A stretch of 64,000 nt of DNA from Roseovarius gaetbuli (GTDB lineage Bacteria > Pseudomonadota > Alphaproteobacteria > Rhodobacterales > Rhodobacteraceae), in assembly GCF_900172365.1 (NCBI RefSeq), contig NZ_FWFJ01000020.1:1-64000 (forward strand), written 5' to 3'. The notes below the pieces were generated by a model. The model saw only the letters and a program-made list of their open reading frames with translations. It did not search any database and was not told where the DNA came from. The first letter of the stretch is position 1; every line of letters starts with the position of its first letter. The translations under genes were made by a program, and so were the position numbers. Below are positions 1-64,000 of this stretch, piece after piece.

Positions 1-107
1 AGGTTCTCGGCGCTCTCGCCCTTCGGCTCATAGTACAGATTTGACCGCGCCAATGTCAGCAACGCACATTGGCGGCGAACGCTTAGCTTATGGTTTCCGC
101 TCACCAT
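1..107 (-). CDS. IS3-family transposase OrfB, N-terminal part
   Basis: The ATG at 107 opens a frame shifted -1 from OrfA and overlapping its stop. The translation starts MVSGNHKLSVRRQ and continues through SNLYYEP, the typical beginning of an IS3 OrfB upstream of the DDE integrase core. The gene runs off the window, so the catalytic residues are not visible. It is probably translated mostly as an OrfAB fusion through the A6 slippery run. Confidence 0.75.
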   Translation of the reverse strand, partial: MVSGNHKLSVRRQCALLTLARSNLYYEPKGESAEN

Positions 108-409
108 TTTTTGCCTCGCGTCCCGAGCAACTGTTGCGAGGCATCTGCCAAAAAATCCCGTTCCACCACAAGCTGGCCTATCTTGGAATGCAGCTTGTCG
201 ACTTCAGCCGAGCTTACCTGTTCCGGGGCTGCACCTCGGCGCGTGAATGCCGTTGCCATGTTCTCTATCGCCGCGCGTTTCCACGTGCCAATCTGAGTTG
301 GATGAACGCTGTATTTCTTCGACAGCGCCGCCAACGTCATCTCCTCGCGGATCGCCTCAAGCGCAACACGGGCTTTGAATTCGGGTGAATGGTTTTTGCG
401 TTTCTTCAT
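101..409 (-). CDS. IS3-family transposase OrfA
   Basis: A 102-residue protein with the helix-turn-helix pattern of IS3/IS911-type OrfA. It starts MKKRKNHSPEFKARVALEA, has a recognition-helix region LAALSKKYSVHPTQIGTWK, and ends with a leucine-zipper-like stretch (VDKLHSKIGQLVVERDFL) that dimerises the transposase. It ends in AAA AAA TGG TGA, overlapping orfB. The protein looks intact. Confidence 0.85.
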   Translation of the reverse strand: MKKRKNHSPEFKARVALEAIREEMTLAALSKKYSVHPTQIGTWKRAAIENMATAFTRRGAAPEQVSSAEVDKLHSKIGQLVVERDFLADASQQLLGTRGKKW

Positions 410-441
410 ACCGGATCACTTCTTTCGTCATGCGATCCACC

Positions 442-2196
442 TTAACAACTGATCCGAAATTTCGCGACCACCTCTTTCTTTGCCCGGAACTTTGGCCGCG
501 TACCATCGACATAAGGACAGCCAAGGTCGCTTATCTTGGCCGCCTTGGGGCCCACGCCCGACACATCCAGCCGCTTCGACACGCGGGTGCTCGACAGGAT
601 GTCAAACAGCTTGTCCGCGCCCTCGGGGTCCGAGGGCTGAATGACGGGAACGGTGTCATCGGCCTTGCGCGGCAGAAAGGCCCGGTTGAAGCGCGAATAC
701 TGCGCGAGGAAACCCTGTACCTTGTACGCCGCCTGCGCCGCCGCATCCGCGTCCGGGCCAGGCTCGGCCGGTTTGAAGGCGCTAATATCGGTGATCGGCA
801 AGACACCCATCGCGTTGCCGCCCAACCGCACCGTCGGCAGGACACCACGCGCGGCAATCGTGCCGGCCATCACCTCTATGAATTCATCCTCGGTGACACC
901 GGCCACCTGGCTATAGCCGTCAAGCGCGCTGTCAAGCAGCGCCGGCCCGATCACCCGCAGCATCGCCCTGGCATCTTCAAACCCGGTATCGGCCCCATTG
1001 ACCGCCCAGCGCAGATCGGCCTTGGGGATGTCAAACGCCTCGGCCAAAAGATCGGCGGCATAGGTTTTGCCCGCGCTGTAATCGCCCTGTTCGATGGCCG
1101 TTGCACGCTTGGTAAATCCCTCAAGATCGGCCTCGGGACGGTTGAGGTATGACAATGCATCGGGCGAGTTATTGGTGGCGCTGTCTTGCGGGATCGCCGA
1201 AAATTCGCCGCTCGCCACATGACTGTTAAGCAGGGCCGCAAGCTCGTCTTGGGATTGGCCACCGCTTAGCCCGACGGCGATGATCCAATCCGCGGACCTG
1301 GCAAGCTTGATCGTATCGGGGTCGCTTATCTTGATCCCCATGCCGTGTTCTATCGCGGTTTCGAAATCGACCAGCCATCCGCCCGGATCGGCCGCCTCGG
1401 GGGTATAGGACACCACGCTGGCGGCGCTTGCGGTGTTGCGCGGTATCGTCTTGCCCACTGCCAGCCGCTCGACCCGGCCCTTGATCACCGCGTAAAGCGC
1501 CACCTTGCCGGGCAGCGCCGCGATGCGCCCAAGGCGGCGCTGGTACTGCGCGTCGCCCTTGTCTTCCCCCGACCGCATCAGGTGAACCGCGCGATACGCC
1601 CCGACCGCGCCTGCAAAATGCTGCCAGTGCGCAGAGACCCCGGCGTCGGACATATCCCACCAGGGCTTGCCGCCGATTTCACTCTCAAAGAGTTTCCTGG
1701 CCTCGGCTTCCTCCTGGGTCGCGGGGGCCACGCCCTCTTCGGCAAAACTCTCGTCAGGATACCACCGCAGCCAAAGCTCTTCGACCTCGGTTGATTTCCG
1801 CGGGACAAAGCGATGCGCGGTTTTGGCCTTTGCCATGACCTTTGCCATCTCGGCGGCAGCCTTTTCGCGGGCTTTCAAGGACTTCAGACCGCGCATTTTG
1901 TCAAACGGCTTTACCGCCGCCCGAAGCGCCGATGTGTCCTTGATCAAAACCGGCTCGTTGACCTGCATGAACCGATATTCAATCGACAGCGGCAAGAGCG
2001 CCAGCGGCGGGGCTTTTTGCCTGATCTCCTCGGGCGCCTTGCCGTCGGTGTCCGCCTTGATATCCGCGATCACCTTGCCGTCAGGCAGCCGGATTGCGCC
2101 GCTTACATCCTTGAAGCGACGGCCGGTAATGCGCCCGCGCTCGGCGTCTTTCATCGCCGCGAAATCACGCCCCGGTTTCTTTGGTCCGCGTCCCAT
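442..2196 (-). pseudogene. Large uncharacterised protein, 3' end cut by IS3 element
   Basis: Last of three co-directional giant genes. The ATG at 2196 overlaps the upstream TGA (ATGA), which decides the start. About 575 native residues remain; the frame then enters the insertion sequence and stops at 442 after a foreign tail. No signal peptide, membrane span or catalytic motif is evident. An N-terminal block LLPLSIEYRFMQ followed by ELWLRWYPDES resembles, from memory, an 'LPVRLETRF...LRIYPD' signature in very large proteins encoded beside DUF6603 genes. A charged Ala/Lys-rich stretch lies near residues 100-125. The function is unknown, and the protein would need the two upstream gene products if they form a complex. 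Confidence 0.6.
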
Positions 2197-4808
2197 CAGA
2201 GCACCCTCTTGAGCGGCAGAACACCCGCCACAGGTTTTTGCCAGAACGCCCGCGCCATCGAGGCCGATGTTCTGGACGCCCCAAGATGGTTGGGCGAAAG
2301 CGGCACGGATTTGCCCTCGGCCACGTTGATATACCCCGACCCGAGCAGCACCCGATGCGCCCATGAAAGCTCGTCCCAGCCCTGAATCTGGCTGAGCGGT
2401 GGCGCGACATCCGCTCCCAGTGTCCGTTGGCGCCCTTCAAACGGCAGTTGCGGGCGGTACGGGCGATCCGGCAGGCCCTTCATCTTGAACCCATAGGTCA
2501 TTACCGCCTCGTCGCGCCGGGCCTGGCGCACCGCAAGCGACCCTACGTCCAGACCAAAGCGCAAGCGCCCGGCCGGCTCGTAGATCACGAAGAAAACCCG
2601 GTCTTTGATTGTTGGGTCCAGCACCTCTTGGCGCGAAATCTCAAAGCCGTAGTAGCTTGTATCGCCGCCGATCTTGCCGACAAAAGCCGGGGCAAGGTCG
2701 CGGCCCTCGCCAACTTTGAAGCCATCCCCGTCCTCGGCAATATTGATCGCCAGAACCGGATCGCCAAGCTTGCGCACGATATCGCCACGGATCACCACGA
2801 TCAGGTTCTCCTTGGCATTTTCCGCCCCGGCGGGCACGTTGCCGCCAAGCTTGGCCTGCCACTCGTGGATCGGCGCGATGTCGTCGCCCTTGGGGTCGCC
2901 CTGCGGGTGGCCCCGGTCCCAGAACCGCTTGAAGAGGGTGCCGCGCATATCGGTGGGAAATTCCCGCCAGCGCAATTCCCGGTTCATCTCGTGGTTCATC
3001 CCCAACAGAAAGGCCTCGACGAAGGGGCGGTTTTCCTCGACCACGGCGACCGAATTATCCGGCAGGTTTTGCGCCCCGGCAAACAGCGCGGTCTGGCTTA
3101 CCTTTTGCAAAAGCCCGCTCATCGGATAGGCAATTTCGGGCGCGCGCCACACCGGCCTGACGAAATTGCGCTCTTCCTCGGTCAGGCCCCGCACGCTGAC
3201 AAAGGATTTAAAGACCGGCAGTCGCGCCAGCACATTTGCCACCGGTGCCACCAGATCGGCGCTCGAAAAGCTGCGCACGGCAAGTGTTGGCACCTCTGCA
3301 TCCTTGAGGCCCTCGAACATTTCCAGGTTGAAGATCGGCCTTAGCATTTCGCCGATTTCCGGCGACAGCTTGCCCTTGAACTCCGGGTCTCCTTGCGCCT
3401 TCGCCTTCGCCGTCACCTTCGCCTTTGTCACATCCTTTGAGGGGCCGGGCCGCCGCAGGGCGCCCGAGATGTCGCCAAGCGGGCTTGGCATCGGCACCAA
3501 ATTCTGCGCCTCGGGCCCGCGCGCCGACAGCGCCATGCTGCGCTTGGCCGAGACATGGCGCAGGCTGCGTGCGCTCGTGCTGAGCGGCACGCCGTTTTCG
3601 GCCAACCGCTGTGACAGACTTGTGCCCTTCACAACCTCGACCGCGCTATGCAGCCCTTGCGACAAAGCCAGCGACACATCACTTGGCAGCCGTTGAAAAT
3701 GGCGTCTGGTCAATGCCTCGGCCATCTTTTGCGCCGCCTGCAAGCGCGCCAGCTTTTCGTTGGCCTCGACGATCTCGTCGTATTGCGTCCAGGCCAGATG
3801 GGCGAACATTTCCTGATTGCACTTGACCACCTTTGCCCCAAGCCCCGCCACATGACGGAACTTGAGATCAAGGTTGATCTGGTCAAACCATGCGCGCGCC
3901 TTGGCGTCGGCATATGAAATCCCGGTCTCGGGCTTGTAGCGAAACCCATAGGGCGGAAAGGTCACAAGCGGGTCTTCGTCGCTGTTCTTGGTCTGGCTTG
4001 CGCCGATCATCACCTCGGTGAGGGTGTCGATCATCGGCGCGATCAGATCCTTTGGCGTGTCAATCTCGGGCGGGTCTTGCCGCGGCACCTGCATGGCCGA
4101 CTGGCGGGCAAACTTTGCGCCGGGAAAGGTCATGTCATGGTAACCGGGCGTCTCTGCCGACACGCCGATATCGCCGATCACCTCTTCGAGGTCCTCAAGG
4201 TCGAGCGCCTTGAGGCGGCGCAAGAGCAGTTCCACATCCTCTTGCGCATCCGTGGTGAACCGCCAATCAAAGTAGCTCAGCAGATCAACCGGCCCCGACG
4301 CCAATCCCCAGGCAAAGGCATCATAGGGCGCGGCGGTGCCGGTCTGTCCAAGACCGGTCAGGCGGCCGGCCTCATAGACCGGCACCAGAAAGGCGTAATA
4401 ACTTGTCGCCGACTTTAGCTTGCGCAGGCACATGATCCGCGCAAGATTGCCGTCGGCGTCGCTCTCAAGCACGGCCTGGGCGTTTTGCGCGGCGGTGCCG
4501 GTGTCCAGAGTAAACCGCCAGGGAAAATCGGCATCGCCAAACTCGATCATGGGAAAGTAATTCGGTTCAAACCCGCGCAGTCCGGGGCGCGGCTCGACCC
4601 GCGAAATCGCGCTGCGGTCGATTGCCTGAACGTCGCCCGGCCCGCGTAACGCAGAGCTGACGGGCACGCGCGCGCCCTGTGCCTGCCCGGCCTTTTCGAT
4701 GCCAAATTCATAGGTCAGTTTCAGGCGCGCCTCGCCCGGCGCAGGCGCCGTTGCGAGGGCGGCCATGCCCGATTGCGCGTGGGGCAGAAAGGTAAATCTC
4801 TCCGGCAT
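2196..4808 (-). CDS. Large uncharacterised protein of the DUF6603 locus
   Basis: An 870-residue protein with no frameshift, the only unbroken member of this locus. The ATG at 4808 is chosen because GGGGAGAGAG lies just upstream; it is 13 bases after the stop of the DUF6603 gene. No transmembrane segment or signal peptide is evident. Recognisable blocks are EPRPGLRGFEPNYFPMIEF followed by DFPW near residues 75-100, and an ARIMCLRKLKS...YAFLVPVYEAGRLTGLG block. I recall both from large hypothetical proteins that accompany DUF6603 proteins. In those relatives I recall a longer segment between the two blocks, so this copy may carry an internal deletion. The function is unknown. Confidence 0.6.
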   Translation of the reverse strand: MPERFTFLPHAQSGMAALATAPAPGEARLKLTYEFGIEKAGQAQGARVPVSSALRGPGDVQAIDRSAISRVEPRPGLRGFEPNYFPMIEFGDADFPWRFTLDTGTAAQNAQAVLESDADGNLARIMCLRKLKSATSYYAFLVPVYEAGRLTGLGQTGTAAPYDAFAWGLASGPVDLLSYFDWRFTTDAQEDVELLLRRLKALDLEDLEEVIGDIGVSAETPGYHDMTFPGAKFARQSAMQVPRQDPPEIDTPKDLIAPMIDTLTEVMIGASQTKNSDEDPLVTFPPYGFRYKPETGISYADAKARAWFDQINLDLKFRHVAGLGAKVVKCNQEMFAHLAWTQYDEIVEANEKLARLQAAQKMAEALTRRHFQRLPSDVSLALSQGLHSAVEVVKGTSLSQRLAENGVPLSTSARSLRHVSAKRSMALSARGPEAQNLVPMPSPLGDISGALRRPGPSKDVTKAKVTAKAKAQGDPEFKGKLSPEIGEMLRPIFNLEMFEGLKDAEVPTLAVRSFSSADLVAPVANVLARLPVFKSFVSVRGLTEEERNFVRPVWRAPEIAYPMSGLLQKVSQTALFAGAQNLPDNSVAVVEENRPFVEAFLLGMNHEMNRELRWREFPTDMRGTLFKRFWDRGHPQGDPKGDDIAPIHEWQAKLGGNVPAGAENAKENLIVVIRGDIVRKLGDPVLAINIAEDGDGFKVGEGRDLAPAFVGKIGGDTSYYGFEISRQEVLDPTIKDRVFFVIYEPAGRLRFGLDVGSLAVRQARRDEAVMTYGFKMKGLPDRPYRPQLPFEGRQRTLGADVAPPLSQIQGWDELSWAHRVLLGSGYINVAEGKSVPLSPNHLGASRTSASMARAFWQKPVAGVLPLKRVL

Positions 4809-4821
4809 GAAACTCTCTCCC

Positions 4822-7800
4822 CTACAAGCGGCCAGCGGCAAAAATGTAATCGGTGATGACCGGGTTCACCTCGTGCAGGGTGTCCATCACGCGCGGCTGA
4901 TCCGATCCCTGCGCAAGGTTCAAAGCCGCCGCAAAGGAGCCGACGCCGATCTCGGCCACCAGGAAATCATCGCGAATATCCAGCACGTTCCCCTGCCCGA
5001 CCGGCCCCGGTTGATGGGCATCAAAGAACGGTCCGATATCGTCAAACGCCGCCTCGGCCACGAACACATCGCCAACCGGTGTCGGCGCCGGGGTGGGCGA
5101 CACGAAGAGCAGGTCCACCCGCTCCACCTCTGCGCGAAGTTCCATCTCGCGGGCATTGAAGCGGCCGACGATCTCTGCGACCACGCCAGCGGCCCGGGGC
5201 GACAAGACCCCGGCATCAATCGGCGGCGCATCGGTGGCCACGGGGATTTCGACGTATTCGTATTCATAGGCGCTTTCGATGACCTTGGTGGTGGCCCCGA
5301 TCAGCCCCGGACCGGCGATTTCAACCCCGGCCTTGAGGCTGTCAAACGCCGTCGCGCGCAGCCGTTCGGCATCTGTCAGGTTAAAGAAATGCCCGTGCAC
5401 AAAGCTCTGATCGACCGGCGAGGCGGCCACGCTTTGGCCCGCCGCATCGAACACCGCAAGGTCAAGTCGGGCCGTCCCGCCGGCAATCTGCCCTTCGCCG
5501 ACCTTCTGAATGCTCACGTCAAGCGGCACTGCCGTTTGCACCAGACGCGCGCCGCCAAGCGGATCAATCAGGGTCTCGCCGTCTTGCGGCGCCGCAAAAC
5601 TTACCCCGCCCGAGCGATTGATGGCCGCGACCGGTTCAAATCCGCGCGCCTTTTCAAAGGCCTGCCGCAACAGCGCCACCGGATCGGCCGAGGGCACGGG
5701 CAGGCTTTGGCGTGATCCCCAGCGATGGGTGATCGAAAACTTGACCTTCTTGCGCAGGACCGTGGCCCAGACCTTGCCGGAAATGTAAAAGGTATTCGGC
5801 CCCTGAAGGCGCAGATCAAAGCCAAGGCTCATCACGCTGTTGCCGTTGCGCAAAAGGCTAAGGCCGCCGCCCAGGGCCACATCAAACGCGAAGGGATCAA
5901 AGTAGACCAGCGCATCGAGATAGATGTAGCCCTCTGCCGCCAACTGTCCGATCAGCCACAGATCGGGCCCGCGTGCATAAAGGTCGGCGCGCGCCCCGAA
6001 TTGCAGCGAATTCGAGGTGATCGCGGTGTACCCCGAGATCGTGATGCAGGGGTTTTTGGTTCCGAACGCCAGCGTGATCGCGCGCAGATCAGGCAGGTTT
6101 GACGGCTTGGGATAGGCCGGATGCAACCCGCCGAACGAGGCCACATGCTCCAGCCTCGGGGCCCAACCGGTGCGGATCGCCGCATCGCCCGAAAGCGTAT
6201 AGGTCAGAATCCGCGAATTCAGCAGCGTGGCGTCAAAACTTATTGTGCGGGCGCTGAAATCAATCTCGCCGAAGAAGGTGATGCTGATCTCTACAATCGC
6301 CGCCTGCTTGGTCGGCAACGCAACCCCAAGCCCGCCGAGGATGATGATCCGCACCTCTTGCCCGACCTCAAGGATCAGGCCAAGCTTGATATCAACCAGC
6401 ACCGGCTGTCCCCAGCCGACCTTGACCACCGGGCCAATGATGTGCTGCCCGCTTTGGGGCGGCATCACGGCCGCCATACCCTCAAGGATCGAGGCCGCAT
6501 TCGCAATCGGGTCGGACGGAAAGATCAGATTGTCGAGCCGCCCCTCGTAGAGCACGCTGCGCAGGGCGTCACTGTCGATGGTGCGGTTGATGCCGATCAA
6601 ACCGCCCACGCCGGTCAGGAAAAACCCGAACGACAGCGGCACGTTGAATTCACCAAAGATCGAGGCGGCAAAGCTAAAGCTGCCCGGCGCGTCCGCCAGA
6701 TCCGTGTTGAGGATCGCAAAGGCGGAAAAGCCGAAAGTCTGGAACTTCAACGCCAGAGCGCCGCGATATTCGCTGTCGTCGATCGACAGGAACCCGCCGC
6801 CGGTGATCACATCGCTTTGCAGCGCAAGCGCACAACCCGACGGCGGCACAAAGCCAAACTTCAGGTCTGTCTTGCCAAATATCCCATCCGCATCCGGCGC
6901 CTCGATCAAGGACACCGACACGCCGATATCCTCGGCATAGGCAAAAAGCGGGCCGATGGTCAGATCGCCGGTCGTGGTCAGCTTCACCGTCATCGGATCG
7001 TCAAACTCAAGCTCGACGCCGAAATTATAAATGGTGACCGTCCCAAGGCTAAGCTCGACGGGAATGACGATCCCGAGGTTCGAGCCGCCCTCGAAGTAAA
7101 CCCCTCTGCCGGGGCGCCATCCAAGCGCCAGATCGCCGGCGTTGATCTCAAGCGGGCCGCTCAGAACCCCGCCAAGCAAGCCGTCATCCGAGGGGTCGAT
7201 CACCATCGTAAGCTGGCTCAGCCCGGCGGCGAGATAGCCGTCGAACTCCTGCGCGGTTGACGCCGATCCGCCGGCCTTGACGCTGACCTGATCAATCTGG
7301 ATACGGGTGCCGTTGGCCGCGCCGATCAGCACGATCTTGTCTTGCCCCTCGGGCGGTGACACCGTCAGTTCCGCGCCAAACGCGCCCTCAATCCCAAGCG
7401 CGCCCTGCCCGCCGAACAGGCTGATGGTCTGGCTCAGATTGCCGACGGAATAGGACCCGAGCGCAAGCCCCCCCGGTCGGCGCGCGGTCGCTGCGCCCCG
7501 GCGCCCGAAACCGGAAACAGCGCCGCGCCAAATTCGGCCACGGCATTATTGCTCGCGAGGGCCGCAACCGGGGCCACGATCATCGTCGGGCTTTCATTGT
7601 CATCCGCAGCACCCGGCAGGAAATGCTGGACCTCAACATCGCTCATCCGCTCAAGCCGTGTCAGGCTTGCGATGGTTTCAAGCACCGCGCCAAGCCGGAC
7701 AAGCGCCGTGCCGCTGTCAAAATCAACGCCCCAACCATAGACCTCGCGGCCCCAGCCCTGGGGATCGCGAAACAGCTGCCCAAGCCGATCCCAGTTGTAA

Positions 7801-8380
7801 ATGCTGTAGTGATAGATCGCGCCGCGCCAGCGTGGGTTGTGTCGTCAAGCACCGACACGGTGTCATGGACGCCCCGAAATTGCAGCCCCCGCAGCGCCGT
7901 ATCGGCCCGGCGCCGCAGATAATCGGTCAGCAAAGCCGCCAGCACATCGCTCGGCAATTTGCCGAGGTTCTCGGCCTTTTTGGGCAAGCCCGCCAGATCC
8001 TGAATAGAGCTGAAGGCGTCGCCGAAATCATCCAGATTGGTAAAGCTGCTTTGCGCAAGGGCAAGCACTGCGCCCACGTCGATGTAGTCCACGCCGCCCT
8101 GCGAGACATACGTTTCGACCTGCTAGATGAGATCACCCACCGCCGCCGCCAGCGGCCCAAGGCTATTGACCGCGCCGGTAAGCACCCTGGCATCTATCGC
8201 ATAGCCAAACCGCAACAGATACCGTTCAAGCGCCTCTTCATCGCGAATTGCGGCGCTTAACGGCGACAGAAAGATCGCCAGTTCCGATAGAACGGTTTTC
8301 ACAAAATCCGACACGGGCTCCAACCTGTCAGCAATAAACCTGCTGCTTTTGGAAAATGCGTCAAAGGAAGTATATCCCAA
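4822..8380 (-). pseudogene. DUF6603-like protein, interrupted by amber codon and two frameshifts
   Basis: First and largest gene of the three-gene locus, about 1180 residues if repaired. The C-terminal 846 residues (7362-4822) are open. They hold a long beta-rich repeat region with blocks such as GVGGLIGINRT, GPVVKVGWGQP, GGLGVALPT and LQFGARADLY, which match my memory of DUF6603. Upstream, a stretch with the FRDPQGWGREVYGWG motif is in another frame. The breaks are an in-frame TAG at 8125-8123, a frameshift near 7830, and a one-base loss in the C7 run at 7468-7474. The 5' end is uncertain: 8380 is a possible TTG start and the frame is open to about 8446. It ends with TAG 13 bases before the next gene. 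Confidence 0.65.
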
Positions 8381-8540
8381 AGCGTAGACGCCAAGCCTGC
8401 GATCTGTCCAGTTTAATTCCCCAGCCCCCCCGACCTGAGCGGATTATGCTCATCTCTTCGGCAAGCGTGAAATCTGGCGAATGGGTCCGGGGCGGGACAA
8501 GAGGGCGGCCCTGCCGGGATAGGGCCAAAAGGCCCGTGCA

Positions 8541-8590
8541 AAACGAAAAACGCCGCCCCCTGCCGTCAGGCAGAAAGGGGGCGGCCTCAA
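8541..8590 (-). terminator. Rho-independent terminator of the acyl-CoA ligase operon
   Basis: A perfect 10-bp stem, GCCGCCCCCT (8552-8561) with AGGGGGCGGC (8576-8585), contains a smaller nested TGCC/GGCA hairpin. Read on the minus strand it is followed by GTTTTTCGTTTT. It lies about 80 bases past the stop at 8665 and separates that operon from the DUF6603 locus. The rest of 8381-8664 shows no gene; a promoter for the DUF6603 locus may lie there but was not identified. Confidence 0.75.
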
Positions 8591-8664
8591 ATCGCACCGG
8601 GGTGCTTGGTCACGCCAAAGAGCGTCGCGATAAAAGGGGCGATCCCCCCGTGCTCAGGCACCCC

Positions 8665-10311
8665 TTAAGCGGCACCAGCCTGTGCAAGATCGCGCGCCTG
8701 CTCGCGCAAAACGAACTTTTGTATCTTTCCGGTCGAGGTGCGCGGGATCGGCATGAACACGAACTTGCCCGGCACCTTGTAGGGCGCAAGCTGATCCCGG
8801 CACCACGCCTTGAGCGCGTCGGCGTCGGCCTCTTGACCCTCGGCAAGCTCGACAAAGGCACAGGGCGTTTCGCCCCATTTCTCGTGCGGCATGGCCACGA
8901 CGGCGGTGACACCGACCGCCGGGTGCCGATAAAGTGCCTCTTCAACCTCGATCGAAGAGATGTTTTCGCCGCCCGAAATGATCACATCCTTGGACCGGTC
9001 CTTGAGCTGAATATACCCATCGGGGTGGATAACGCCAAGATCGCCGGAATGAAACCAGCCCCCCTCAAAGGCCTCCTGGGTGGACTTGGGATTGCGGAAA
9101 TACCCCTTCATCACCACGTTGCCGCGAAACATCACCTCGCCCATGGTCTTGCCGTCACGCGGCACCGGGATCATGGTTTCGGGGTCGATAACATCAAGGC
9201 ATTCAAGCGCAAGATAGCGCACGCCCTGCCGCGATTTCAGCGCGGCCTGTTGCGCCGGGGCCAGATCGGACCAACCTGCATGCCAGTCGTTCACCACCGC
9301 CGGGCCATAGGTTTCCGTCAGGCCATAAAGATGGGTCACGTCAAAGCCAGCGGTCTTCATATCCGCGAGGAGTTTCTCCGGCGGCGGTGCGGCGGCGGTA
9401 AAGAACTGCACGGTGCGATCAAGGTCACGCTTGAGCGCAGCGGGCGCCGAGATCATCAGCGACATCACGATGGGCGCGCCGCAAAGATGGGTAACGCCTT
9501 CGTCCGCCAATGCATTCCAGATCGGCTCGGCGCGGACCTGGCGCAGGCAGACATGGGTGCCGATGATCGCCGACATCGTCCAGGGAAAACACCAGCCGTT
9601 GCAGTGAAACATCGGCAGGGTCCAGAGATACACCGCATGTTTCGCCATCGAGGTGGTCAGCGCATTGCCCTGCGCCAAAAGGTATGCGCCGCGATGATGC
9701 GAGACCACGCCCTTGGGGTCGCCCGTTGTGCCAGAGGTGTAGTTGATCGAAATCGCGTCCCATTCGTCTTCGGGCATAAGCCAGGCGAAATCGGCATCGC
9801 CCCCCGAAAGGAACGCCTCGTAATCATGCGCCTCGACATGCACTTCTGGCCCGTCGAATTCGGCGTCATCATACTGGATCAGCATCGGATTGACCGAGGC
9901 AAGCGCAAGCGCCTCTTGCATCAAGGGCATGAATTCGCGATCCACGATCACGATCCGCGCGCGGGCGTGATCAAGTTGGAACGCGATGATCGAGGCATCC
10001 AGCCGGGTGTTGATCGAATGCAGAACGCCGCCGCACATCGGCACGCCGTAATGACATTCAAGCATCGCCGGCGTATTCGCCAGCAGCGCCGAAACCGTAT
10101 CACCCCGGCCAATACCGGCGGTTGCCAGCGCCGAGGCCAACTGTCGCGAGCGCGCGTAAAAATCGGCGTAATTGCGCCGCAGGCCCCCGTGCACGATCGC
10201 CGTGTGATCGGGAAACACACTGGCGGCGCGCTCCAAAAAAGTCAGCGGCGTCAGCGGTTGGTAATTCGCAGGGTTGCGATCAAGACCGGTGTTATAGGGG
10301 TTGGTTTCCAT
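8665..10311 (-). CDS. Acyl-CoA synthetase, AMP-forming, DmdB-like
   Basis: A 548-residue member of the ANL superfamily that activates a carboxylic acid to its CoA thioester through an acyl-adenylate. Visible motifs are the P-loop YTSGTTGDPKG, LYGLTETYGP, the hinge region GDLGVIHPDGYIQLKDRSKD, and the C-terminal catalytic lysine in PRTSTGKIQK. The start METNPYNTGLD at 10311 lies just after the upstream stop and is typical of this medium-chain subgroup. An in-frame ATG at 10323 is possible. Beside a crotonase and a DmdA-like gene, a role as 3-methylmercaptopropionate-CoA ligase (DmdB) is plausible but not proven. A fatty or aromatic acid is the alternative. Confidence 0.85.
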   Translation of the reverse strand: METNPYNTGLDRNPANYQPLTPLTFLERAASVFPDHTAIVHGGLRRNYADFYARSRQLASALATAGIGRGDTVSALLANTPAMLECHYGVPMCGGVLHSINTRLDASIIAFQLDHARARIVIVDREFMPLMQEALALASVNPMLIQYDDAEFDGPEVHVEAHDYEAFLSGGDADFAWLMPEDEWDAISINYTSGTTGDPKGVVSHHRGAYLLAQGNALTTSMAKHAVYLWTLPMFHCNGWCFPWTMSAIIGTHVCLRQVRAEPIWNALADEGVTHLCGAPIVMSLMISAPAALKRDLDRTVQFFTAAAPPPEKLLADMKTAGFDVTHLYGLTETYGPAVVNDWHAGWSDLAPAQQAALKSRQGVRYLALECLDVIDPETMIPVPRDGKTMGEVMFRGNVVMKGYFRNPKSTQEAFEGGWFHSGDLGVIHPDGYIQLKDRSKDVIISGGENISSIEVEEALYRHPAVGVTAVVAMPHEKWGETPCAFVELAEGQEADADALKAWCRDQLAPYKVPGKFVFMPIPRTSTGKIQKFVLREQARDLAQAGAA

Positions 10312-10315
10312 TGCG

Positions 10316-11116
10316 TCAGGCATCCTGCCATTGGGGGTCGCGTTTTTCGATGAAGGCGCCGATACCCTCTTGGGCATCAGCCGCAAGCATGTTGTTGACC
10401 ATCACGTCAGAGGCGTAATCATAGGCCTGCGACAAGGTCATCTCGCGTTGAGCATAATACGCGCGCTTGCCGGTGGCGAGGGTCATGCTTGATTTCGACG
10501 CGATCTTGCGGGCCATTTCCAGGGTGGCCGCTTGCAGGGCCTCGGGGGCCACCGCGTAATTGACAAGCCCGATCTCTGCCGCGCGATTGGCCGGGGTCAT
10601 GTCCCCGGTCAACAGCATCTCCATCGCGTGCTTGCCCGACACGTTGCGCGACAGGGCCACCATCGGGGTTGAGCAGAACAGACCGATGTGAACGCCCGGC
10701 GTGCTGAACTTTGCCGTGTCCGCCGCAATCGCCAGATCACAGCTTGCCACAAGCTGACAGCCGGCGGCGGTGGCAATGCCGGTAACTTCGGCGATGACGG
10801 GTTTGGGGCAATTCACGATCCCCTGCATGACGCCCGAACACATCGACATCACCATGCTGAAATAGGCGCGGCCACCATCGGCCCCTGCCCGACCAGCGGT
10901 CATTTCCTTAAGATCATGCCCCGCGCAAAAGGCCGGTCCGTTCGCGGCCAGAATGATGACGCGCACCGCCGGGTTGGTGCCAGCCTCGACAAAGGCCGCG
11001 CCAAGTTCGGCGAGCATCGCCTCGGACAAAGCATTGCGCCGCCCGACATCGTTGAGGGTCAGGCGCAGGATGCCGTCAGCGTCCAGGTCACGCAGCAGAA
11101 TATCGCTCTTTTGCAC
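10316..11116 (-). CDS. Enoyl-CoA hydratase/isomerase (crotonase family)
   Basis: A 266-residue crotonase-fold protein. The oxyanion-hole blocks AFCAGHDLKEM and GIATAAGCQLVASCDLAIA are present. It starts with GTG at 11116 after an AAAGGA box, and its stop lies 4 bases before the acyl-CoA ligase start, so the two are co-transcribed. It should hydrate, isomerise or hydrolyse the enoyl-CoA made from the ligase product. In DMSP demethylation the comparable step is hydration of methylthioacryloyl-CoA (DmdD), but the sequence alone does not separate this from ordinary beta-oxidation. Confidence 0.85.
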   Translation of the reverse strand: MQKSDILLRDLDADGILRLTLNDVGRRNALSEAMLAELGAAFVEAGTNPAVRVIILAANGPAFCAGHDLKEMTAGRAGADGGRAYFSMVMSMCSGVMQGIVNCPKPVIAEVTGIATAAGCQLVASCDLAIAADTAKFSTPGVHIGLFCSTPMVALSRNVSGKHAMEMLLTGDMTPANRAAEIGLVNYAVAPEALQAATLEMARKIASKSSMTLATGKRAYYAQREMTLSQAYDYASDVMVNNMLAADAQEGIGAFIEKRDPQWQDA

Positions 11117-11136
11117 GGGTCAGATCCTTTTATCGT

Positions 11137-11586
11137 CTAGAAAATGTTGATTTCGACGCTGTCTGCAAGCGTGTTGGCGATAAAGCAATAGCGATGCGCA
11201 CGGTCCTGCATTTCGGCCAGTTTCGCGTCGTCCACCGAGAACCCGGTATCAAAACGCACCACCGGGTGCAGGTCGATGCGCGTCACCGACATCTGGCCGC
11301 GGGCGTTCTTGCCAAGATGCGCCACGGCATAATCGTGATAGCTTGCCACTGGCCAGTCGGCCTTGGCGGCCAAGGCCAGAAACGTCATCATGTGACAGCT
11401 CGACAAGGCCGACGCGAGGGCCTGTTCGGGGTTGGTGTTGGCGGGATCACCGCCCCAATCCGGGGCGGCGTCCACTTGGACATCATAGCTGCTGTTGTAC
11501 TGAACCGTATGTGCGTTCGAGTATTTGGCGGTCTGCAATACGGGCTCAGCGCGCTGCCAGTGCAGCTCGATCGAAAGGTCGGACAT
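11137..11586 (-). CDS. OsmC family protein
   Basis: A 149-residue protein with the OsmC/Ohr fold. It carries the conserved Cys-containing block LASALSSCHMMTFLALAAKAD, which includes a redox-active cysteine, in a cytoplasmic protein without a signal peptide. The family includes peroxidases for organic hydroperoxides and proteins of unknown substrate. The second Ohr cysteine is not in the standard VCPY context, so this is an OsmC-like rather than a canonical Ohr protein. It sits between the crotonase and the DmdA-like gene. A role in handling reactive sulfur or oxidative by-products is possible but unproven. Confidence 0.85.
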   Translation of the reverse strand: MSDLSIELHWQRAEPVLQTAKYSNAHTVQYNSSYDVQVDAAPDWGGDPANTNPEQALASALSSCHMMTFLALAAKADWPVASYHDYAVAHLGKNARGQMSVTRIDLHPVVRFDTGFSVDDAKLAEMQDRAHRYCFIANTLADSVEINIF

Positions 11587-11615
11587 TTTTCAGGTCTCTT
11601 TACTGGCCGTGGCGC

Positions 11616-12812
11616 TTATGCAGCGGCGATTGACTTTTTGGGATCATAGAACGGACGCTCCACGATGACGGCATTTTCCGTACCGGCTTCGTTCACGACA
11701 CCGGACCTGTTCACGACTTTCACCCGCGCACCCAGATTGGCATGCTCTGTCGCGACCATCGCCAGCGCAATGTTCTGCTCCAGACGCGGCGAATAGACCG
11801 CAGAGGTGACTTTGCCGATCACCACACCATTCTTTTCAATGCGCCAGTAAGAGGTGTTCGGGCCTTTCAGCGGCTCACCTTCGATAATCACCCCAACCTG
11901 TTTGCGGCTCACGCCCTCTTCCTTGATGCGGCGCAGCGCCGCCTTGCCGATGAAATCAGCCTCCATGTCGAGGTTCACCAGCCGGTCAAGCCCAAGCTCA
12001 AAGGGGTTGGTGCTGCTGTCTGCATCCGCGTGATACGACAGCATGCCGCCCTCGATGCGACGAATGGATGATGTGTGGCCGGGCTGAAGGCCGAACGGAG
12101 CGCCCGCCGCCATGATCTTTTCCCAAAGCTCGTCGCCGCGCGACCCATCCTGCAGGTAGAGCTCATAGCCCAGCTCGCTTGACCAGCCGGTACGCGACGC
12201 GATCAGCGGGATGCCGTCAAGCTCAAGCTCGCGCAGCCAGTAGTACTTGAGGCTCATGATGTCGTCGCCAAACAGCGCCCTCATGATCTCGCCCGACTTC
12301 GGCCCCTGCAATTGCAGCGGCGACACGTCCGGCTCACAGATCGTGACATCCATCCCGGCATGCACGGCAATGCCCTGCGCCCAGAGGAGGATGTCGCTGT
12401 CGGCCAGCGAAATCCAGAAGTGGTTTTCAGCAAGGCGCAGCAGGATCGGGTCATTCAGAAGCCCGCCATCGGCATTGGTGATCAGGACGTATTTGCACTG
12501 GCCAACCGCCATGGTCGAGAGGTCACGACAGGTCAGCATCTGGGTGAATTTCGCGGCATCCGGTCCGGTGATCTCGACCTGGCGCTCAACACCCACATCG
12601 CACAGGATGGCGTCGTTCACGAGGTTCCAGAAGTTCTGTTCCGGATCGCCAAAGTCACGCGGGATATACATATGGTTATACACGGAAAAACCCTTTGCAC
12701 CCCAGCGAACGGTTGCGTCGAAATAGGGGGATTTGCGGATCTGTGTACCAAAGCCGAAATCTTCCGTTTGCAGGTCATCCAGTTGTGCTTGGAAGTCTTC
12801 TTCTTGTGTCAT
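11616..12812 (-). CDS. DmdA-like GcvT-family protein (possible DMSP demethylase)
   Basis: A 398-residue protein of the tetrahydrofolate-dependent aminomethyltransferase (GcvT) fold. The blocks KGFSVYNHMYIP, ERQVEITGPDA, CEPDVSPLQLQGP and RTGWSSELGYELYL align with what I recall of dimethylsulfoniopropionate demethylase DmdA, which moves the DMSP methyl group to tetrahydrofolate. It is longer than the roughly 365 residues of characterised DmdA because of an N-terminal extension of about 30 residues. It is first in a set with an OsmC protein, crotonase and acyl-CoA ligase, consistent with methylmercaptopropionate metabolism. Non-DmdA paralogues acting on other methylated osmolytes exist, so the substrate is uncertain. 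An Lrp-type regulator lies just upstream in the same direction. Confidence 0.7.
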   Translation of the reverse strand: MTQEEDFQAQLDDLQTEDFGFGTQIRKSPYFDATVRWGAKGFSVYNHMYIPRDFGDPEQNFWNLVNDAILCDVGVERQVEITGPDAAKFTQMLTCRDLSTMAVGQCKYVLITNADGGLLNDPILLRLAENHFWISLADSDILLWAQGIAVHAGMDVTICEPDVSPLQLQGPKSGEIMRALFGDDIMSLKYYWLRELELDGIPLIASRTGWSSELGYELYLQDGSRGDELWEKIMAAGAPFGLQPGHTSSIRRIEGGMLSYHADADSSTNPFELGLDRLVNLDMEADFIGKAALRRIKEEGVSRKQVGVIIEGEPLKGPNTSYWRIEKNGVVIGKVTSAVYSPRLEQNIALAMVATEHANLGARVKVVNRSGVVNEAGTENAVIVERPFYDPKKSIAAA

Positions 12813-12972
12813 GTTTTCGCCCTCGTTGTCTGCGGCCGCTGAGGCCCGGCAGTGTTGAAACCTGACGAGTGTTTAGTCCGGGAACGGAGATAAATACGGG
12901 CTGAAAAATTTCAGGTTTCAGACTGAACAGACCAAAAACTCGGCGCCAAATGGTCCATTCGGCCGCGCAGGG

Positions 12973-13464
12973 TTATTTTGCGGCTTTCGCCGCCAGTTTT
13001 GCGATGTTGGGCTGGCTCAACTTGATGCGCCGAGTCGCGAAGTAGGTCATGTATCGGTCGATCTCGAGGTCTGCGCTCAAGAGGCTCTCCATCAAGGTCT
13101 GAAACGACGAGAGGCTCGGGCTGACGATTTTCATGATGTAATCCACACCGCCCCCGGTCGAGATGCATTCGGTGATCTCATCGAGATTTCGGATAAAGGC
13201 CTCGAAGCGGTCAAAATCCGCCTTGCGGTGATGGGTCAGGGACACGGTGACGATGACCTGGGTGAAATCGGCGATCTGATCGAGCGCGATTTCGGCATGA
13301 TAGCCGCGGATATACCCCGCCGCCTTTAGCCGGTCGAGACGCGCCCAGCAGGGGGTCGCGGAAATATTGGCGATCTCGGCCAACTTGGTTTTGCTCAACT
13401 GTCCATATTGCTGAACCGCGCTGAGAATGCGGATATCCGTTGCATCAAGGCCAAGCTTCTTCAT
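12973..13464 (-). CDS. Lrp/AsnC family transcriptional regulator
   Basis: A 163-residue regulator with an N-terminal winged HTH (DATDIRILSAVQQYGQLSKTKLAEIANISATPCWARLDRL) and a C-terminal RAM ligand domain. The start MKKLGLDAT at 13464 fits the family's usual length; a longer frame to 13515 exists but adds residues not typical of the family. It is immediately upstream of the DmdA-like operon and in the same orientation, so it probably controls that operon in response to an amino acid or methylated substrate. Confidence 0.9.
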   Translation of the reverse strand: MKKLGLDATDIRILSAVQQYGQLSKTKLAEIANISATPCWARLDRLKAAGYIRGYHAEIALDQIADFTQVIVTVSLTHHRKADFDRFEAFIRNLDEITECISTGGGVDYIMKIVSPSLSSFQTLMESLLSADLEIDRYMTYFATRRIKLSQPNIAKLAAKAAK

Positions 13465-13689
13465 TAACACTGAACTTTCATTGCGTCCCACGGCGACACC
13501 CGGGCGACGTATCATATCGCCGGGTTTTGCATCATGGCAATGTTACTGTCAAAATCATAAGTCGGCGGTCACTTTAGCGACTACTTCCACGACAATTGCG
13601 CGGCTCGCACAGCGCAGGCCACGAAAAGCAGGCAAGCCCTGCACTTTTCCGCAGCGTTATAGGAGGCGGGTATTGACGCCGCTGCTTTA

Positions 13690-13712
13690 CTTCAAATATC
13701 CATGAAATATGG
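13690..13712 (+). promoter_or_regulatory. Putative ArsR operator
   Basis: The AT-rich imperfect inverted repeat TTCAAATATcCATGAAATAT stands out in GC-rich surroundings and overlaps the start codon of the ArsR-ArsC fusion. It resembles the TTCAAAT-type palindromes bound by ArsR repressors. Binding here would block initiation, and arsenite would release it. The almost absent 5' leader is consistent with repression at the start site. Confidence 0.5.
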
Positions 13713-14554
13713 AATCCACTCTGATCACGCGCCTTGCAACCCTCAGCCACCCCAACCGGATGGCGGTGTTTCGTCTGTTGATGCGGCGTTGCCCGGATGA
13801 CCTGCCTGCCGGGGAAATCGCCAAGGCGCTGACGCTCAAGGCCAGCACCGCGTCGGTCTATCTCTCGGCCCTGACCCAGGCCGGGCTAATCAAACAGCGC
13901 CGGGAGGGCACGCGGCTTTTATACGGTGTCAATCTTGACGCGGCGCGCGAGGTCGTGGCTGACTTGTTCCTTGATTGCTGTCGCGGTCGGGCGGACCTTT
14001 GCCCGCCACAATTTTCCGGGCTTTTGCAGGGGATCGCGCCTGTGGCCGGTCCCCGCTTCACCGTGCTTTTCATCTGCACCGGCAACTCTGCCCGCTCGAT
14101 CATGGCCGAAACCATTCTGCGCGATAGGGCGGGCGCGCGTTTCACCGCGCTTTCGGCGGGCACCGCACCTCGCTCAGAGGTGCACCCGCTGGCGGTTGAG
14201 ACCCTCAAGGCGCAGGGCCATGATGTGACGCCGCTGCGCGCCAAGACCCTGGCCGAGTTTCAAACGCCGGAGGCGCCGAACATGGATTTCGTCTTTACCG
14301 TCTGTGACCGCGCCGCCAATGAGGACTGTCCAGCTTGGTCGGGTGCGCCGGTCTCGGGGCATTGGGGCATAGCCGACCCGGCAGGCGCGACCGGCACAGA
14401 GGCGCAACGGCGGCAGGCTTTTCAGCAGGCCTATGACGCGCTTTACGCGCACATCACCGCCTTTACCGCCTTGCCGCTCGACGATCTCGATCGCCGATCG
14501 CTTCAGCACCACGTCGACAGGATCGCCAAATTCAACGCGCAAGAGGATCACTAG
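13709..14554 (+). CDS. Fused ArsR repressor - ArsC arsenate reductase
   Basis: A single 281-residue protein. Residues 1-100 form an ArsR winged helix (LTLKASTASVYLSALTQAGLI) ending in a cysteine cluster, C90, C91 and C98, placed like the As(III) site of AfArsR. Residues 117-260 form a low-molecular-weight phosphatase-type arsenate reductase, with the CX5R loop CTGNSARS (C123-R129) and a later pair of cysteines in VCDRAANEDC for the thiol relay. It is first gene of the arsenic operon. The fusion couples arsenite sensing to arsenate reduction in one polypeptide and is known from some proteobacteria. The GAPDH gene starts 3 bases after its stop. Confidence 0.9.
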   Translation: MESTLITRLATLSHPNRMAVFRLLMRRCPDDLPAGEIAKALTLKASTASVYLSALTQAGLIKQRREGTRLLYGVNLDAAREVVADLFLDCCRGRADLCPPQFSGLLQGIAPVAGPRFTVLFICTGNSARSIMAETILRDRAGARFTALSAGTAPRSEVHPLAVETLKAQGHDVTPLRAKTLAEFQTPEAPNMDFVFTVCDRAANEDCPAWSGAPVSGHWGIADPAGATGTEAQRRQAFQQAYDALYAHITAFTALPLDDLDRRSLQHHVDRIAKFNAQEDH

Positions 14555-14557
14555 ACC

Positions 14558-15556
14558 ATGACCACATACGCCCTTAACGGCCTTGGCCGCGTCGGCAAAC
14601 TCGCCCTGCGCCCGCTTTTGGAGCGCGGCGCAAAGATCGCCTTTCTCAATGATGCGGCTGGTGATGCGGAGATGCATGCGCATCTGCTGGAATTTGATTC
14701 AGTTCACGGGCGCTGGCCCGCGGCCTTTGGCGCGGAGGAGGACGCGATCACCATTGACGGGCTACGCATCCCGGTGACCCGCACGCGTCGGCTTGAGGAG
14801 CTGCCGCTCGACGGTGTGGATGTGATGATCGACTGCACCGGCGCCTTCAAGACCGAGGCCGACCTTGCCCCCTATTTCGCGGCGGGCGTGAAAAAGGTCG
14901 TGGTCTCTGCCCCGGTCAAGGACGGGCCGACCGCAAATATCGTCTATGGCGTGAACGAGCACATCTATGATGCCGAGACCCACAGCATCGTGACTGCGGC
15001 CAGCTGCACCACCAACTGTCTTGCGCCGGTGGTCAAGGTTCTGCTCGAAGGGATCGGGATCAAACACGGCTCGATCACCACAATCCATGATGTGACCAAC
15101 ACCCAGACGATTGTCGACCGCCCGGCCAGGGACATGCGGCGCGCGCGCTCGGCCCTGACCAACCTGATCCCGACGACGACCGGCTCTGCGACGGCGATCA
15201 CGCTTATCTATCCCGAACTCAAGGGCAAGCTGAACGGTCATGCGGTGCGGGTGCCGCTGTTGAACGCCTCGATCACCGATTGCGTGTTCGAGATGGTGCG
15301 CGACACCACCGTGGAAGAGGTCAACGGCCTGTTCCAGGCGGCGGCGAGCGGCCCGTTGAAGGGCATCCTCGGCTACGAAACGCGGCCTCTGGTCTCGTCG
15401 GATTACACCAATGACACCCGCAGCGGGATCGTGGATGCGCTTTCAACCATGGTAGTGAACGGCACGCAGGTTAAACTCTATGTCTGGTATGACAACGAAT
15501 ATGGCTATGCCCATCGCCTGGTGGATGTGGCCCTGATGGTTGGCGCCCGGCTGTGA
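14558..15556 (+). CDS. ArsJ-associated glyceraldehyde-3-phosphate dehydrogenase
   Basis: A 332-residue type I GAPDH with an N-terminal NAD fold ([16 protein letters not shown]), the catalytic block [10 protein letters not shown] with Cys150, and the C-terminal [14 protein letters not shown] signature. Within an ars operon, and overlapping arsJ by 4 bases, it is most likely the enzyme that uses arsenate in place of phosphate to form the unstable 1-arseno-3-phosphoglycerate. ArsJ then exports that product, giving arsenate resistance. A glycolytic role is less likely from context. Confidence 0.9.
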
Positions 15557-16818
15557 CACGCGCGCCCGGGTTTGCCGCCTATATCGCCGTGACGGCCGCC
15601 TATTGGGCCTTCATGCTGACCGACGGTGCCTTGCGGATGCTGGTGCTCTTGCACTTTCACACGCTCGGGTTTTCGCCGGTGCAGCTTGCCTATCTGTTCG
15701 TGCTCTACGAGATCGCGGGCGTGGTGACCAACCTCTCGGCGGGCTGGATCGCGGCGCGCTTTGGGCTCACCACCACGCTTTACGCCGGACTCGGGCTTCA
15801 GGTCGTCGCGCTTCTGGCGCTTGCCCGGCTTGATCCCGCATGGGGCATCACCGCCTCTGTGGTCTTCGTGATGCTGGTGCAGGGGCTGTCGGGTGTGGCC
15901 AAGGATTTGGCCAAGATGAGCGCCAAGAGCGCGGTCAAACTTCTTGCGCCGCGCGACGACGCCGGGCTTTTTCGCTGGGTCGCGGTTCTGACCGGATCAA
16001 AGAATGCCGTCAAAGGCAGTGGCTTTCTCTTGGGCGCGGCGTTGCTCGCCGTCTTTGGCTTTGTGCCCTCGGTTCTGGCGATGGCGGCGCTCTTGTCCGT
16101 GATCCTTGGGGCGGTGGTGATGCGCATGCCCTCGGGTCTTCCGGTCGGGCGCAAGGATGCGAAATTCTCCGAGGTCCTCTCAAGGAACCGCAACATTAAC
16201 TGGCTGAGTGCGGCGCGGCTGTTTCTGTTTGGCGCGCGCGATGTGTGGTTCGTGGTCGGCATCCCGATCTATTTCTACGCCGTGCTCTCTGACGGAAGCG
16301 AGGCCGGCAACCGCGCGGCGTTTTTCATGATCGGCACCTTCATGGCGCTCTGGACGATCCTTTACGGCCTCATTCAGGGTTGGGCTCCGCGCATCCTGAG
16401 GGCGGCGTCGCGCACACCCTCCGATATCCTTGTGCAGGCGCGCCGGTGGCCCGCCCTCCTGACCATCGTGCCGGCGCTTCTTGGTGCACTGGTCTGGGGC
16501 GTGCCCGGCCCTTCCCCTCTCCTGACCCTGACGCTCAGTCTTGGGTTGCTGGTGTTCGGCGGTATCTTTGCGGTGAATTCCGCGCTGCATTCCTATCTCA
16601 TCCTGAGCTTTAGCGACGCGAGCCGGGTGACGATGGATGTCGGCTTTTATTATATGTCGAACGCGGCGGGGCGATTGCTCGGCACCGTCCTGTCGGGCGT
16701 CACCTATCAAATGGGCGGGCTTGCGTTGTGTTTGGCCACCGCCGCCCTCATGATCGCGCTAAGCTGGCTCGGCATGCTGCAACTCAGATCCGAAGACACC
16801 CAAGGAACGACCGCATGA
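15553..16818 (+). CDS. arsJ: Organoarsenical effux MFS transporter ArsJ
   Basis: A 421-residue major-facilitator protein with about 12 hydrophobic segments. It starts with GTG at 15553, overlapping the GAPDH stop. The block [21 protein letters not shown] and the following [12 protein letters not shown] match my memory of ArsJ. It exports 1-arseno-3-phosphoglycerate, which breaks down outside the cell to arsenate and 3-phosphoglycerate. Its TGA overlaps the acr3 ATG (ATGA), so translation is coupled. Confidence 0.9.
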
Positions 16819-17825
16819 GCATTTTTGAAAAATACCTGTCCTTGTGGATTGCCCTGGCGATGGTGGCCGGAATTCTTTTGGGCAATGTCGCGCCCGGGGT
16901 GGTGACGGCGATTGCGGCGGCCGAGGTGGCAAGCGTCAATCTGGTGGTCGCGGTCCTGATCTGGGCGATGGTTTATCCGATGATGGTGGGCGTCGACCCC
17001 GGATCGTTGCGCGATGTCGCGCGCCAGCCGCGCGGATTGATGATCACCCTCGTGGTAAACTGGCTGATCAAGCCGTTTACGATGGCCGCCCTTGCCATGC
17101 TGTTCTTTCAATATGTCTTCGCGCCCTGGATTCCGGCGCAAGACGCCCCGCAATATATCGCCGGGCTGATCCTTCTGGGGGCTGCGCCCTGCACGGCCAT
17201 GGTGTTTGTCTGGTCGCAACTGACCCGCGGCGATGAGACCTATACGCTGTTGCAGGTCTCGGTGAATGACCTGATCATGGTGATCGCCTTTGCCCCGATC
17301 GTGGCCTTCCTGCTTGGCGTCACGGATATATCCGTGCCTTGGTCGACACTGGTTCTCTCGGTCGTTTTGTTCATCGCGCTGCCGCTGGCCGCCGGGCTGA
17401 TCACCCGCCGCAGGCTTGGCACGCCCGAGGCGATCGAGGCCTTCAAGGCAGGCGTGAAACCCTATTCCGTGGTCGGGTTGATCGTCACGGTGATGATCCT
17501 TTTCGGCCTTCAGGGGCAGGTGATCGTGTCCAAACCCGTTATCATCGTGCTGATCGCCGTGCCGATCATCGTGCAAAGCTATGGCATCTTTGCAATCGCC
17601 TATGCCGCGGCCTTTGCGATGAAAGTGCCGCACCGCATCGCGGCCCCCTGCGCGCTGATCGGAACCTCGAACTTTTTCGAGCTGGCCGTCGCCGTCGCCA
17701 TTAGCCTGTTCGGCCTCAATTCCGGTGCCGCCCTTGCAACCGTTGTCGGGGTTCTGGTCGAGGTGCCGGTGATGCTGACGCTGGTGGTCTTTGCCAATCG
17801 AACGCGGGCGCGGTTTGTCGCCTGA
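16815..17825 (+). CDS. arsB: Arsenite efflux transporter Acr3
   Basis: A 336-residue, ten-span membrane protein of the ACR3/BASS superfamily. It contains [13 protein letters not shown], the conserved Cys block [20 protein letters not shown] (cysteine needed for As(III) transport) and [18 protein letters not shown]. The ATG at 16815 is chosen from the ATGA overlap with arsJ and normal family length; upstream extension is not supported. It exports the arsenite made by the ArsC domain, completing an operon that handles arsenate by two routes. Confidence 0.92.
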
Positions 17826-17867
17826 CGGCCTGCCCTGCTGCGTCACACTGCGCGCGGGGCGCGACCG

Positions 17868-18524
17868 CTATCCGAAGAACCCGAAATGTAAATTCAGGGC
17901 GATGGCAATCAGGATCAGCCCGCCCGCCCAGGCGAGGCCTTCGCGCGCGACCTGCTGGCGGTTGATGACCTGGGTCATCGTGCCGCCCATGACGGCCACA
18001 ACAATATCCGATGGAATTGCCGTGAGCGGCACAAGCACGCCCAGAGTGAGCAGTTGCAGCTGAACGCTGGTCTGGGTGATCTGCCCGCCCCCCGCATCGA
18101 CAAATGGCGGCAAAAAGAGCGCAAAGAACAACACGGTCTTGGGATTGAGCAATTCAACCAGAACGCCCTGCCAGATGATCGAGGAAAATGAACTCTGGCT
18201 GACGCTATGAACCTCAAGGGACAGCTGCGCACTGGCACGGGCATCGCGGATCATCCCCACCCCAAGCCACACCAGATAGGCCGAGCCGACATAGCGCAGC
18301 CCCAGAACCAGCCAGTCAAACCTGGCAAAAACAGCCGCCAGTCCAAGCGCCGTGGCCACCGCCAGAACCATCCCCCCAAGGCCAAGCCCAAGCGCCGAGG
18401 CAAGCCCCGCCGCCCGGCTCTGTCCGACGCTGCGCGACAGGACATAAAGCATCGAGGGGCCGGGTGTCGCGCTCAGGGCAAGCCCGGCTAGGGTCACGGC
18501 AAGGATGGCTTCCAATGGGGGCAT
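17868..18524 (-). CDS. LysE/RhtB family amino-acid exporter
   Basis: A 218-residue inner-membrane protein with six hydrophobic segments. The family signature GLALSATPGPSMLYVLSRSVGQSRAAGLASALG lies near the N-terminus and LLNPKTVLFFALFLP in the middle. The ATG at 18524 lies 2 bases after the upstream TGA; a TTG at 18530 overlapping that stop is the alternative. It is last in a three-gene run with a 2OG-Fe(II) oxygenase and a histidine kinase, and may export an amino acid or its oxidised derivative. It converges with acr3. Confidence 0.85.
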   Translation of the reverse strand: MPPLEAILAVTLAGLALSATPGPSMLYVLSRSVGQSRAAGLASALGLGLGGMVLAVATALGLAAVFARFDWLVLGLRYVGSAYLVWLGVGMIRDARASAQLSLEVHSVSQSSFSSIIWQGVLVELLNPKTVLFFALFLPPFVDAGGGQITQTSVQLQLLTLGVLVPLTAIPSDIVVAVMGGTMTQVINRQQVAREGLAWAGGLILIAIALNLHFGFFG

Positions 18525-18526
18525 GG

Positions 18527-19576
18527 TCAAACTCTACTCTGGTTCAGTCGTTGTTCAAAAGGGTTATCAAATGACGCGGCACCGCCCCCCGAGGCGGCGT
18601 GCCGCAAATACGGAAAATCGCGCACCAGCATGCGTTCAAGATGCGCGCCGGCCAAGAACGGCTCGTATCTGGCGGGCTCTTCGGCGTTCACCAGATGGGC
18701 AAAAGGCTTGATCAGCGTGTCGTAATTGGTGGCGACAAAATACGGTAGCGAAAACCGCTCTGGACTAAGGTTGAGCACCCGGTGCGGCGTCGAGCGCAGG
18801 ACGCCGTTGCTCCAGGCTTCGAGCATGTCACCGATATTGACCACCAGAACCGACGGGTCGACCGGCACGTCGATCCAGCGGTCGCTGCGGGTCATCACCT
18901 GCAAGCCCTTGTTGCGGGTATGCAGAAGGGTCAGGCATTCGTAATCGGTATGCGCGCCCATATTGACCGAACTGTGATCCACCGTCTGTTTCTGGCGCAC
19001 GTAATGCAGTAACCTGAGTTGGGAAATCGGCTTGCTCATGTGGTTGGTCATCGCCCCGATCGCCAACCCGAGGTGAAGCTCAAGCGCCGAACACACCAGC
19101 CGCCCAAGCGCGGAAACCTCTGCGTAATAGGCCGCCACCGTGTCCTTGAACCCGGCAAGATCAGGCCAGACATTCGGCCCCAGCAGCCGGTTGCCCGCAA
19201 GGTAATCCGGGTCGTCCTCCGGCAAATCAAGCCCGAGGTCAAAGGCCTCGTAGCTGCGGTTGAGCTCATCGGGATAATCGCCCTTTTCGCTAAAGGGAAC
19301 ATAGCCGCGATGATTGGAACTCTGCCCGATATAATACCGACGCTTGACGTCTTCGGGCAAGGCAAAGAACCGCTCGGCCACGCGATAAGTCTCCTCGATA
19401 AGATCGGGATCTATGCCGTGACCGCAGATCCGGAAGAACCCGATGTCGCGGGCTGCCTCGCCAATATCATCGGCCACTTTCGCGATCCCTGCCCGGTTGC
19501 CCCCGCGCAGGTCACTCACATTGATAAGCGGAAGACGCCCCAAGTCGGCACAATATTTGTGCGATGAATCTAGCAT
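18527..19576 (-). CDS. 2-oxoglutarate/Fe(II)-dependent oxygenase, isopenicillin-N-synthase-like
   Basis: A 349-residue protein with an N-terminal DIOX_N region (PLINVSDLRGG...FFRICGHGID) and a C-terminal 2OG-FeII domain. The iron ligands are visible as HTD in MGAHTDYECLTLL and His in RSTPHRVLNLSPERFSLPYF, whose Arg-x-Ser would bind 2-oxoglutarate. The ATG at 19576 follows a GGGGG box; a TTG at 19588 is less likely. The substrate is unknown. The downstream LysE exporter suggests an amino-acid-like compound. Confidence 0.85.
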   Translation of the reverse strand: MLDSSHKYCADLGRLPLINVSDLRGGNRAGIAKVADDIGEAARDIGFFRICGHGIDPDLIEETYRVAERFFALPEDVKRRYYIGQSSNHRGYVPFSEKGDYPDELNRSYEAFDLGLDLPEDDPDYLAGNRLLGPNVWPDLAGFKDTVAAYYAEVSALGRLVCSALELHLGLAIGAMTNHMSKPISQLRLLHYVRQKQTVDHSSVNMGAHTDYECLTLLHTRNKGLQVMTRSDRWIDVPVDPSVLVVNIGDMLEAWSNGVLRSTPHRVLNLSPERFSLPYFVATNYDTLIKPFAHLVNAEEPARYEPFLAGAHLERMLVRDFPYLRHAASGGGAASFDNPFEQRLNQSRV

Positions 19577-19607
19577 CTGAACCCCCAAGTCTTGATGTAA
19601 CTTTTTG

Positions 19608-20981
19608 TTAAGGAGTCTTAGTTAACAAATCGTTTGCATCACTTGGCACAGCCGGAAAGTAGAGCCGGAAAACCGAGCCTTGATCGACATCAGAGGTCAC
19701 CGCCACAGCGCCGCCGGTCTGCTGCATGAAGCCAAAGATCATCGACAGCCCCAGCCCCGTGCCAGAGCCAACGGCCTTGGTGGTATAGAACGGGTCGAAA
19801 ATCTGTTGCAGGCTGTGCTGCGGGATGCCGACCCCATCGTCCTTGACGCTCAGACAGACATAATCCCCCGGCGCAAGATCGGTTGCGAGCCCATGATTGT
19901 CGCACAGACAATGGCGGATATTCTGCGTGCCGATCTCAAGCCGCCCGCCCTCGGGCATCGCATCGCGCGCGTTGGTGATCAGGTTGAGCAGCGCGTTTTC
20001 GGCGACCTTGGGGTCAATATTGACCGAGCACAGATCCTTGGCCAGGGTCAGGTCAATCGCGGCGCTCAAGATGTCGGCGTGACTCGCGCAGGTCGCGGCG
20101 ACAAGCCTGTTGAGGTCGCACACCTCCGGGCTCAGGCGCACGCGCTGCGAAAAGGTAAGCATGTCCCGGATAAGCTTGGCCCCGCGCGCGGCGGCGCCTT
20201 GCGCGTCTTGCAGGCTTCCCGTCGACAGCGGACCACCAAGATCGGCCTCCAGAAGTTCGAGGTTGCCGGAAATCACGGTCAGCAGATTGTTGAAGTCATG
20301 GGCAAAGCGGCCGGTCAGCCGCCCGATCGCCTCAAGCTTTCGCGCCTCGAAAAGCTTCGCCTCAAGGGCTTTGCGGTTGCTGATCTCTTCGCCCAGTTGC
20401 GCATGGGATTTCACCAGATCCTGATAGCGCCGTTTCGACCGCTCTACCTCTGCCAAAAGCTCGATCTTGGCGCTTGCCATGGCGGCCACCGTGGTCAGAA
20501 CTTCAAGCTCGGCCTTGCCAAATCTTTCCTTGTCCGGGTGCTCGCTGTCGATGACGCCGACAACCCGACCGCGCGACACAAGCGGCACGCAAATCTCGGA
20601 GCGGGCCGGTTGTGTATCAGGGATATAGTTTTGATCCTTCAGAAGATCATCGACGATGATCGCCTGCCCGGTTTGCGCCACCTGCCCGGTGATCCCCTGA
20701 CCAAACGGGATTTTCAGCGGGTTGATGATTCTGCGCCCATAGGGGTTTTTCTCGCCAAGGGCGGCCACCTGCGTAAGCTCGGTTTGATCCTGATCGGCCT
20801 GATAGATCACACAGTCCACAAAGTTCAGCTGACCCACGACATTCTGCGCCACATACCAGAACAAATCCTCGACACTGGGAATGGCGATGACATCGACCGC
20901 AAACGCATTGAGGATGCGCAACGTTGCCGCCTCGCTCAACGGATTTTCAGCAACGTCACGTGTAGGCACTGAACTAAGCAC
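19608..20981 (-). CDS. GAF-domain sensor histidine kinase
   Basis: A 457-residue soluble kinase with GTG start at 20981 after a strong GAGGAGGG box. Residues about 20-175 form a GAF domain (PFGQGITGQVAQTGQAIIVDDL, ARSEICVPLVSRGRVVGVID). A short coiled coil leads into HisKA with the H-box FAHDFNNLLTVISGNLELL, then HATPase_c with NLITNARDAMPEGG, DDGVGIP and GTGLGLSMIFGFMQQ. There is no membrane span or receiver domain, so it senses a cytoplasmic signal and needs a separate response regulator, which is not in this window. The 2OG-oxygenase follows after 31 bases. Confidence 0.9.
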   Translation of the reverse strand: MLSSVPTRDVAENPLSEAATLRILNAFAVDVIAIPSVEDLFWYVAQNVVGQLNFVDCVIYQADQDQTELTQVAALGEKNPYGRRIINPLKIPFGQGITGQVAQTGQAIIVDDLLKDQNYIPDTQPARSEICVPLVSRGRVVGVIDSEHPDKERFGKAELEVLTTVAAMASAKIELLAEVERSKRRYQDLVKSHAQLGEEISNRKALEAKLFEARKLEAIGRLTGRFAHDFNNLLTVISGNLELLEADLGGPLSTGSLQDAQGAAARGAKLIRDMLTFSQRVRLSPEVCDLNRLVAATCASHADILSAAIDLTLAKDLCSVNIDPKVAENALLNLITNARDAMPEGGRLEIGTQNIRHCLCDNHGLATDLAPGDYVCLSVKDDGVGIPQHSLQQIFDPFYTTKAVGSGTGLGLSMIFGFMQQTGGAVAVTSDVDQGSVFRLYFPAVPSDANDLLTKTP

Positions 20982-21356
20982 TTATGCCCTCCTCTTAAAC
21001 GACAACAAAGATCAACCACAGATTACACTCTCGCCATCATTTCTTGTGAAGAAACTATACATCCATAAGCATAGGTTTGTTCACATTTTTATGCGTATAA
21101 ATTGAATTTTAGATCCAATGGCGCCCTGCGAGGTGTTGTAGAGCCCTTCCAAGTCGAGCTGCCGTTCAATGATCGTCAAGTTGCGAAGACGCTCCAACAT
21201 CCCCGCAACACCATGATCTTGCCCCGGCACCACACCCCAAGACTCAATGGTGGCGCTCACCCTGAGCGAGAATTTTTGCGCGAGAGCCCTATTTTAGCCC
21301 AAAGCCGTATATGTTGAGCGCGTAACCTGTTTGTTTTTTCGAAATAGGGAAAGTTC
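20982..21356. other. Intergenic region with no clear gene
   Basis: An AT-rich divergent region of 375 bases between the histidine kinase and the decayed operon. Promoters for both presumably lie in 20985-21110. On the minus strand, about 21275 to 21095, there is an open stretch reading LERLRNLTIIERQLDLEGLY that ends in TGA. It has coding-like composition but no start or recognised family and may be a gene remnant. Confidence 0.4.
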
Positions 21357-22103
21357 ATGGCTGATTTAGGGGCGCAGGTTTAGGAATCTCAGGCACGGGT
21401 AAGCGAAGCGCAGGCCAAGATTGCGGAACTGACCAGCAAGATCAAAAACGGCGAAGAGGCCATGCTTGAGATCGAGAACGCCTCGCTGGCAGAGGTGCAC
21501 GCCCATACCGAGATCATGAACGCCAATATCGCCGAGCTGATCATGGGGTTTGACGATATCACCTCGGCGTTTTCGCGTGATTTTGACGAGATGAGCAACA
21601 AGACCGGCTGGGAAAGCCTTGTCGGCCAGTTCAGCGCCGCAAAATCAGACAGCATGCGCCAGGACAGCGTGCGCACCGTCGGCATCGACGACGAACTTCA
21701 GGATCTGATCGGCAAATCCGACATCATTCTACAGCTTCTGGAAGGTCAGTTGGCCGTGCTGGACGAGCATAAAACCAAGGTTGGCACCACCCTGAGCGAA
21801 ACACTGGACGAGCGCGATTTCACCGTCGGCGAGCTAGAGGCGCTGCGCGTTGCCATTCAGGCGATAGACCCGGAAATCATCACCCTGGAAAACAAGAGCG
21901 CCAACGAAACCGACAAGGAGGCCCAGACCGCCATTGCCGGTATCGGGGCCGCCACCAACACGAAAATGGCCGACATGCTAGAGGCCCACGAAGGTCACAT
22001 GGTCTTTGCCCGCGACGTGCTAGAGTCCAGGGCAGATGAGCGTTTCGCCCGCCGGTTTGCACAGATCATTGAGACGCACGACAAGTCCCTTTATGGCTCG
22101 TGA
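21357..22103 (+). pseudogene. Uncharacterised coiled-coil protein with amber codon at position 9
   Basis: The ATG at 21357 gives MADLGAQV, then TAG at 21381-21383. The same frame then runs unbroken for 239 more residues (ESQARVSEAQAKIAELTSK...) to TGA at 22101. The product is highly charged, mostly predicted helix with coiled-coil character and no membrane span or catalytic motif. Restart could occur at the ATG at 21462, giving a 213-residue protein. It is first in a five-gene run that is otherwise visibly decayed. A CAG-to-TAG change is the simplest explanation. The function is unknown. Confidence 0.6.
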
Positions 22104-22297
22104 TGCTCTCGACCCTAGTCAAGAAAATGCCGGGCCCCTTAAGCATCAAAAACCTGCGAGAACTCTGGCCCGGCTTTCCGCCGAAATGGGTGACGTATGA
22201 AATCGGGATGTTGGTCGCAGCCATGGTGTGGTTTTTCGCTCTCGTGGCCTTGCTGCCATTGATTGGGGGGATTGGTTTGGCCAGATATTCATGCTGA
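22103..22297 (+). CDS. Small membrane protein
   Basis: A 64-residue protein whose ATG overlaps the preceding TGA (TGATG), so it belongs to the same operon. The N-terminal third is basic and polar. A single strong hydrophobic segment follows (IGMLVAAMVWFFALVALLPLIGGIGL, about residues 33-58). No family was recognised. It may anchor neighbouring operon products to the membrane. The 148 bases to the next start hold no recognised feature. Confidence 0.45.
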   Translation: MLSTLVKKMPGPLSIKNLRELWPGFPPKWVTYEIGMLVAAMVWFFALVALLPLIGGIGLARYSC

Positions 22298-22445
22298 GCC
22301 GTTTTCTGTTAATCGGCGCATTTGCCGTGCTCCAATCTAGCGCCACTCTCCTTGTAGGGATCGGGTATTCCTTTCCTTGAACCTCAGTGCAGGCCATCCG
22401 TCTCGACAGGTGGCTTGAGCGCGATCTCGATTGGGACGGTCGATA

Positions 22446-23125
22446 ATGAAAACCGATGCGACACCGGATCAAGACCACGTCGGCCCGAACGAAATCCTTG
22501 TCAGCCGCCGGTATTTGCCAAGGTCGAGCAGATCACAGGATATCTGGCCCGCGTCGCGGCAGTGATGCAGGCCGATGGCAGCCTGAACAAGGACAAGGTG
22601 GAAATTCTGGCCACTTATGTGCAGGGTCTCAGCTATACGTTCCGGGCGCTTTCGATGAAATACCCGCTGGTGGGGCGCGATACCGGGCAGCGTTTGGGCG
22701 CGCGTGACATGGACAGCGTTGAGAGCGGCTTTCCGGTGTTCAGCGAGCCGTTGGTCATGGCCAATGACGCGCAACAGGCCGGGCGCCATCTTGGCAGCAT
22801 GCCAAGCGCCGAGCGGCTCAAGGCGCAGATGCTAGGACAGATCATCGGCGAGCGGCAAATTCCGAGCAGACTTCAATTTGCTCTGTCACAGCGCAAGTAC
22901 TACGAGGACCTGCGCAGGGGACATCTGTTCTGGGCGCAGAACGATCCCGAAATCCGCTGGCTTGATACCAACGAGGCGCGCAGCCGGTTCCTGGTGCATT
23001 GGGCGGTCTATGACAGCCAGGTCAACCTGCCGACGATCTACTTCATGGAGGTCAAAGACACCGGGCGCGCGCGCATGCCCCGCGACGAGCGCCGCTGGCC
23101 CGAGAGGGGCAGCCGGGGTAAATGA
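22446..23125 (+). pseudogene. Uncharacterised protein, frameshifted and 3'-truncated
   Basis: The ATG at 22446 gives MKTDATPDQDHVGPNEILVSRRYL, then a one-base loss near 22517 shifts the frame. The rest continues as AKVEQITGYLARVAAVMQ through the conserved-looking VHWAVYDSQVNLPTIYFMEV and ends at 23125 after RRWPERGSRGK. From memory, relatives in Rhodobacteraceae are longer and continue after RRWPE, so the 3' end is probably deleted. No known domain was recognised. It lies just upstream of an AAA ATPase remnant, as I recall in intact versions of this operon. Confidence 0.55.
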
Positions 23126-23161
23126 GTATTTAGAGAACGATGAAAGACCGGGGATTTCGAT

Positions 23162-23732
23162 ATGAGCCTGACAGCAGACACGATGGCATTGCGCGACCGC
23201 GACATTGCGGTGCATGCAGGCGATGACGCGCGCCTTGTGGCCACGCTCACCGGATTTGCCGAGCAGCTCATGGAAAAGGTCGCCCTGCGCGCCCAGAACG
23301 CCGGGGCGCCTTTACCGGCGCAAGCTGGCGTGTTGAGGCCGATGATCTGACCATCCACGGGGTCGAACCCGCCAGCAAGGCCAAGTCCACCACCCTCACC
23401 ATGACCTTCAAAAAGCCAAACGAGGTGGTCGGCACCCATATCGCCAAGTATCGGGCGCTGAAGCTGTCCAAGATGCTGATGGCCTATGATTTTGACCGCC
23501 GCCTCACCCCCTTCGCCAAACTTGGCGGGTTTATCTTTACCTTCATGGGCGATGGCAAACCGGGACCGGCAATACCACGCTTATTCAGATGATGGCCAGC
23601 CTGCTGCACGACTATCGCCAGAACGTCGGCGATAGCTTTCGCTATCGAAACCTGAGCACCAACAATATCGACAGCTATCAGGGCAATTCAGCCCTGAATA
23701 AAAAGTCATTTATTTTTCAATGTATTACATGA
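23162..23732 (+). pseudogene. AAA-family ATPase remnant
   Basis: MSLTADTMALRDRDIAVHAG begins an ATPase whose frame breaks near 23303-23312 and again near 23564. With those repaired it reads through FIFTFMGDGKPGTG-N-TTLIQ, a Walker A loop whose essential lysine codon is AAT (Asn) at 23571-23573. Soon after NLSTNNIDSYQG the sequence becomes AT-rich and ends at TGA 23730. Walker B, sensor and arginine-finger regions are all missing, so most of the AAA+ core has been deleted. The final TGA still overlaps the next ATG, suggesting the deletion was internal. Confidence 0.6.
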
Positions 23733-24827
23733 AACTCCTCATCAAATCTGGCCTGATATTTGGCAATCTGGTCCATATGGACAGCCCCGCGCTGGTCGAA
23801 CGGTGGAATCGCGCGCTCAGGCATCTGACGGGCAAGACCACCACGCTCACCGATTTCCAAGTCGACAGTTGGGGCTATTCGCCTGCAATCGGGTTTGGTT
23901 TGGACGATCCGCTTTACCTGAACCGTGCGGGCGTGAACCGGCAGTTCATCCTGCTGACCACCAATCAGAAAACCGCGCCGTTGCCTGAGGCAAAACTCTC
24001 ACCCTCGCGCGGCATTCTGCGCCAGTTCATCGAAGAAAACGAATCCGCGCTTTTTGCCCTGCCCGCCTGCTCGACATTCGCCGCGTGCGCGTTGAGGCCG
24101 ATACCACCGGCGGCGCGATCCGGCAGGCGCAAAAGCTGGGCACCAAGCTCGTCCGGTTTCTAAGCCATGAGGATGCCTGGTTTGACGACGTTCTGATTGC
24201 CGTGATGATCGAGCCTGCGGGCGGCACCGGGGATGTGGTGCGCAACCCGATTGAGTTGAAGGAAATGAGCTTTGATCAGCGCAATTCCTGGACCGCGCAT
24301 TATGGCGGGGTCTATCTGTTTCAGGACGCAGATCATCTGGCCCTTGTCACCTGTGGCGACAAAAAGGTGCTTGAGGGTCTGGCTATCAGATATATGTTCG
24401 ATCTGACCGAGCACAACCGCATCGCAAAGTTTCTGGAGTTGAACGACCTTGTCGAGCTGATCGTGAAGGCGCGCAGCGTTGATGCGGGCGCGATCATGCC
24501 GGGGCCTTGCCGGACGAATTTCACACCCTCGCAGCGCTTGTGACATGGGCCGAGAATGATGGCGCCTGGCCCAGGATGTCGTCGGACGACCCGGCGTTTT
24601 TCTATACCCTGCGCGCCGGGGATCACAAAGATGCCGATCTGGTCCACATGCTCTTGGCCGACCTGTCGCCCAAGGATATCCGCCAGCTTTTCATCTGTCA
24701 CAAGCCGCTGTTTTACCGCAAGTCTGCGGGCTGGTCCAAGGCAACGCAAGACTATGTTGTCGACTTCCCAAGCACCGAATACCAGATCAACAAAATGGGC
24801 GCGCTCGAGCGATGGGATATGCCGTGA
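23729..24827 (+). pseudogene. DUF6638-like protein, broken by two internal deletions
   Basis: Three segments in different frames form one ancestral protein: MKLLIKSGLIFGNLVHMDSPALVERW to about 24060, then ARLLDIRRVRVEADTTGG to about 24505, then ALPDEFHTLAALVTWAEN to the stop at 24827. The joins look like small deletions rather than single-base slips, since the expected intervening residues are absent. The blocks match my memory of DUF6638, which follows an AAA ATPase in Rhodobacteraceae. The function is unknown. It is last of the decayed operon; 24828-24969 holds no gene. Confidence 0.55.
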
Positions 24828-24969
24828 GCTTTGCGGGTCTCTCAGTGATCCATGACGGCCCGCTCAACACGGGGCGACGGTCAGGGCACCATTCGGTGTT
24901 GATTGAAAACAGCGCTCGAATACTCTATTCAGGCCCTTCCATAGGCCCCACCACAATAAGGAATGCGCC

Positions 24970-25662
24970 TTGCCCTTGATCGACAAACATCTGGCACCGG
25001 GGCCCGACGGCGAAACCATCGTGGAAAGCATTCAGCGGCTCATTCTGGAGCGGATTTGCTTTCTGGATTATCAGCCCGGCGATCAACTCAAGGAAGCCGT
25101 GATTGCCCAGGAATTCGGTGTAAGCCGCACGCCGGTGCGCGATGCCATCAGCCGAATTAGCCACCTTGGCCTGGTGGAAACCCGCAATGGCGTCGGCACG
25201 GTGGTCGTTGCCCTCTCTGACGCCGAAATCCGGCAGGTCTATGAAATGCGCCTTGAACTGGCGATGCTGATCGGAACCCTCTCGCCCAAAGAGGTCAGTC
25301 AGGATCACACCGCCCTGGCGCAGGCCCTGCTGCAAGAGGTTCAGGAGTGGGGCATGAATGTCGACCCGCGCACCTATGTCATGCTGAATGATCGCCTGAA
25401 CAAGCTGATCGCCGATCTGATCGGCAATGTCGTGCTGCGCTCGTTCTGGCTTCAGACCTATTATCAGGCCGCAAGCACCTGGCACCGGGTCAGCACCATC
25501 GTCGGCGCCGAGGTCGCCAAATCGCTGTTGGACGAGCTATCTGACCTTTGCAACGCGCTTGAAGCGGGCGATATGGCCGCCGTGGGCTATGTTCAGCGGG
25601 TTCATATCGGATATGGCTTTCAGCGGATAAAGACGCATCTGCTTGCCGATCCGCGCGGCTAG
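24970..25662 (+). CDS. GntR family regulator, FCD subfamily
   Basis: A 230-residue regulator with an N-terminal GntR winged helix (IQRLILERICFLDYQPGDQLKEAVIAQEFGVSRTPVRDAISRISHLGLVE) and a C-terminal all-helical FCD ligand domain. The start is TTG at 24970, set by AAGGAA 7 bases upstream and family length. The stop TAG shares the palindrome CTAG with the stop of the convergent PdxR fragment. Its targets are not evident: the neighbouring genes are decayed, and FCD regulators usually sense a carboxylate. Confidence 0.85.
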   Translation: MPLIDKHLAPGPDGETIVESIQRLILERICFLDYQPGDQLKEAVIAQEFGVSRTPVRDAISRISHLGLVETRNGVGTVVVALSDAEIRQVYEMRLELAMLIGTLSPKEVSQDHTALAQALLQEVQEWGMNVDPRTYVMLNDRLNKLIADLIGNVVLRSFWLQTYYQAASTWHRVSTIVGAEVAKSLLDELSDLCNALEAGDMAAVGYVQRVHIGYGFQRIKTHLLADPRG

Positions 25663-26158
25663 CGCGATTTCGCAAGATCGCGCAGCACCGTGACAAGCGC
25701 CTCTGATGCCCGGCCCAATGTCGCCTCGTCAAAGGCTGCATAGCCCAGCAAGAGCGCATCTGGCGGATCGGGCAAAACCGCATGCGACGACAGCGCCCGC
25801 ACGCAAAGCCCCTGCTCGGTTGCGCGGGCTGATATCTCTGCGTCCGAAACACCGATACCGCCCCGCAGATCGCAACACAGATGCATCCCCGAGGGGTCAC
25901 TCTGGACGTCAAGGACATCGGTCGCCCCCGCAAGCGCGCGCACAAGGCTTGCCTGCCGCTTGGCATAGGTGCGGCGCATCCGGCGCAGGTGGGTGGCGAA
26001 ATCACCGCTTTGCATGAACTCGGCCAAGGCGGGCTGTGGCACCAGCGAGGCCCGCGTTCCGCACGCCAGAACATGCGCCCTGATCGGCGCGATATGGGCC
26101 TCGGGCAGAACAAGATAGCCGATGCGCAGCGCCGGGTTCAGAAGCTTGGAAAAACACC
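25659..26158 (-). pseudogene. PdxR/MocR-type regulator, C-terminal fragment
   Basis: The open frame begins abruptly with FSKLLNPALRIGYLVLPE, the pyridoxal-phosphate lysine region of the aminotransferase-like half of a MocR/PdxR regulator, and continues to TAG at 25659. The whole N-terminal GntR HTH and about half of the aminotransferase domain are missing. At its 5' edge (26150-26160) it joins a Hint-domain gene in the same orientation, so a deletion removed both the end of that gene and the start of this one. It is not expected to be functional. Confidence 0.8.
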
Positions 26159-27408
26159 GTTGTCGCGGGTCACCGCCGCGTCCCCCGGACGCAGTAGCTC
26201 TACCGCGACCTCGCCCCCCGGCGTCAGGATCATCGTGCCGGCGGTGAAACAGACGACGGCGGTGTTCTCGGCCGTAAAGCTTGAATTATCGGCGCTCGCG
26301 CCGCTAAAGGTCAGCGATCCGGTGCCAAAATTGTCGTTATCGGCGTAATCGACCGTGCGCCCCTTGGTATCGGTGGCATTCGACTGGTTGAGGATGCCAT
26401 CATCGGCCTGATCCGCGTAAAGCTCTGACAGGTTGTCATAAAACCCGCTCAGGTCGATGAAATCGTTGTTGGCGCCGTCGGCATCGTCAAGCGTGCCGGT
26501 GTTGCCGGTGTTAAAGTCGGTGATCGTGTCGTTGCCATCACCAGGGGCATAGATGAACACGTCATTACCATCGCCACCGGTCAAGAGATCGTCGTCAAGA
26601 CCGCCTTCAAGGGTGTCATTGCCATAGCCGCCAAGGAGGCTGTCGTTGCCGCCACCACCCACAAGGCTATCATCGCCATACATGCCAAACAGGGTGTCGT
26701 CTCCATCCCCGCCGGTGATCGTATCGCTTAGGCCCTCGCCACCATAGACCACGGTCTGGTTTGGCGCGCCTTTTATGACCTCAAGGTAATACCCTTGCTC
26801 GTCGCGCAAGAACCAGTTGTGGCCCTCAAAGGTCGGCTGCACATAGGTGTCCCCGGCATTGATCGTGGCATAATAAATCAGTGTGCCGCCGCCATCGACC
26901 CACCAAAGCTCGATCGGGCCGTCGGCGCCATTGGTCACGGTAAGATTGGTGCTCGCCCCCCCCCGCCCGAGGCATATTCAACGGGGTCGTACCACTGACC
27001 ATCCCCCAGGATCAAATCCTGGCCCGCGCCGCCATCGACAAAGTCATCGCCCTGCCCCGACACCACAGTATCATTGCCGTCATTGCCGAAAACCGTATCC
27101 GCCCCCGAGCCGGACGCCAGCGTGTCATTCCCGCCGGTTCCCGCAACTGCGGAAAAATAGTTGATCACGGTCGCGCCGCCAAGCGTCGCGTTGGGCGCAC
27201 CGAATGCCCCGTTATAATTGGCGCCGACAATGGTGAAAAACGATCCAAAGTGCGCGATCTGGATGGCGCCGGTATCCTCGTCAACGTCGACGCGGTAATC
27301 CGACGGAAGGCCCGAGACATCAAGCGTATGACCGGCCGTGGTCAGGTTGATCGAACTCCAGAAGGCCGGGTCGTTCCAATTGGATGTGGTGACGGTATAG
27401 GTGGTCAT
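26150..27408 (-). pseudogene. RTX-type calcium-binding protein with truncated Hint domain
   Basis: The start MTTYTVTTSNWND at 27408 leads into GGxGxD nonapeptide repeats of a secreted calcium-binding beta-roll protein (GGDGDDTLFG, GGYGNDTLEG and others). The C-terminal Hint module begins CFTAGTMILTPGG but stops after GDAAVTRDNGV, where sequence from a PdxR gene takes over. The frame is also broken in the C9 run at 26956-26964, where one more base would restore continuity. Such proteins usually leave by type I secretion. Two independent lesions mark this as a pseudogene, although the homopolymer one could be a sequencing error. Confidence 0.75.
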
Positions 27409-27670
27409 GGCCCGACCACCCTGGCCAGCGCTCGCCGCCTGTCTCTGATCCGTCCCACCAAACCGGGTTTGACCATTCGACCACTCGCAAAGCTCTGGGT
27501 CGGCCCGCGACACGCGCATGTGTCGCCGGGCCATATCCCTCATCTCTGCGAGTGGATTAAGCTAAAAAGCTGAATTTTTGATGCAAACTATCGCGAGAAC
27601 TCTAGACGTATTGAACCGATAGCGGCACCGGGGCGCGCCTTCAAAGGAAGGTGATCCCGCCCCTGACCTC

Positions 27671-28738
27671 TTAGGCCTGCAAGGGCGGTTCGCTGTCTTT
27701 ATCGGGCCAGATGCCGGGCGAGGTCGCCAAGCCGTCATCGAATTTCGACAGGTAATCGACGATCAGCGGGCGGTTGTCGATAAAGCCTTTGTAGGTCGCA
27801 AGCTCTTCCGGCAAATCGCGGATCACCCGGTGTAGGCGACGCCCCCATTTCGGCACGCTCACGACATCCTCAAGCGCGATCAGGTAACAGCGGATCGGAA
27901 ACACCAGAGCGTTCGAGCGCGGCAGCCGGAAAAAGGTCTGCAACTCGACCCGCAAATGTTGCTTTTGACCAACGTTTTCAGGGGTCAGCGTGGTCTTTTG
28001 CACGCCCCATTTGTGATAGTTTTCCGGGCTGGTATCAAGCAGCGGATTGACCGTCATCGTCCAGTTGAGCCGCCGCGCCGGGCTGCCCTGCTGAACGTTC
28101 AAAAGAAACTTGAGCGCGCGCACGAAAATACCCATTTCATGGGCTTTCGGCACCGGCGCGTGCCATTCGAAAAAGTTCATGCCGATGTCGAAATCAAGCG
28201 ACCAGTCGGCCTGGGTGGTGACCATGCCGGCATCCATCCAGAGGTTGTCGTCGCGCTGATCGAGCACCGCGAAATCGCCCTGGGTCTGGCGGGTGATATA
28301 TTCCATCGGCCCATAAGGCAGCGTGGTTTCATCCATGAAGGTGAACCGCTGGTCGATCCCCATCGGCTTGTTGATCCAGTGCCAGTGGTTGCCGTCGCGA
28401 TGCAGTTCAAACAGGTCGGGGTAATCTTCGGATTTGCTGACCATGATCAGTTCGAGCAGATCCCAGCCCGCCAGCGTCATATGCGGCAGCGACTGACAGC
28501 GCAGCGGATCTTCGGCCAGAACCTGCGCGCGGTCCTTCATCTCGGACACGTAATGCTCGTCCACATCAAAGCGTTTCTCGTAAACGCTGCCCTCGGGGCC
28601 GCCCTGATGCTGCTCCATGTTGACCGAATACATATAGTTGTCTTCGTGAAACGGGAACGGAAAGCGGTCGATCGCCCATTGCGAATTCTTGAAGGTGTAA
28701 TCACCGCGAAAGGTTTCATCGTTGAACTGAATTGTCAT
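27671..28738 (-). CDS. dmmC: Dimethylamine monooxygenase subunit, heme-dependent oxidative N-demethylase (DUF3445)
   Basis: A 355-residue cytoplasmic protein of the heme-dependent oxidative N-demethylase family (DUF3445). It contains RFPFPFHEDNYMY, PMGIDQRFTFMDETT, FFEWHAPVPKAHEMGIFVRALKFL and FRLPRSNALVFPIRCYL. It is last in an operon whose order matches dmmDABC of Ruegeria: GcvT-like, zinc-ribbon, reductase, DUF3445. It would use electrons from the reductase to oxidise dimethylamine to methylamine and formaldehyde. The letter is assigned by gene order. The start at 28738 is 11 bases after the reductase stop. Confidence 0.85.
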   Translation of the reverse strand: MTIQFNDETFRGDYTFKNSQWAIDRFPFPFHEDNYMYSVNMEQHQGGPEGSVYEKRFDVDEHYVSEMKDRAQVLAEDPLRCQSLPHMTLAGWDLLELIMVSKSEDYPDLFELHRDGNHWHWINKPMGIDQRFTFMDETTLPYGPMEYITRQTQGDFAVLDQRDDNLWMDAGMVTTQADWSLDFDIGMNFFEWHAPVPKAHEMGIFVRALKFLLNVQQGSPARRLNWTMTVNPLLDTSPENYHKWGVQKTTLTPENVGQKQHLRVELQTFFRLPRSNALVFPIRCYLIALEDVVSVPKWGRRLHRVIRDLPEELATYKGFIDNRPLIVDYLSKFDDGLATSPGIWPDKDSEPPLQA

Positions 28739-28749
28739 GATCGGTCTCC

Positions 28750-29715
28750 TTAGCGGTCCAGAACGAGGGTCTTGCCCTCAAAACGGCTGACGCAGGGCAT
28801 GATTTTCTTGCCGCTGGCCTTGTCTTCATCTTCAAGCCAGTGATCGTGATGGATGAATTTCCCGTCATAGCCGATGACATCGGTTTCGCATTGCCCACAG
28901 GCCCCGCCGCGGCAGAGATAGGGCGCGTCGACACCCGCCGCCTCCATCGCCTCAAGCAGGCTTTGATGCTCGCCCACGGTGATCACCTTGTTGGACACCG
29001 CAAGCTTGACCTCGAACGGCTTGCCCGATTGCGGCGCAAGGAATTCCTCGTAATGCACCGCCTCGCGGGGCCAGCCAAGCGCGCTTGCCTTGTCGCGCAC
29101 CCAATTGATCATGCCCTTGGGACCGCAGACATAGATATGCGTGCCAAGCGGCTGGCCATCCAGCAGGGTCTCAAGGTCGATCGCCTGTTTCTGATCGTCA
29201 AAATAGACATGCACCCGGCCGGGATGCGCGGTGGTCAATTCGTCGGCATAAGACCCAAGCGCCGGACTGCGACAGGAATAATGAAGCTCGAAATTGCCGT
29301 TCATCGCCGCAAGCTGTTTGATCTGCGCGAGGAACGGCGTGATGCCGATGCCTCCGGCAATCATCAGGTGCTTTTTCGCCCGTAGGTCCAGGGCAAACAG
29401 GTTGACCGGATAGCTGATCATCATCTGATCGCCCGGCTTGACCTTGGTGTGCATGAACAATGACCCGCCCCGGCCCTCGTCGTCGCGCCGCACCGAGATC
29501 GTATAGGCGCTCTGATCCATCGGGTCGGACATCAGCGAATAGGGGTTGAGACGGGTGACATCGCCGTCCTGCATTTCCACCACCACATGCGCGCCGCCCG
29601 AAAAGGTCGGCAGGGGCGCCCCATCGGTGGGCACAAAGCGAAAGCGCGTGACCAATTCGTTGACCTTGACCACGTCACTGACCGTGACGGCGATTTTCCG
29701 GGTTCCGGCACTCAT
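28750..29715 (-). CDS. dmmB: Dimethylamine monooxygenase reductase subunit (FAD/NAD/2Fe-2S)
   Basis: A 321-residue phthalate-dioxygenase-reductase-type protein. The N-terminal flavin-binding barrel (LNPYSLMSDP) and NAD domain (IAGGIGITPFLAQI, YVCGPKGMI) are followed by a C-terminal plant-type [2Fe-2S] ferredoxin with cysteines in PYLCRGGACGQCETD and MPCVSRF. The ATG at 29715 overlaps the dmmA stop as ATGA. It passes electrons from NAD(P)H to the oxygenase component. The in-frame extension to 29841 is rejected because it overlaps dmmA. Confidence 0.88.
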   Translation of the reverse strand: MSAGTRKIAVTVSDVVKVNELVTRFRFVPTDGAPLPTFSGGAHVVVEMQDGDVTRLNPYSLMSDPMDQSAYTISVRRDDEGRGGSLFMHTKVKPGDQMMISYPVNLFALDLRAKKHLMIAGGIGITPFLAQIKQLAAMNGNFELHYSCRSPALGSYADELTTAHPGRVHVYFDDQKQAIDLETLLDGQPLGTHIYVCGPKGMINWVRDKASALGWPREAVHYEEFLAPQSGKPFEVKLAVSNKVITVGEHQSLLEAMEAAGVDAPYLCRGGACGQCETDVIGYDGKFIHHDHWLEDEDKASGKKIMPCVSRFEGKTLVLDR

Positions 29716-30320
29716 GAGTAAAGCTCCACCGATGCGGGCACATTGCCGGGGTCTTCGGCGTCGATGCAGACCCCCTGAAAGGCCGCGAGACGACGTGAAT
29801 AGTGATCGCGCACGAAAAGGTTCAAGCCGCAATGGCTGCATTGAAAGGGATCAAGCATGACGTCTTCGGTGATGCCCTTGCAATGCACGCATTGCACCCG
29901 GCGCGCCACCGATCCGTGGTGCTCGGTCTGGATCGCACTGTGGGGAATGCCCGCCGTGGTCGCCTCAAGCATGGCCTGCCCCATCAGGCCTTCGGTGCCC
30001 GCAAGATAAACCTGAAGACCCATATGCGCATCAAGCAGCGTGCGGCGCAGCCGGGGCACGGCGGCCTCGTAGCTTGGTCCGACATAAAGCTGTTTTGGCT
30101 TCAACGCCTTGAGTTGGCTGGTATATTTATCGCCCGTATCGCCGGGAATATAAAGGATGTTCGACTTTGCCATAAGGGTTGCGTCCTCGGCGGCAAGCCG
30201 CAGGATCGCCTCGGCCCCCTCGGCGTCTGCGATCATCATATGAGACTTGCCCGCGCGCGGCTCAAGCCTCCCGTATACCGGCCTGCTCAGGATTGAAGGC
30301 GGAAAATCGAACGTGCTCAT
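29712..30320 (-). CDS. dmmA: Dimethylamine monooxygenase subunit DmmA
   Basis: A 202-residue protein. The N-terminal two-thirds resemble a nucleotide-binding/reductase-like fold (ILYIPGDTGDKYTSQLKAL...EGLMGQAMLEATTAGI). The C-terminus is a zinc-ribbon with two CxxC pairs, CVHCKG and CSHCGLNLFVRDHYSRRL, the hallmark of DmmA. It overlaps dmmB by 4 bases. It is required for DMA oxidation but its exact role is not known. Confidence 0.85.
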   Translation of the reverse strand: MSTFDFPPSILSRPVYGRLEPRAGKSHMMIADAEGAEAILRLAAEDATLMAKSNILYIPGDTGDKYTSQLKALKPKQLYVGPSYEAAVPRLRRTLLDAHMGLQVYLAGTEGLMGQAMLEATTAGIPHSAIQTEHHGSVARRVQCVHCKGITEDVMLDPFQCSHCGLNLFVRDHYSRRLAAFQGVCIDAEDPGNVPASVELYS

Positions 30321-30392
30321 CTGGCGTCGGGTCCCTCTTTTCTCGGTTGCAATTGCGCGTGGCCGACACGACGGCCACGCGCGGTCTTGATC

Positions 30393-31529
30393 TTAGCCTT
30401 TGGCGGTACGGCGCTTCTTGTCCGGGTCATGGAACGGCATCGAATGCGCGACGCATTTGATCTCGCCGCTGTCATTCTTCACGCTCATCGGCGTGCCATC
30501 GACCGCGCAGTCAACAGGCATGCGCGCAATGCCGACATTCCAGTCATTCAGCGGTGAATACATCCCGATGGTCACAACACCCACCTGCTTGCCGTCTTTC
30601 ATCAAGGGCGCGCCCTCTGCGGCGGGCTCTTTGCCCTCAAGCTTGACGCCGTAAATCTTGAAGCGCTCCTTGCCCTTCAGGCGGTAATGCTCTTCGGCGC
30701 CCCGGAACCCAGTTTTGCCCGGCGAGACCGTGAAATCAAGGCCCAGCTCCCAGAGGGTATCACCGCCCTTTTCATTCTCGAAGGGGTACATCTCGGAGTT
30801 GTCATAGGGGAAGAACAACAGATAGCTTTCGGCCCGCAACAGATCGAGCGTGGTAAAGCGCGTCGGGATGATCCCCTTGGGCGCACCCTTTTCAACAAGC
30901 TGGTCCCAGATATGCGGCGCGTCCTGCCCGCGACAGAAAATCTCATAGCCGCGCTCGCCGGTATAGCCTGTGCGCGAAATCGTGACCGGCTTGTCAAACA
31001 GCATGGTGTGCTGGTGGCTGAAATAGACCTGATCGCGGATGCCCGGAACGCCCTGTTCCTCAAGGAAATCGACCGCCTTGGGGCCCTGAAGCGAAATATC
31101 GTGCAGGTTGTCGTCAAAGCGCACATCCACATCGCGCCCCATCGCCGCCATCGTCAGCTGTTCATGACCGCCGCCAGTGCCATGCACAACCATCCAGGAA
31201 TTCGGCCCCATGCGGTAGATCACGCAATCGTCGATGAACTTGCCCTCGTCGTTCAGCATCGTCGCATAGGACGAGCGCCCCGGCTTGATCTTTTCGACGT
31301 TGCGGGTGGTGGCGCGGTCAATCACGTGGCTGGCGTGCGGGCCGACAAGATGCACCTTGTGAAGCCCCGACACATCCATGAAGCCCGCGTTGGTGCGGAT
31401 CGCCATGTATTCCTCGGTCTGATCCTTGTCATAACTCCAGGCGGTGCCCATACCGCCCCAGTCTTCAAGGTTGGACCCCATGGCGCGATGGCGGTCAGCC
31501 AGTGTTGAAAATCTCCAAGATGCCGTCAT
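30393..31529 (-). CDS. dmmD: GcvT-like methyltransferase DmmD
   Basis: A 378-residue protein of the tetrahydrofolate-dependent aminomethyltransferase fold. It contains TRNVEKIKPGRSSYATMLNDEGKFIDD, DISLQGPKAVDFL and ISRTGYTGERGYEIFC. The start MTASWRF at 31529 follows GGGAGATTAAA; the longer frame to 31589 is unlikely. As first gene of the dmm operon it probably captures the formaldehyde or one-carbon unit released from dimethylamine onto tetrahydrofolate. It is only distantly similar to the DmdA-like protein at 11616-12812. Confidence 0.82.
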   Translation of the reverse strand: MTASWRFSTLADRHRAMGSNLEDWGGMGTAWSYDKDQTEEYMAIRTNAGFMDVSGLHKVHLVGPHASHVIDRATTRNVEKIKPGRSSYATMLNDEGKFIDDCVIYRMGPNSWMVVHGTGGGHEQLTMAAMGRDVDVRFDDNLHDISLQGPKAVDFLEEQGVPGIRDQVYFSHQHTMLFDKPVTISRTGYTGERGYEIFCRGQDAPHIWDQLVEKGAPKGIIPTRFTTLDLLRAESYLLFFPYDNSEMYPFENEKGGDTLWELGLDFTVSPGKTGFRGAEEHYRLKGKERFKIYGVKLEGKEPAAEGAPLMKDGKQVGVVTIGMYSPLNDWNVGIARMPVDCAVDGTPMSVKNDSGEIKCVAHSMPFHDPDKKRRTAKG

Positions 31530-31807
31530 TTTAATCTCCCGTTTGGATGGCACTCTACCCTGTTGGCAGCCATGTCCAGTCTTGTTCACCCCGGTTCCGC
31601 ATCACGCCACAGGGGCAGTTCACCCCGGCAATGATACCCGGAAATTCGCCGCAGCCTGCAACTCTCTTCATGGGGCCCGGCCCCACGATTTTTCCGACTG
31701 CGCTAAGAACAGTTGACAGCGAGGCCTCAGAAAAAGCAATACTCAATGAATAATTTTTTACTAAGAAGCAAAGACCGCCCCGAAGGGCGCAACAGGGAGA
31801 CAGACCA
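31530..31807. promoter_or_regulatory. Divergent dmmD / amt promoter region
   Basis: This 278-base intergenic region must drive dmmDABC leftwards and amt rightwards. On the plus strand a TTGACA at 31713-31718 with an AATACT about 19 bases on is a weak sigma-70-like candidate for amt. No sigma-54 -24/-12 match (GG-N10-GC in context) was found, although amt genes are often NtrC-controlled. Exact start sites cannot be set by eye. Confidence 0.35.
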
Positions 31808-33166
31808 GTGGACGGCAATCTAAACGCACTTACGACGATATTCACCGAGTTTTATTACTGGGTGACCGTCGTTTTCATGTTCCTCATTCACGTCGGCTTT
31901 TGCATGTATGAAGTCGGCGCAAGCCGACGGCGTAACCATATGCATACGTTGATGAAAAACGTCATGATCATTCCCTTGGTCACGATCACGTTCTTCTTCT
32001 TCGGCTGGTGGATTTACTGGGCCTTCCCCAGCTTTCCGTTCTTTGGCGGGCTGAATCACGAGATGGCCAATGCCAACCTGCCCTGGGCCGAAACAATGGG
32101 GACGAATCTTTCGGATCACATTACCGGCGTCTTTTGGGCAGCGTTCCTGCTTTTCTCATGGACAGCGGCCTCGATCGTGTCCGGCGCGGTTATCGAGCGC
32201 ATCCGCTCAAGCGCGCTGTGGATTCACGCGGTGCTTATCGGGTCGGTCTTCTGGATCATCGACGCGGCATGGGGCTGGCACTATGCCGGCTGGATGGTCA
32301 AATACCTTGGCTATCACGACGCCTATGCTTCGGGCGTTATCCACGCCATCGCGGGCGGTTATGCCCTTGGGGTGATCATGGTGCTTGGCCCGCGCATCGG
32401 CAAATTCGCCAGCGATGGCACGCCGCGCGACATTCCTCCGCACAATCCCTGGCTTCTGACCATCGGGATTTTCCTGATCTATACCGGTTTCTGGGGCTTT
32501 TACGCGGCCTGTAACGTGCCGATCATCGCACCCGAAGTCATCGGCGGCGAAATCGTCGGAACCACCTGGACGGCGACCAATATCTATCTCGCCCCGACCA
32601 CCCTTTCGGCGATTACCTTCAACTTCCTGATGTCGCTTTCGGGTGGCTTGATGGCGGCCTATGTGGTGTCCAAGGGCGATGCCTTCTGGACCTTCTCGGG
32701 CGGCCTTGCCGGGATCATCACCGCCTCTGCGGGCAATGATCTTTACCACCCCATTCAGGCCATGCTTGTCGGTGCGGTCGGTGTCGTGATCGTCTACAAA
32801 CTGCACTACTGGGTCGAGCGCCGCTTCAAGCTTGATGACGCTGTTGGCGCAGTTGCGGTTCATGGCTACTCGGGCGTTGTCGGTCTGATCATCGCGGGCT
32901 TCCTGCTCTGGGGGCAACCGTCGTCACCCTTTGAAGGCTATGCCACCATCAGCCCCCTTGGCCAAACGGCCGGCGCGGTTATCATGTTCTTCGTTCTTGG
33001 CTTTCTGCCCGGCTGGGCCGTGTCCAAGGTGCAATCCGCGATGGGCGTTCTGCGCATCCCGGAAGAGGTCGAGCTTCAGGGTCTCGATTACGCCGAACAC
33101 CATGCCTACGAGGATGCCAAAGCTGACATCATCGCCGCAGACAAAGCCTATCTGGCGCAGAAATAA
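31808..33166 (+). CDS. amt: Ammonium transporter (Amt family)
   Basis: A 452-residue inner-membrane protein with about eleven hydrophobic segments, starting at GTG 31808 after GGGAGACAGACCA. Amt-type blocks include FWAAFLLFSWTAASIVSGAVIERI, DAAWGWHYAGWMVKYLGYHDAYASGVIHAIAGGYALG and GYSGVVGLIIAGFLLWG, the last near the pore-lining histidine region. There is no leader peptide or glnK beside it. Instead it is divergent from dmmDABC and followed by a small membrane-anchored protein, suggesting dedication to ammonium or methylammonium linked to methylamine use. Confidence 0.9.
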   Translation: MDGNLNALTTIFTEFYYWVTVVFMFLIHVGFCMYEVGASRRRNHMHTLMKNVMIIPLVTITFFFFGWWIYWAFPSFPFFGGLNHEMANANLPWAETMGTNLSDHITGVFWAAFLLFSWTAASIVSGAVIERIRSSALWIHAVLIGSVFWIIDAAWGWHYAGWMVKYLGYHDAYASGVIHAIAGGYALGVIMVLGPRIGKFASDGTPRDIPPHNPWLLTIGIFLIYTGFWGFYAACNVPIIAPEVIGGEIVGTTWTATNIYLAPTTLSAITFNFLMSLSGGLMAAYVVSKGDAFWTFSGGLAGIITASAGNDLYHPIQAMLVGAVGVVIVYKLHYWVERRFKLDDAVGAVAVHGYSGVVGLIIAGFLLWGQPSSPFEGYATISPLGQTAGAVIMFFVLGFLPGWAVSKVQSAMGVLRIPEEVELQGLDYAEHHAYEDAKADIIAADKAYLAQK

Positions 33167-33177
33167 GGAGAACGACC

Positions 33178-33393
33178 ATGTCTACGAATGGATTGGAAAG
33201 CTGGGCCGTCGATCTGGCCGAAGTTGGTGCCGTCTATCCCTTTCAGGGCTGGGAAGTGGCAATGACCATCCTCGGTGTGATCTTCTGGATCGGCTGGCAC
33301 CGGATACAGTACGTGCGTGAGAACGAGCATCTGGAGAAGGCCAAGCATATTGGTGACCGCGAGAAGGTCGCGGCCTCTCTCGAACGCTACTAA
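33178..33393 (+). CDS. Small membrane protein co-transcribed with amt
   Basis: A 71-residue protein starting 11 bases after the amt stop, with GGAGAA in the gap as ribosome binding site. One hydrophobic segment (WEVAMTILGVIFWIGWHRI, about residues 25-43) is followed by a charged cytoplasmic tail. No named family was recognised. A terminator follows at 33412, so amt and this gene form a two-gene unit. It could modulate Amt or anchor a partner. Confidence 0.7.
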   Translation: MSTNGLESWAVDLAEVGAVYPFQGWEVAMTILGVIFWIGWHRIQYVRENEHLEKAKHIGDREKVAASLERY

Positions 33394-33411
33394 GCACGCA
33401 TCACAAGACTT

Positions 33412-33439
33412 GGGGCGGCGGTCATTCGCCGCCCCTTTT
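33412..33439 (+). terminator. Rho-independent terminator of the amt operon
   Basis: A perfect 9-bp stem GGGGCGGCG / CGCCGCCCC (33412-33420 and 33427-33435) has a 6-base loop GTCATT and is followed by TTTT at 33436-33439. It lies 18 bases past the stop of the small membrane protein gene. Confidence 0.85.
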
Positions 33440-33506
33440 GCGTCAGGGGCCTGGGTTTGATCGGGCCGACATGGCGATCAGGGCAAGACGGCAAGGGAGT
33501 TTTGGG

Positions 33507-34346
33507 ATGTCACTTCTGTTGGGATTATGCGCCGCGATGTCCTGGGCGGTGCACGACATCCTCGTCCGCAGGGTCAGCCAGAACATCAACCTGTTGTCGA
33601 TGCTCTTCCTGGTGCTTTTCTTCGGCACACTCGCCCTTGGCCCGGTCGCGGCCCCAAGCGAGGGCTGGCAGGTCATGACCTGGCGCGCCGGTCTTTTGTC
33701 GGGGCTTGCGGGCCTGGCCTTTGCCGCGGCCAGTTTCGGCCTTTATATCGCCCTTTCCATCGGCCCGGTCCGCCTTGTGGCGCCGATCATCGGAAGCTAT
33801 CCGCTTCTGTCGGTCGGCTGGGCGGTGATCAACGGCTCTGCGATAAGCGCCCTGCAGTGGGGCGCGGTCATGGTTGTCGTCGGCGGCGTGGCGCTGGTGG
33901 TTTCGGGCCACGATCCAGTCGAGGACAGAACCGGCCGCAGGCGCGCCATCCAGTTCTCGCTCTTCGCCGCCGCAGGGTTCGCCCTGACCTTTGCCCTGTC
34001 TCAGGCCGCAACCCGGATCGGGGCGGAGTTGCCGGTGATGTTCCTGACCCGGCTTGCGGCGCTTGTCGCCATCGGCGCCTTGCTGATCCTGCGCGGGCAA
34101 TCCTGGCGGCTTGCGCAGATGGCGTGGCGGCCTCTGGCGGTGCTTGGTCTTCTGGACACCACCGCTCTTGGCCTCGTGATATCTGCGGGCGCGTTGCCGC
34201 ACCCGGAATTCGCGGCGGTCTCGGCCTCGCTGTTTGGCATGTTCACCGTCATCCTGGCGCGCGTCATCCTGAAAGAACCGATGAGCGCCCGGCAATGGGG
34301 CGCCGTCGCCGCCATATTCTGTGGCATCGGGGTCTTGGGGCTCTGA
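33507..34346 (+). CDS. EamA/DMT-superfamily transporter
   Basis: A 279-residue membrane protein with about ten hydrophobic segments in two EamA-type halves (MSWAVHDILVRRVSQ and the second starting at FSLFAAAGFALTFALSQ; C-terminal MFTVILARVILKEPMSARQW). The start at 33507 follows AAGGGAG at the right distance; the longer frame to 33438 is not supported. It exports or imports a small metabolite that cannot be predicted. It converges with phnM. Confidence 0.85.
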   Translation: MSLLLGLCAAMSWAVHDILVRRVSQNINLLSMLFLVLFFGTLALGPVAAPSEGWQVMTWRAGLLSGLAGLAFAAASFGLYIALSIGPVRLVAPIIGSYPLLSVGWAVINGSAISALQWGAVMVVVGGVALVVSGHDPVEDRTGRRRAIQFSLFAAAGFALTFALSQAATRIGAELPVMFLTRLAALVAIGALLILRGQSWRLAQMAWRPLAVLGLLDTTALGLVISAGALPHPEFAAVSASLFGMFTVILARVILKEPMSARQWGAVAAIFCGIGVLGL

Positions 34347-34374
34347 CGCCCCGCCCGGTCCCCCGGCCCGCCCG

Positions 34375-35520
34375 TTAGGACACCCGGCGCCCTTCGCACC
34401 ATGTTTCCTGCAAGACCGGGGTGCTCTCAAGCACGCAAAAGCGGATCAGATCGGCCCGCGCCCCCGCGCAGATCACGCCACGATCGCCAAGCCCCACCCG
34501 ACGCGCCGGGCTATGGGTCACCGTCGCCATGCCGCGCGCCATGTCGCCCCAAAGATCGCCAAGCTGCACCGCCGCCATAAGCAGACCGGCGGGCACATAA
34601 TCCGACGACAGGATATCAAGCCGGTCCCGTTTCGCCAGATCAAGCGCCGCGACATTGCCCGAATGCGACCCGCCCCGGATCAGGTTGGGCGCGCCCATGA
34701 TCGTGCCGATGCCGTGGACATGACAGGCCTCTGCCGCCGCAAGCGTCGTGGGAAATTCCGCCAGGGTCACACCATGGCCGTGACTTGTCGCGACCTGCTC
34801 TGCCGTGGTGTCATCATGGCTGGCGAGGGTCGCGCCATAGCGCGCGGCGGCCGCGGCGGTCGCGGCCTCGTGGGGGGCCGAATACCTGTCCTGAAGCCCG
34901 CGCAGAAATGCCACGTAATCGTCAAGCCCGGCCGGATCCACGCCGTGTTTACCACAGACGTAATCCTTGTATTTCTGCATATCGCTGAATTGGCGCTGAC
35001 CGGGGGTATGATCCATCATCGACACGATGCCAACGCGATCCGCCGGGCCGAATTCATCCAGCTCCTCGATCAGGGTCTCGGAACAGATTTCGGCCCTGAG
35101 GTGAAGATGATGACTTATCCGAAGCGTGCCCGCCGCGCGCATCGACAGGATTTCATCCGCCATCCGACGCGCGTATTTGCCATAATGCCTACCGCCCAAC
35201 GACTGGATCGATCCGACGCGGATGGCGTCAAACACCGTCGTGATCCCGGTGCCGGCCAACTCGCGGTCATGGGCGACGATCGCGGCACGATGCGGCCAGT
35301 CGACCTTGGGGCGCGGTGCCAGATGTCGCTCAAGGTTGTCGGTGTGCAGCTCGACCAGACCGGGGGCCAGAAAATCGCCCTGCATGTCCCGCGCGCCGCC
35401 TGGCACCGCGCCGCCGCTGGCGATATCGCGGATCACCCCGCCCCTGATGCAAAGCGACCCAAGGATCACCTCGTCTTTCAGGACAAGGCGGGCATTGGCG
35501 AGGATGGTTTCATCGGTCAT
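34375..35520 (-). CDS. phnM: Alpha-D-ribose 1-methylphosphonate 5-triphosphate diphosphatase
   Basis: A 381-residue amidohydrolase-superfamily enzyme. Conserved blocks are GDFLAPGLVELHTDNLERHLAPRPKV (metal-binding HTDN), VFDAIRVGSI, LHLRAEIC, SMMDHTPGQRQF and ASHDDTT. PhnM removes pyrophosphate in the C-P lyase pathway for phosphonate use. No other phn gene is nearby, so this copy is an orphan within the window. The rest of the C-P lyase operon could be elsewhere, or the enzyme could have another substrate. Confidence 0.9.
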   Translation of the reverse strand: MTDETILANARLVLKDEVILGSLCIRGGVIRDIASGGAVPGGARDMQGDFLAPGLVELHTDNLERHLAPRPKVDWPHRAAIVAHDRELAGTGITTVFDAIRVGSIQSLGGRHYGKYARRMADEILSMRAAGTLRISHHLHLRAEICSETLIEELDEFGPADRVGIVSMMDHTPGQRQFSDMQKYKDYVCGKHGVDPAGLDDYVAFLRGLQDRYSAPHEAATAAAAARYGATLASHDDTTAEQVATSHGHGVTLAEFPTTLAAAEACHVHGIGTIMGAPNLIRGGSHSGNVAALDLAKRDRLDILSSDYVPAGLLMAAVQLGDLWGDMARGMATVTHSPARRVGLGDRGVICAGARADLIRFCVLESTPVLQETWCEGRRVS

Positions 35521-35775
35521 CTGTCTGTGTCCCAGTGTTGCAGGTCATCGCCATTGGATAAGGATGGGCAAGACTGGCCCAACGCAGTCATCAAGCGCGC
35601 CATTCTTGTCAACCGCATGGGCACTGATCCCCTGCGGCAGGCCAAAACTCGCCCGCTCAAGCCTGCGGGTGATCTCAGCACCGACTGCGAGCCTGCGCCG
35701 CGATCCGCGCCGCCGGAAAATTATCTTTTGCCGGGGCCATTGTAGTCGCCTCGCGCCATAGCCACCTTTGTAAGA

Positions 35776-35802
35776 TTGGCACTCTGACAGCAAGAGTGCC
35801 AA
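35776..35802 (+). promoter_or_regulatory. CIRCE operator (HrcA binding site) of groESL
   Basis: TTGGCACTC-N9-GAGTGCCAA is a perfect 9-bp inverted repeat with the 9-base spacer of CIRCE (consensus TTAGCACTC-N9-GAGTGCTAA). It sits 52 bases upstream of groES. HrcA bound here represses groESL until heat shock. The remaining 35521-35775 shows no gene. Confidence 0.95.
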
Positions 35803-35853
35803 ACGCCTCTCGACATCCCTATTCCCCTGGAAAGCCCAAAAAGGAGCATTTCC

Positions 35854-37822
<1,969 letters not shown>

Positions 37823-37843
37823 CGCGCGCCTGAAACGGCTTTA

Positions 37844-37892
37844 GAGCATGTTGCTCAAAAGTGGGAACCGGTTTTGAGCTCCTCGAACATGC
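37844..37892. repeat. Extragenic palindromic element (GTGGGAACCGG type)
   Basis: Nested inverted repeats GCATGTT...GAACATGC and CTCAAAA/TTTTGAG enclose GTGGGAACCGG just after groEL. Elements with AAAGTGGGAACCGGTTTT cores are widespread between genes in alphaproteobacteria. A second, weaker palindrome (AGAGCGTCTCGCGT...ACGCGACGGGCT) follows at about 37917-37955. They may act as a transcription attenuator or mRNA-stabilising hairpins after groEL. Confidence 0.65.
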
Positions 37893-37986
37893 AGAATCAA
37901 TAGGTTAGAGCGTCTCGCGTGAATGCGAATGAACGCGACGGGCTTTAACGACACCACACAAGACCTTGATCCTGAAAGGAAATACA

Positions 37987-38121
37987 ATGTCAAAAGGTGA
38001 TAAGCAACGCGGCAGTAAAGAAGCCAAGAAACCCAAGAAGGTCAAAGAAAAGGTCCTTGCGACCGCCGACTTTTCCAAGGGCAAGGCAATCACAAGCCTT
38101 GGCGAGAAAAAGAAGAAATAG
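37987..38121 (+). CDS. Small lysine-rich protein
   Basis: A 44-residue ORF with ATG at 37987, a clear AAAGGAAAT ribosome binding site and stop TAG at 38119. The product is extremely basic: it starts MSKGDKQRGSKEAKKPKK and ends SLGEKKKK, with about 17 lysines. No membrane segment or cysteine is present. Its place directly downstream of groESL suggests co-expression with the heat-shock operon, and the composition suggests nucleic-acid or ribosome binding. No named family was recognised. Confidence 0.65.
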   Translation: MSKGDKQRGSKEAKKPKKVKEKVLATADFSKGKAITSLGEKKKK

Positions 38122-38160
38122 CAGCGGCTTAGCCGACGCTCTTTATCTTGAAGATCATGG

Positions 38161-38180
38161 CCGGGGCATCACTGCCCCGG
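38161..38180. terminator. Candidate hairpin between convergent genes
   Basis: A perfect 8-bp stem CCGGGGCA / TGCCCCGG with loop TCAC lies between the lysine-rich gene and the convergent monooxygenase gene, where a bidirectional terminator is expected. No clear T-run follows on either strand, so its strength as an intrinsic terminator is doubtful. Confidence 0.45.
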
Positions 38181-38196
38181 TCAGAGTGCATCCGGC

Positions 38197-39729
38197 CTAT
38201 TCGGCGGCCTTGCCGGGCAAAAGCGGCTCGGGCACCTCACAGCCCTTGGCGCAACAGCGGCCGGGCTGTTTCGAGACCTTCTGCCCCATGTCATAGACGC
38301 CGCGATCAATCAGCTGCGATACCAGATCGACGTTGTCATCGACCGGATAATTGCGCCAGATTTCGCGCTTCATCGCCTCGGGCGAGCCACCGCCATGCAG
38401 CGAGATCAACGAATACCACCCCGCCTGATGCGACACGGTCAGGTCCTCGAGAAAGCGCGAGATTTCCATGCGCCGCTCCATCGGCACATCGCCACGACCG
38501 CCAAGCACCGCCTCAAGCGAAGCGCGGGTTTCGGGGTTGTGATCCTCGTCCGGCCCCGGCAACGCCACGATCAGACCGCCCGACACATAATGCGCCGCCT
38601 TGTGCATGTCGTAGATCTTGGTCGCCAGCAACAGCTTGCCCACATTGGAAAAAACCGGGTCGGGCATGACCGAGCCCGCCGGATCATCCCTGCAATAGAC
38701 CGAGGCCGCAACGCCGCAGGCATAAAAGCTTTCGGTGATGGTGATCAGGTCAACCATCGCGTCGCGGATATGGCCGTGGCGGTCGGGATCAAGCCCGTTG
38801 GCCTTGATCATCATCGCCCCCGCCCCAATCAGAAGATCGCCAAACCCGGCGCGCGCGCCAATACAGGAATGGCGGTGATGGGTGGCGTAAGAGGTGGTCA
38901 TAAAGCCGGCCTCTTCAACCTCACCGGCCTGAAACACCCGCTCGTGCGGCACGAAGACATCGTCAAAGATCACCACGCCCGTGGCCTGCCCGTAGGTGGC
39001 GGAAAACTTGGCCGCCGCCTCGTTCGGGCGCCCGGCGGGCTTCGAGACGATGGTGATCCCCTCGGCGTCAATCGGCACCGCGCAACAGACCGCAAAATCG
39101 GCATCCTCAGGCAGATGCGTGCGGCACGGCATCACCAGAAATTCATGCATGTAAGGCGCGCCGGTGACAATCGCCTTGGTGCCCCGGATCACGATTCCGT
39201 CGGGGCGCCGCTCTTTGATATGCACGTAAACATCGCGGTTTTCCTGTTGTCCGGGCCGCAGGGATCGGTCGCCCTTGGCATCGGTCATCGCGACCCCAAG
39301 CGTCAGGTCGCGATCCTGCACCTCGTGCAGATAGGCCATGAAGCGCTGGTGATAATCGGTGCCGTGATTGGCATCCGTCAGGGCCGTCGACTGGAATATC
39401 CCGTTCAGGGCATCATGGCTGAGATAGCGCTGTGCGCAGCCCGACACCTTGCACACCGTGCGCACCGCCTCAAGCTTGGTCAACAGGTCCTGCGAGGTCT
39501 CGTTGATATGCAGCATCCGGTTCACAACCTTGCCGGAACTGCCCTGCGTGGCGGTCAAAAGCCGCTCTGTCGCGGGCTGATGCGCGAAATCATAGGTCAC
39601 GCCGACGCCGTTGATACCGGGGCGCAACAGCGGCTCGTCGGCGACGCTTTCCACCCGTTTGCCATTGATGAACACCCGCGGATCATAGGCGCGCAGGCTT
39701 TCGCGGTACTCCTCGGCAGTCATCAGCAT
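38197..39729 (-). CDS. 4-Hydroxyphenylacetate 3-monooxygenase (HpaB) family flavin-dependent oxygenase
   Basis: A 510-residue protein with an HpaB N-terminal region (TAEEYRESLRAYDPRVFINGKRV) and C-terminal acyl-CoA-dehydrogenase-like fold (KFSATYGQATGVVIFDDVFVPHERVF). The start at 39729 follows a GGAG box. The related dehydratase AbfD ligates a 4Fe-4S cluster through two N-terminal Cys, one His and one Cys. Here the second N-terminal position (CAQRY) and the late Cys are missing, favouring a flavin-dependent aromatic hydroxylase. No flavin reductase is adjacent. The neighbouring liv transporter may import its aromatic or amino-acid-like substrate. Confidence 0.8.
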   Translation of the reverse strand: MLMTAEEYRESLRAYDPRVFINGKRVESVADEPLLRPGINGVGVTYDFAHQPATERLLTATQGSSGKVVNRMLHINETSQDLLTKLEAVRTVCKVSGCAQRYLSHDALNGIFQSTALTDANHGTDYHQRFMAYLHEVQDRDLTLGVAMTDAKGDRSLRPGQQENRDVYVHIKERRPDGIVIRGTKAIVTGAPYMHEFLVMPCRTHLPEDADFAVCCAVPIDAEGITIVSKPAGRPNEAAAKFSATYGQATGVVIFDDVFVPHERVFQAGEVEEAGFMTTSYATHHRHSCIGARAGFGDLLIGAGAMMIKANGLDPDRHGHIRDAMVDLITITESFYACGVAASVYCRDDPAGSVMPDPVFSNVGKLLLATKIYDMHKAAHYVSGGLIVALPGPDEDHNPETRASLEAVLGGRGDVPMERRMEISRFLEDLTVSHQAGWYSLISLHGGGSPEAMKREIWRNYPVDDNVDLVSQLIDRGVYDMGQKVSKQPGRCCAKGCEVPEPLLPGKAAE

Positions 39730-39816
39730 CTGGGGTCTCCTCGGGCTTGGGGTTGACCAAATCAAACACTGTTAGGTTTTTCCGGTCAAGGAAATTCAAA
39801 CAGTGTTCAAATTTCT

Positions 39817-40506
39817 TCAAACCCCAAGATAGCGATCCCTGATCTCGGGTGTGAGCCCGTCAAACGCGCCGCTCCAGACCGAGCAGCCCTTTTCAAGGAT
39901 CACCGCACGATCCGCCACGCCCGCCAGTTCGCGCAGGGATTTATCCACCACGATCAATGACAGCCCGGTTTCGGATTTGAGCCGCGCAATCGCCGCCCAG
40001 ATTTCCTGGCGCACGACGGGGGCAAGCCCCTCTGTCGCCTCGTCCAGCACCAGAACCCGCGGGTTGGTCATCAGCGCACGCCCGATCGCAAGCATCTGTT
40101 GCTCGCCACCCGACAGCGAGGCGGCGTTTTGCTCGGCCCGCTCGCCAAGGCGGGGAAAGAACCGCTGTACCCCCGCGAGATCCCACGCACCGGGGCGCGC
40201 CGCCGCAATCAGGTTTTCGCGCACCGTCAGGTTGGCAAAACAGCGCCGCCCCTCGGGCACAAGCCCAAGCCCCGCGCGCGCCGCGCGGTGGCTTGGCAGC
40301 GGCCCAAGATCGCGCCCGTCAAACATCACCGTGCCGCTCTGGTGGAGGAGCAGGCGAAAGATCACCTTGATCGTCGTCGTCTTGCCCATCCCGTTGCGCC
40401 CCATCAGCGCAAGAACCTCGCCTTCTTCAAGGTCAAGGCTGACGCCGAAAAGCGCCTGCGCGGGGCCGTAAAAGGCGGTGACATCTGAGAGCTGCAACAG
40501 GCTCAT
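39817..40506 (-). CDS. livF: Branched-chain amino-acid-type ABC transporter ATP-binding protein LivF
   Basis: A 229-residue ABC ATPase with Walker A GRNGMGKTT, the LSGGEQQ signature, Walker B RVLVLDEATEGLAP and a following LivF-type tail. It overlaps livG by 4 bases. It is one of two ATPases of a HAAT-family importer for branched-chain amino acids, amides or aromatic acids. Confidence 0.92.
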   Translation of the reverse strand: MSLLQLSDVTAFYGPAQALFGVSLDLEEGEVLALMGRNGMGKTTTIKVIFRLLLHQSGTVMFDGRDLGPLPSHRAARAGLGLVPEGRRCFANLTVRENLIAAARPGAWDLAGVQRFFPRLGERAEQNAASLSGGEQQMLAIGRALMTNPRVLVLDEATEGLAPVVRQEIWAAIARLKSETGLSLIVVDKSLRELAGVADRAVILEKGCSVWSGAFDGLTPEIRDRYLGV

Positions 40507-41258
40507 GTCAGGGCCTCATCGCCAAGATAGGCCGCGCGCACCTCTGGGTTTTGCCGGATCATGTCGGGCGTGCCGGTGGCGATGATGCGCCCATAGACCA
40601 GCACGCTGATCCGGTCGGCAAGCGCGAAGACCGCATCCATGTCATGCTCGACCAGAAGGATCGGGGCGCGGTGGCGCAGGCCATCCAGAAACGGCGTCAG
40701 GCGGGCCGTGCCCTCGCCGCCAAGCCCGGCCATTGGTTCGTCCATCAAAAACGCCTTGGGCGATTGCGTGAGAGCGACCGCGACCTCAAGCTGGCGGCGC
40801 TGCCCATGCGAGAGATCCGCCACGCGCGTGCCTGCGGCCTCGGCAAGGCCAACCTCGGCAAGGGCCGCATGGGCCACGTCCAACAGGGCGGCGTCGCGCA
40901 TCACGTCGCGGAAAAACCGCATGACCCGCCTGCGTTTTCCAAGCGCACCAAGCACCGCGTTTTGCAGCACGCTCATCTCCATCGCCAGCGAAGATATCTG
41001 AAAGGTGCGACCAAGCCCGGCGCGCGCGCGCGCCACGGTATCAAGCGCGGTCACGTCGCGCCCATCAAACCAGATGCTGCCGCTGTCGGGATTAAGATTG
41101 CCCGCTATCTGCTTGATCAGAGTCGACTTTCCCGCCCCGTTCGGGCCAATCAGCGCGTGAATTTCGCCCCTCATCAGCGTGAGAGATACATCCTCGGAGG
41201 CCGTGATCGCACCAAAGGATTTGCTGATGCCGCGAATGTCCAAAAGCGGGCTAGTCAT
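40503..41258 (-). CDS. livG: Branched-chain amino-acid-type ABC transporter ATP-binding protein LivG
   Basis: A 251-residue ABC ATPase: Walker A GPNGAGKSTL, signature LSHGQRRQLEVAVAL (variant of LSGGQ), Walker B KAFLMDEPMAGLG, H-loop VEHDMDAVF, and the LivG C-terminal tail. The ATG at 41258 overlaps the livM stop. In this subfamily the signature is often LSHG/LSYG, so it is not considered damaged. Confidence 0.92.
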   Translation of the reverse strand: MTSPLLDIRGISKSFGAITASEDVSLTLMRGEIHALIGPNGAGKSTLIKQIAGNLNPDSGSIWFDGRDVTALDTVARARAGLGRTFQISSLAMEMSVLQNAVLGALGKRRRVMRFFRDVMRDAALLDVAHAALAEVGLAEAAGTRVADLSHGQRRQLEVAVALTQSPKAFLMDEPMAGLGGEGTARLTPFLDGLRHRAPILLVEHDMDAVFALADRISVLVYGRIIATGTPDMIRQNPEVRAAYLGDEALT

Positions 41259-42234
41259 GGCGCACCTCGCGTCCCGCAATAAGCCCGATAATGCCACCAC
41301 GCGCAAACAGCACCACCACCAAAAGCACCGCGCCAAGGTAGATGTGCCAGAATTCACTTAGCCCGCCAAGGACATGTTCCAAAAGGATAAACACCGCCGC
41401 ACCGACAACAGGTCCAAACAGCCGCGCCACCCCGCCAAGGATGACGAACACCATGATCTCGCCGCTGGTCTGCCAGCTGAACATGGTCGGGCTGACAAAG
41501 CGGTTGAGATCGGCGAAAAGTGCGCCGGCAAGCCCGGTGATCACCCCCGAAAGGGCAAAGGCCACAAGCCGCAACCGATAGGGCGCGATGCCCACCGCCA
41601 TCACCCGTTCTGCGTTCTGGCGCGCCGCGCCAAGGGCCAGCCCGAAGGCAGAACGCGACAGGCGCGAGAACAGCCAGAGCGCCAGCCCGAGGATCACGTA
41701 GCAGATCGCGAAAAACTGGATCGGGTCGAGCGTGTTGAGCCCCGGAAACCCGTTGCGCACATAAATCGAAAGCCCGTCCTCACCGCCATAGGCGGGCCAG
41801 CTTATGGCGAAATAATAAAACATCTGGCCAAAGGCGAGGGTGATCATGATGAAATAAACGCCCGATGTGCGCAGGCTCAGCGCGCCGATACCAAGCGCTG
41901 CAAGACCGCTGGCCGCCATCGCCACCAGCCAGATCACCGGCATGGATTTAGTGCCCTCAATCAGCACCGGCCACTCGATCAGGGGGCTGTAACTCTGGGC
42001 GTGGCTGGCGAGAATACCCATCGCATAGCCGCCGATCCCAAAGAAAACCGCATGCCCAAGGCTGACCAGCCCGCCAAGCCCGAGCGCAAGGTTAAGGCCG
42101 ACACCGGCGAGCGCCAGAATGGCCACACGCGTCGCCAGCGTGATGGTAAACGGCTCATCCATCGCCTTGGCCCAGAGCACGGCCGCCAACAGGCCGAGAA
42201 AGACCGCAGCATTCAAAAGGGGTTCGCGGCGCAT
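41251..42234 (-). CDS. livM: Branched-chain amino-acid-type ABC transporter permease LivM
   Basis: A 327-residue permease with 8-10 membrane segments and the LivM signature GLGGLVSLGHAVFFGIGGYAMG, plus GVITGLAGALFADLNRFVSP. The start at 42234 is preceded by GGAAAGG and lies one base after the livH stop. It pairs with LivH to form the translocation pore. It ends in TAG overlapping livG, which shows TAG is a working stop codon in this genome. Confidence 0.92.
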   Translation of the reverse strand: MRREPLLNAAVFLGLLAAVLWAKAMDEPFTITLATRVAILALAGVGLNLALGLGGLVSLGHAVFFGIGGYAMGILASHAQSYSPLIEWPVLIEGTKSMPVIWLVAMAASGLAALGIGALSLRTSGVYFIMITLAFGQMFYYFAISWPAYGGEDGLSIYVRNGFPGLNTLDPIQFFAICYVILGLALWLFSRLSRSAFGLALGAARQNAERVMAVGIAPYRLRLVAFALSGVITGLAGALFADLNRFVSPTMFSWQTSGEIMVFVILGGVARLFGPVVGAAVFILLEHVLGGLSEFWHIYLGAVLLVVVLFARGGIIGLIAGREVRHD

Positions 42235-42235
42235 C

Positions 42236-43153
42236 TCAGGCCTTTCCAAACAGGCCGCTGGGGCGCATCACAAGCACCCCGGCCATCAGGATGTAAATCG
42301 ACATCGACGCCAGCGAAGAGCCGACCGAGCTGGCGGCCTGCGGTGCCATGAACTGTGCGAAAACCGCAGGCAAAAGCACCCGCCCAAGCGTATCGGTCAG
42401 CCCGACAAGGATCGCCCCCACAAGCGCGCCCTTGATCGAGCCGATTCCGCCGATCACGATGACCACAAAGGCCAGGATCAGCACCGGCTCGCCCATGCCG
42501 ACCTGCACCGATTGAATGGCCCCGATAAGCGCGCCCGCAAGCCCGGCAAGCGCCGCGCCAAGCGCGAAAACGATGGTGTAGAGCGCCGAGATATTGACGC
42601 CAAGCGCCGCGATCATCTCGCGGTCGGCCTCTCCGGCGCGGATCTGAATACCGATGCGGGTGCGCGCAATCAGCGCAAACAACCCCGCCGCCACCAGCAA
42701 GCCAACCCCGATGATCGCAAGGCGATAGAGCGGATACTCGATCCCCCCCGGAAGGGTCACCGGCCCCGACAGATAAGGCGGAATTTCCAAAAACAGCGGG
42801 AACGAGCCGAAAAGCCAGCGTGTGCCCTCGGAAAAGATCAGGATAAGGGCAAAGGTCGCCAGAACCTGATCCAGATGATCGCGATCATAAAGCCGTCGGA
42901 TCACCGTCAGCTCGATCAAGGCGCCCGCCGCCGCCGCCGCCGCAAGGCTGGCGATCAGCGCCAGAACAAACGATCCGCTCATGCCAGCGACCCAGGCCGC
43001 GGCAAAGGCCCCGATCATGTAAAGCGAGCCATGCGCAAGATTGATAAGCCCCATGACGCCAAAGATTAGCGTCAGCCCGGCCGCCATCAAAAACAGCATG
43101 ACACCGAACTGAACCCCGTTCAGCATCTGTTCGATAAATAGGATCAGGGACAT
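42236..43153 (-). CDS. livH: Branched-chain amino-acid-type ABC transporter permease LivH
   Basis: A 305-residue permease with about eight membrane segments: QMLNGVQFGVMLFLMAAGLTLIFGVMGLINLAHG is the usual LivH N-terminus, and AFVVIVIGGIGSIKGALVGAILVG the conserved EAA-like loop. It lies 48 bases after livK and is translationally coupled to livM. Confidence 0.92.
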   Translation of the reverse strand: MSLILFIEQMLNGVQFGVMLFLMAAGLTLIFGVMGLINLAHGSLYMIGAFAAAWVAGMSGSFVLALIASLAAAAAAGALIELTVIRRLYDRDHLDQVLATFALILIFSEGTRWLFGSFPLFLEIPPYLSGPVTLPGGIEYPLYRLAIIGVGLLVAAGLFALIARTRIGIQIRAGEADREMIAALGVNISALYTIVFALGAALAGLAGALIGAIQSVQVGMGEPVLILAFVVIVIGGIGSIKGALVGAILVGLTDTLGRVLLPAVFAQFMAPQAASSVGSSLASMSIYILMAGVLVMRPSGLFGKA

Positions 43154-43201
43154 GCGCGCGCGCTCATCGGCCGGGCTCGATCAAAGGCCCGACCAGTGGT
43201 C

Positions 43202-44335
43202 TTACATCTTGCACTCTGGCGCATAGGCGTCGGCATGATGTTCAAGGGCGGTGCCGACGATCTTGTTGGTATAGACGTCGCCTTCCTTGATCACTTCGCG
43301 CACATAGATGTTCTGGATCGGGTGGTGGTTGTTGCCAAAGGCAAAATCCCCGCGGGTGCTGTTGAAATCGGCCGCTTCAAGCGCGGCGCGGAAGGCATCC
43401 TGATCCGCAACATCGGCGCTCTCGACCGCACTGATCAAGAGGTTGCCGGTGTCAAATCCCTGGCTCGCGTAAAGCGAGGGCAGACGGCCGTATTTCTCCT
43501 GAAAGCTTGCCACGAAGGCGGCGTTGGTCGGATTGTCGATATCCTTGTTCCACTGGCTTGTGTTTTTCACGCCCAGGGCCGCATCGCCAACCGCCTGCAA
43601 GATCCCCTGATCAAAGCTGAAGGCGGGGCCGATAAGCGGCTTCTTCACACCGGAATCGGCATATTGCTTGAGAAAGGAAATCCCCATGCCGCCGGGCAGA
43701 AAGAAGAACACATGATCGGCGACGCTATCGCGGATCTGGGCAATCTCGGCGGCGTAATCTGTCTGCCCAAGCTGGGTATAGACTTCGCCGGCAATGTTGC
43801 CATCAAAGTAGCGCTTGAACCCGGTCAGCGCGTCCTGCCCCGCCGGATAATTCGGCGCCATGATAAAGGCGTTCAGGAAGGTCTCATCGGTGGCATAGGC
43901 CCCCGCCGCCTCGTGCAGGTTGTCGTTCTGCCAGGCGACGTTGAAATAATTCTTGTTACAGCCCTTGCCCGCAAGCGCCGAGGGCCCGGCGTTGGGCGAG
44001 AGGTAAAACTTGCCCTGCGCCACGGCACCGGGCACCACGGCCATCGCCAGATTGGACCAGATGATGCCGGTCATCACGTCAACCTTGTCGGACTGGATCA
44101 TCTTGTCGGCCAGTTGCACGGCGATATCGGGCTTGCGCTGATCATCCTCGATGATCACCTCGATATCCGAACGCCCCGATTGTTCGATCGCCAGCATAAA
44201 GCCGTCACGCACGTCAATGCCAAGGCCCGCACCACCGCCCGAAAGCGTGGTGATCATGCCAACCTTGACCTCTGCCTGAGCGGCACATGCCGCCATGGTC
44301 AGCGCGCCCGCCATGGCAAGTGTTTTCAATTTCAT
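43202..44335 (-). CDS. livK: Branched-chain amino-acid-type ABC transporter substrate-binding protein LivK
   Basis: A 377-residue periplasmic binding protein with an N-terminal signal peptide (MKLKTLAMAGALTMAACAAQA, cleavage after AQA) and the type 1 PBP fold (KVGMITTLSGGGAGLGIDVRDGFMLAIEQSG). The ATG at 44335 follows GGGAGACG. It is first in livKHMGF and sets substrate specificity. Together with the downstream HpaB-like monooxygenase it hints at an aromatic or amide substrate rather than leucine. Confidence 0.9.
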   Translation of the reverse strand: MKLKTLAMAGALTMAACAAQAEVKVGMITTLSGGGAGLGIDVRDGFMLAIEQSGRSDIEVIIEDDQRKPDIAVQLADKMIQSDKVDVMTGIIWSNLAMAVVPGAVAQGKFYLSPNAGPSALAGKGCNKNYFNVAWQNDNLHEAAGAYATDETFLNAFIMAPNYPAGQDALTGFKRYFDGNIAGEVYTQLGQTDYAAEIAQIRDSVADHVFFFLPGGMGISFLKQYADSGVKKPLIGPAFSFDQGILQAVGDAALGVKNTSQWNKDIDNPTNAAFVASFQEKYGRLPSLYASQGFDTGNLLISAVESADVADQDAFRAALEAADFNSTRGDFAFGNNHHPIQNIYVREVIKEGDVYTNKIVGTALEHHADAYAPECKM

Positions 44336-44613
44336 ATCATCGTCTCCCTTGATCATGGGCCGGTTTCCCCTGCCCTGCTTTTATCCTGTCCCCCCAAGGG
44401 CTCGGCTCTGGCCAAACCGGACAGCTTTCCTTGCATCCCACAGCTTTGCCCAAAGGTCCAGATGCCAGCGTCGATCTTGCCAGCCCTTTGTCAAACCGCC
44501 GCTACGGATTTTATTTTACTTTCGCGCCATCTTCTTGTTGGCTTCACCCATGCCCCGGCGCCCCCTGATGCCCGGAAGATCACCTGGACCGGATGAATGG
44601 AAAGGCCCGCGTC

Positions 44614-46650
44614 ATGTCAAAAGATCCGCTGCTCCAGCCCTATGCTCTCAAGCATCTGACGTTGAAAAACCGGATCATGACCACAAGCCATGAACCCGCC
44701 TATCCCGAGGATGGCCTGCCGAAGGATCGCTATCGCGCCTATCACGTCGAGCGCGCGCGCGGTGGTGTGGCCCTTACCATGACCGCCGGGTCGGCCGTGG
44801 TCAGCCGCGACAGCCCGCCGGCCTTCAACAATATCCTGGCGTACCGCGACGAGGTGGTGCCATGGATGAAAAAGCTGACCGATGACTGCCACGATCATGG
44901 CTGTGCGGTGATGATCCAGCTTACCCATCTTAGCTGGCGCACCGGCTGGAACCGGGGGGATTGGCTGCCGTCGGTGGCGCCCTCTGCCCTGCGCGAACCG
45001 GCGCATCGCGCCTTTCCCAAGGTGATGGAGGATTGGGACATTGCCCGCATCATCACCGATTACGCCGATGCCGCCGAGCGGATGCAGGCCGCCGGCCTCG
45101 ACGGTATCGAGCTTGAGGCCTATGGCCACCTGATGGATGCCTTCTGGTCACCGCGCCAGAACACGCTTGCGGGGAAATACAACGGCGATCTGGCTGCGCG
45201 GATGACCTTCAGCCTTGATGTGCTGCGCGCCATTCGCGCGCGCACCGGCCCCGATTTCATCGTTGGCCTGCGTTATACGGCCGATGATCTGGCCACCAAT
45301 GGCATCACAACCAGCGACGGCGTCGAGATCGGCAAACGCCTGCGCGACAGCGGCATGGTCGATTTCCTCAACGTGATCCGTGGCCGGGTCGATACCGACG
45401 CCACCCTCACCGATGTGATCCCGGTGCAGGGTATGGCCTCGGCCCCGCATCTTGATTTCGCCGGTCGCATTCGCGCCGAAGTGGGCCTGCCGACCTTTCA
45501 CGCCGCGCGCATTCCCGATGTGGCCACGGCGCGCCATGCGGTGGCCAGCGGCCAGTTGGACATGGTCGGCATGACCCGCGCCCATATGACCGATCCGCAT
45601 ATCGTGGCCAAGATCATGGCCGGGCGCGAAGACGATATCCGCCCCTGCGTCGGCGCCACCTATTGCCTTGACCGGATCTATCAGGGCGGCGAGGCGCTCT
45701 GCATTCACAACGCCGCAACCGGGCGCGAGTTGTCGATGCCGCATGTGATCGCCGCCGCCGCAACGCCGCGCCGGGTGGCGGTGGTCGGGGCCGGGCCCGG
45801 CGGGCTTGAGGCCGCGCGCGTCGCCGCAGAGCGCGGTCATCAGGTCACCGTCCTTGAGGCCGCCGATCAGCCGGGCGGTCAGATCCGCCTCACGGCACAG
45901 ACCAAGCGCCGCTCCGAGATGATCGGCATCATCGACTGGCGGATGGCGCAATGCGCCGCGCGTGACGTCATGTTTCGCTTTAATACCTACGCCGAAGCCG
46001 CTGATATCACGGCGCTTTCCCCTGATCTTGCGATCATCGCCACCGGCGGAATGCCGCAACAGGATATCTTGCAGGGCGGCAATGACCTGAGCGTCACCGC
46101 CTGGGATATCCTGTCGGGCGATGCCAAGCCGGGGCGCGAGGTTTTGCTGTTTGACGACGCCGGTGATCATGTCGCGATGCAGGCCTCCGAGGTGCTGGCC
46201 GATGCCGGTGCCCGCCTTGAAATCATGACCCCCGACCGAAGCTTTGCCCCAGAGGTCATGGGCATGAACCTTGTGCCCTACATGCGCAGCCTTCAGGACA
46301 AGGACGTGACCATGACCGTCGTGCGCCGCCTCTTGTCGATCAGCCGCGCGGGCAATCGCCTTTTGGCGACCATCGGCACGGATTATTCCGATCACAGCTA
46401 TACCCGCGAGGTCGATCAGATCGTGGTCAACCATGGCACCCTGCCGCTCGACGAGCTTTACTTTGGCCTCAAGCCGCTTTCCAGCAACCTTGGCGAGGTT
46501 GACCAAAGCGCGCTGATCAAGGGCAGCCCTCAGGCGATCCGGACCAACCCCGACGGCAAGTTTCAACTGTTTCGCATTGGTGACGCGGTCAGTGCGCGCA
46601 ACACCCATGCGGCGATCTATGACGCGCTGCGCCTGATGAAGGATCTCTAG
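44614..46650 (+). CDS. DgcA-like FMN/FAD demethylase (NADH:flavin oxidoreductase family)
   Basis: A 678-residue protein with an N-terminal OYE-type TIM barrel (PLLQPYALKHLTLKNRIMTTSHE), an iron-sulfur region CVGATYCLDR...ALCIHN, and a C-terminal FAD/NAD module starting RRVAVVGAGPGGLEAARVAAERGHQVTVLE. It resembles dimethylglycine demethylase DgcA and stachydrine-type demethylases. The Cys spacing is CX5C, as I recall for the DgcA branch, rather than CX2CX3C of trimethylamine dehydrogenase. The start at 44614 follows AAAGG; an upstream ATG at 44593 is weaker. It is coupled to a P5C-reductase-like gene 2 bases on, which favours an N-methylated proline or glycine substrate. No DgcB partner is seen. 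Confidence 0.78.
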   Translation: MSKDPLLQPYALKHLTLKNRIMTTSHEPAYPEDGLPKDRYRAYHVERARGGVALTMTAGSAVVSRDSPPAFNNILAYRDEVVPWMKKLTDDCHDHGCAVMIQLTHLSWRTGWNRGDWLPSVAPSALREPAHRAFPKVMEDWDIARIITDYADAAERMQAAGLDGIELEAYGHLMDAFWSPRQNTLAGKYNGDLAARMTFSLDVLRAIRARTGPDFIVGLRYTADDLATNGITTSDGVEIGKRLRDSGMVDFLNVIRGRVDTDATLTDVIPVQGMASAPHLDFAGRIRAEVGLPTFHAARIPDVATARHAVASGQLDMVGMTRAHMTDPHIVAKIMAGREDDIRPCVGATYCLDRIYQGGEALCIHNAATGRELSMPHVIAAAATPRRVAVVGAGPGGLEAARVAAERGHQVTVLEAADQPGGQIRLTAQTKRRSEMIGIIDWRMAQCAARDVMFRFNTYAEAADITALSPDLAIIATGGMPQQDILQGGNDLSVTAWDILSGDAKPGREVLLFDDAGDHVAMQASEVLADAGARLEIMTPDRSFAPEVMGMNLVPYMRSLQDKDVTMTVVRRLLSISRAGNRLLATIGTDYSDHSYTREVDQIVVNHGTLPLDELYFGLKPLSSNLGEVDQSALIKGSPQAIRTNPDGKFQLFRIGDAVSARNTHAAIYDALRLMKDL

Positions 46651-46652
46651 CG

Positions 46653-47384
46653 ATGCGACTTGGGTTTATCGGCACCGGCACGATTGCCTCGGCCACTGTG
46701 CGCGGCCTCATTGGGGGCGAGCATCAGATCACCGTTTCCGAGCGCGGCGCGGCGCATGCCTCCCGCCTTGCCGCCGAGTTCGAAAACGTCAATATCGCCG
46801 ACAATCAGGGCGTGATTAACCAAAGCGACACGATTTTCATTGGCCTGATGGCCGAGACCGCGCCCGACATCCTGTCGCGGCTAACCTTTCGCGCCGATCA
46901 ACGGGTGATTTCCTTCATGGCGGGCTTGCCGCTTGACGCCCTTGCGCCGCTTGTGGCCCCGGCCCACGGCGCGGCGATCATGCTGCCCTTTCCGGGGATT
47001 GCACAGGGCGGCACGCCGATTATCGCGATGGGGGACACCGGGTTTGTCGCCGCGCTGTTCTCGCCTGAAAATCAGGTTTTCGCCCTGTGCGACGCCGCCG
47101 AGCTTGACGCCTATCTTTGTGCGCAGGCGGTCTTGTCGCCCGCCACCCGGATGGTCGAGCAAGCCGCCGAATGGCTGGCCGCGCGGGTCTCTGATCCCGC
47201 TCAGGGCGAGGCCTTCTTGCGCATGCTCATCGGCACCAACCTTGTCAGCAGCCCCTGCGGCGACCTGCTTGAGGCGCTCAACACGCCCGGCGGATATAAC
47301 CAACGCCTGCGCCAGCATATGGACGCGGCCGGCATGGGCGACGATCTTGTCGCCGGCCTCGACCGGCTGGAAAGCGGCGACTAA
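46653..47384 (+). CDS. Pyrroline-5-carboxylate reductase-like protein
   Basis: A 243-residue NAD(P)-binding protein. GFIGTGTIASATVRGL is the dinucleotide motif; the remainder follows the ProC layout (VINQSDTIFIGLMAET, VISFMAGLPLDAL, GAAIMLPFPGIAQGGTP). It is co-transcribed with the DgcA-like demethylase, so it may act on an imine or proline-type product of demethylation, for example in stachydrine or hydroxyproline-betaine use. It could instead be a housekeeping ProC, but its sequence is divergent. Confidence 0.78.
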   Translation: MRLGFIGTGTIASATVRGLIGGEHQITVSERGAAHASRLAAEFENVNIADNQGVINQSDTIFIGLMAETAPDILSRLTFRADQRVISFMAGLPLDALAPLVAPAHGAAIMLPFPGIAQGGTPIIAMGDTGFVAALFSPENQVFALCDAAELDAYLCAQAVLSPATRMVEQAAEWLAARVSDPAQGEAFLRMLIGTNLVSSPCGDLLEALNTPGGYNQRLRQHMDAAGMGDDLVAGLDRLESGD

Positions 47385-47499
47385 CCGCGCGCGCCCAAGA
47401 ACCTTGTCAGCTTGGCCTTTGCTCACTAGGCTTTGCTTTTGACGTCATCGCGACGCCGACAGGCGCGCCGACGTTGGTCAAAGAACCTGTTGGCGCTGA

Positions 47500-48618
47500 A
47501 TGGAATTTCTGGACTACACCCATAACCTCTGGCTGGTTGCGGCCTCGCTCAGCATCTCGATGATGGCGGGGTTTACCGGGTTTTCCCTGACCAAGGGCAT
47601 CGCCGGTCAGACGGTGGTCATGCGCAAACTTTCGGTGACACTGGCCGCCGTGGCGCTTGGCGGTGGCATCTGGTCAATGCATTTCGTGGCGATGCTCGGG
47701 CTGCAACTTCCGATCCCGATTTACTATGACGCGATGATCACGCTCGGCTCGGCTCTGGTGGCTATCTTGATGGTCGGGCTGGCGCTCCTGCTTTTGCATT
47801 TCTATCCTCGCACGCCGCTGATCCTGACGCTGGCCGGGGCGGTTGTCGGGCTTGGCGTGGTGGCGATGCATTACATTGGCATGTCCGGCCTGCAACTCTG
47901 CCGCGCGGTCTATACGCTGCCGGGGGTGGCCTTGGCGGTGCTGGCGTCTTGCGGGCTGAACATCGGGGCGTTTTGGGTGGCCTATGGCCAGCGGCGCCCC
48001 CGCAATATCCTGCTTGGCACGGTCTGTTTCGGGGCCTCGGTCTTTGCCGTGCATTTCGCCGCCATCTCGGGGACGCGCTTTGTCGCCGAGGCCAGCCTGC
48101 GCGAGATCGGGCCGCTTATCGGCAATGAAACCCTCGCCATCGGCGTGGTTCTCAGCAGTTTCGTGCTCTGCGGCGCGTTTCTATTGTCGGGCGTGACCTT
48201 TCTGACGCCTGCCGCGAGCGCCAATGCCGCCCCGGCCCCCGCGTCACAGGAAAAGGTCCCTGCCGCTACGCCCACGACCCCGCCCGTACTGCGCATTCCC
48301 TACGAGCAGAACGGCCAGACCCATTTCATTGATGCAAGCGATGTGGCGATTGTGCGCGCCGAGGGGCACTACACCCTGCTCTATGCCGGATCAGAGCGGT
48401 ATTTCTGCGTCTGGTCGATCACCGAGGCCGAACGGCGCCTCGCCGCCGGGCCATTTGTGAAATCGCATCGCAGCTATCTGATCAACCCGGCCCATATCGT
48501 GCATTTCGAACGGCGCAAGGATAACGGCATCTGTCATTTCATCCTCGGCGACCAAACCGTGACCACCCCGGTCAGCCGCTCTCGCCTGCCCGCTCTGCGC
48601 GAGGCGCTCGGGCTTTAG
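47500..48618 (+). CDS. coxC: MHYT - LytTR membrane sensor/regulator, CoxC/CoxH-like
   Basis: A 372-residue protein. Residues 1-230 form a seven-span MHYT domain with the repeated motifs MHFVAM, MHYIGM and VHFAAI, whose Met/His/Tyr residues are proposed to bind a metal that senses CO, O2 or NO. A proline/alanine linker leads to a C-terminal LytTR DNA-binding domain (DVAIVRAEGHYTLLYA, PFVKSHRSYLINPAHI). This architecture occurs in CoxC and CoxH of the Oligotropha cox cluster. It lies directly upstream of coxMSL in the same direction, and matching direct repeats lie in the gap. The letter C is assigned by architecture and position. Confidence 0.82.
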   Translation: MEFLDYTHNLWLVAASLSISMMAGFTGFSLTKGIAGQTVVMRKLSVTLAAVALGGGIWSMHFVAMLGLQLPIPIYYDAMITLGSALVAILMVGLALLLLHFYPRTPLILTLAGAVVGLGVVAMHYIGMSGLQLCRAVYTLPGVALAVLASCGLNIGAFWVAYGQRRPRNILLGTVCFGASVFAVHFAAISGTRFVAEASLREIGPLIGNETLAIGVVLSSFVLCGAFLLSGVTFLTPAASANAAPAPASQEKVPAATPTTPPVLRIPYEQNGQTHFIDASDVAIVRAEGHYTLLYAGSERYFCVWSITEAERRLAAGPFVKSHRSYLINPAHIVHFERRKDNGICHFILGDQTVTTPVSRSRLPALREALGL

Positions 48619-48641
48619 GGCGCAGAACGCGGCGGCATCCC

Positions 48642-48711
48642 GTAGGGTGGGTGAAACCCTCGCCCGCCCGGTCGCGCCAGCCCGCAACAGCGTGGGTTTC
48701 ACCCACCCTAC
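48642..48711. repeat. Extragenic palindromic repeat (GTAGGGTGGGTGAAACC type)
   Basis: GTAGGGTGGGTGAAACCC (48642-48659) and its reverse complement, ending CACCCACCCTAC at 48711, flank a 32-base loop. This is a repeat type I know from many intergenic regions in Rhodobacteraceae. It lies right after the coxC stop and could form a terminator-like hairpin between coxC and coxM. Confidence 0.7.
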
Positions 48712-48751
48712 ACTTGGCGCGCGCTCAACCTTAAGGCGTCGTAAACGGATT

Positions 48752-48785
48752 TCGCAACTCGTGCATGCATATCGCAACTCGTGCA
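48752..48785 (+). promoter_or_regulatory. Tandem 14-bp direct repeat, candidate LytTR operator of coxMSL
   Basis: TCGCAACTCGTGCA occurs exactly at 48752-48765 and 48772-48785, a 20-base period, close to two helical turns. LytTR-type regulators bind such in-phase direct repeats. The pair lies about 105 bases before the coxM start and directly after a LytTR-domain gene. Confidence 0.55.
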
Positions 48786-48889
48786 CCGCAAGGCGGTGCT
48801 GAGGACAGATCGACAGACAATCGCGCAGCACTGCCTAGGCTATCTACAAGGTCCGCCACACCGGCCCTGTCTTTGGGAGGAGACACCAC

Positions 48890-49744
48890 ATGATACCAGC
48901 AGCTTTCGAGTATCACCGCCCCGGTGATCTGCCCTCTGCGCTTGCGCTCTTGAGCGAACATGGCGACGACGCCCGCGTCATTGCAGGCGGGCACAGCCTT
49001 ATTCCGATGATGAAGCTGCGCATGGCCGAGGTCCCGCATCTGATCGACCTTCAGGCGATCAAAGCCCTGCGCGGCATCACCATTGACGGCACCCGCGTCA
49101 CCCTTGGCGCGATGGTCACCCAACACGAAATTATCGCAAGTGACGCGCTGATGAGCGTCGCGCCGATCCTCGGCGAGGCCGCGCTTCAGATCGCCGATCC
49201 GCAGGTGCGCTACATGGGCACCATCGGAGGCAATGTCGCCAATGGCGACCCGGGCAATGACATGCCCGGCCTGATGCAATGCCTTGATGCCACATTTCAC
49301 CTCGAGGGCCCCGAGGGCACACGCAGCGTCATGGCCCGTGACTTCTACGACTCGGCCTATATGACGGCGCGCGCCGATGACGAGATCCTGACCGCCATAA
49401 GCTTTGACGCCCCCAAGGGCGGGTTTGCCTACGAAAAGCAAAAGCGCAAGATCGGCGACTATGCCACCGCCGCCGCCGCCGTCATGCTGACCCGCGAGGG
49501 CGACACCTGCGCCGCCGCCTCGATCGCCATGACCAACCTCAGCGATGTGCCGGTCTGGTCCGCCACCGCAGGCGCCGCACTTGTCGGCACCGATGTCGGC
49601 GCTGAGGCCGTGAGCGCGGCTGTCGCCGCCGCCCTCGCCGATATTGATCCCACCGAGGACAATCGCGGCCCGGTCGACTTTAAACGCCACGTCGCCGCCA
49701 TCATCATCGCCCGCGCAATCACCCGCGCCTGGGGCCGGGCCTGA
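48890..49744 (+). CDS. coxM: Aerobic carbon monoxide dehydrogenase medium (FAD) subunit
   Basis: A 284-residue flavoprotein subunit with the FAD-binding motifs [13 protein letters not shown] (about residue 32) and [16 protein letters not shown], and a C-terminal CO-dehydrogenase flavoprotein domain. The start at 48890 has a GGGAGGAG box. It carries electrons from the [2Fe-2S] small subunit to the quinone pool. The order coxM-coxS-coxL is that of form I enzymes. Confidence 0.95.
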
Positions 49745-49758
49745 GAAGGATTATCACC

Positions 49759-50253
49759 ATGAGCAAGAAAATGCAGATCACCCTGACCGTGAACGGCGAG
49801 GCCCACGACATTCTGGCAGAGCCGCGCGAATTGCTGATTTACGTGCTGCGCGAGCGGCTCAACATCACCGGGCCGCATGTGGGCTGTGAAACCTCGCATT
49901 GCGGCGCCTGTACCGTCACGCTGAACGGCAAATCGGTCAAATCCTGCACGGTTTTCGCCGCCCAGGCCGATGGCGCCGAAATCACCACCATCGAGGGCCT
50001 TGGCAGCCCCGATAGCCTGCACGCCCTGCAAGAGGCCTTTAAGGAACATCACGGGCTTCAATGCGGCTTTTGCACGCCGGGCATGATCACCCGCGCCGCC
50101 AAGCTGCTTGAGGAAAACCCGACCCCCTCCGAAGAGGATGTGCGCTTTGGCATGGCCGGGAACCTGTGTCGCTGTACCGGATATCAGAACATCGTCAAAT
50201 CCGTGCTTGCCGCAGCAAGTGACGTCAACACCGCCAAGGAGGCCGCGCAATGA
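49759..50253 (+). CDS. coxS: Aerobic carbon monoxide dehydrogenase small (2Fe-2S) subunit
   Basis: A 164-residue iron-sulfur subunit with two [2Fe-2S] clusters. The N-terminal plant-type ferredoxin cysteines lie in [16 protein letters not shown] and SC, and the C-terminal ones in CGFCTPGM and CRCTGYQ. It transfers electrons from the molybdenum-copper site to the FAD subunit. It overlaps coxL by 4 bases. Confidence 0.96.
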
Positions 50254-52667
50254 ACGACCTGACACCGGATCGCGAAGATCGCGTTGCCAAGCTCAAGGGC
50301 ATGGGCTGTTCGCGCAAGCGGGTTGAAGACGCCCGCTTTACCCAAGGCAAGGGCAACTATGTCGATGACATCAAGATGCCCGGCATGCTGCATGGCGATT
50401 TCGTGCGTTCGCCCTATGCCCATGCGCGGGTGGTGTCGATTGATGCCAGTGCCGCGCTTGCGCTTGACGGGGTTGTCGCCGTGCTGACGGCCAAGGATCT
50501 GGAGCCGATCGGCCTGCACTGGATGCCGACGCTGGCGGGCGACAAGCAGATGGTGCTGGCCGATGGCAAGGTGCTGTTTCAAGGTCAGGAAGTGGCCTAT
50601 GTGGTCGCGCGCGACCGCTATGTCGCCGCCGATGCGGTCGAGCTTGTCGAGGTCGAATACGAAGAGCTTGAGGTGATCGTTGACCCTTTCAAAGCGCTGC
50701 AAAGCGATGTGGTGCTGCGCGAGGATATCGCGGGGGAAACCAGCGGTGCGCATGGCGAACGCCGCCACCCGAACCACATTTTTCTCTGGGAAGAGGGCGA
50801 CAAGACCGCCACCGAACAAGTGATCGACAGCGCCGATGTGGTGGCCGAAGAGATGATCTATTACCACCGCACCCATCCCTGCCCGCTGGAAACCTGCGGC
50901 TGTGTTGCCTCGATGGACAAGGTGAACGGCAAGCTGACGCTCTATGGCACCTTTCAAGCGCCGCATGTGGTGCGCACCGTGGCCTCGCTCTTGTCAGGGA
51001 TTGAAGAGCATAACATTCGCGTCGTCAGCCCCGATATCGGCGGCGGCTTTGGCAATAAGGTCGGGGTCTATCCGGGTTATGTCTGTTCCATCGTGGCCTC
51101 TATCGTCACCGGCAAACCGGTGAAATGGGTCGAGGACCGGATGGAGAACCTGATGGCCACCGCATTTGCCCGCGACTATTGGATGAAGGGGCGGATTTCG
51201 GCCACTAAGCACGGCAAGATCACCGCCCTTGAGGCCAAGGTCACCGCCGATCACGGCGCGTTTGATGCCTGCGCCGACCCGACCAAGTTTCCGGCGGGCT
51301 TTTTCCATATCTGTACCGGGTCCTATGACATTCCGGTGGCCTATGTCGGGGTGGACGGGGTCTATACAAACAAGGCGCCGGGCGGGGTGGCCTATCGCTG
51401 TTCGTTCCGCGTGACCGAGGCCGCCTATTTCATCGAACGCATGATCGAGGTGCTGGCAATCGAGCTTGGCATGGACGCCGCAGAGCTGCGCCGCATCAAC
51501 TTTATCCGCGAGGATCAGTTCCCCTATCAGTCGGCGCTTGGCTGGGAATATGACAGCGGCGATTATCATACCGCCTGGGACAAGGCGCTTGCGGCGGTGG
51601 ATTACAACGGACTGCGGCGCAAACAGGCGACACAGCTTGAGGCCTTCAAACGCGGCGAGACCCGCAAGCTGATGGGCATCGGCCTTAGCTTTTTCACCGA
51701 GATCGTCGGCGCGGGGCCGGTCAAGAACTGTGATATCCTTGGCATGGGGATGTTTGATAGCTGCGAAATCCGCATTCACCCCACCGGAAGCGCGATCGCG
51801 CGTCTTGGCACGATAAGTCAGGGCCAGGGCCATGCCACCACCTTTGCCCAGATTTTGGCGAGCGAAATCGGCATCCCCGCCGACAGCATCACCATCGAGG
51901 AAGGCGACACCGATACCGCGCCCTACGGGCTTGGCACCTATGGAAGCCGCTCCACCCCGGTGGCGGGGGCGGCCACCGCCCTTGCCGGGCGCAAGATCCG
52001 CGCCAAGGCGCAGATGATCGCGGCCTACCTTCTGGAAGTGCATGACAATGACGTCGAATTTGACGTCGACCGCTTTGTGGTCAAGGGCGCGCCGGAGCGG
52101 TTCAAAACCATGACCGAGATCGCCTATGCCGCCTATCATCAAGCCATTCCAGGCGTCGAGCCGGGGCTTAAGGCGGTCAGCTATTACGATCCGCCGAACA
52201 TGACCTATCCGTTCGGGGCCTATATCTGCGTGATGGATGTGGATGTGGATACCGGCGAGGCGCATGTGCGCCAGGTCTATGCGCTTGACGATTGCGGCAC
52301 CCGGATCAACCCGATGGTGATCGAAGGACAGGTGCATGGCGGGCTGACCGAAGCCTATGCCATCGCCATGGCGCAGGAGATTGCCTATGATGATCTGGGC
52401 AATTGCAAGACCGCGACGCTGATGGATTTCTTTTGGCCGACGGCCTGGGAAACGCCGCATTACACCACCGATCACACCGAAACCCCAAGCCCGCATCACC
52501 CGATTGGCGCCAAGGGGGTGGGCGAAAGCCCGAATGTTGGCGGCGTTCCGGCCTTCTCGAATGCCGTACACGATGCGCTGCGCCCGTTCGGGTTGCGCCA
52601 GTTGCATATGCCGCATGATCACTGGCGGATCTGGAAAGCGGCCAATGACCTTGGTCTGCACGGTTAG
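50250..52667 (+). CDS. coxL: Aerobic carbon monoxide dehydrogenase large (Mo-Cu) subunit, form I
   Basis: An 805-residue molybdopterin-cytosine-dinucleotide subunit, full length. The form I signature AYRCSFR is present with Cys384, the residue that holds copper in the Mo-S-Cu centre, and the catalytic glutamate is E759 in [15 protein letters not shown] is the cofactor-binding loop. It oxidises CO to CO2 at the cytoplasmic membrane. Unlike form II proteins (AYRGAGR), this copy should be a genuine CO oxidiser if maturation works. It stops with TAG. Confidence 0.97.
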
Positions 52668-52673
52668 GGAGCA

Positions 52674-52740
52674 CGGGGGCGCTGCCCCCATCCAAGAAAA
52701 TTCGGCGAATTTTCTTGGACTCCCCCGGAGTATTTGGGAA
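52674..52740. repeat. Extragenic palindromes between coxL and coxD
   Basis: GGGGGCGCTGCCCCC is followed by a perfect 14-bp palindrome TCCAAGAAAATTCG-G-CGAATTTTCTTGGA (52691-52719), then CTCCCCCGGAGTATTTGGG. This composite is a repeat type familiar from Rhodobacteraceae intergenic regions. Inside the cox operon it may lower expression of coxDEF relative to coxMSL. Confidence 0.65.
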
Positions 52741-52753
52741 CGGTGAAAGAGAG

Positions 52754-53632
52754 ATGCAGGATTGGCGGGCGTTACAGAAAGGCATGGCGGATCACGGCTA
52801 TATTGCGGCCGATGATCTGGCGATGGCGGTGCATATCGCCCTCTCGCTTGGCCGTCCGCTTTTGCTTGAGGGGGCTGCCGGGGTTGGCAAGACCGAAGTG
52901 GCGCGCGTGCTGGCCGCGTTGCGCGACACGATGCTGATCCGATTGCAATGCTATGAAGGGCTTGATGCGGCGCAGGCGATTTATGAGCGGAACTATCCGC
53001 GCCAGCTTTTGGCCATTCGCGCCGCCTCTGAGGCGGGCGAGACCGGCAAGGACGTCGAGGCACGGATTTTTTCCGATGACTACCTGTTGGAGCGCCCGCT
53101 TTTGCAGGCCATCCGACAGCCGGTGGCACCGGTGCTTTTGATTGACGAGATTGACCGCGCGGATGAGGAATTTGAGGCCTATCTTCTTGAAGTACTGTCA
53201 GAGTTTCAGATAACCATTCCCGAACTTGGCACCATCAGGGCCACCACGAGGCCGATCGTCATCCTGACCGCCAATGGCACGCGCGATTTGTCGGATGCCC
53301 TGCGCAGGCGTTGCATTTATGCACATGTCGATTACCCCGAACCCGCAGCAGAACTTGCAATTCTGCAAATCAGAGCCCCCGAGATCGAGGCCACTCTGGC
53401 CGCGCAGATCGTCGGCTTTGTCCAGGCCCTGCGCCGTGAAGACCTTGAGAAAAACCCCGGCATTGCCGAGATGCTGGATTTTGCCGCCGCGCTTGCCGGG
53501 CTTGGCGTAAACGACCTGATCCATGACCCCATGCTGTTGCAAGCCGCGCTTGGAACGCTGCTCAAGACCCAAAGCGACCGCGAGGCGATCCCGCCCGAGG
53601 TGGCCGCGCGTCTTGCGGGGCGCGCCGCATGA
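52754..53632 (+). CDS. coxD: MoxR-family AAA+ ATPase CoxD
   Basis: A 292-residue AAA+ ATPase with Walker A EGAAGVGKTEVAR, Walker B APVLLIDEIDRAD, sensor 1 VILTANGTRDLSDALRRRC and no membrane span. CoxD is needed to build the sulfurated, copper-loaded active site of CO dehydrogenase. The ATG at 52754 follows GAAAGAGAG; an in-frame extension to 52715 overlaps the palindromic repeat and is rejected. It overlaps coxE by 4 bases. Confidence 0.92.
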   Translation: MQDWRALQKGMADHGYIAADDLAMAVHIALSLGRPLLLEGAAGVGKTEVARVLAALRDTMLIRLQCYEGLDAAQAIYERNYPRQLLAIRAASEAGETGKDVEARIFSDDYLLERPLLQAIRQPVAPVLLIDEIDRADEEFEAYLLEVLSEFQITIPELGTIRATTRPIVILTANGTRDLSDALRRRCIYAHVDYPEPAAELAILQIRAPEIEATLAAQIVGFVQALRREDLEKNPGIAEMLDFAAALAGLGVNDLIHDPMLLQAALGTLLKTQSDREAIPPEVAARLAGRAA

Positions 53633-54693
53633 GCCGGATCACCCGGTTTGCCGCGCGCGATCCTGGCCCCGCCGCGCGCATGGCCGGGTTTGTCGCACAC
53701 CTGCGCAGCAACGGGTTGCGCCTTGGGGTCGGCGAGACCCAGACCGCGCTTGCCGCGCTGACCCATGTTTCCGCTTGCGACCCGCGCGAGACGCGTCTTG
53801 CGTTGAAAGCGGTCTGCGCCGCGAATGCCGATGAGGCCGCGCGCTTTGACCTGCTGTTTGACAGCTATTGGTGCACCGATGGGCGGGTGCGCGAGAAAGC
53901 CGTGCCAAGGGAGGACAAGGCCGACAGGAAGTCCACCAACACCCGCGATCCGCAGGGCGAAAACGCCGGAGCGCGCGGCGCACTCCATAGCCCCGGTGAT
54001 GGCCCCGACAGGGCAAGCGCCGATGGCGATGGCACTGGGAAATTGATCGCGAGCGGCGTTGAGAACTTGATGCGCAAGGACATGCGCCAACTTGTCAGCC
54101 CGCAGGATATTTCCGCCGCCGAGGCCACAGCGCGCCGCCTTGCGGCCGCGTTTCGGGACCGACGCTCGCGCAGGCGCCGCACCGCGCGCAAGGGTGATCA
54201 AATCCATTTTCGCCGCCTCATCCGTCAGAGCCTGTCGACGGGCGGCGAGCCGCTTACCCTGCCGCGCAAGGCCCGACCGGATCGCCCGGTAAAGATCGTG
54301 GCGCTTTGCGATGTCTCGGGCTCGATGACGATCTATGCGCGGGTGTTCCTGGCCTTTTTGTCGGGCCTGATGCGCGCGGATGACAGCACAGACGCCTATC
54401 TGTTTCACACCCGCCTTGTGCGCATAAGTGAGGCGTTGCGTGACACCGATCCGATGCGCGTGCTGAACCGGCTGAGCCTCTTGGCCGAGGGGTTTGGCGG
54501 CGGCTCAAAGATCGGTGCGGCGCTTGATCAATTCGCCCGCGGCCCGGCACGCCGCTTTGTGAACGGGCGCAGCGTGGTCATCATCCTGTCGGATGGCTAT
54601 GACACCGATCCGCCCGAAAAATTGGCAAAGGCTCTGGCGCGTCTGCGCAAGCGGGGCTGCAGGATCATCTGGCTTAACCCATTGAAAGGCTAG
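53629..54693 (+). CDS. coxE: VWA-containing CO dehydrogenase maturation protein CoxE, C-terminus cut by tandem amber codons
   Basis: A 354-residue protein with N-terminal VWA_CoxE region and a MIDAS motif DVSGSMTIY, followed by ILSDGYDTD. It works with CoxD in inserting copper into the active site. Translation stops after NPLKG at TAG TAG (54691-54696), yet the same frame continues as YYAPIAGGMAAALPYLDLFAPA...LERL to a TGA at 54811 that overlaps the coxF ATG. The ancestral protein was therefore about 40 residues longer, ending in the conserved-looking tail. TGG and CAG (or similar) to TAG would explain the tandem stop. Confidence 0.88.
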   Translation: MSRITRFAARDPGPAARMAGFVAHLRSNGLRLGVGETQTALAALTHVSACDPRETRLALKAVCAANADEAARFDLLFDSYWCTDGRVREKAVPREDKADRKSTNTRDPQGENAGARGALHSPGDGPDRASADGDGTGKLIASGVENLMRKDMRQLVSPQDISAAEATARRLAAAFRDRRSRRRRTARKGDQIHFRRLIRQSLSTGGEPLTLPRKARPDRPVKIVALCDVSGSMTIYARVFLAFLSGLMRADDSTDAYLFHTRLVRISEALRDTDPMRVLNRLSLLAEGFGGGSKIGAALDQFARGPARRFVNGRSVVIILSDGYDTDPPEKLAKALARLRKRGCRIIWLNPLKG

Positions 54694-54812
54694 TAGTATT
54701 ATGCGCCAATTGCCGGGGGAATGGCCGCCGCCCTGCCCTATCTTGATCTATTTGCGCCCGCCACGACGCTGGCCGACCTGGCCGCGCTTGAACCCGAATT
54801 GGAGCGGCTGTG

Positions 54813-55629
54813 ATGGCCCCGGAACTGCTTGATAGAGCCATTGCAACGGCCGTCGCCCGCCTCCGCGAGGCGCGGCGCGCCTATGCGATTGCCACCGTGG
54901 TGCGCACGGTCGGCGCGACTGCGGCCAAACCCGGCGCGCGCGCTTATCCTGGCGGATGGCGCGATTGCCGAAGGCTGGGTCGGGGGCGGATGCGTGCGCG
55001 GGGCGATGACACGCGCAGCCCTGGCTTCCATTGGCGACGGCACCCCGCGGATGATATCCTTGCGCCCCGAAGGCGAGATCGACAACCAAGAGGGAATAGA
55101 AATCGCGCGTAACGGATGCCCCAGCAAAGGGTCGATGGATCTGTTTATCGAACCCGTATTACCACAGCCCGAATTGGTGATCATCGGCGCCTCGCCGGTG
55201 GCGCGTTCGCTGGCGGCACTGGCCGGATCGTTCGGCTTTGACATCATCCAACATGACAGCGCCACAGAGCTTGGCCCGCTACCAGCGGGCGCGCGCCGCA
55301 TGGTCGTGGTCGCGACGCAGGGCAAGGGCGATCTCGACGGGTTGAACACGGCACTGGACAGCGACGCAGATTACATCGGCTTTGTCGCCAGTCACCGCAA
55401 GTTCGATACCCTCGCCAAGACCCTGCGCGTGGCGGGCGCGGATGAGGCCGCACTGGCGCGGATCAACGCGCCTGCGGGTCTTGCGATTGACGCGGTAACG
55501 CCGGATGAAATCGCGCTGTCGATCCTGGCTCAGGTGGTCAAGACACGCCGCAGCGGTCAGCGCCAACCAGAGGCCGAGCCCCCTAGCTTGCACCAGCCCC
55601 CGGCCCGGTTTGACGGAAGGTCACCGTGA
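54813..55629 (+). pseudogene. coxF: CO dehydrogenase maturation factor CoxF (XdhC-like), frameshifted
   Basis: MAPELLDRAIATAVARLREARRAYAIATVVRTVGATAAKPGAR begins an XdhC-family protein but leaves frame in the GCGCGCGC tract near 54945. The rest (ALILADGAIAEGWVGGGCVRGAMTRAAL, later PELVIIGASPVARSLAALAG and TPDEIALSILAQVVKTRR) is in another frame. A two-base CG slip would restore it. The last 45 bases overlap a gene on the opposite strand, and the usual family tail is missing, so the 3' end is also altered. XdhC-like proteins help sulfurate the molybdenum cofactor. Confidence 0.82.
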
Positions 55630-56077
55630 AATAGCCCATCTCGTCGCCCTCAACATGCACGACCTGTGCGGGGATGTTTATGCTTGGGCGGCGGGCCTCG
55701 TCTCCGGCCTGCCAAGGGCGATCGCTCACCACACAGCGCGCCTCGCTGGCGGCGTAATCGGCCGCCGGGGCGACCTCTTGCATGAACAGCAGCCCGCGCA
55801 CCAAGACCGCATCGCCAAGCGACACAGAGCCCGAGCCAAGCAGCCTTGGCTCGACCCCATTGGTCAGGGTGGATTGCGCGCGGCTTTGCGCCCAGACACC
55901 ACAAACCATTGTTTTGCCATTGGATTCCAGAACGTCTACCGCAACGCTGATGCCGCCGCCGCTGCTATAGGTGCCACCCGAAACCACGGGATCGGCGCCA
56001 AGGCGCGCGGTGGCGGTCCCGGTTGTGGTGGCGCAGGCCGCAAGCAGGCCGGTGGACAGGATAAGGACGTATTTCAT
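55583..56077 (-). CDS. Hypothetical lipoprotein, paralogue 1
   Basis: A 164-residue protein with lipoprotein signal MKYVLILSTGLLAACATT (lipobox LAAC). The mature part is beta-rich with GGTYSSGGGISVAVDVLE, GKTMVCGVWAQS and GSGSVSLGD, and contains two further cysteines. The start at 56077 is set by the signal peptide. It has the same length (164 residues) and block order as the next gene, so the two are tandem duplicates. No named family was recognised. Confidence 0.75.
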   Translation of the reverse strand: MKYVLILSTGLLAACATTTGTATARLGADPVVSGGTYSSGGGISVAVDVLESNGKTMVCGVWAQSRAQSTLTNGVEPRLLGSGSVSLGDAVLVRGLLFMQEVAPAADYAASEARCVVSDRPWQAGDEARRPSINIPAQVVHVEGDEMGYFTVTFRQTGPGAGAS

Positions 56078-56157
56078 GGCGTGAACCCCCTGGCTAAGTG
56101 ACAACTCTCATCCGATAGATAGCAAGGTTGTCGATCAATACCAGTCCGATTGCCGCC

Positions 56158-56652
56158 TCAGCCCCCGTTTCCGGGCACAGCCGGCCCAAAGCGCACCATG
56201 TCACTGCCGACATCCACGGCGTCAAGATAGAGTTCCTTGCGCGGGAAATGCACCGTCGGGCGCAGACCTTCGTCGCCAGCCTTCCAGTCGCGAGCGGTCA
56301 CGACGCAACTTGCCGGGGCGCCGCCATAATCGGGCGCACTTGCCACCTCGTTAAGCCCGCCAAGACCGCGCATAAGCGCCTTGCCCTCAAGGTTGATCGA
56401 CCCCGAGCCAAGGACTTCGGTCTTTGCGCCCCTCGTCATAGAGGCCTGCCCATCGCTTTGCGACCAGACACCGCAAACCATTGTTTTACCTTCATGTTCC
56501 CGAATGTCCGCCGCGACGGCAATACCACCGCCAGAATCATATCGCCCCTCAAACACCACCGGATCAGGCAGAAGCAGGGCGCGGGTGGTGACGCTGTTGG
56601 TGCTTGTGCAGGCCGACAAAAGACCAACAAGAAGTGCCAGGGGATATTTCAT
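56158..56652 (-). CDS. Hypothetical lipoprotein, paralogue 2
   Basis: A 164-residue lipoprotein with signal MKYPLALLVGLLSACTST (lipobox LSAC). It shares GGGIAV, GKTMVCGVWSQS, GSGSINL and CVV...GDE blocks with the gene 80 bases downstream. Its ATG at 56652 follows the stop of no close gene, so it likely has its own promoter. The function is unknown. Conserved cysteines in VCGVW and CVV could form a disulfide in the periplasm. Confidence 0.75.
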   Translation of the reverse strand: MKYPLALLVGLLSACTSTNSVTTRALLLPDPVVFEGRYDSGGGIAVAADIREHEGKTMVCGVWSQSDGQASMTRGAKTEVLGSGSINLEGKALMRGLGGLNEVASAPDYGGAPASCVVTARDWKAGDEGLRPTVHFPRKELYLDAVDVGSDMVRFGPAVPGNGG

Positions 56653-56745
56653 GAAATCTGTCCTTTTGGGTAAACGCATACCCTCAAGAACACAGAAATT
56701 CAGCGCCAATATCCACCCCGTGCACACCGACACACAGAGGTGTGA

Positions 56746-57615
56746 TCAGCCGTGAGCGGCGAATTCGGCAGTTTCCTTGAGCATCTCGGGATACCACTTT
56801 TCCAGCGTCGGCAAAAACGCCTCGCGGATACGGCCCACCTGTTGCGGCGTCAGATCATCGCGCCAGACACCTGCCTGCCCCTTGGCAAAGAAGGCGGTCA
56901 TGCCCTGCGGTTTTTCGCTAAACCCAAGGGTCTCTTCCTGCTTTTTCATCGCCTCAAAGCTTGTCGCCTTGATCGCGCGTGCCAGTTTCGGGCCATCGAC
57001 CTTCACACGCAGAAACTTTTCCAGAAGCGTGCGCATGGTCTTGGCCGGATGGCTCAGCAGGTCTTCATAGCGCACCACGTGGCGCGGCAGGCCCGGTGCC
57101 TCGGTCCAGACCTGAATATGATCATCCCAGCGGCCCAAAAGGTCATAAATCCCGGTCGGTGTGCCCATGACCGTGTCGCTATAGCACATCCGCTCAATCG
57201 CGGTGTCGATATCGGCGCCCTGATGGCGGGCAAAGGACGGGGCAAGGTCAAACGGGTTGCGCATGATATAGATCGCCGCCGCCGTAAGGTCGGGGGGGAT
57301 GATATCCTGATCGAACATCCGGATCGTCTGGCAATGGGTTTTTACAAAATGATGATCCGGCTTTGACCCGGCAATCAGCCGAAGCGCCCCGGCGCGCACC
57401 TTGACCCATTCCTCAAGGGTCTCACCGCGAAACGGCTTGCCGGCCGCCGCATCGAAAAAGTCCTGACGGGTGTCACCGGTGGTGAACTGGCGCAGGTTGT
57501 TGATATCGGGCGCCTGCCCTGCCGGCATCAGGTAATGCGCCAGGAGGCTGCGCATCCATGTGTTGCCCGATTTGGGATAGCTTGCCAGCCAGATGATGCG
57601 ACGCAGATTGCTCAT
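56746..57615 (-). CDS. Sulfotransferase domain protein 1
   Basis: A 289-residue cytosolic sulfotransferase-fold protein. The PAPS 5'-phosphosulfate loop is WLASYPKSGNTWMRSLL near the N-terminus, and the 3'-phosphate region is YIMRNPFDLAPSFARH. The C-terminus has the GQAGVWRDDLT motif typical of the family. It would transfer sulfate from PAPS to an unknown hydroxyl or amine acceptor, possibly a surface glycan. It overlaps the second sulfotransferase by 4 bases. Confidence 0.88.
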   Translation of the reverse strand: MSNLRRIIWLASYPKSGNTWMRSLLAHYLMPAGQAPDINNLRQFTTGDTRQDFFDAAAGKPFRGETLEEWVKVRAGALRLIAGSKPDHHFVKTHCQTIRMFDQDIIPPDLTAAAIYIMRNPFDLAPSFARHQGADIDTAIERMCYSDTVMGTPTGIYDLLGRWDDHIQVWTEAPGLPRHVVRYEDLLSHPAKTMRTLLEKFLRVKVDGPKLARAIKATSFEAMKKQEETLGFSEKPQGMTAFFAKGQAGVWRDDLTPQQVGRIREAFLPTLEKWYPEMLKETAEFAAHG

Positions 57616-58442
57616 TCCAGATATCCGTAACGTTTCATTGTGTCGCCGAACGCCGCGCGGATCGTATCGGCAAGCTCCGGGTCAAGGTCGGTTTTCCACT
57701 GGTCCTTTTGGCCCTTGCCAAAGAACTTGGTGTTTTCCTCGGGCCGTTCGATAAAACCCTGCGTCTCTTCCTGCTTTGACAGCTCGTCAAAGCTTGAAAA
57801 CCGGATCGCCCGGTCAAGCCGCTCGGCTTCTACCGGCACGCCGACCAGATCAAGCACCTTGGAAAAATACTTATGCGGATCTTCCAGAAGATCCTCGTAG
57901 CGCAACACAAGGCGCGGCCAGGGCGCAAAGGCGCTCCAGCTTTTGACGTGTCCGGCCCAGGTTCCGAGAAACTGAGCAACCATTTTATCCCCTGGCGCGT
58001 TGGCATTGTCGGGATGGGTGATACGTTTTACGGCCTCGGCATTGTCGATCCCGTAATGGCGCGCATAAGACAGGACCATGTCAAGCGGGTTGCGCATGAT
58101 GTAGATCGCCGAGCGGGTGTATTTATCGGGGATAAACTCAACGCCTTCGGGCGATACGCGCGCATTATGGGTTTTGACGAAGTTCACATCGGCGTTGTTG
58201 GCAACGATCGCGCGCAGCACCTTGTCACGCAGGGAAATCGTCAGCGGTATATCGTTCACGTCGATCTTTCGTCCGGCCACCATGTCATAGGTGCGAGCGA
58301 TTGAATCACCCACGCCGAAATTATGAACCTGATTGATCGACAAGGGTTTGTCGGCATTTATCAGGTAATTGGCCAGAAAAATACGCGTCCACGTATTGCC
58401 TGATTTCGGGTAAGAGGCCAGCCAGACGATACTTTTCTTCAT
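57612..58442 (-). CDS. Sulfotransferase domain protein 2
   Basis: A 276-residue paralogue of the downstream gene with WLASYPKSGNTWTRIFLANYLI, YIMRNPLDMVLSYARHYGI and KGQKDQWKTDLD at the C-terminus. The ATG at 58442 is preferred to a TTG at 58469 because it starts directly before the conserved core. The pair are coupled by ATGA and probably act on related acceptors. The acceptor is not indicated by neighbours. Confidence 0.85.
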   Translation of the reverse strand: MKKSIVWLASYPKSGNTWTRIFLANYLINADKPLSINQVHNFGVGDSIARTYDMVAGRKIDVNDIPLTISLRDKVLRAIVANNADVNFVKTHNARVSPEGVEFIPDKYTRSAIYIMRNPLDMVLSYARHYGIDNAEAVKRITHPDNANAPGDKMVAQFLGTWAGHVKSWSAFAPWPRLVLRYEDLLEDPHKYFSKVLDLVGVPVEAERLDRAIRFSSFDELSKQEETQGFIERPEENTKFFGKGQKDQWKTDLDPELADTIRAAFGDTMKRYGYLE

Positions 58443-58493
58443 GGTCGGACAATCCGTATTCGGGTTCAAGTAAGGGTATGCCCCAAATAGAAA

Positions 58494-58530
58494 CGGCGGG
58501 GGGAAAAGTCACCCCCCGCCGCAAATCTTA
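58494..58530 (-). terminator. Rho-independent terminator of the porin gene
   Basis: A perfect 10-bp stem, CGGCGGGGGG (58494-58503) with CCCCCCGCCG (58512-58521), has an 8-base loop and is followed on the minus strand by TTTCTATTT. It lies 20 bases after the porin stop. Confidence 0.88.
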
Positions 58531-58541
58531 CAACCGGTCGA

Positions 58542-59681
58542 TTAGAACGACAGGTTGATCGATGTACCGACTACGGTACCGTCGACTTTGGACACGCCCA
58601 TCGGGTCAGCTGCGTTGGTTGTGCCTTCTGCATAAGCAGCATAGACAGACCAGCTTACGCCGGCACCAAGCGAACGGTTACCAACAAGCTGGTAAGCTTC
58701 GTATTCGGCTTTGCCGCCGCCAAGAGCGGTTGTGACTTCACCCTGGTAGGTGTCGAAACCAACCGACCACGGGCCAGCGATGTCATAGGTCGCGCCGAGG
58801 CTCCAACCTTCTTGATCGCCAACGCCACCGGCACCGCCGTTGTCGTTCTCAGCATACGAACCACCGAACTGGAAGCCGGAAACGCCGATGACTGCGCCAA
58901 GGGCCCAAACTTCGGGATCGCTTACGCCAACTGCGTTGGTGTCTGCGGTACCCCAACGGGCGCTCAGGCTGAGATCAACACCGTTGAACGACTGGCTGTA
59001 GCCGGCGCCAAGGTCGAAGATGTCTCTCAGAACGGTTGCGTTACGATCAGGTGCACCGTTGTTCGTGGAACCTGCGTTGGTTCCTTGTACAGCGGCGTAC
59101 GACACACCAAGTGTCAGGCCGTTGAACGAGGGAGTGTAATAGGTGATGCGCTGAACGTCGTTGTTGCCACCAACTTCAGTCCAGGACGAAACAGCTGCCT
59201 GACGGAAGTTCCAGGGCTGGTTACCACCTTGGCTGATCGACAGCGGAATGAACGCCGAGACGGAGGGCGAGTTGATGCCGATGCCGCCAGCAACCTGAGG
59301 CGCTGCAACGGAGAGTTTGTAACCGGCCGAGTTCTCGTTGCCGAGGTCGATGCGGCCCAGTGTGTCGCTGGAGATCGAGGCAAACGATTCGTCGACGATC
59401 GCGCCACCGGAGTTTTTGGCTTCGTACTGAACGTTGATGCCGAAGGTCATGCCGTTGTCGAGCGTAACCGACGGAGTGAAGTGGATTTCACCGTTCTGGA
59501 AAACATCAACACCGTCATAGTCGGTGCCGGTACCAAGGCTTGCCGAGGTGCTTACGCTGGCGATACCAACGTGGGTGTTATAGTAACCGCCCCAATCCAT
59601 GTCCCATTCCTGGGCAGATACGGGTGCAGCAATGGCGCAGCCGAGTGCGATTGCGCTGGTGCAAAGAAGTTGCTTTTTCAA
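58542..59681 (-). CDS. Outer-membrane porin, Rhodobacter type
   Basis: A 379-residue porin with signal peptide MKKQLLCTSAIALGCAIAAPVSA and mature start QEWDMDWGGYYNTHVG. Alternating beta strands follow, and it ends in ...VVGTSINLSF with the terminal phenylalanine needed for outer-membrane assembly. The start is TTG at 59681, fixed by GAGGAGGG just upstream and by the signal peptide. It forms a general diffusion channel. Codon use is more AT-rich and uniform than in its neighbours, as expected for a highly expressed gene. Confidence 0.92.
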   Translation of the reverse strand: MKKQLLCTSAIALGCAIAAPVSAQEWDMDWGGYYNTHVGIASVSTSASLGTGTDYDGVDVFQNGEIHFTPSVTLDNGMTFGINVQYEAKNSGGAIVDESFASISSDTLGRIDLGNENSAGYKLSVAAPQVAGGIGINSPSVSAFIPLSISQGGNQPWNFRQAAVSSWTEVGGNNDVQRITYYTPSFNGLTLGVSYAAVQGTNAGSTNNGAPDRNATVLRDIFDLGAGYSQSFNGVDLSLSARWGTADTNAVGVSDPEVWALGAVIGVSGFQFGGSYAENDNGGAGGVGDQEGWSLGATYDIAGPWSVGFDTYQGEVTTALGGGKAEYEAYQLVGNRSLGAGVSWSVYAAYAEGTTNAADPMGVSKVDGTVVGTSINLSF

Positions 59682-60022
59682 GGGAGACCCTCCTCAATAG
59701 CAGGTTTTCAAGATCCGCCGCACCAGTCATTGGACGCGGCTTGAGGCATGGAATGCGGCAAACACCCCCCAACTGTCAACGCACCCCCCCGCGCCGCCGC
59801 GCTTGTTGGCCATGTTGTGACGTTTAAATCACACACCCTTTGAACCACTCGGGGGGAAAGTCGGTCGCAAGCGCCCCTTTATGCGGGGCTTAGCCCTTTG
59901 AAACAAGGGCTTGAGGCGTCTCCACCCCAAGCCCCTATCAGTTGTGGCACTTGCGCGCCTCTTGGTGTCGATAGTCCGCCCCAAGCTATACCGAGGCCGG
60001 GAAAACGAACCGCAAGCGCGAC
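59682..60022. promoter_or_regulatory. Intergenic region upstream of the porin
   Basis: A 341-base gap. On the minus strand a TTGACA (59779-59774) lies about 95 bases before the porin start and may be its -35 box; no good -10 was found. Two small hairpins, AAGCGCCCC/CGGGGCTT and AGCCCTT/AAGGGCT (59877-59911), could end transcription of the methylarginine operon but lack a T-run. No gene was seen. Confidence 0.4.
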
Positions 60023-60409
60023 TCACTTATCCTGTTCTGCAAGAACCTTCCTGGCCGCGCGGAAGCATTCAAGCGCCTGCGGTACACCACAGTATATCCC
60101 GACCACATGGATGATGGCGCGGATTTCCTCGGGGGTGACGCCGTTGTTGATCGCGCCCCGGCAATGGATTTCCCATTCGTGCATCTTTCCAAGCGCGCCC
60201 AGCATCGCGAGGTTCATCATCGAGCGGGTCTTGGCGGGAATCACCTCGTCGCCCCAGCCAAAGCCCCAGCACCAGGCGGTCATCGCCTCCTGAAAGGGGC
60301 GGGTAAAGTCATCCGCCGCCGCCAGGTTCTTTTCCACATATTCGGCCCCCAGCGTCGCCTTGCGCTGTTGCAGCCCCTGCACAAACAGATCTTCGTCAAA
60401 AACGCTCAT
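60023..60409 (-). CDS. Carboxymuconolactone decarboxylase family protein
   Basis: A 128-residue AhpD/CMD-fold protein, normal length. KTRSMMNLAMLGALGKMHEWEIHCRGAINNGVTPEEIRAIIHVVGIYCGVPQALE matches the PcaC-type pattern with a conserved His region; the CxxC pair of AhpD is absent, so it is not a thiol peroxidase. The ATG at 60409 lies just after the upstream stop. It is last in a five-gene amine-catabolic run. It may act as a lactone or carboxylate decarboxylase, but the substrate is unknown. Confidence 0.82.
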   Translation of the reverse strand: MSVFDEDLFVQGLQQRKATLGAEYVEKNLAAADDFTRPFQEAMTAWCWGFGWGDEVIPAKTRSMMNLAMLGALGKMHEWEIHCRGAINNGVTPEEIRAIIHVVGIYCGVPQALECFRAARKVLAEQDK

Positions 60410-60410
60410 T

Positions 60411-61733
60411 TCAATTTTCCTTTCGCGCCTGCCAGTTTTCTTTTCGATCAACAACCTGGCGATACCACATATCCGCCGCCGCAAGGAAATGCGGCTTTTG
60501 CAGTGGGTGGAGCCAGCTTGGCCGAAGCGGTGTCGCGCTATAGGCGGTCTGCCCGCGCGCATCATTCATCGCCTGATAGGCCGCCTTGGCCCCAAGCCAG
60601 GGCGCCATCACCGTGCCCGAGCCGGAAAAGCCCATGGCGTAATGCACGCCCCGGTCATGACCCACATAGGGCATGTGCGAAAACGAATAGCCGGTAAACC
60701 CAAGCCAGCTGTGGGTGAGGCGCGTGCCGCGCAACTCGGGCCATATCCCGGTCATGGTCTCGTAAAGCCGCGCGCCCGCAGTGTTCGGGTCAAGCGCCTT
60801 CATCGACGCGCGCCCACCAAACAGCACCCGCTTTCCATCGGGCGAAATCCGGAAATAGCTGTGGCGCGCGCGGGTCTCGACCATCATCCGGCGCCCCGGC
60901 GCGATGTGACCGATCAGGTTGGCGGGCAATTCCTCGGTCGCGATAAGATAACTCGGCAGCGGAAACACCCGCGCCATATGCCAGCGAAAGGCCTTCGTCG
61001 TGTAGCCATTGGTCGCCAGAACCACCTTGGCGGCGCGAATCTGGCCCTTGGGCGTATGGGCAAGATGCTCTTTTCCCGCCGCCTCCAGCGCCGTCACCGG
61101 CGCGTGGCTAACCACCGGGATGCCGCGCGCGCGCACGGCCCGCAAAAGGCCCTGATGAAACTTGGCCGGATGGATCGCGCAATGTTCGGGAAAGAGCAGA
61201 CCGCCGAAATAATGCCCGGTGGCAATCTCCTGCCCCAGATCGGCGCGCTCGACGATGCGCGCCTCGACCTCGGATTTCTCGGTCACGGTTTTCGCAAGCC
61301 TGCGCTGATTGGCGAAATGCCCACGCGTCCAGGCCAGTTGAATGCGCCCGGTCTCTTGCAGGTCACAGTCAATCGCGTTGGCCTTGATCAACGCCTTGAC
61401 CCATTCCAGCGAGGGCTTGGCCTCGGCAAAAAGCGCATCGGCCACCTCGGCCCCGAATTTGCGTGCCAACTCGGGCCAGCCAAGCCGGGGGTGCGCGCCA
61501 AACATGCCGCCATTGCGCGTCGAGGCGCCGCTGCCCGGCTCGCCCGCATCCACCACAACCACCCGTGCGCCACAGTCCTGCGCCGCAAGCGCCGCCGAAA
61601 GCCCCGCATAGCCCGCGCCGATCACCAGCAGGTCGCAGCGATCCGGCAGGTCCTGCCCCGGCTCTGGCGCATCAAGCGCCGCCCACCAATAGGGCGTGCC
61701 GCGCTCTGCCTCTGATGCCCATTGCACGCTCAT
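60411..61733 (-). CDS. FAD-dependent amine oxidoreductase (PuuB/DadA-like)
   Basis: A 440-residue flavoprotein with the FAD motif DLLVIGAGYAGLSAALAAQDCGARVVVVD and GSGASTRNGGMFG, typical of gamma-glutamylputrescine oxidase and DadA-like proteins. Late blocks include WLGFTGYSFSHMPYVGH and GFSGSGTVMAPWLG. It oxidises an amino group or N-methyl group with release of aldehyde and ammonia or amine. In an operon with DDAH and an aminotransferase it may act on an arginine-derived or methylated amine. Confidence 0.85.
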   Translation of the reverse strand: MSVQWASEAERGTPYWWAALDAPEPGQDLPDRCDLLVIGAGYAGLSAALAAQDCGARVVVVDAGEPGSGASTRNGGMFGAHPRLGWPELARKFGAEVADALFAEAKPSLEWVKALIKANAIDCDLQETGRIQLAWTRGHFANQRRLAKTVTEKSEVEARIVERADLGQEIATGHYFGGLLFPEHCAIHPAKFHQGLLRAVRARGIPVVSHAPVTALEAAGKEHLAHTPKGQIRAAKVVLATNGYTTKAFRWHMARVFPLPSYLIATEELPANLIGHIAPGRRMMVETRARHSYFRISPDGKRVLFGGRASMKALDPNTAGARLYETMTGIWPELRGTRLTHSWLGFTGYSFSHMPYVGHDRGVHYAMGFSGSGTVMAPWLGAKAAYQAMNDARGQTAYSATPLRPSWLHPLQKPHFLAAADMWYRQVVDRKENWQARKEN

Positions 61734-61836
61734 CTGTGGTGCTCCTTATACATAGCCCTCTGTGGCCACCCGGACCGACGCTGAAATCATTGTCGAAACA
61801 TCGCGCCGCTTACAATCGGATTTGCGCAAGCGCCGT

Positions 61837-62622
61837 TTAAAACCGCAACGACAGGCAGGACATGCCGCCATCAAGCTTGGCGCATTCCGAATTGTTGATC
61901 TCAACCACCTCAAACCCGGCGCGATCCAGCATCTCGGCGGTGCGCCCAAAGCCCGCCGCCATGATCACCGAGCTGTTGAAGCGGATGCAATTGGCCACCG
62001 CGTCTTCGCCCTCGGGCACAAGCAACACCTTATAGCCGTCAAAACAGCCCGAGGCCGCAAGCCGCCCGGTGGCAAGGATGGTCTCGCCGTCAAGCAGCCC
62101 GCAATCGGTCTTGAAATGCAAAACCCCCTCGGGCGTGTCAACCCGGCGCAGGGCATGGCCCCAGTCGCCAACGATCTCGGCCAATTGCGCCACGCCCTCC
62201 GGGTTGGTGCGTGCCGACAGCCCCACCAGAACCTCGCGTCCGGTCACAAGGATATCACCGCCCTCGATGCATCCCGGCGCGGTGATTTCGCGCAGGTTTT
62301 CGCCGTAAAACGCGGCCAGCGCCGGGGCCATTTCGGCCACCTCGCCCTGACGGCTTGGCGCGCCGGGGCGCATCAGGACCGCGCCCTGCGGCAGACACAG
62401 TGCCGTATCCTCGACAAACACCGCATCGGGAAAGGCCTCCAAAGCGGGCAGTTCGACCACCTCGGCGCCGGTGCTCCTGAGCGCGGCCACATAGGCGGCG
62501 TGATCGCGCAGCATCTGGTCAAGATCGGGCCTGCCGATATCCTCGGCGCGCAGCCCGTCGATGATGCTTGCGCCCGGCTTGCGGGTGATCGCGCGGCGGA
62601 ATTCAAAACTCGGGCTGGTCAT
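61837..62622 (-). CDS. Dimethylarginine dimethylaminohydrolase (DDAH)
   Basis: A 261-residue guanidino-modifying enzyme of the arginine deiminase superfamily. Conserved residues appear in FPDAVFVEDTAL, CIEGGDIL, LHFKTDCGLL (catalytic His) and the C-terminal LDGGMSCLSLRF, where Cys256 would form the thiouronium intermediate. It hydrolyses asymmetric di- or monomethylarginine to citrulline plus dimethylamine or methylamine. The length fits DDAH rather than the larger arginine deiminase. The dimethylamine would feed the dmmDABC pathway elsewhere in the window. Confidence 0.9.
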   Translation of the reverse strand: MTSPSFEFRRAITRKPGASIIDGLRAEDIGRPDLDQMLRDHAAYVAALRSTGAEVVELPALEAFPDAVFVEDTALCLPQGAVLMRPGAPSRQGEVAEMAPALAAFYGENLREITAPGCIEGGDILVTGREVLVGLSARTNPEGVAQLAEIVGDWGHALRRVDTPEGVLHFKTDCGLLDGETILATGRLAASGCFDGYKVLLVPEGEDAVANCIRFNSSVIMAAGFGRTAEMLDRAGFEVVEINNSECAKLDGGMSCLSLRF

Positions 62623-62634
62623 GTCCTGTCCTTT

Positions 62635-63816
62635 CTAGATGCCGGGGGTGGCGCGCGCATGCGCCACGATCCGGTCAATCGCTTCGCCAAACGGCGCATC
62701 CTCGACCGTGAGCGCGACGCGCACCCAATCGTTCAATGTCTCGCCAAAAGACGTGCCCGGCATCACCGCAACGCCGGTTTTCTCAAGCAGATCAAGCGCA
62801 TAATCATGCCCGGTCATGCCGGTGCTCTGGGTGTTGATCATCGCAAACATCCCCGCCTCGGGGCGGTGAACGAATAGCTCGGTTTCGCCCTCAAGCCGAC
62901 GCGCCAGAAGATCGGCGCGCGCCGCAAAGCGCGCCCGCATCCCCGGCGCCACGTCAGAGCCCGCGCGCACCGCCGCCTCTGTCATATCGGCGATGAAGGG
63001 CTGATTGCCAAACAACATGGTTTCCGACAGCGACAGCAACGCCTCGGTGAACTCAAGCGGGCCGACGCACCAGCCGCTTCTGAACCCCGGCGCGGCGTGG
63101 GATTTCGAGATCGACGAGACCGCCACGACCCGCTCGGCCAGATCGGGCTCGGCCAGGGGGGAAACAAAAGTTGCGCCCTCGAAGACCAGATCTTCATAAA
63201 CCTCGTCCGAGATGATCCAGAGATCATGTTCGATCGCCAGCCGCCCGATTGCCGCGATATCCTCGGGGCACAGGATCGCGCCGGTCGGGTTATGCGGCGT
63301 GGTCAGCAAAATCGCGCGGGTTCTGGGGGTTATGGCGCGCTCCACATCCGCCGCCGCCATCCGAAACCCGTTTTCCGGGCGCAGGGGAACCGGCACCATA
63401 TCGGCCCCGCTGGCGCGAATGACGCCCTCATAGGTGGCATACATCGGATCGCCGACAAGCACCTCTGATTCGGCCTCGGCCACGGCCATCAACACCGCGT
63501 AAAGCGCGGTTTGCGTGCCGGGAAAGCACATCACCTGATCAGGGTGAAACACCCGGCCCCGCGTCGCGCCATAGCGCTCGGCAAGGGCGCGGCGCAGACC
63601 CGGCTCGCCGCGCCCGTCCGAATAGCCGGTGCGCCCGGCGCGCATGCCCGCATAGGCCGCGTCCTTGAGGGCGTCGGGCGTCGGCACATCCGGCTCGCCA
63701 ATCGTAAGCTGAATGACATCGCGGCCCTCACGCGCGAGGGCCTTGGCGCGCGAATGTACCTCCCATTTGGCGCCGCCAAGCCCTGCAAGCCGGTCTGTTA
63801 TAGATGAAAATCTCAT
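62635..63816 (-). CDS. PLP-dependent aminotransferase class I/II
   Basis: A 393-residue fold-type I aminotransferase. The PLP lysine lies in SSISKSHAAPGFRSGW, with PHNPTGA, IISDEVYEDLVF and the C-terminal MPGTSFGETLNDWVRVAL. It is 12 bases upstream of the DDAH gene and overlaps the regulator by ATGA. The context suggests transamination of arginine, citrulline or a related amino acid (compare the arginine:pyruvate route), but aspartate or aromatic specificity cannot be excluded. Confidence 0.88.
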   Translation of the reverse strand: MRFSSITDRLAGLGGAKWEVHSRAKALAREGRDVIQLTIGEPDVPTPDALKDAAYAGMRAGRTGYSDGRGEPGLRRALAERYGATRGRVFHPDQVMCFPGTQTALYAVLMAVAEAESEVLVGDPMYATYEGVIRASGADMVPVPLRPENGFRMAAADVERAITPRTRAILLTTPHNPTGAILCPEDIAAIGRLAIEHDLWIISDEVYEDLVFEGATFVSPLAEPDLAERVVAVSSISKSHAAPGFRSGWCVGPLEFTEALLSLSETMLFGNQPFIADMTEAAVRAGSDVAPGMRARFAARADLLARRLEGETELFVHRPEAGMFAMINTQSTGMTGHDYALDLLEKTGVAVMPGTSFGETLNDWVRVALTVEDAPFGEAIDRIVAHARATPGI

Positions 63817-64000
63817 TCCTGCGCCTCTGTTCCTGTCAAGTTCATCCCAAGGATCGCGCCAACCGATTGCACCGCGATCGCCGCAAGCTCTCCCTCCTGA
63901 AACGCGTCGGGAAGCGCGCCGCCCTCAAGCCAGAGCCCGTCAATCACCGCATTGCAGGCAATCGCAAGCGGGCGGCAGTCGCGCGAATCGGCGGCGCGCC
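63813..64000 (-). CDS. TetR-family regulator, BetI-like, C-terminal part
   Basis: The last 62 residues of a gene entering from the right edge read ...RPLAIACNAVIDGLWLEGGALPDAF and end GTEAQE. CNAVIDGLWL is the typical C-terminal block of BetI-like TetR regulators, which often respond to betaines or quaternary amines. Its TGA overlaps the aminotransferase ATG, so it is co-transcribed with and probably controls this operon. The DNA-binding half is outside the window. Confidence 0.78.
   Translation of the reverse strand, partial: RAADSRDCRPLAIACNAVIDGLWLEGGALPDAFQEGELAAIAVQSVGAILGMNLTGTEAQE

What the first reader, a model, noticed from the sequence alone, without database searches (positions are those of the whole stretch)
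442..8380. Uncharacterised three-gene DUF6603 locus with two giant partners
Three co-directional genes of roughly 585, 870 and 1180 residues are tightly coupled (13-base gap, then ATGA overlap) and have no enzyme, transporter or phage motif. One carries beta-rich repeats that I recognise as DUF6603. The two partners share sequence blocks that I recall from giant proteins beside DUF6603 genes in distant phyla. A conserved, widely scattered set of structural-looking proteins with no known role is the best candidate for an undescribed system in this window.
Basis: partly seen in the sequence, partly recalled or inferred. Interest (0 to 1): 0.72.

Follow-up and report, generated by a model that had tools for sequence, protein, structure and literature searches.

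The report
Giant-protein operon with swappable enzyme
A set of four very large proteins of unknown function travels together through distant bacteria and archaea, usually behind an interchangeable enzyme gene; the copy in this marine bacterium is a broken remnant, but the set looks like an undescribed molecular system that can now be tested.

Summary
The three genes are real but are the damaged end of a larger conserved unit in a Roseovarius genome. The DUF6603 gene (A) has an in-frame stop and two frame breaks. The second partner (C) is cut at an IS-bearing contig end; the rest of C and a fourth gene, D, lie on another contig, also broken. Relatives carry A-B-C-D: B follows A in 72 of 72 evaluable loci, D follows in 44 of 44 genomes searched, from haloarchaea to Streptomyces, Nitrospira and Bacteroidota. 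Apart from inserted repeat domains in long variants, B, C and D match no family. A, B and C co-evolve (r 0.83-0.87). Upstream of A there is often one of several unrelated enzymes, mostly with catalytic motifs kept. A's core is about 33 amphipathic strands. A second architecture keeps DUF6603 and a B homologue. No paper found names DUF6603. Best mechanism, inferred only: a cytoplasm-built, membrane-active assembly that carries or deploys the enzyme. The linked gene set is near certain; the mechanism about one in three.

The parts
4822..8323 (-). gene A, DUF6603 protein, broken in its first third (in-frame stop and two frame breaks); the start is placed by comparison with the R. lutimaris relative
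   Evidence: intact part 89-90% identical to the R. lutimaris protein
5368..7056 (-). DUF6603 domain (PF20248) inside A
   Evidence: 339.9 bits, no stop inside
2196..4808 (-). gene B (about 870 aa); its R. lutimaris relative is predicted to hold an Ig-like sandwich plus helical regions; lacks about 60 residues against that relative
   Evidence: (78% identity)
442..2199 (-). 5' part of gene C (about 585 aa of about 1500), cut at the IS/contig end; remainder and gene D are on contig C78 bases 168-4353, outside the window
101..409 (-). IS orfA-like transposase ORF (HTH_Tnp_1) at the contig end where C is cut
   Evidence: PF01527, E 4e-7

Best explanation
SHOWN: the locus is a decayed copy of a conserved, horizontally spread gene set: A (DUF6603, mostly 1100-1500 aa), B (mostly 830-1800 aa), C (mostly 1200-2300 aa) and D (430-600 aa core), often preceded in the same direction by one of several unrelated enzymes (E). 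INFERRED, step by step: A-D are made without signal peptides and assemble in the cytoplasm into one multi-subunit particle. A supplies a giant amphipathic antiparallel beta sheet (hydrophobic face, polar face) that inserts into or binds a membrane or lipid. B, C and D build the body and carry lineage-specific recognition inserts (FG-GAP and Kelch propellers, lamin-tail domain). E is the payload, and swapping E changes what the particle does. The most likely use is attack on another cell or membrane after release by lysis, in the manner of Tc toxins or extracellular contractile systems but with no detectable homology to either. The Roseovarius copy has been lost by mutation and, probably, IS insertion.
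For: Linkage: B directly after A, same strand, 72 of 72 evaluable loci, median ORF gap 4.5 bases; D on the same strand 4.2-7.6 kb (one C gene) after B in 44 of 44 genomes searched, chosen from the 78 loci; in one alphaproteobacterium the order is permuted to B-C-D-x-x-A but all four stay together. Co-evolution: Mantel r A-B 0.846 (83 loci), A-C 0.831 (55), B-C 0.870 (55), shuffled maximum 0.18. Payload: Pfam on 65 of 71 upstream ORFs finds PLD 10, PhoD 7, M64 peptidase 5, NAL1 C-terminal 5, Trypsin 4, S8 2, and single tyrosinase, GDSL lipase, endonuclease/phosphatase and others; motifs kept (two or more HxKx4D/N in 10 of 10 of the PLD cluster, GDSG in 12 of 14 of the trypsin cluster, HExxH in 5 of 5 M64, the PhoD pair in 7 of 8) and the type changes at least 16 times on the A tree (52 rows, 6 types, least possible 5); 55 of 71 E-A junctions lie within -60..+40 bases; 47 opposite-strand neighbours show no recurring enzyme family of this kind (25 of 112 families shown, the rest with one member each). 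Signal-like N-terminus in 1 of 71 E. A core: 33 strands, mean face hydropathy +2.28 against -0.79, difference 3.07 against 1.21 shuffled; A's model resembles porins, ushers, LptD and ApoB100 sheets. 21 of 86 B proteins exceed the hydrophobic-segment threshold; 12 of the 15 listed do so strongly, seven were inspected.
Confidence: 0.33

Rival explanations
1. Intracellular conflict (anti-phage or suicide) system: A-D sense infection or membrane damage and unleash the enzyme E inside the cell.
For: Exchangeable trypsin-like and caspase-like proteases are effectors or effector-associated in such systems (passages of PMC7159879); signal-like N-terminus in only 1 of 71 E; patchy distribution, 3 of 36 genomes of the genus; PADLOC finds DrmC-like PLD in 9 of 65 E proteins.
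Against: No NTPase, nucleotidyltransferase or nucleic-acid-binding Pfam family in the A-D proteins scanned; extracellular-type inserts (FG-GAP, Kelch, lamin tail) in long variants; no defence family recurs among the neighbour families shown (lists cut at 25).
Confidence: 0.22
2. Lipid- or hydrophobic-compound-binding shell: A is an ApoB/LptD-like amphipathic sheet that wraps or moves lipid, and E processes what is carried.
For: Amphipathic strands; ApoB100, LptD and FimD among structural matches; PLD, PhoD and a GDSL lipase among E.
Against: Many E proteins are proteases; no lipid-transfer Pfam family in the A-D proteins scanned.
Confidence: 0.2
3. Extracellular matrix, spore or surface-coat structure with an accessory enzyme.
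For: Very large proteins with adhesion-type inserts in long variants; several carriers are filamentous or gliding groups (my reading of the organism names).
Against: Signal-like N-termini are absent from D (0 of 20) and B (0 of 86) and few on A (7 of 90, weak) and C (2 of 57, weak); all four subunits are retained while the enzyme varies.
Confidence: 0.13
4. A-D form a system, but the upstream enzymes are only operon neighbours without functional link.
For: Not adjacent in two Roseovarius genomes; no shared docking domain.
Against: 55 of 71 tight junctions, recurrence of the same unrelated enzyme classes in distant phyla, control set negative.
Confidence: 0.1
5. Chance adjacency or unrelated housekeeping genes.
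For: None beyond the absence of assigned function.
Confidence: 0.02

Closest known systems
DUF6603 (Pfam PF20248)
   Same: A is a member (338.7 bits, cut-off 27)
   Different: The Pfam entry as returned gives no function, partners or cargo
Tc toxin complexes (PMC10847048 abstract and outline; PMC7861908 start of abstract in a listing; subunit domains recalled)
   Same: Very large subunits folded in the cytoplasm; variable enzymatic payload on a conserved carrier; FG-GAP-type repeats in some variants of our proteins
   Different: No Tc or RHS Pfam family in the A-D proteins scanned; payload is a separate gene upstream; also in haloarchaea
NTP-dependent conflict systems with MoxR-vWA or STAND and variable effectors (PMC7159879, passages)
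   Same: Exchangeable trypsin-like and caspase-like components, patchy distribution
   Different: No NTPase in A-D; four giant conserved proteins instead; DUF6603 has 0 occurrences in that paper's main text
Outer-membrane beta barrels, chaperone-usher FimD, LptD, ApoB100
   Same: Long consecutive antiparallel amphipathic strands
   Different: No clear signal peptide, present in archaea and actinobacteria, poor overall superposition

Membership tests
DUF6603 (PF20248) | profile match over the curated cut-off | tested here: met
   E 6.8e-101, 338.7 bits against 27, profile 2-501 of 502
Type I A-B-C-D gene set (defined here) | B, C and D homologues beside A | tested here: met
   window A, B, part of C; rest of C and D at the start of contig C78
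Type I A-B-C-D gene set (defined here) | intact reading frames in this genome | tested here: not met
   A stop and frame breaks, C cut at the IS/contig end and out of frame near residue 1312-1348, D in two ORFs
Tc toxin complex | TcA, TcB/SpvB or RHS families in the subunits | tested here: not met
   Pfam scans of window A, B, C; Paraburkholderia B, C, D; R. lutimaris B, C, D and Natrinema C, D; 17 long variants, 6 A, 5 B, 5 C, 1 D
Tc toxin complex | assembled holotoxin with translocation channel | not testable with these tools
   needs a structure of the complex
Contractile injection system / phage tail | sheath, tube, baseplate families | tested here: not met
   Pfam; PHROGs on four Paraburkholderia proteins and R. 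lutimaris D (only stray hits, E 0.064 and 0.24)
Contractile injection system / phage tail | fold of known tail proteins in B | tested here: inconclusive
   no match at E<=0.001 in viral structures; weak listings
NTP-dependent conflict systems | NTPase core (MoxR-vWA, STAND, GTPase) | tested here: not met
   no NTPase family in the A-D proteins scanned
Polymorphic toxin | toxin domain fused to a trafficking protein | tested here: not met
   E and A are separate ORFs in the 71 loci; exception not settled: the 2205-aa A of Algoriphagus has an N-terminal extension without Pfam match
Polymorphic toxin | adjacent immunity gene | not tested
   -
Outer-membrane beta barrel | N-terminal signal peptide | tested here: not met
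   simple hydropathy test, 7 of 90 A with a weak candidate
Outer-membrane beta barrel | closed barrel | tested here: inconclusive
   model pTM 0.50; matches at rmsd 8-15 A

The most novel reading that the evidence does not exclude
DUF6603 operons encode a previously undescribed class of protein-delivery particle, shared by archaea and bacteria: a conserved four-subunit carrier with a membrane-inserting giant beta sheet and a modular enzymatic payload encoded at the head of the operon, in at least two architectures (A-B-C-D and A'-B'-F-G).
Probability: 0.25. Interest if true: 0.93.

Novelty: categorically new. Interest (0 to 1): 0.74.

Why it matters
Four giant proteins without a recognised relative, three of them shown to co-evolve, kept together across more than ten phyla and two domains and often combined with interchangeable hydrolases, point to a whole functional system that annotation currently hides under 'hypothetical protein'. 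Open A, B, C and D frames occur in cultured environmental bacteria such as Roseovarius lutimaris and Nannocystis exedens, so the role can be tested directly. If it is a delivery device, it would add a new kind beside Tc toxins and contractile injection systems; if a defence system, one without a known sensor family.

Tried and rejected
Rejected: phage origin (no relative of A in viral contigs with the window protein or alignment A1; one 39-residue D-like match at the end of a viral contig; none of A in 50,697 phage records). Rejected: DUF6603 as the whole story (B is found wherever A could be followed). Rejected: a docking domain shared by the six main E clusters (only the caspase-like and 'BactX' clusters share about 73 residues, probability 85.5). 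Rejected: internal homology among A, B, C, D (best probability 1.0). Rejected: a strict rule that every DUF6603 protein has C and D: of 398 genomes of the phylum, 9 have DUF6603 and only the window genome has D, apart from one weak match to the lamin-tail end in another genome (two candidates scored per genome); the other 8 are the second architecture. An alphaproteobacterium that at first seemed to lack B, C and D proved to have them in permuted order.

Weak points of method: E ORFs were called mechanically from the longest start, so some are surely spurious (for example L021, L051) and a signal peptide lying after a false early start would be missed; the signal test is only a hydropathy window over the first 45 residues. 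E typing by BLAST cluster puts L064 (subtilase-like by its motif) and L086 in the trypsin cluster although they lack GDSG, and L005 in the PhoD cluster although it lacks both PhoD motifs. The tree is FastTree without bootstrap, with long branches flagged, and MAGs may be contaminated. The structural matches of A come from a pTM 0.50 model. Of the 78 loci, 44 genomes were searched for D and 20 for C; the rest had C or D in the locus, short contigs, or were left out. The profiles for B, C and D were built from part of the loci they were then run on, and the second-architecture profiles likewise. The further upstream genes scanned (48 of 75) gave no family with more than 4 members (25 of 70 families shown). 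Rows dropped: L008, L062, L011 (duplicates or part-loci); 6 of 71 E ORFs; 3 of 50 control ORFs; 19 of 71 E ORFs (small clusters and singletons) from the type count. Searches failed or timed out and were rerun in changed form (28-29, 109, 114).

Full report
1. What is in the window. The window is bases 1-64000 of contig C52 of a Roseovarius genome: the same-genus genome G019 is R. lutimaris DSM 28463, since contig length (121,904) and protein equal those of L020. On the minus strand lie the remains of three genes: A (4822 to about 8323), B (2196-4808) and C (442 to about 2199). A carries DUF6603 (PF20248, E 6.8e-101); B and C have no Pfam match at E<=1. A's first third contains an in-frame stop and passes through three frames. 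C ends at residue about 555 next to an IS ORF at the contig end. The rest of C (from residue 552) and a fourth gene, D, lie at bases 168-4353 of contig C78, also with broken frames. The locus is therefore a relic. DNA identity to R. lutimaris is 80-87% inside the operon, and no match was found to the held flanks of the two relatives, so it appears to sit at a different genomic site. An open, 93% identical copy of the R. lutimaris upstream enzyme gene lies on C78 about 72 kb from D.

2. Relatives. R. lutimaris L020 has E (908 aa), A (1195), B (929), C (1507) and D (436) in a row. DUF6603 is rare and patchy: 3 of 36 genomes of the genus and 0 of 24 others of the class, 9 of 398 in a phylum sample, 3 of 385 in a class sample; the window genome is one of the hits each time. 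The third Roseovarius copy (G023) is only about 24% identical in A, hence probably a separate acquisition. A scan of the species-genome collection with a single peptide pattern gave 357 stretches encoding relatives, of which 78 distinct loci were kept. They come from Bacteroidota, Actinomycetota, Nitrospirota, Chloroflexota, Myxococcota, Acidobacteriota, Planctomycetota, Pseudomonadota, haloarchaea and others. Plasmids of haloarchaea, Streptomyces, Nocardia, Rhizobium, Paraburkholderia and Gemmatirosa carry it too, 13 of 72,556.

3. The set is A-B-C-D. Of the 78 loci, 76 gave a complete A ORF; 72 of these have B, on the same strand in 72 of 72, median gap 4.5 bases; the 4 without B end 529-2,025 bases after A. 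C lies within 43 of the 76 loci; 20 genomes whose locus did not reach C were searched and 20 of 20 have it. D was found in 44 of 44 genomes searched, on the same strand and 4.2-7.6 kb after B, that is after one C gene, in 44 of 44. In 72,556 plasmids A and B hit the same 13 records, C 12 of those 13 (not Nocardia), and D the 13 plus two: an orphan D behind IS5 copies in S. anthocyanicus, and a partial match in Natrinema caseinilyticum. In alphaproteobacterium G688 the order is B-C-D-x-x-A: order has changed, membership has not. Distances among A, B and C correlate at 0.83-0.87 against at most 0.18 when shuffled; phylum labels need 25 changes on the A tree (13 is the least; shuffled mean 50.5), which suggests some transfer between phyla, though MAG errors and long branches contribute.

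5. The upstream enzyme. In 71 of 87 loci a co-directional ORF ends near the start of A, within -60..+40 bases in 55 of 71. Pfam on 65 of the 71: PLD 10, PhoD 7, M64 5, NAL1 C-terminal 5, Trypsin 4, S8 2, and single tyrosinase, GDSL lipase, endonuclease/phosphatase, peptidoglycan-binding and others. A further cluster of eight (one a fragment) has conserved 'HG' and 'GC.IG' blocks that look caspase-like; that label is my reading of the alignment, no profile gave it. The six main clusters are unrelated in sequence, except a 73-residue likeness between two. Most keep catalytic motifs; type changes at least 16 times on the A tree, fewer than the 32.9 expected when shuffled, so types are partly inherited and partly exchanged. 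Only 1 of 71 has a signal-like N-terminus. Opposite-strand neighbours of the same loci show no such recurrence.

6. A second architecture. The eight other DUF6603 genomes of the phylum sample (two of one genus) encode a giant A' (1513-3390 aa as called), a B' whose profile matches B (HHalign 98.0%, E 1.5e-13, 197 columns; 6 of 8 found directly by the B profile), and two other proteins, F (about 300-345 aa) and G (about 1250 aa): A' in 8 of 8, B' in 8 of 8, F in 8 of 8 (in L143 B' and F share one ORF), G in 7 of 8; a ninth locus, L149, has all four. F and G are not homologous to C or D by HHalign. DUF6603 plus B is thus the pair shared by both.

7. Mechanism. Shown: linkage, co-evolution of A, B and C, patchy spread, varied enzymes that mostly keep catalytic motifs, few signal-like N-termini, amphipathic A. 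Inferred: that A-D form one particle, that A meets a membrane, that E is payload, and that the target is another cell. The comparison with Tc toxins rests on an abstract and outline (PMC10847048), the start of an abstract in a listing (PMC7861908) and recall of their subunits; by Pfam the A-D proteins scanned are not Tc proteins. The comparison with NTP-dependent conflict systems rests on passages of PMC7159879.

8. Novelty. In the open PubMed Central library neither 'DUF6603' nor 'PF20248' occurs in any paper; subscription papers and preprints were not searched. Two wider searches for a described system with these parts returned no paper.

Noticed in passing
window 13709-16818 (+): Arsenic cluster: ArsR/arsenate-reductase-like fusion, ArsJ-associated GAPDH (NF033735) and ArsJ efflux (NF033734), over cut-off for the last two.
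   Followed up: no
window 8665-12812 (-): Acyl-CoA synthetase, enoyl-CoA hydratase, OsmC-like protein and a DMSP-demethylase-like protein (372 bits, below the 410 cut-off of NF009133): possibly a DMSP or methylated-compound pathway.
   Followed up: partly
L139-L146, L149: Second DUF6603 architecture with giant A', B', F and G genes in nine Pseudomonadota loci.
   Followed up: partly
L153:275-14888 and L150:11707-15273 (G688): Permuted operon B-C-D-x-x-A with 1017-aa and 595-aa extra genes.
   Followed up: partly
L030, L035, L042, L053, L061 (Nitrospira): Two DUF6603 genes of about 1100 aa each on one strand before B.
   Followed up: no
L029, L033, L037, L041, L043, L052, L068: Upstream proteins with conserved 'HG..G' (one has 'HA') and 'GC.IG/GC.LG' blocks that look caspase-like but have no profile call; L071 belongs by BLAST but is a fragment.
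   Followed up: partly
L138:8335-11061: Open gene on contig C78 of the window genome, 93% identical to R. lutimaris E, which I read as GDSL-lipase, trypsin-like and endonuclease/phosphatase parts in one protein (families, assignment to this protein mine); neighbours resemble those upstream of R. lutimaris E; far from the broken A-D.
   Followed up: partly
L019:10623-11882 and L005:7189-10572: Near two Streptomyces operons, on the opposite strand, lie a DUF2235 gene (the Tle1-like phospholipase family occurs once in the control set) and an RHS-repeat gene.
   Followed up: no
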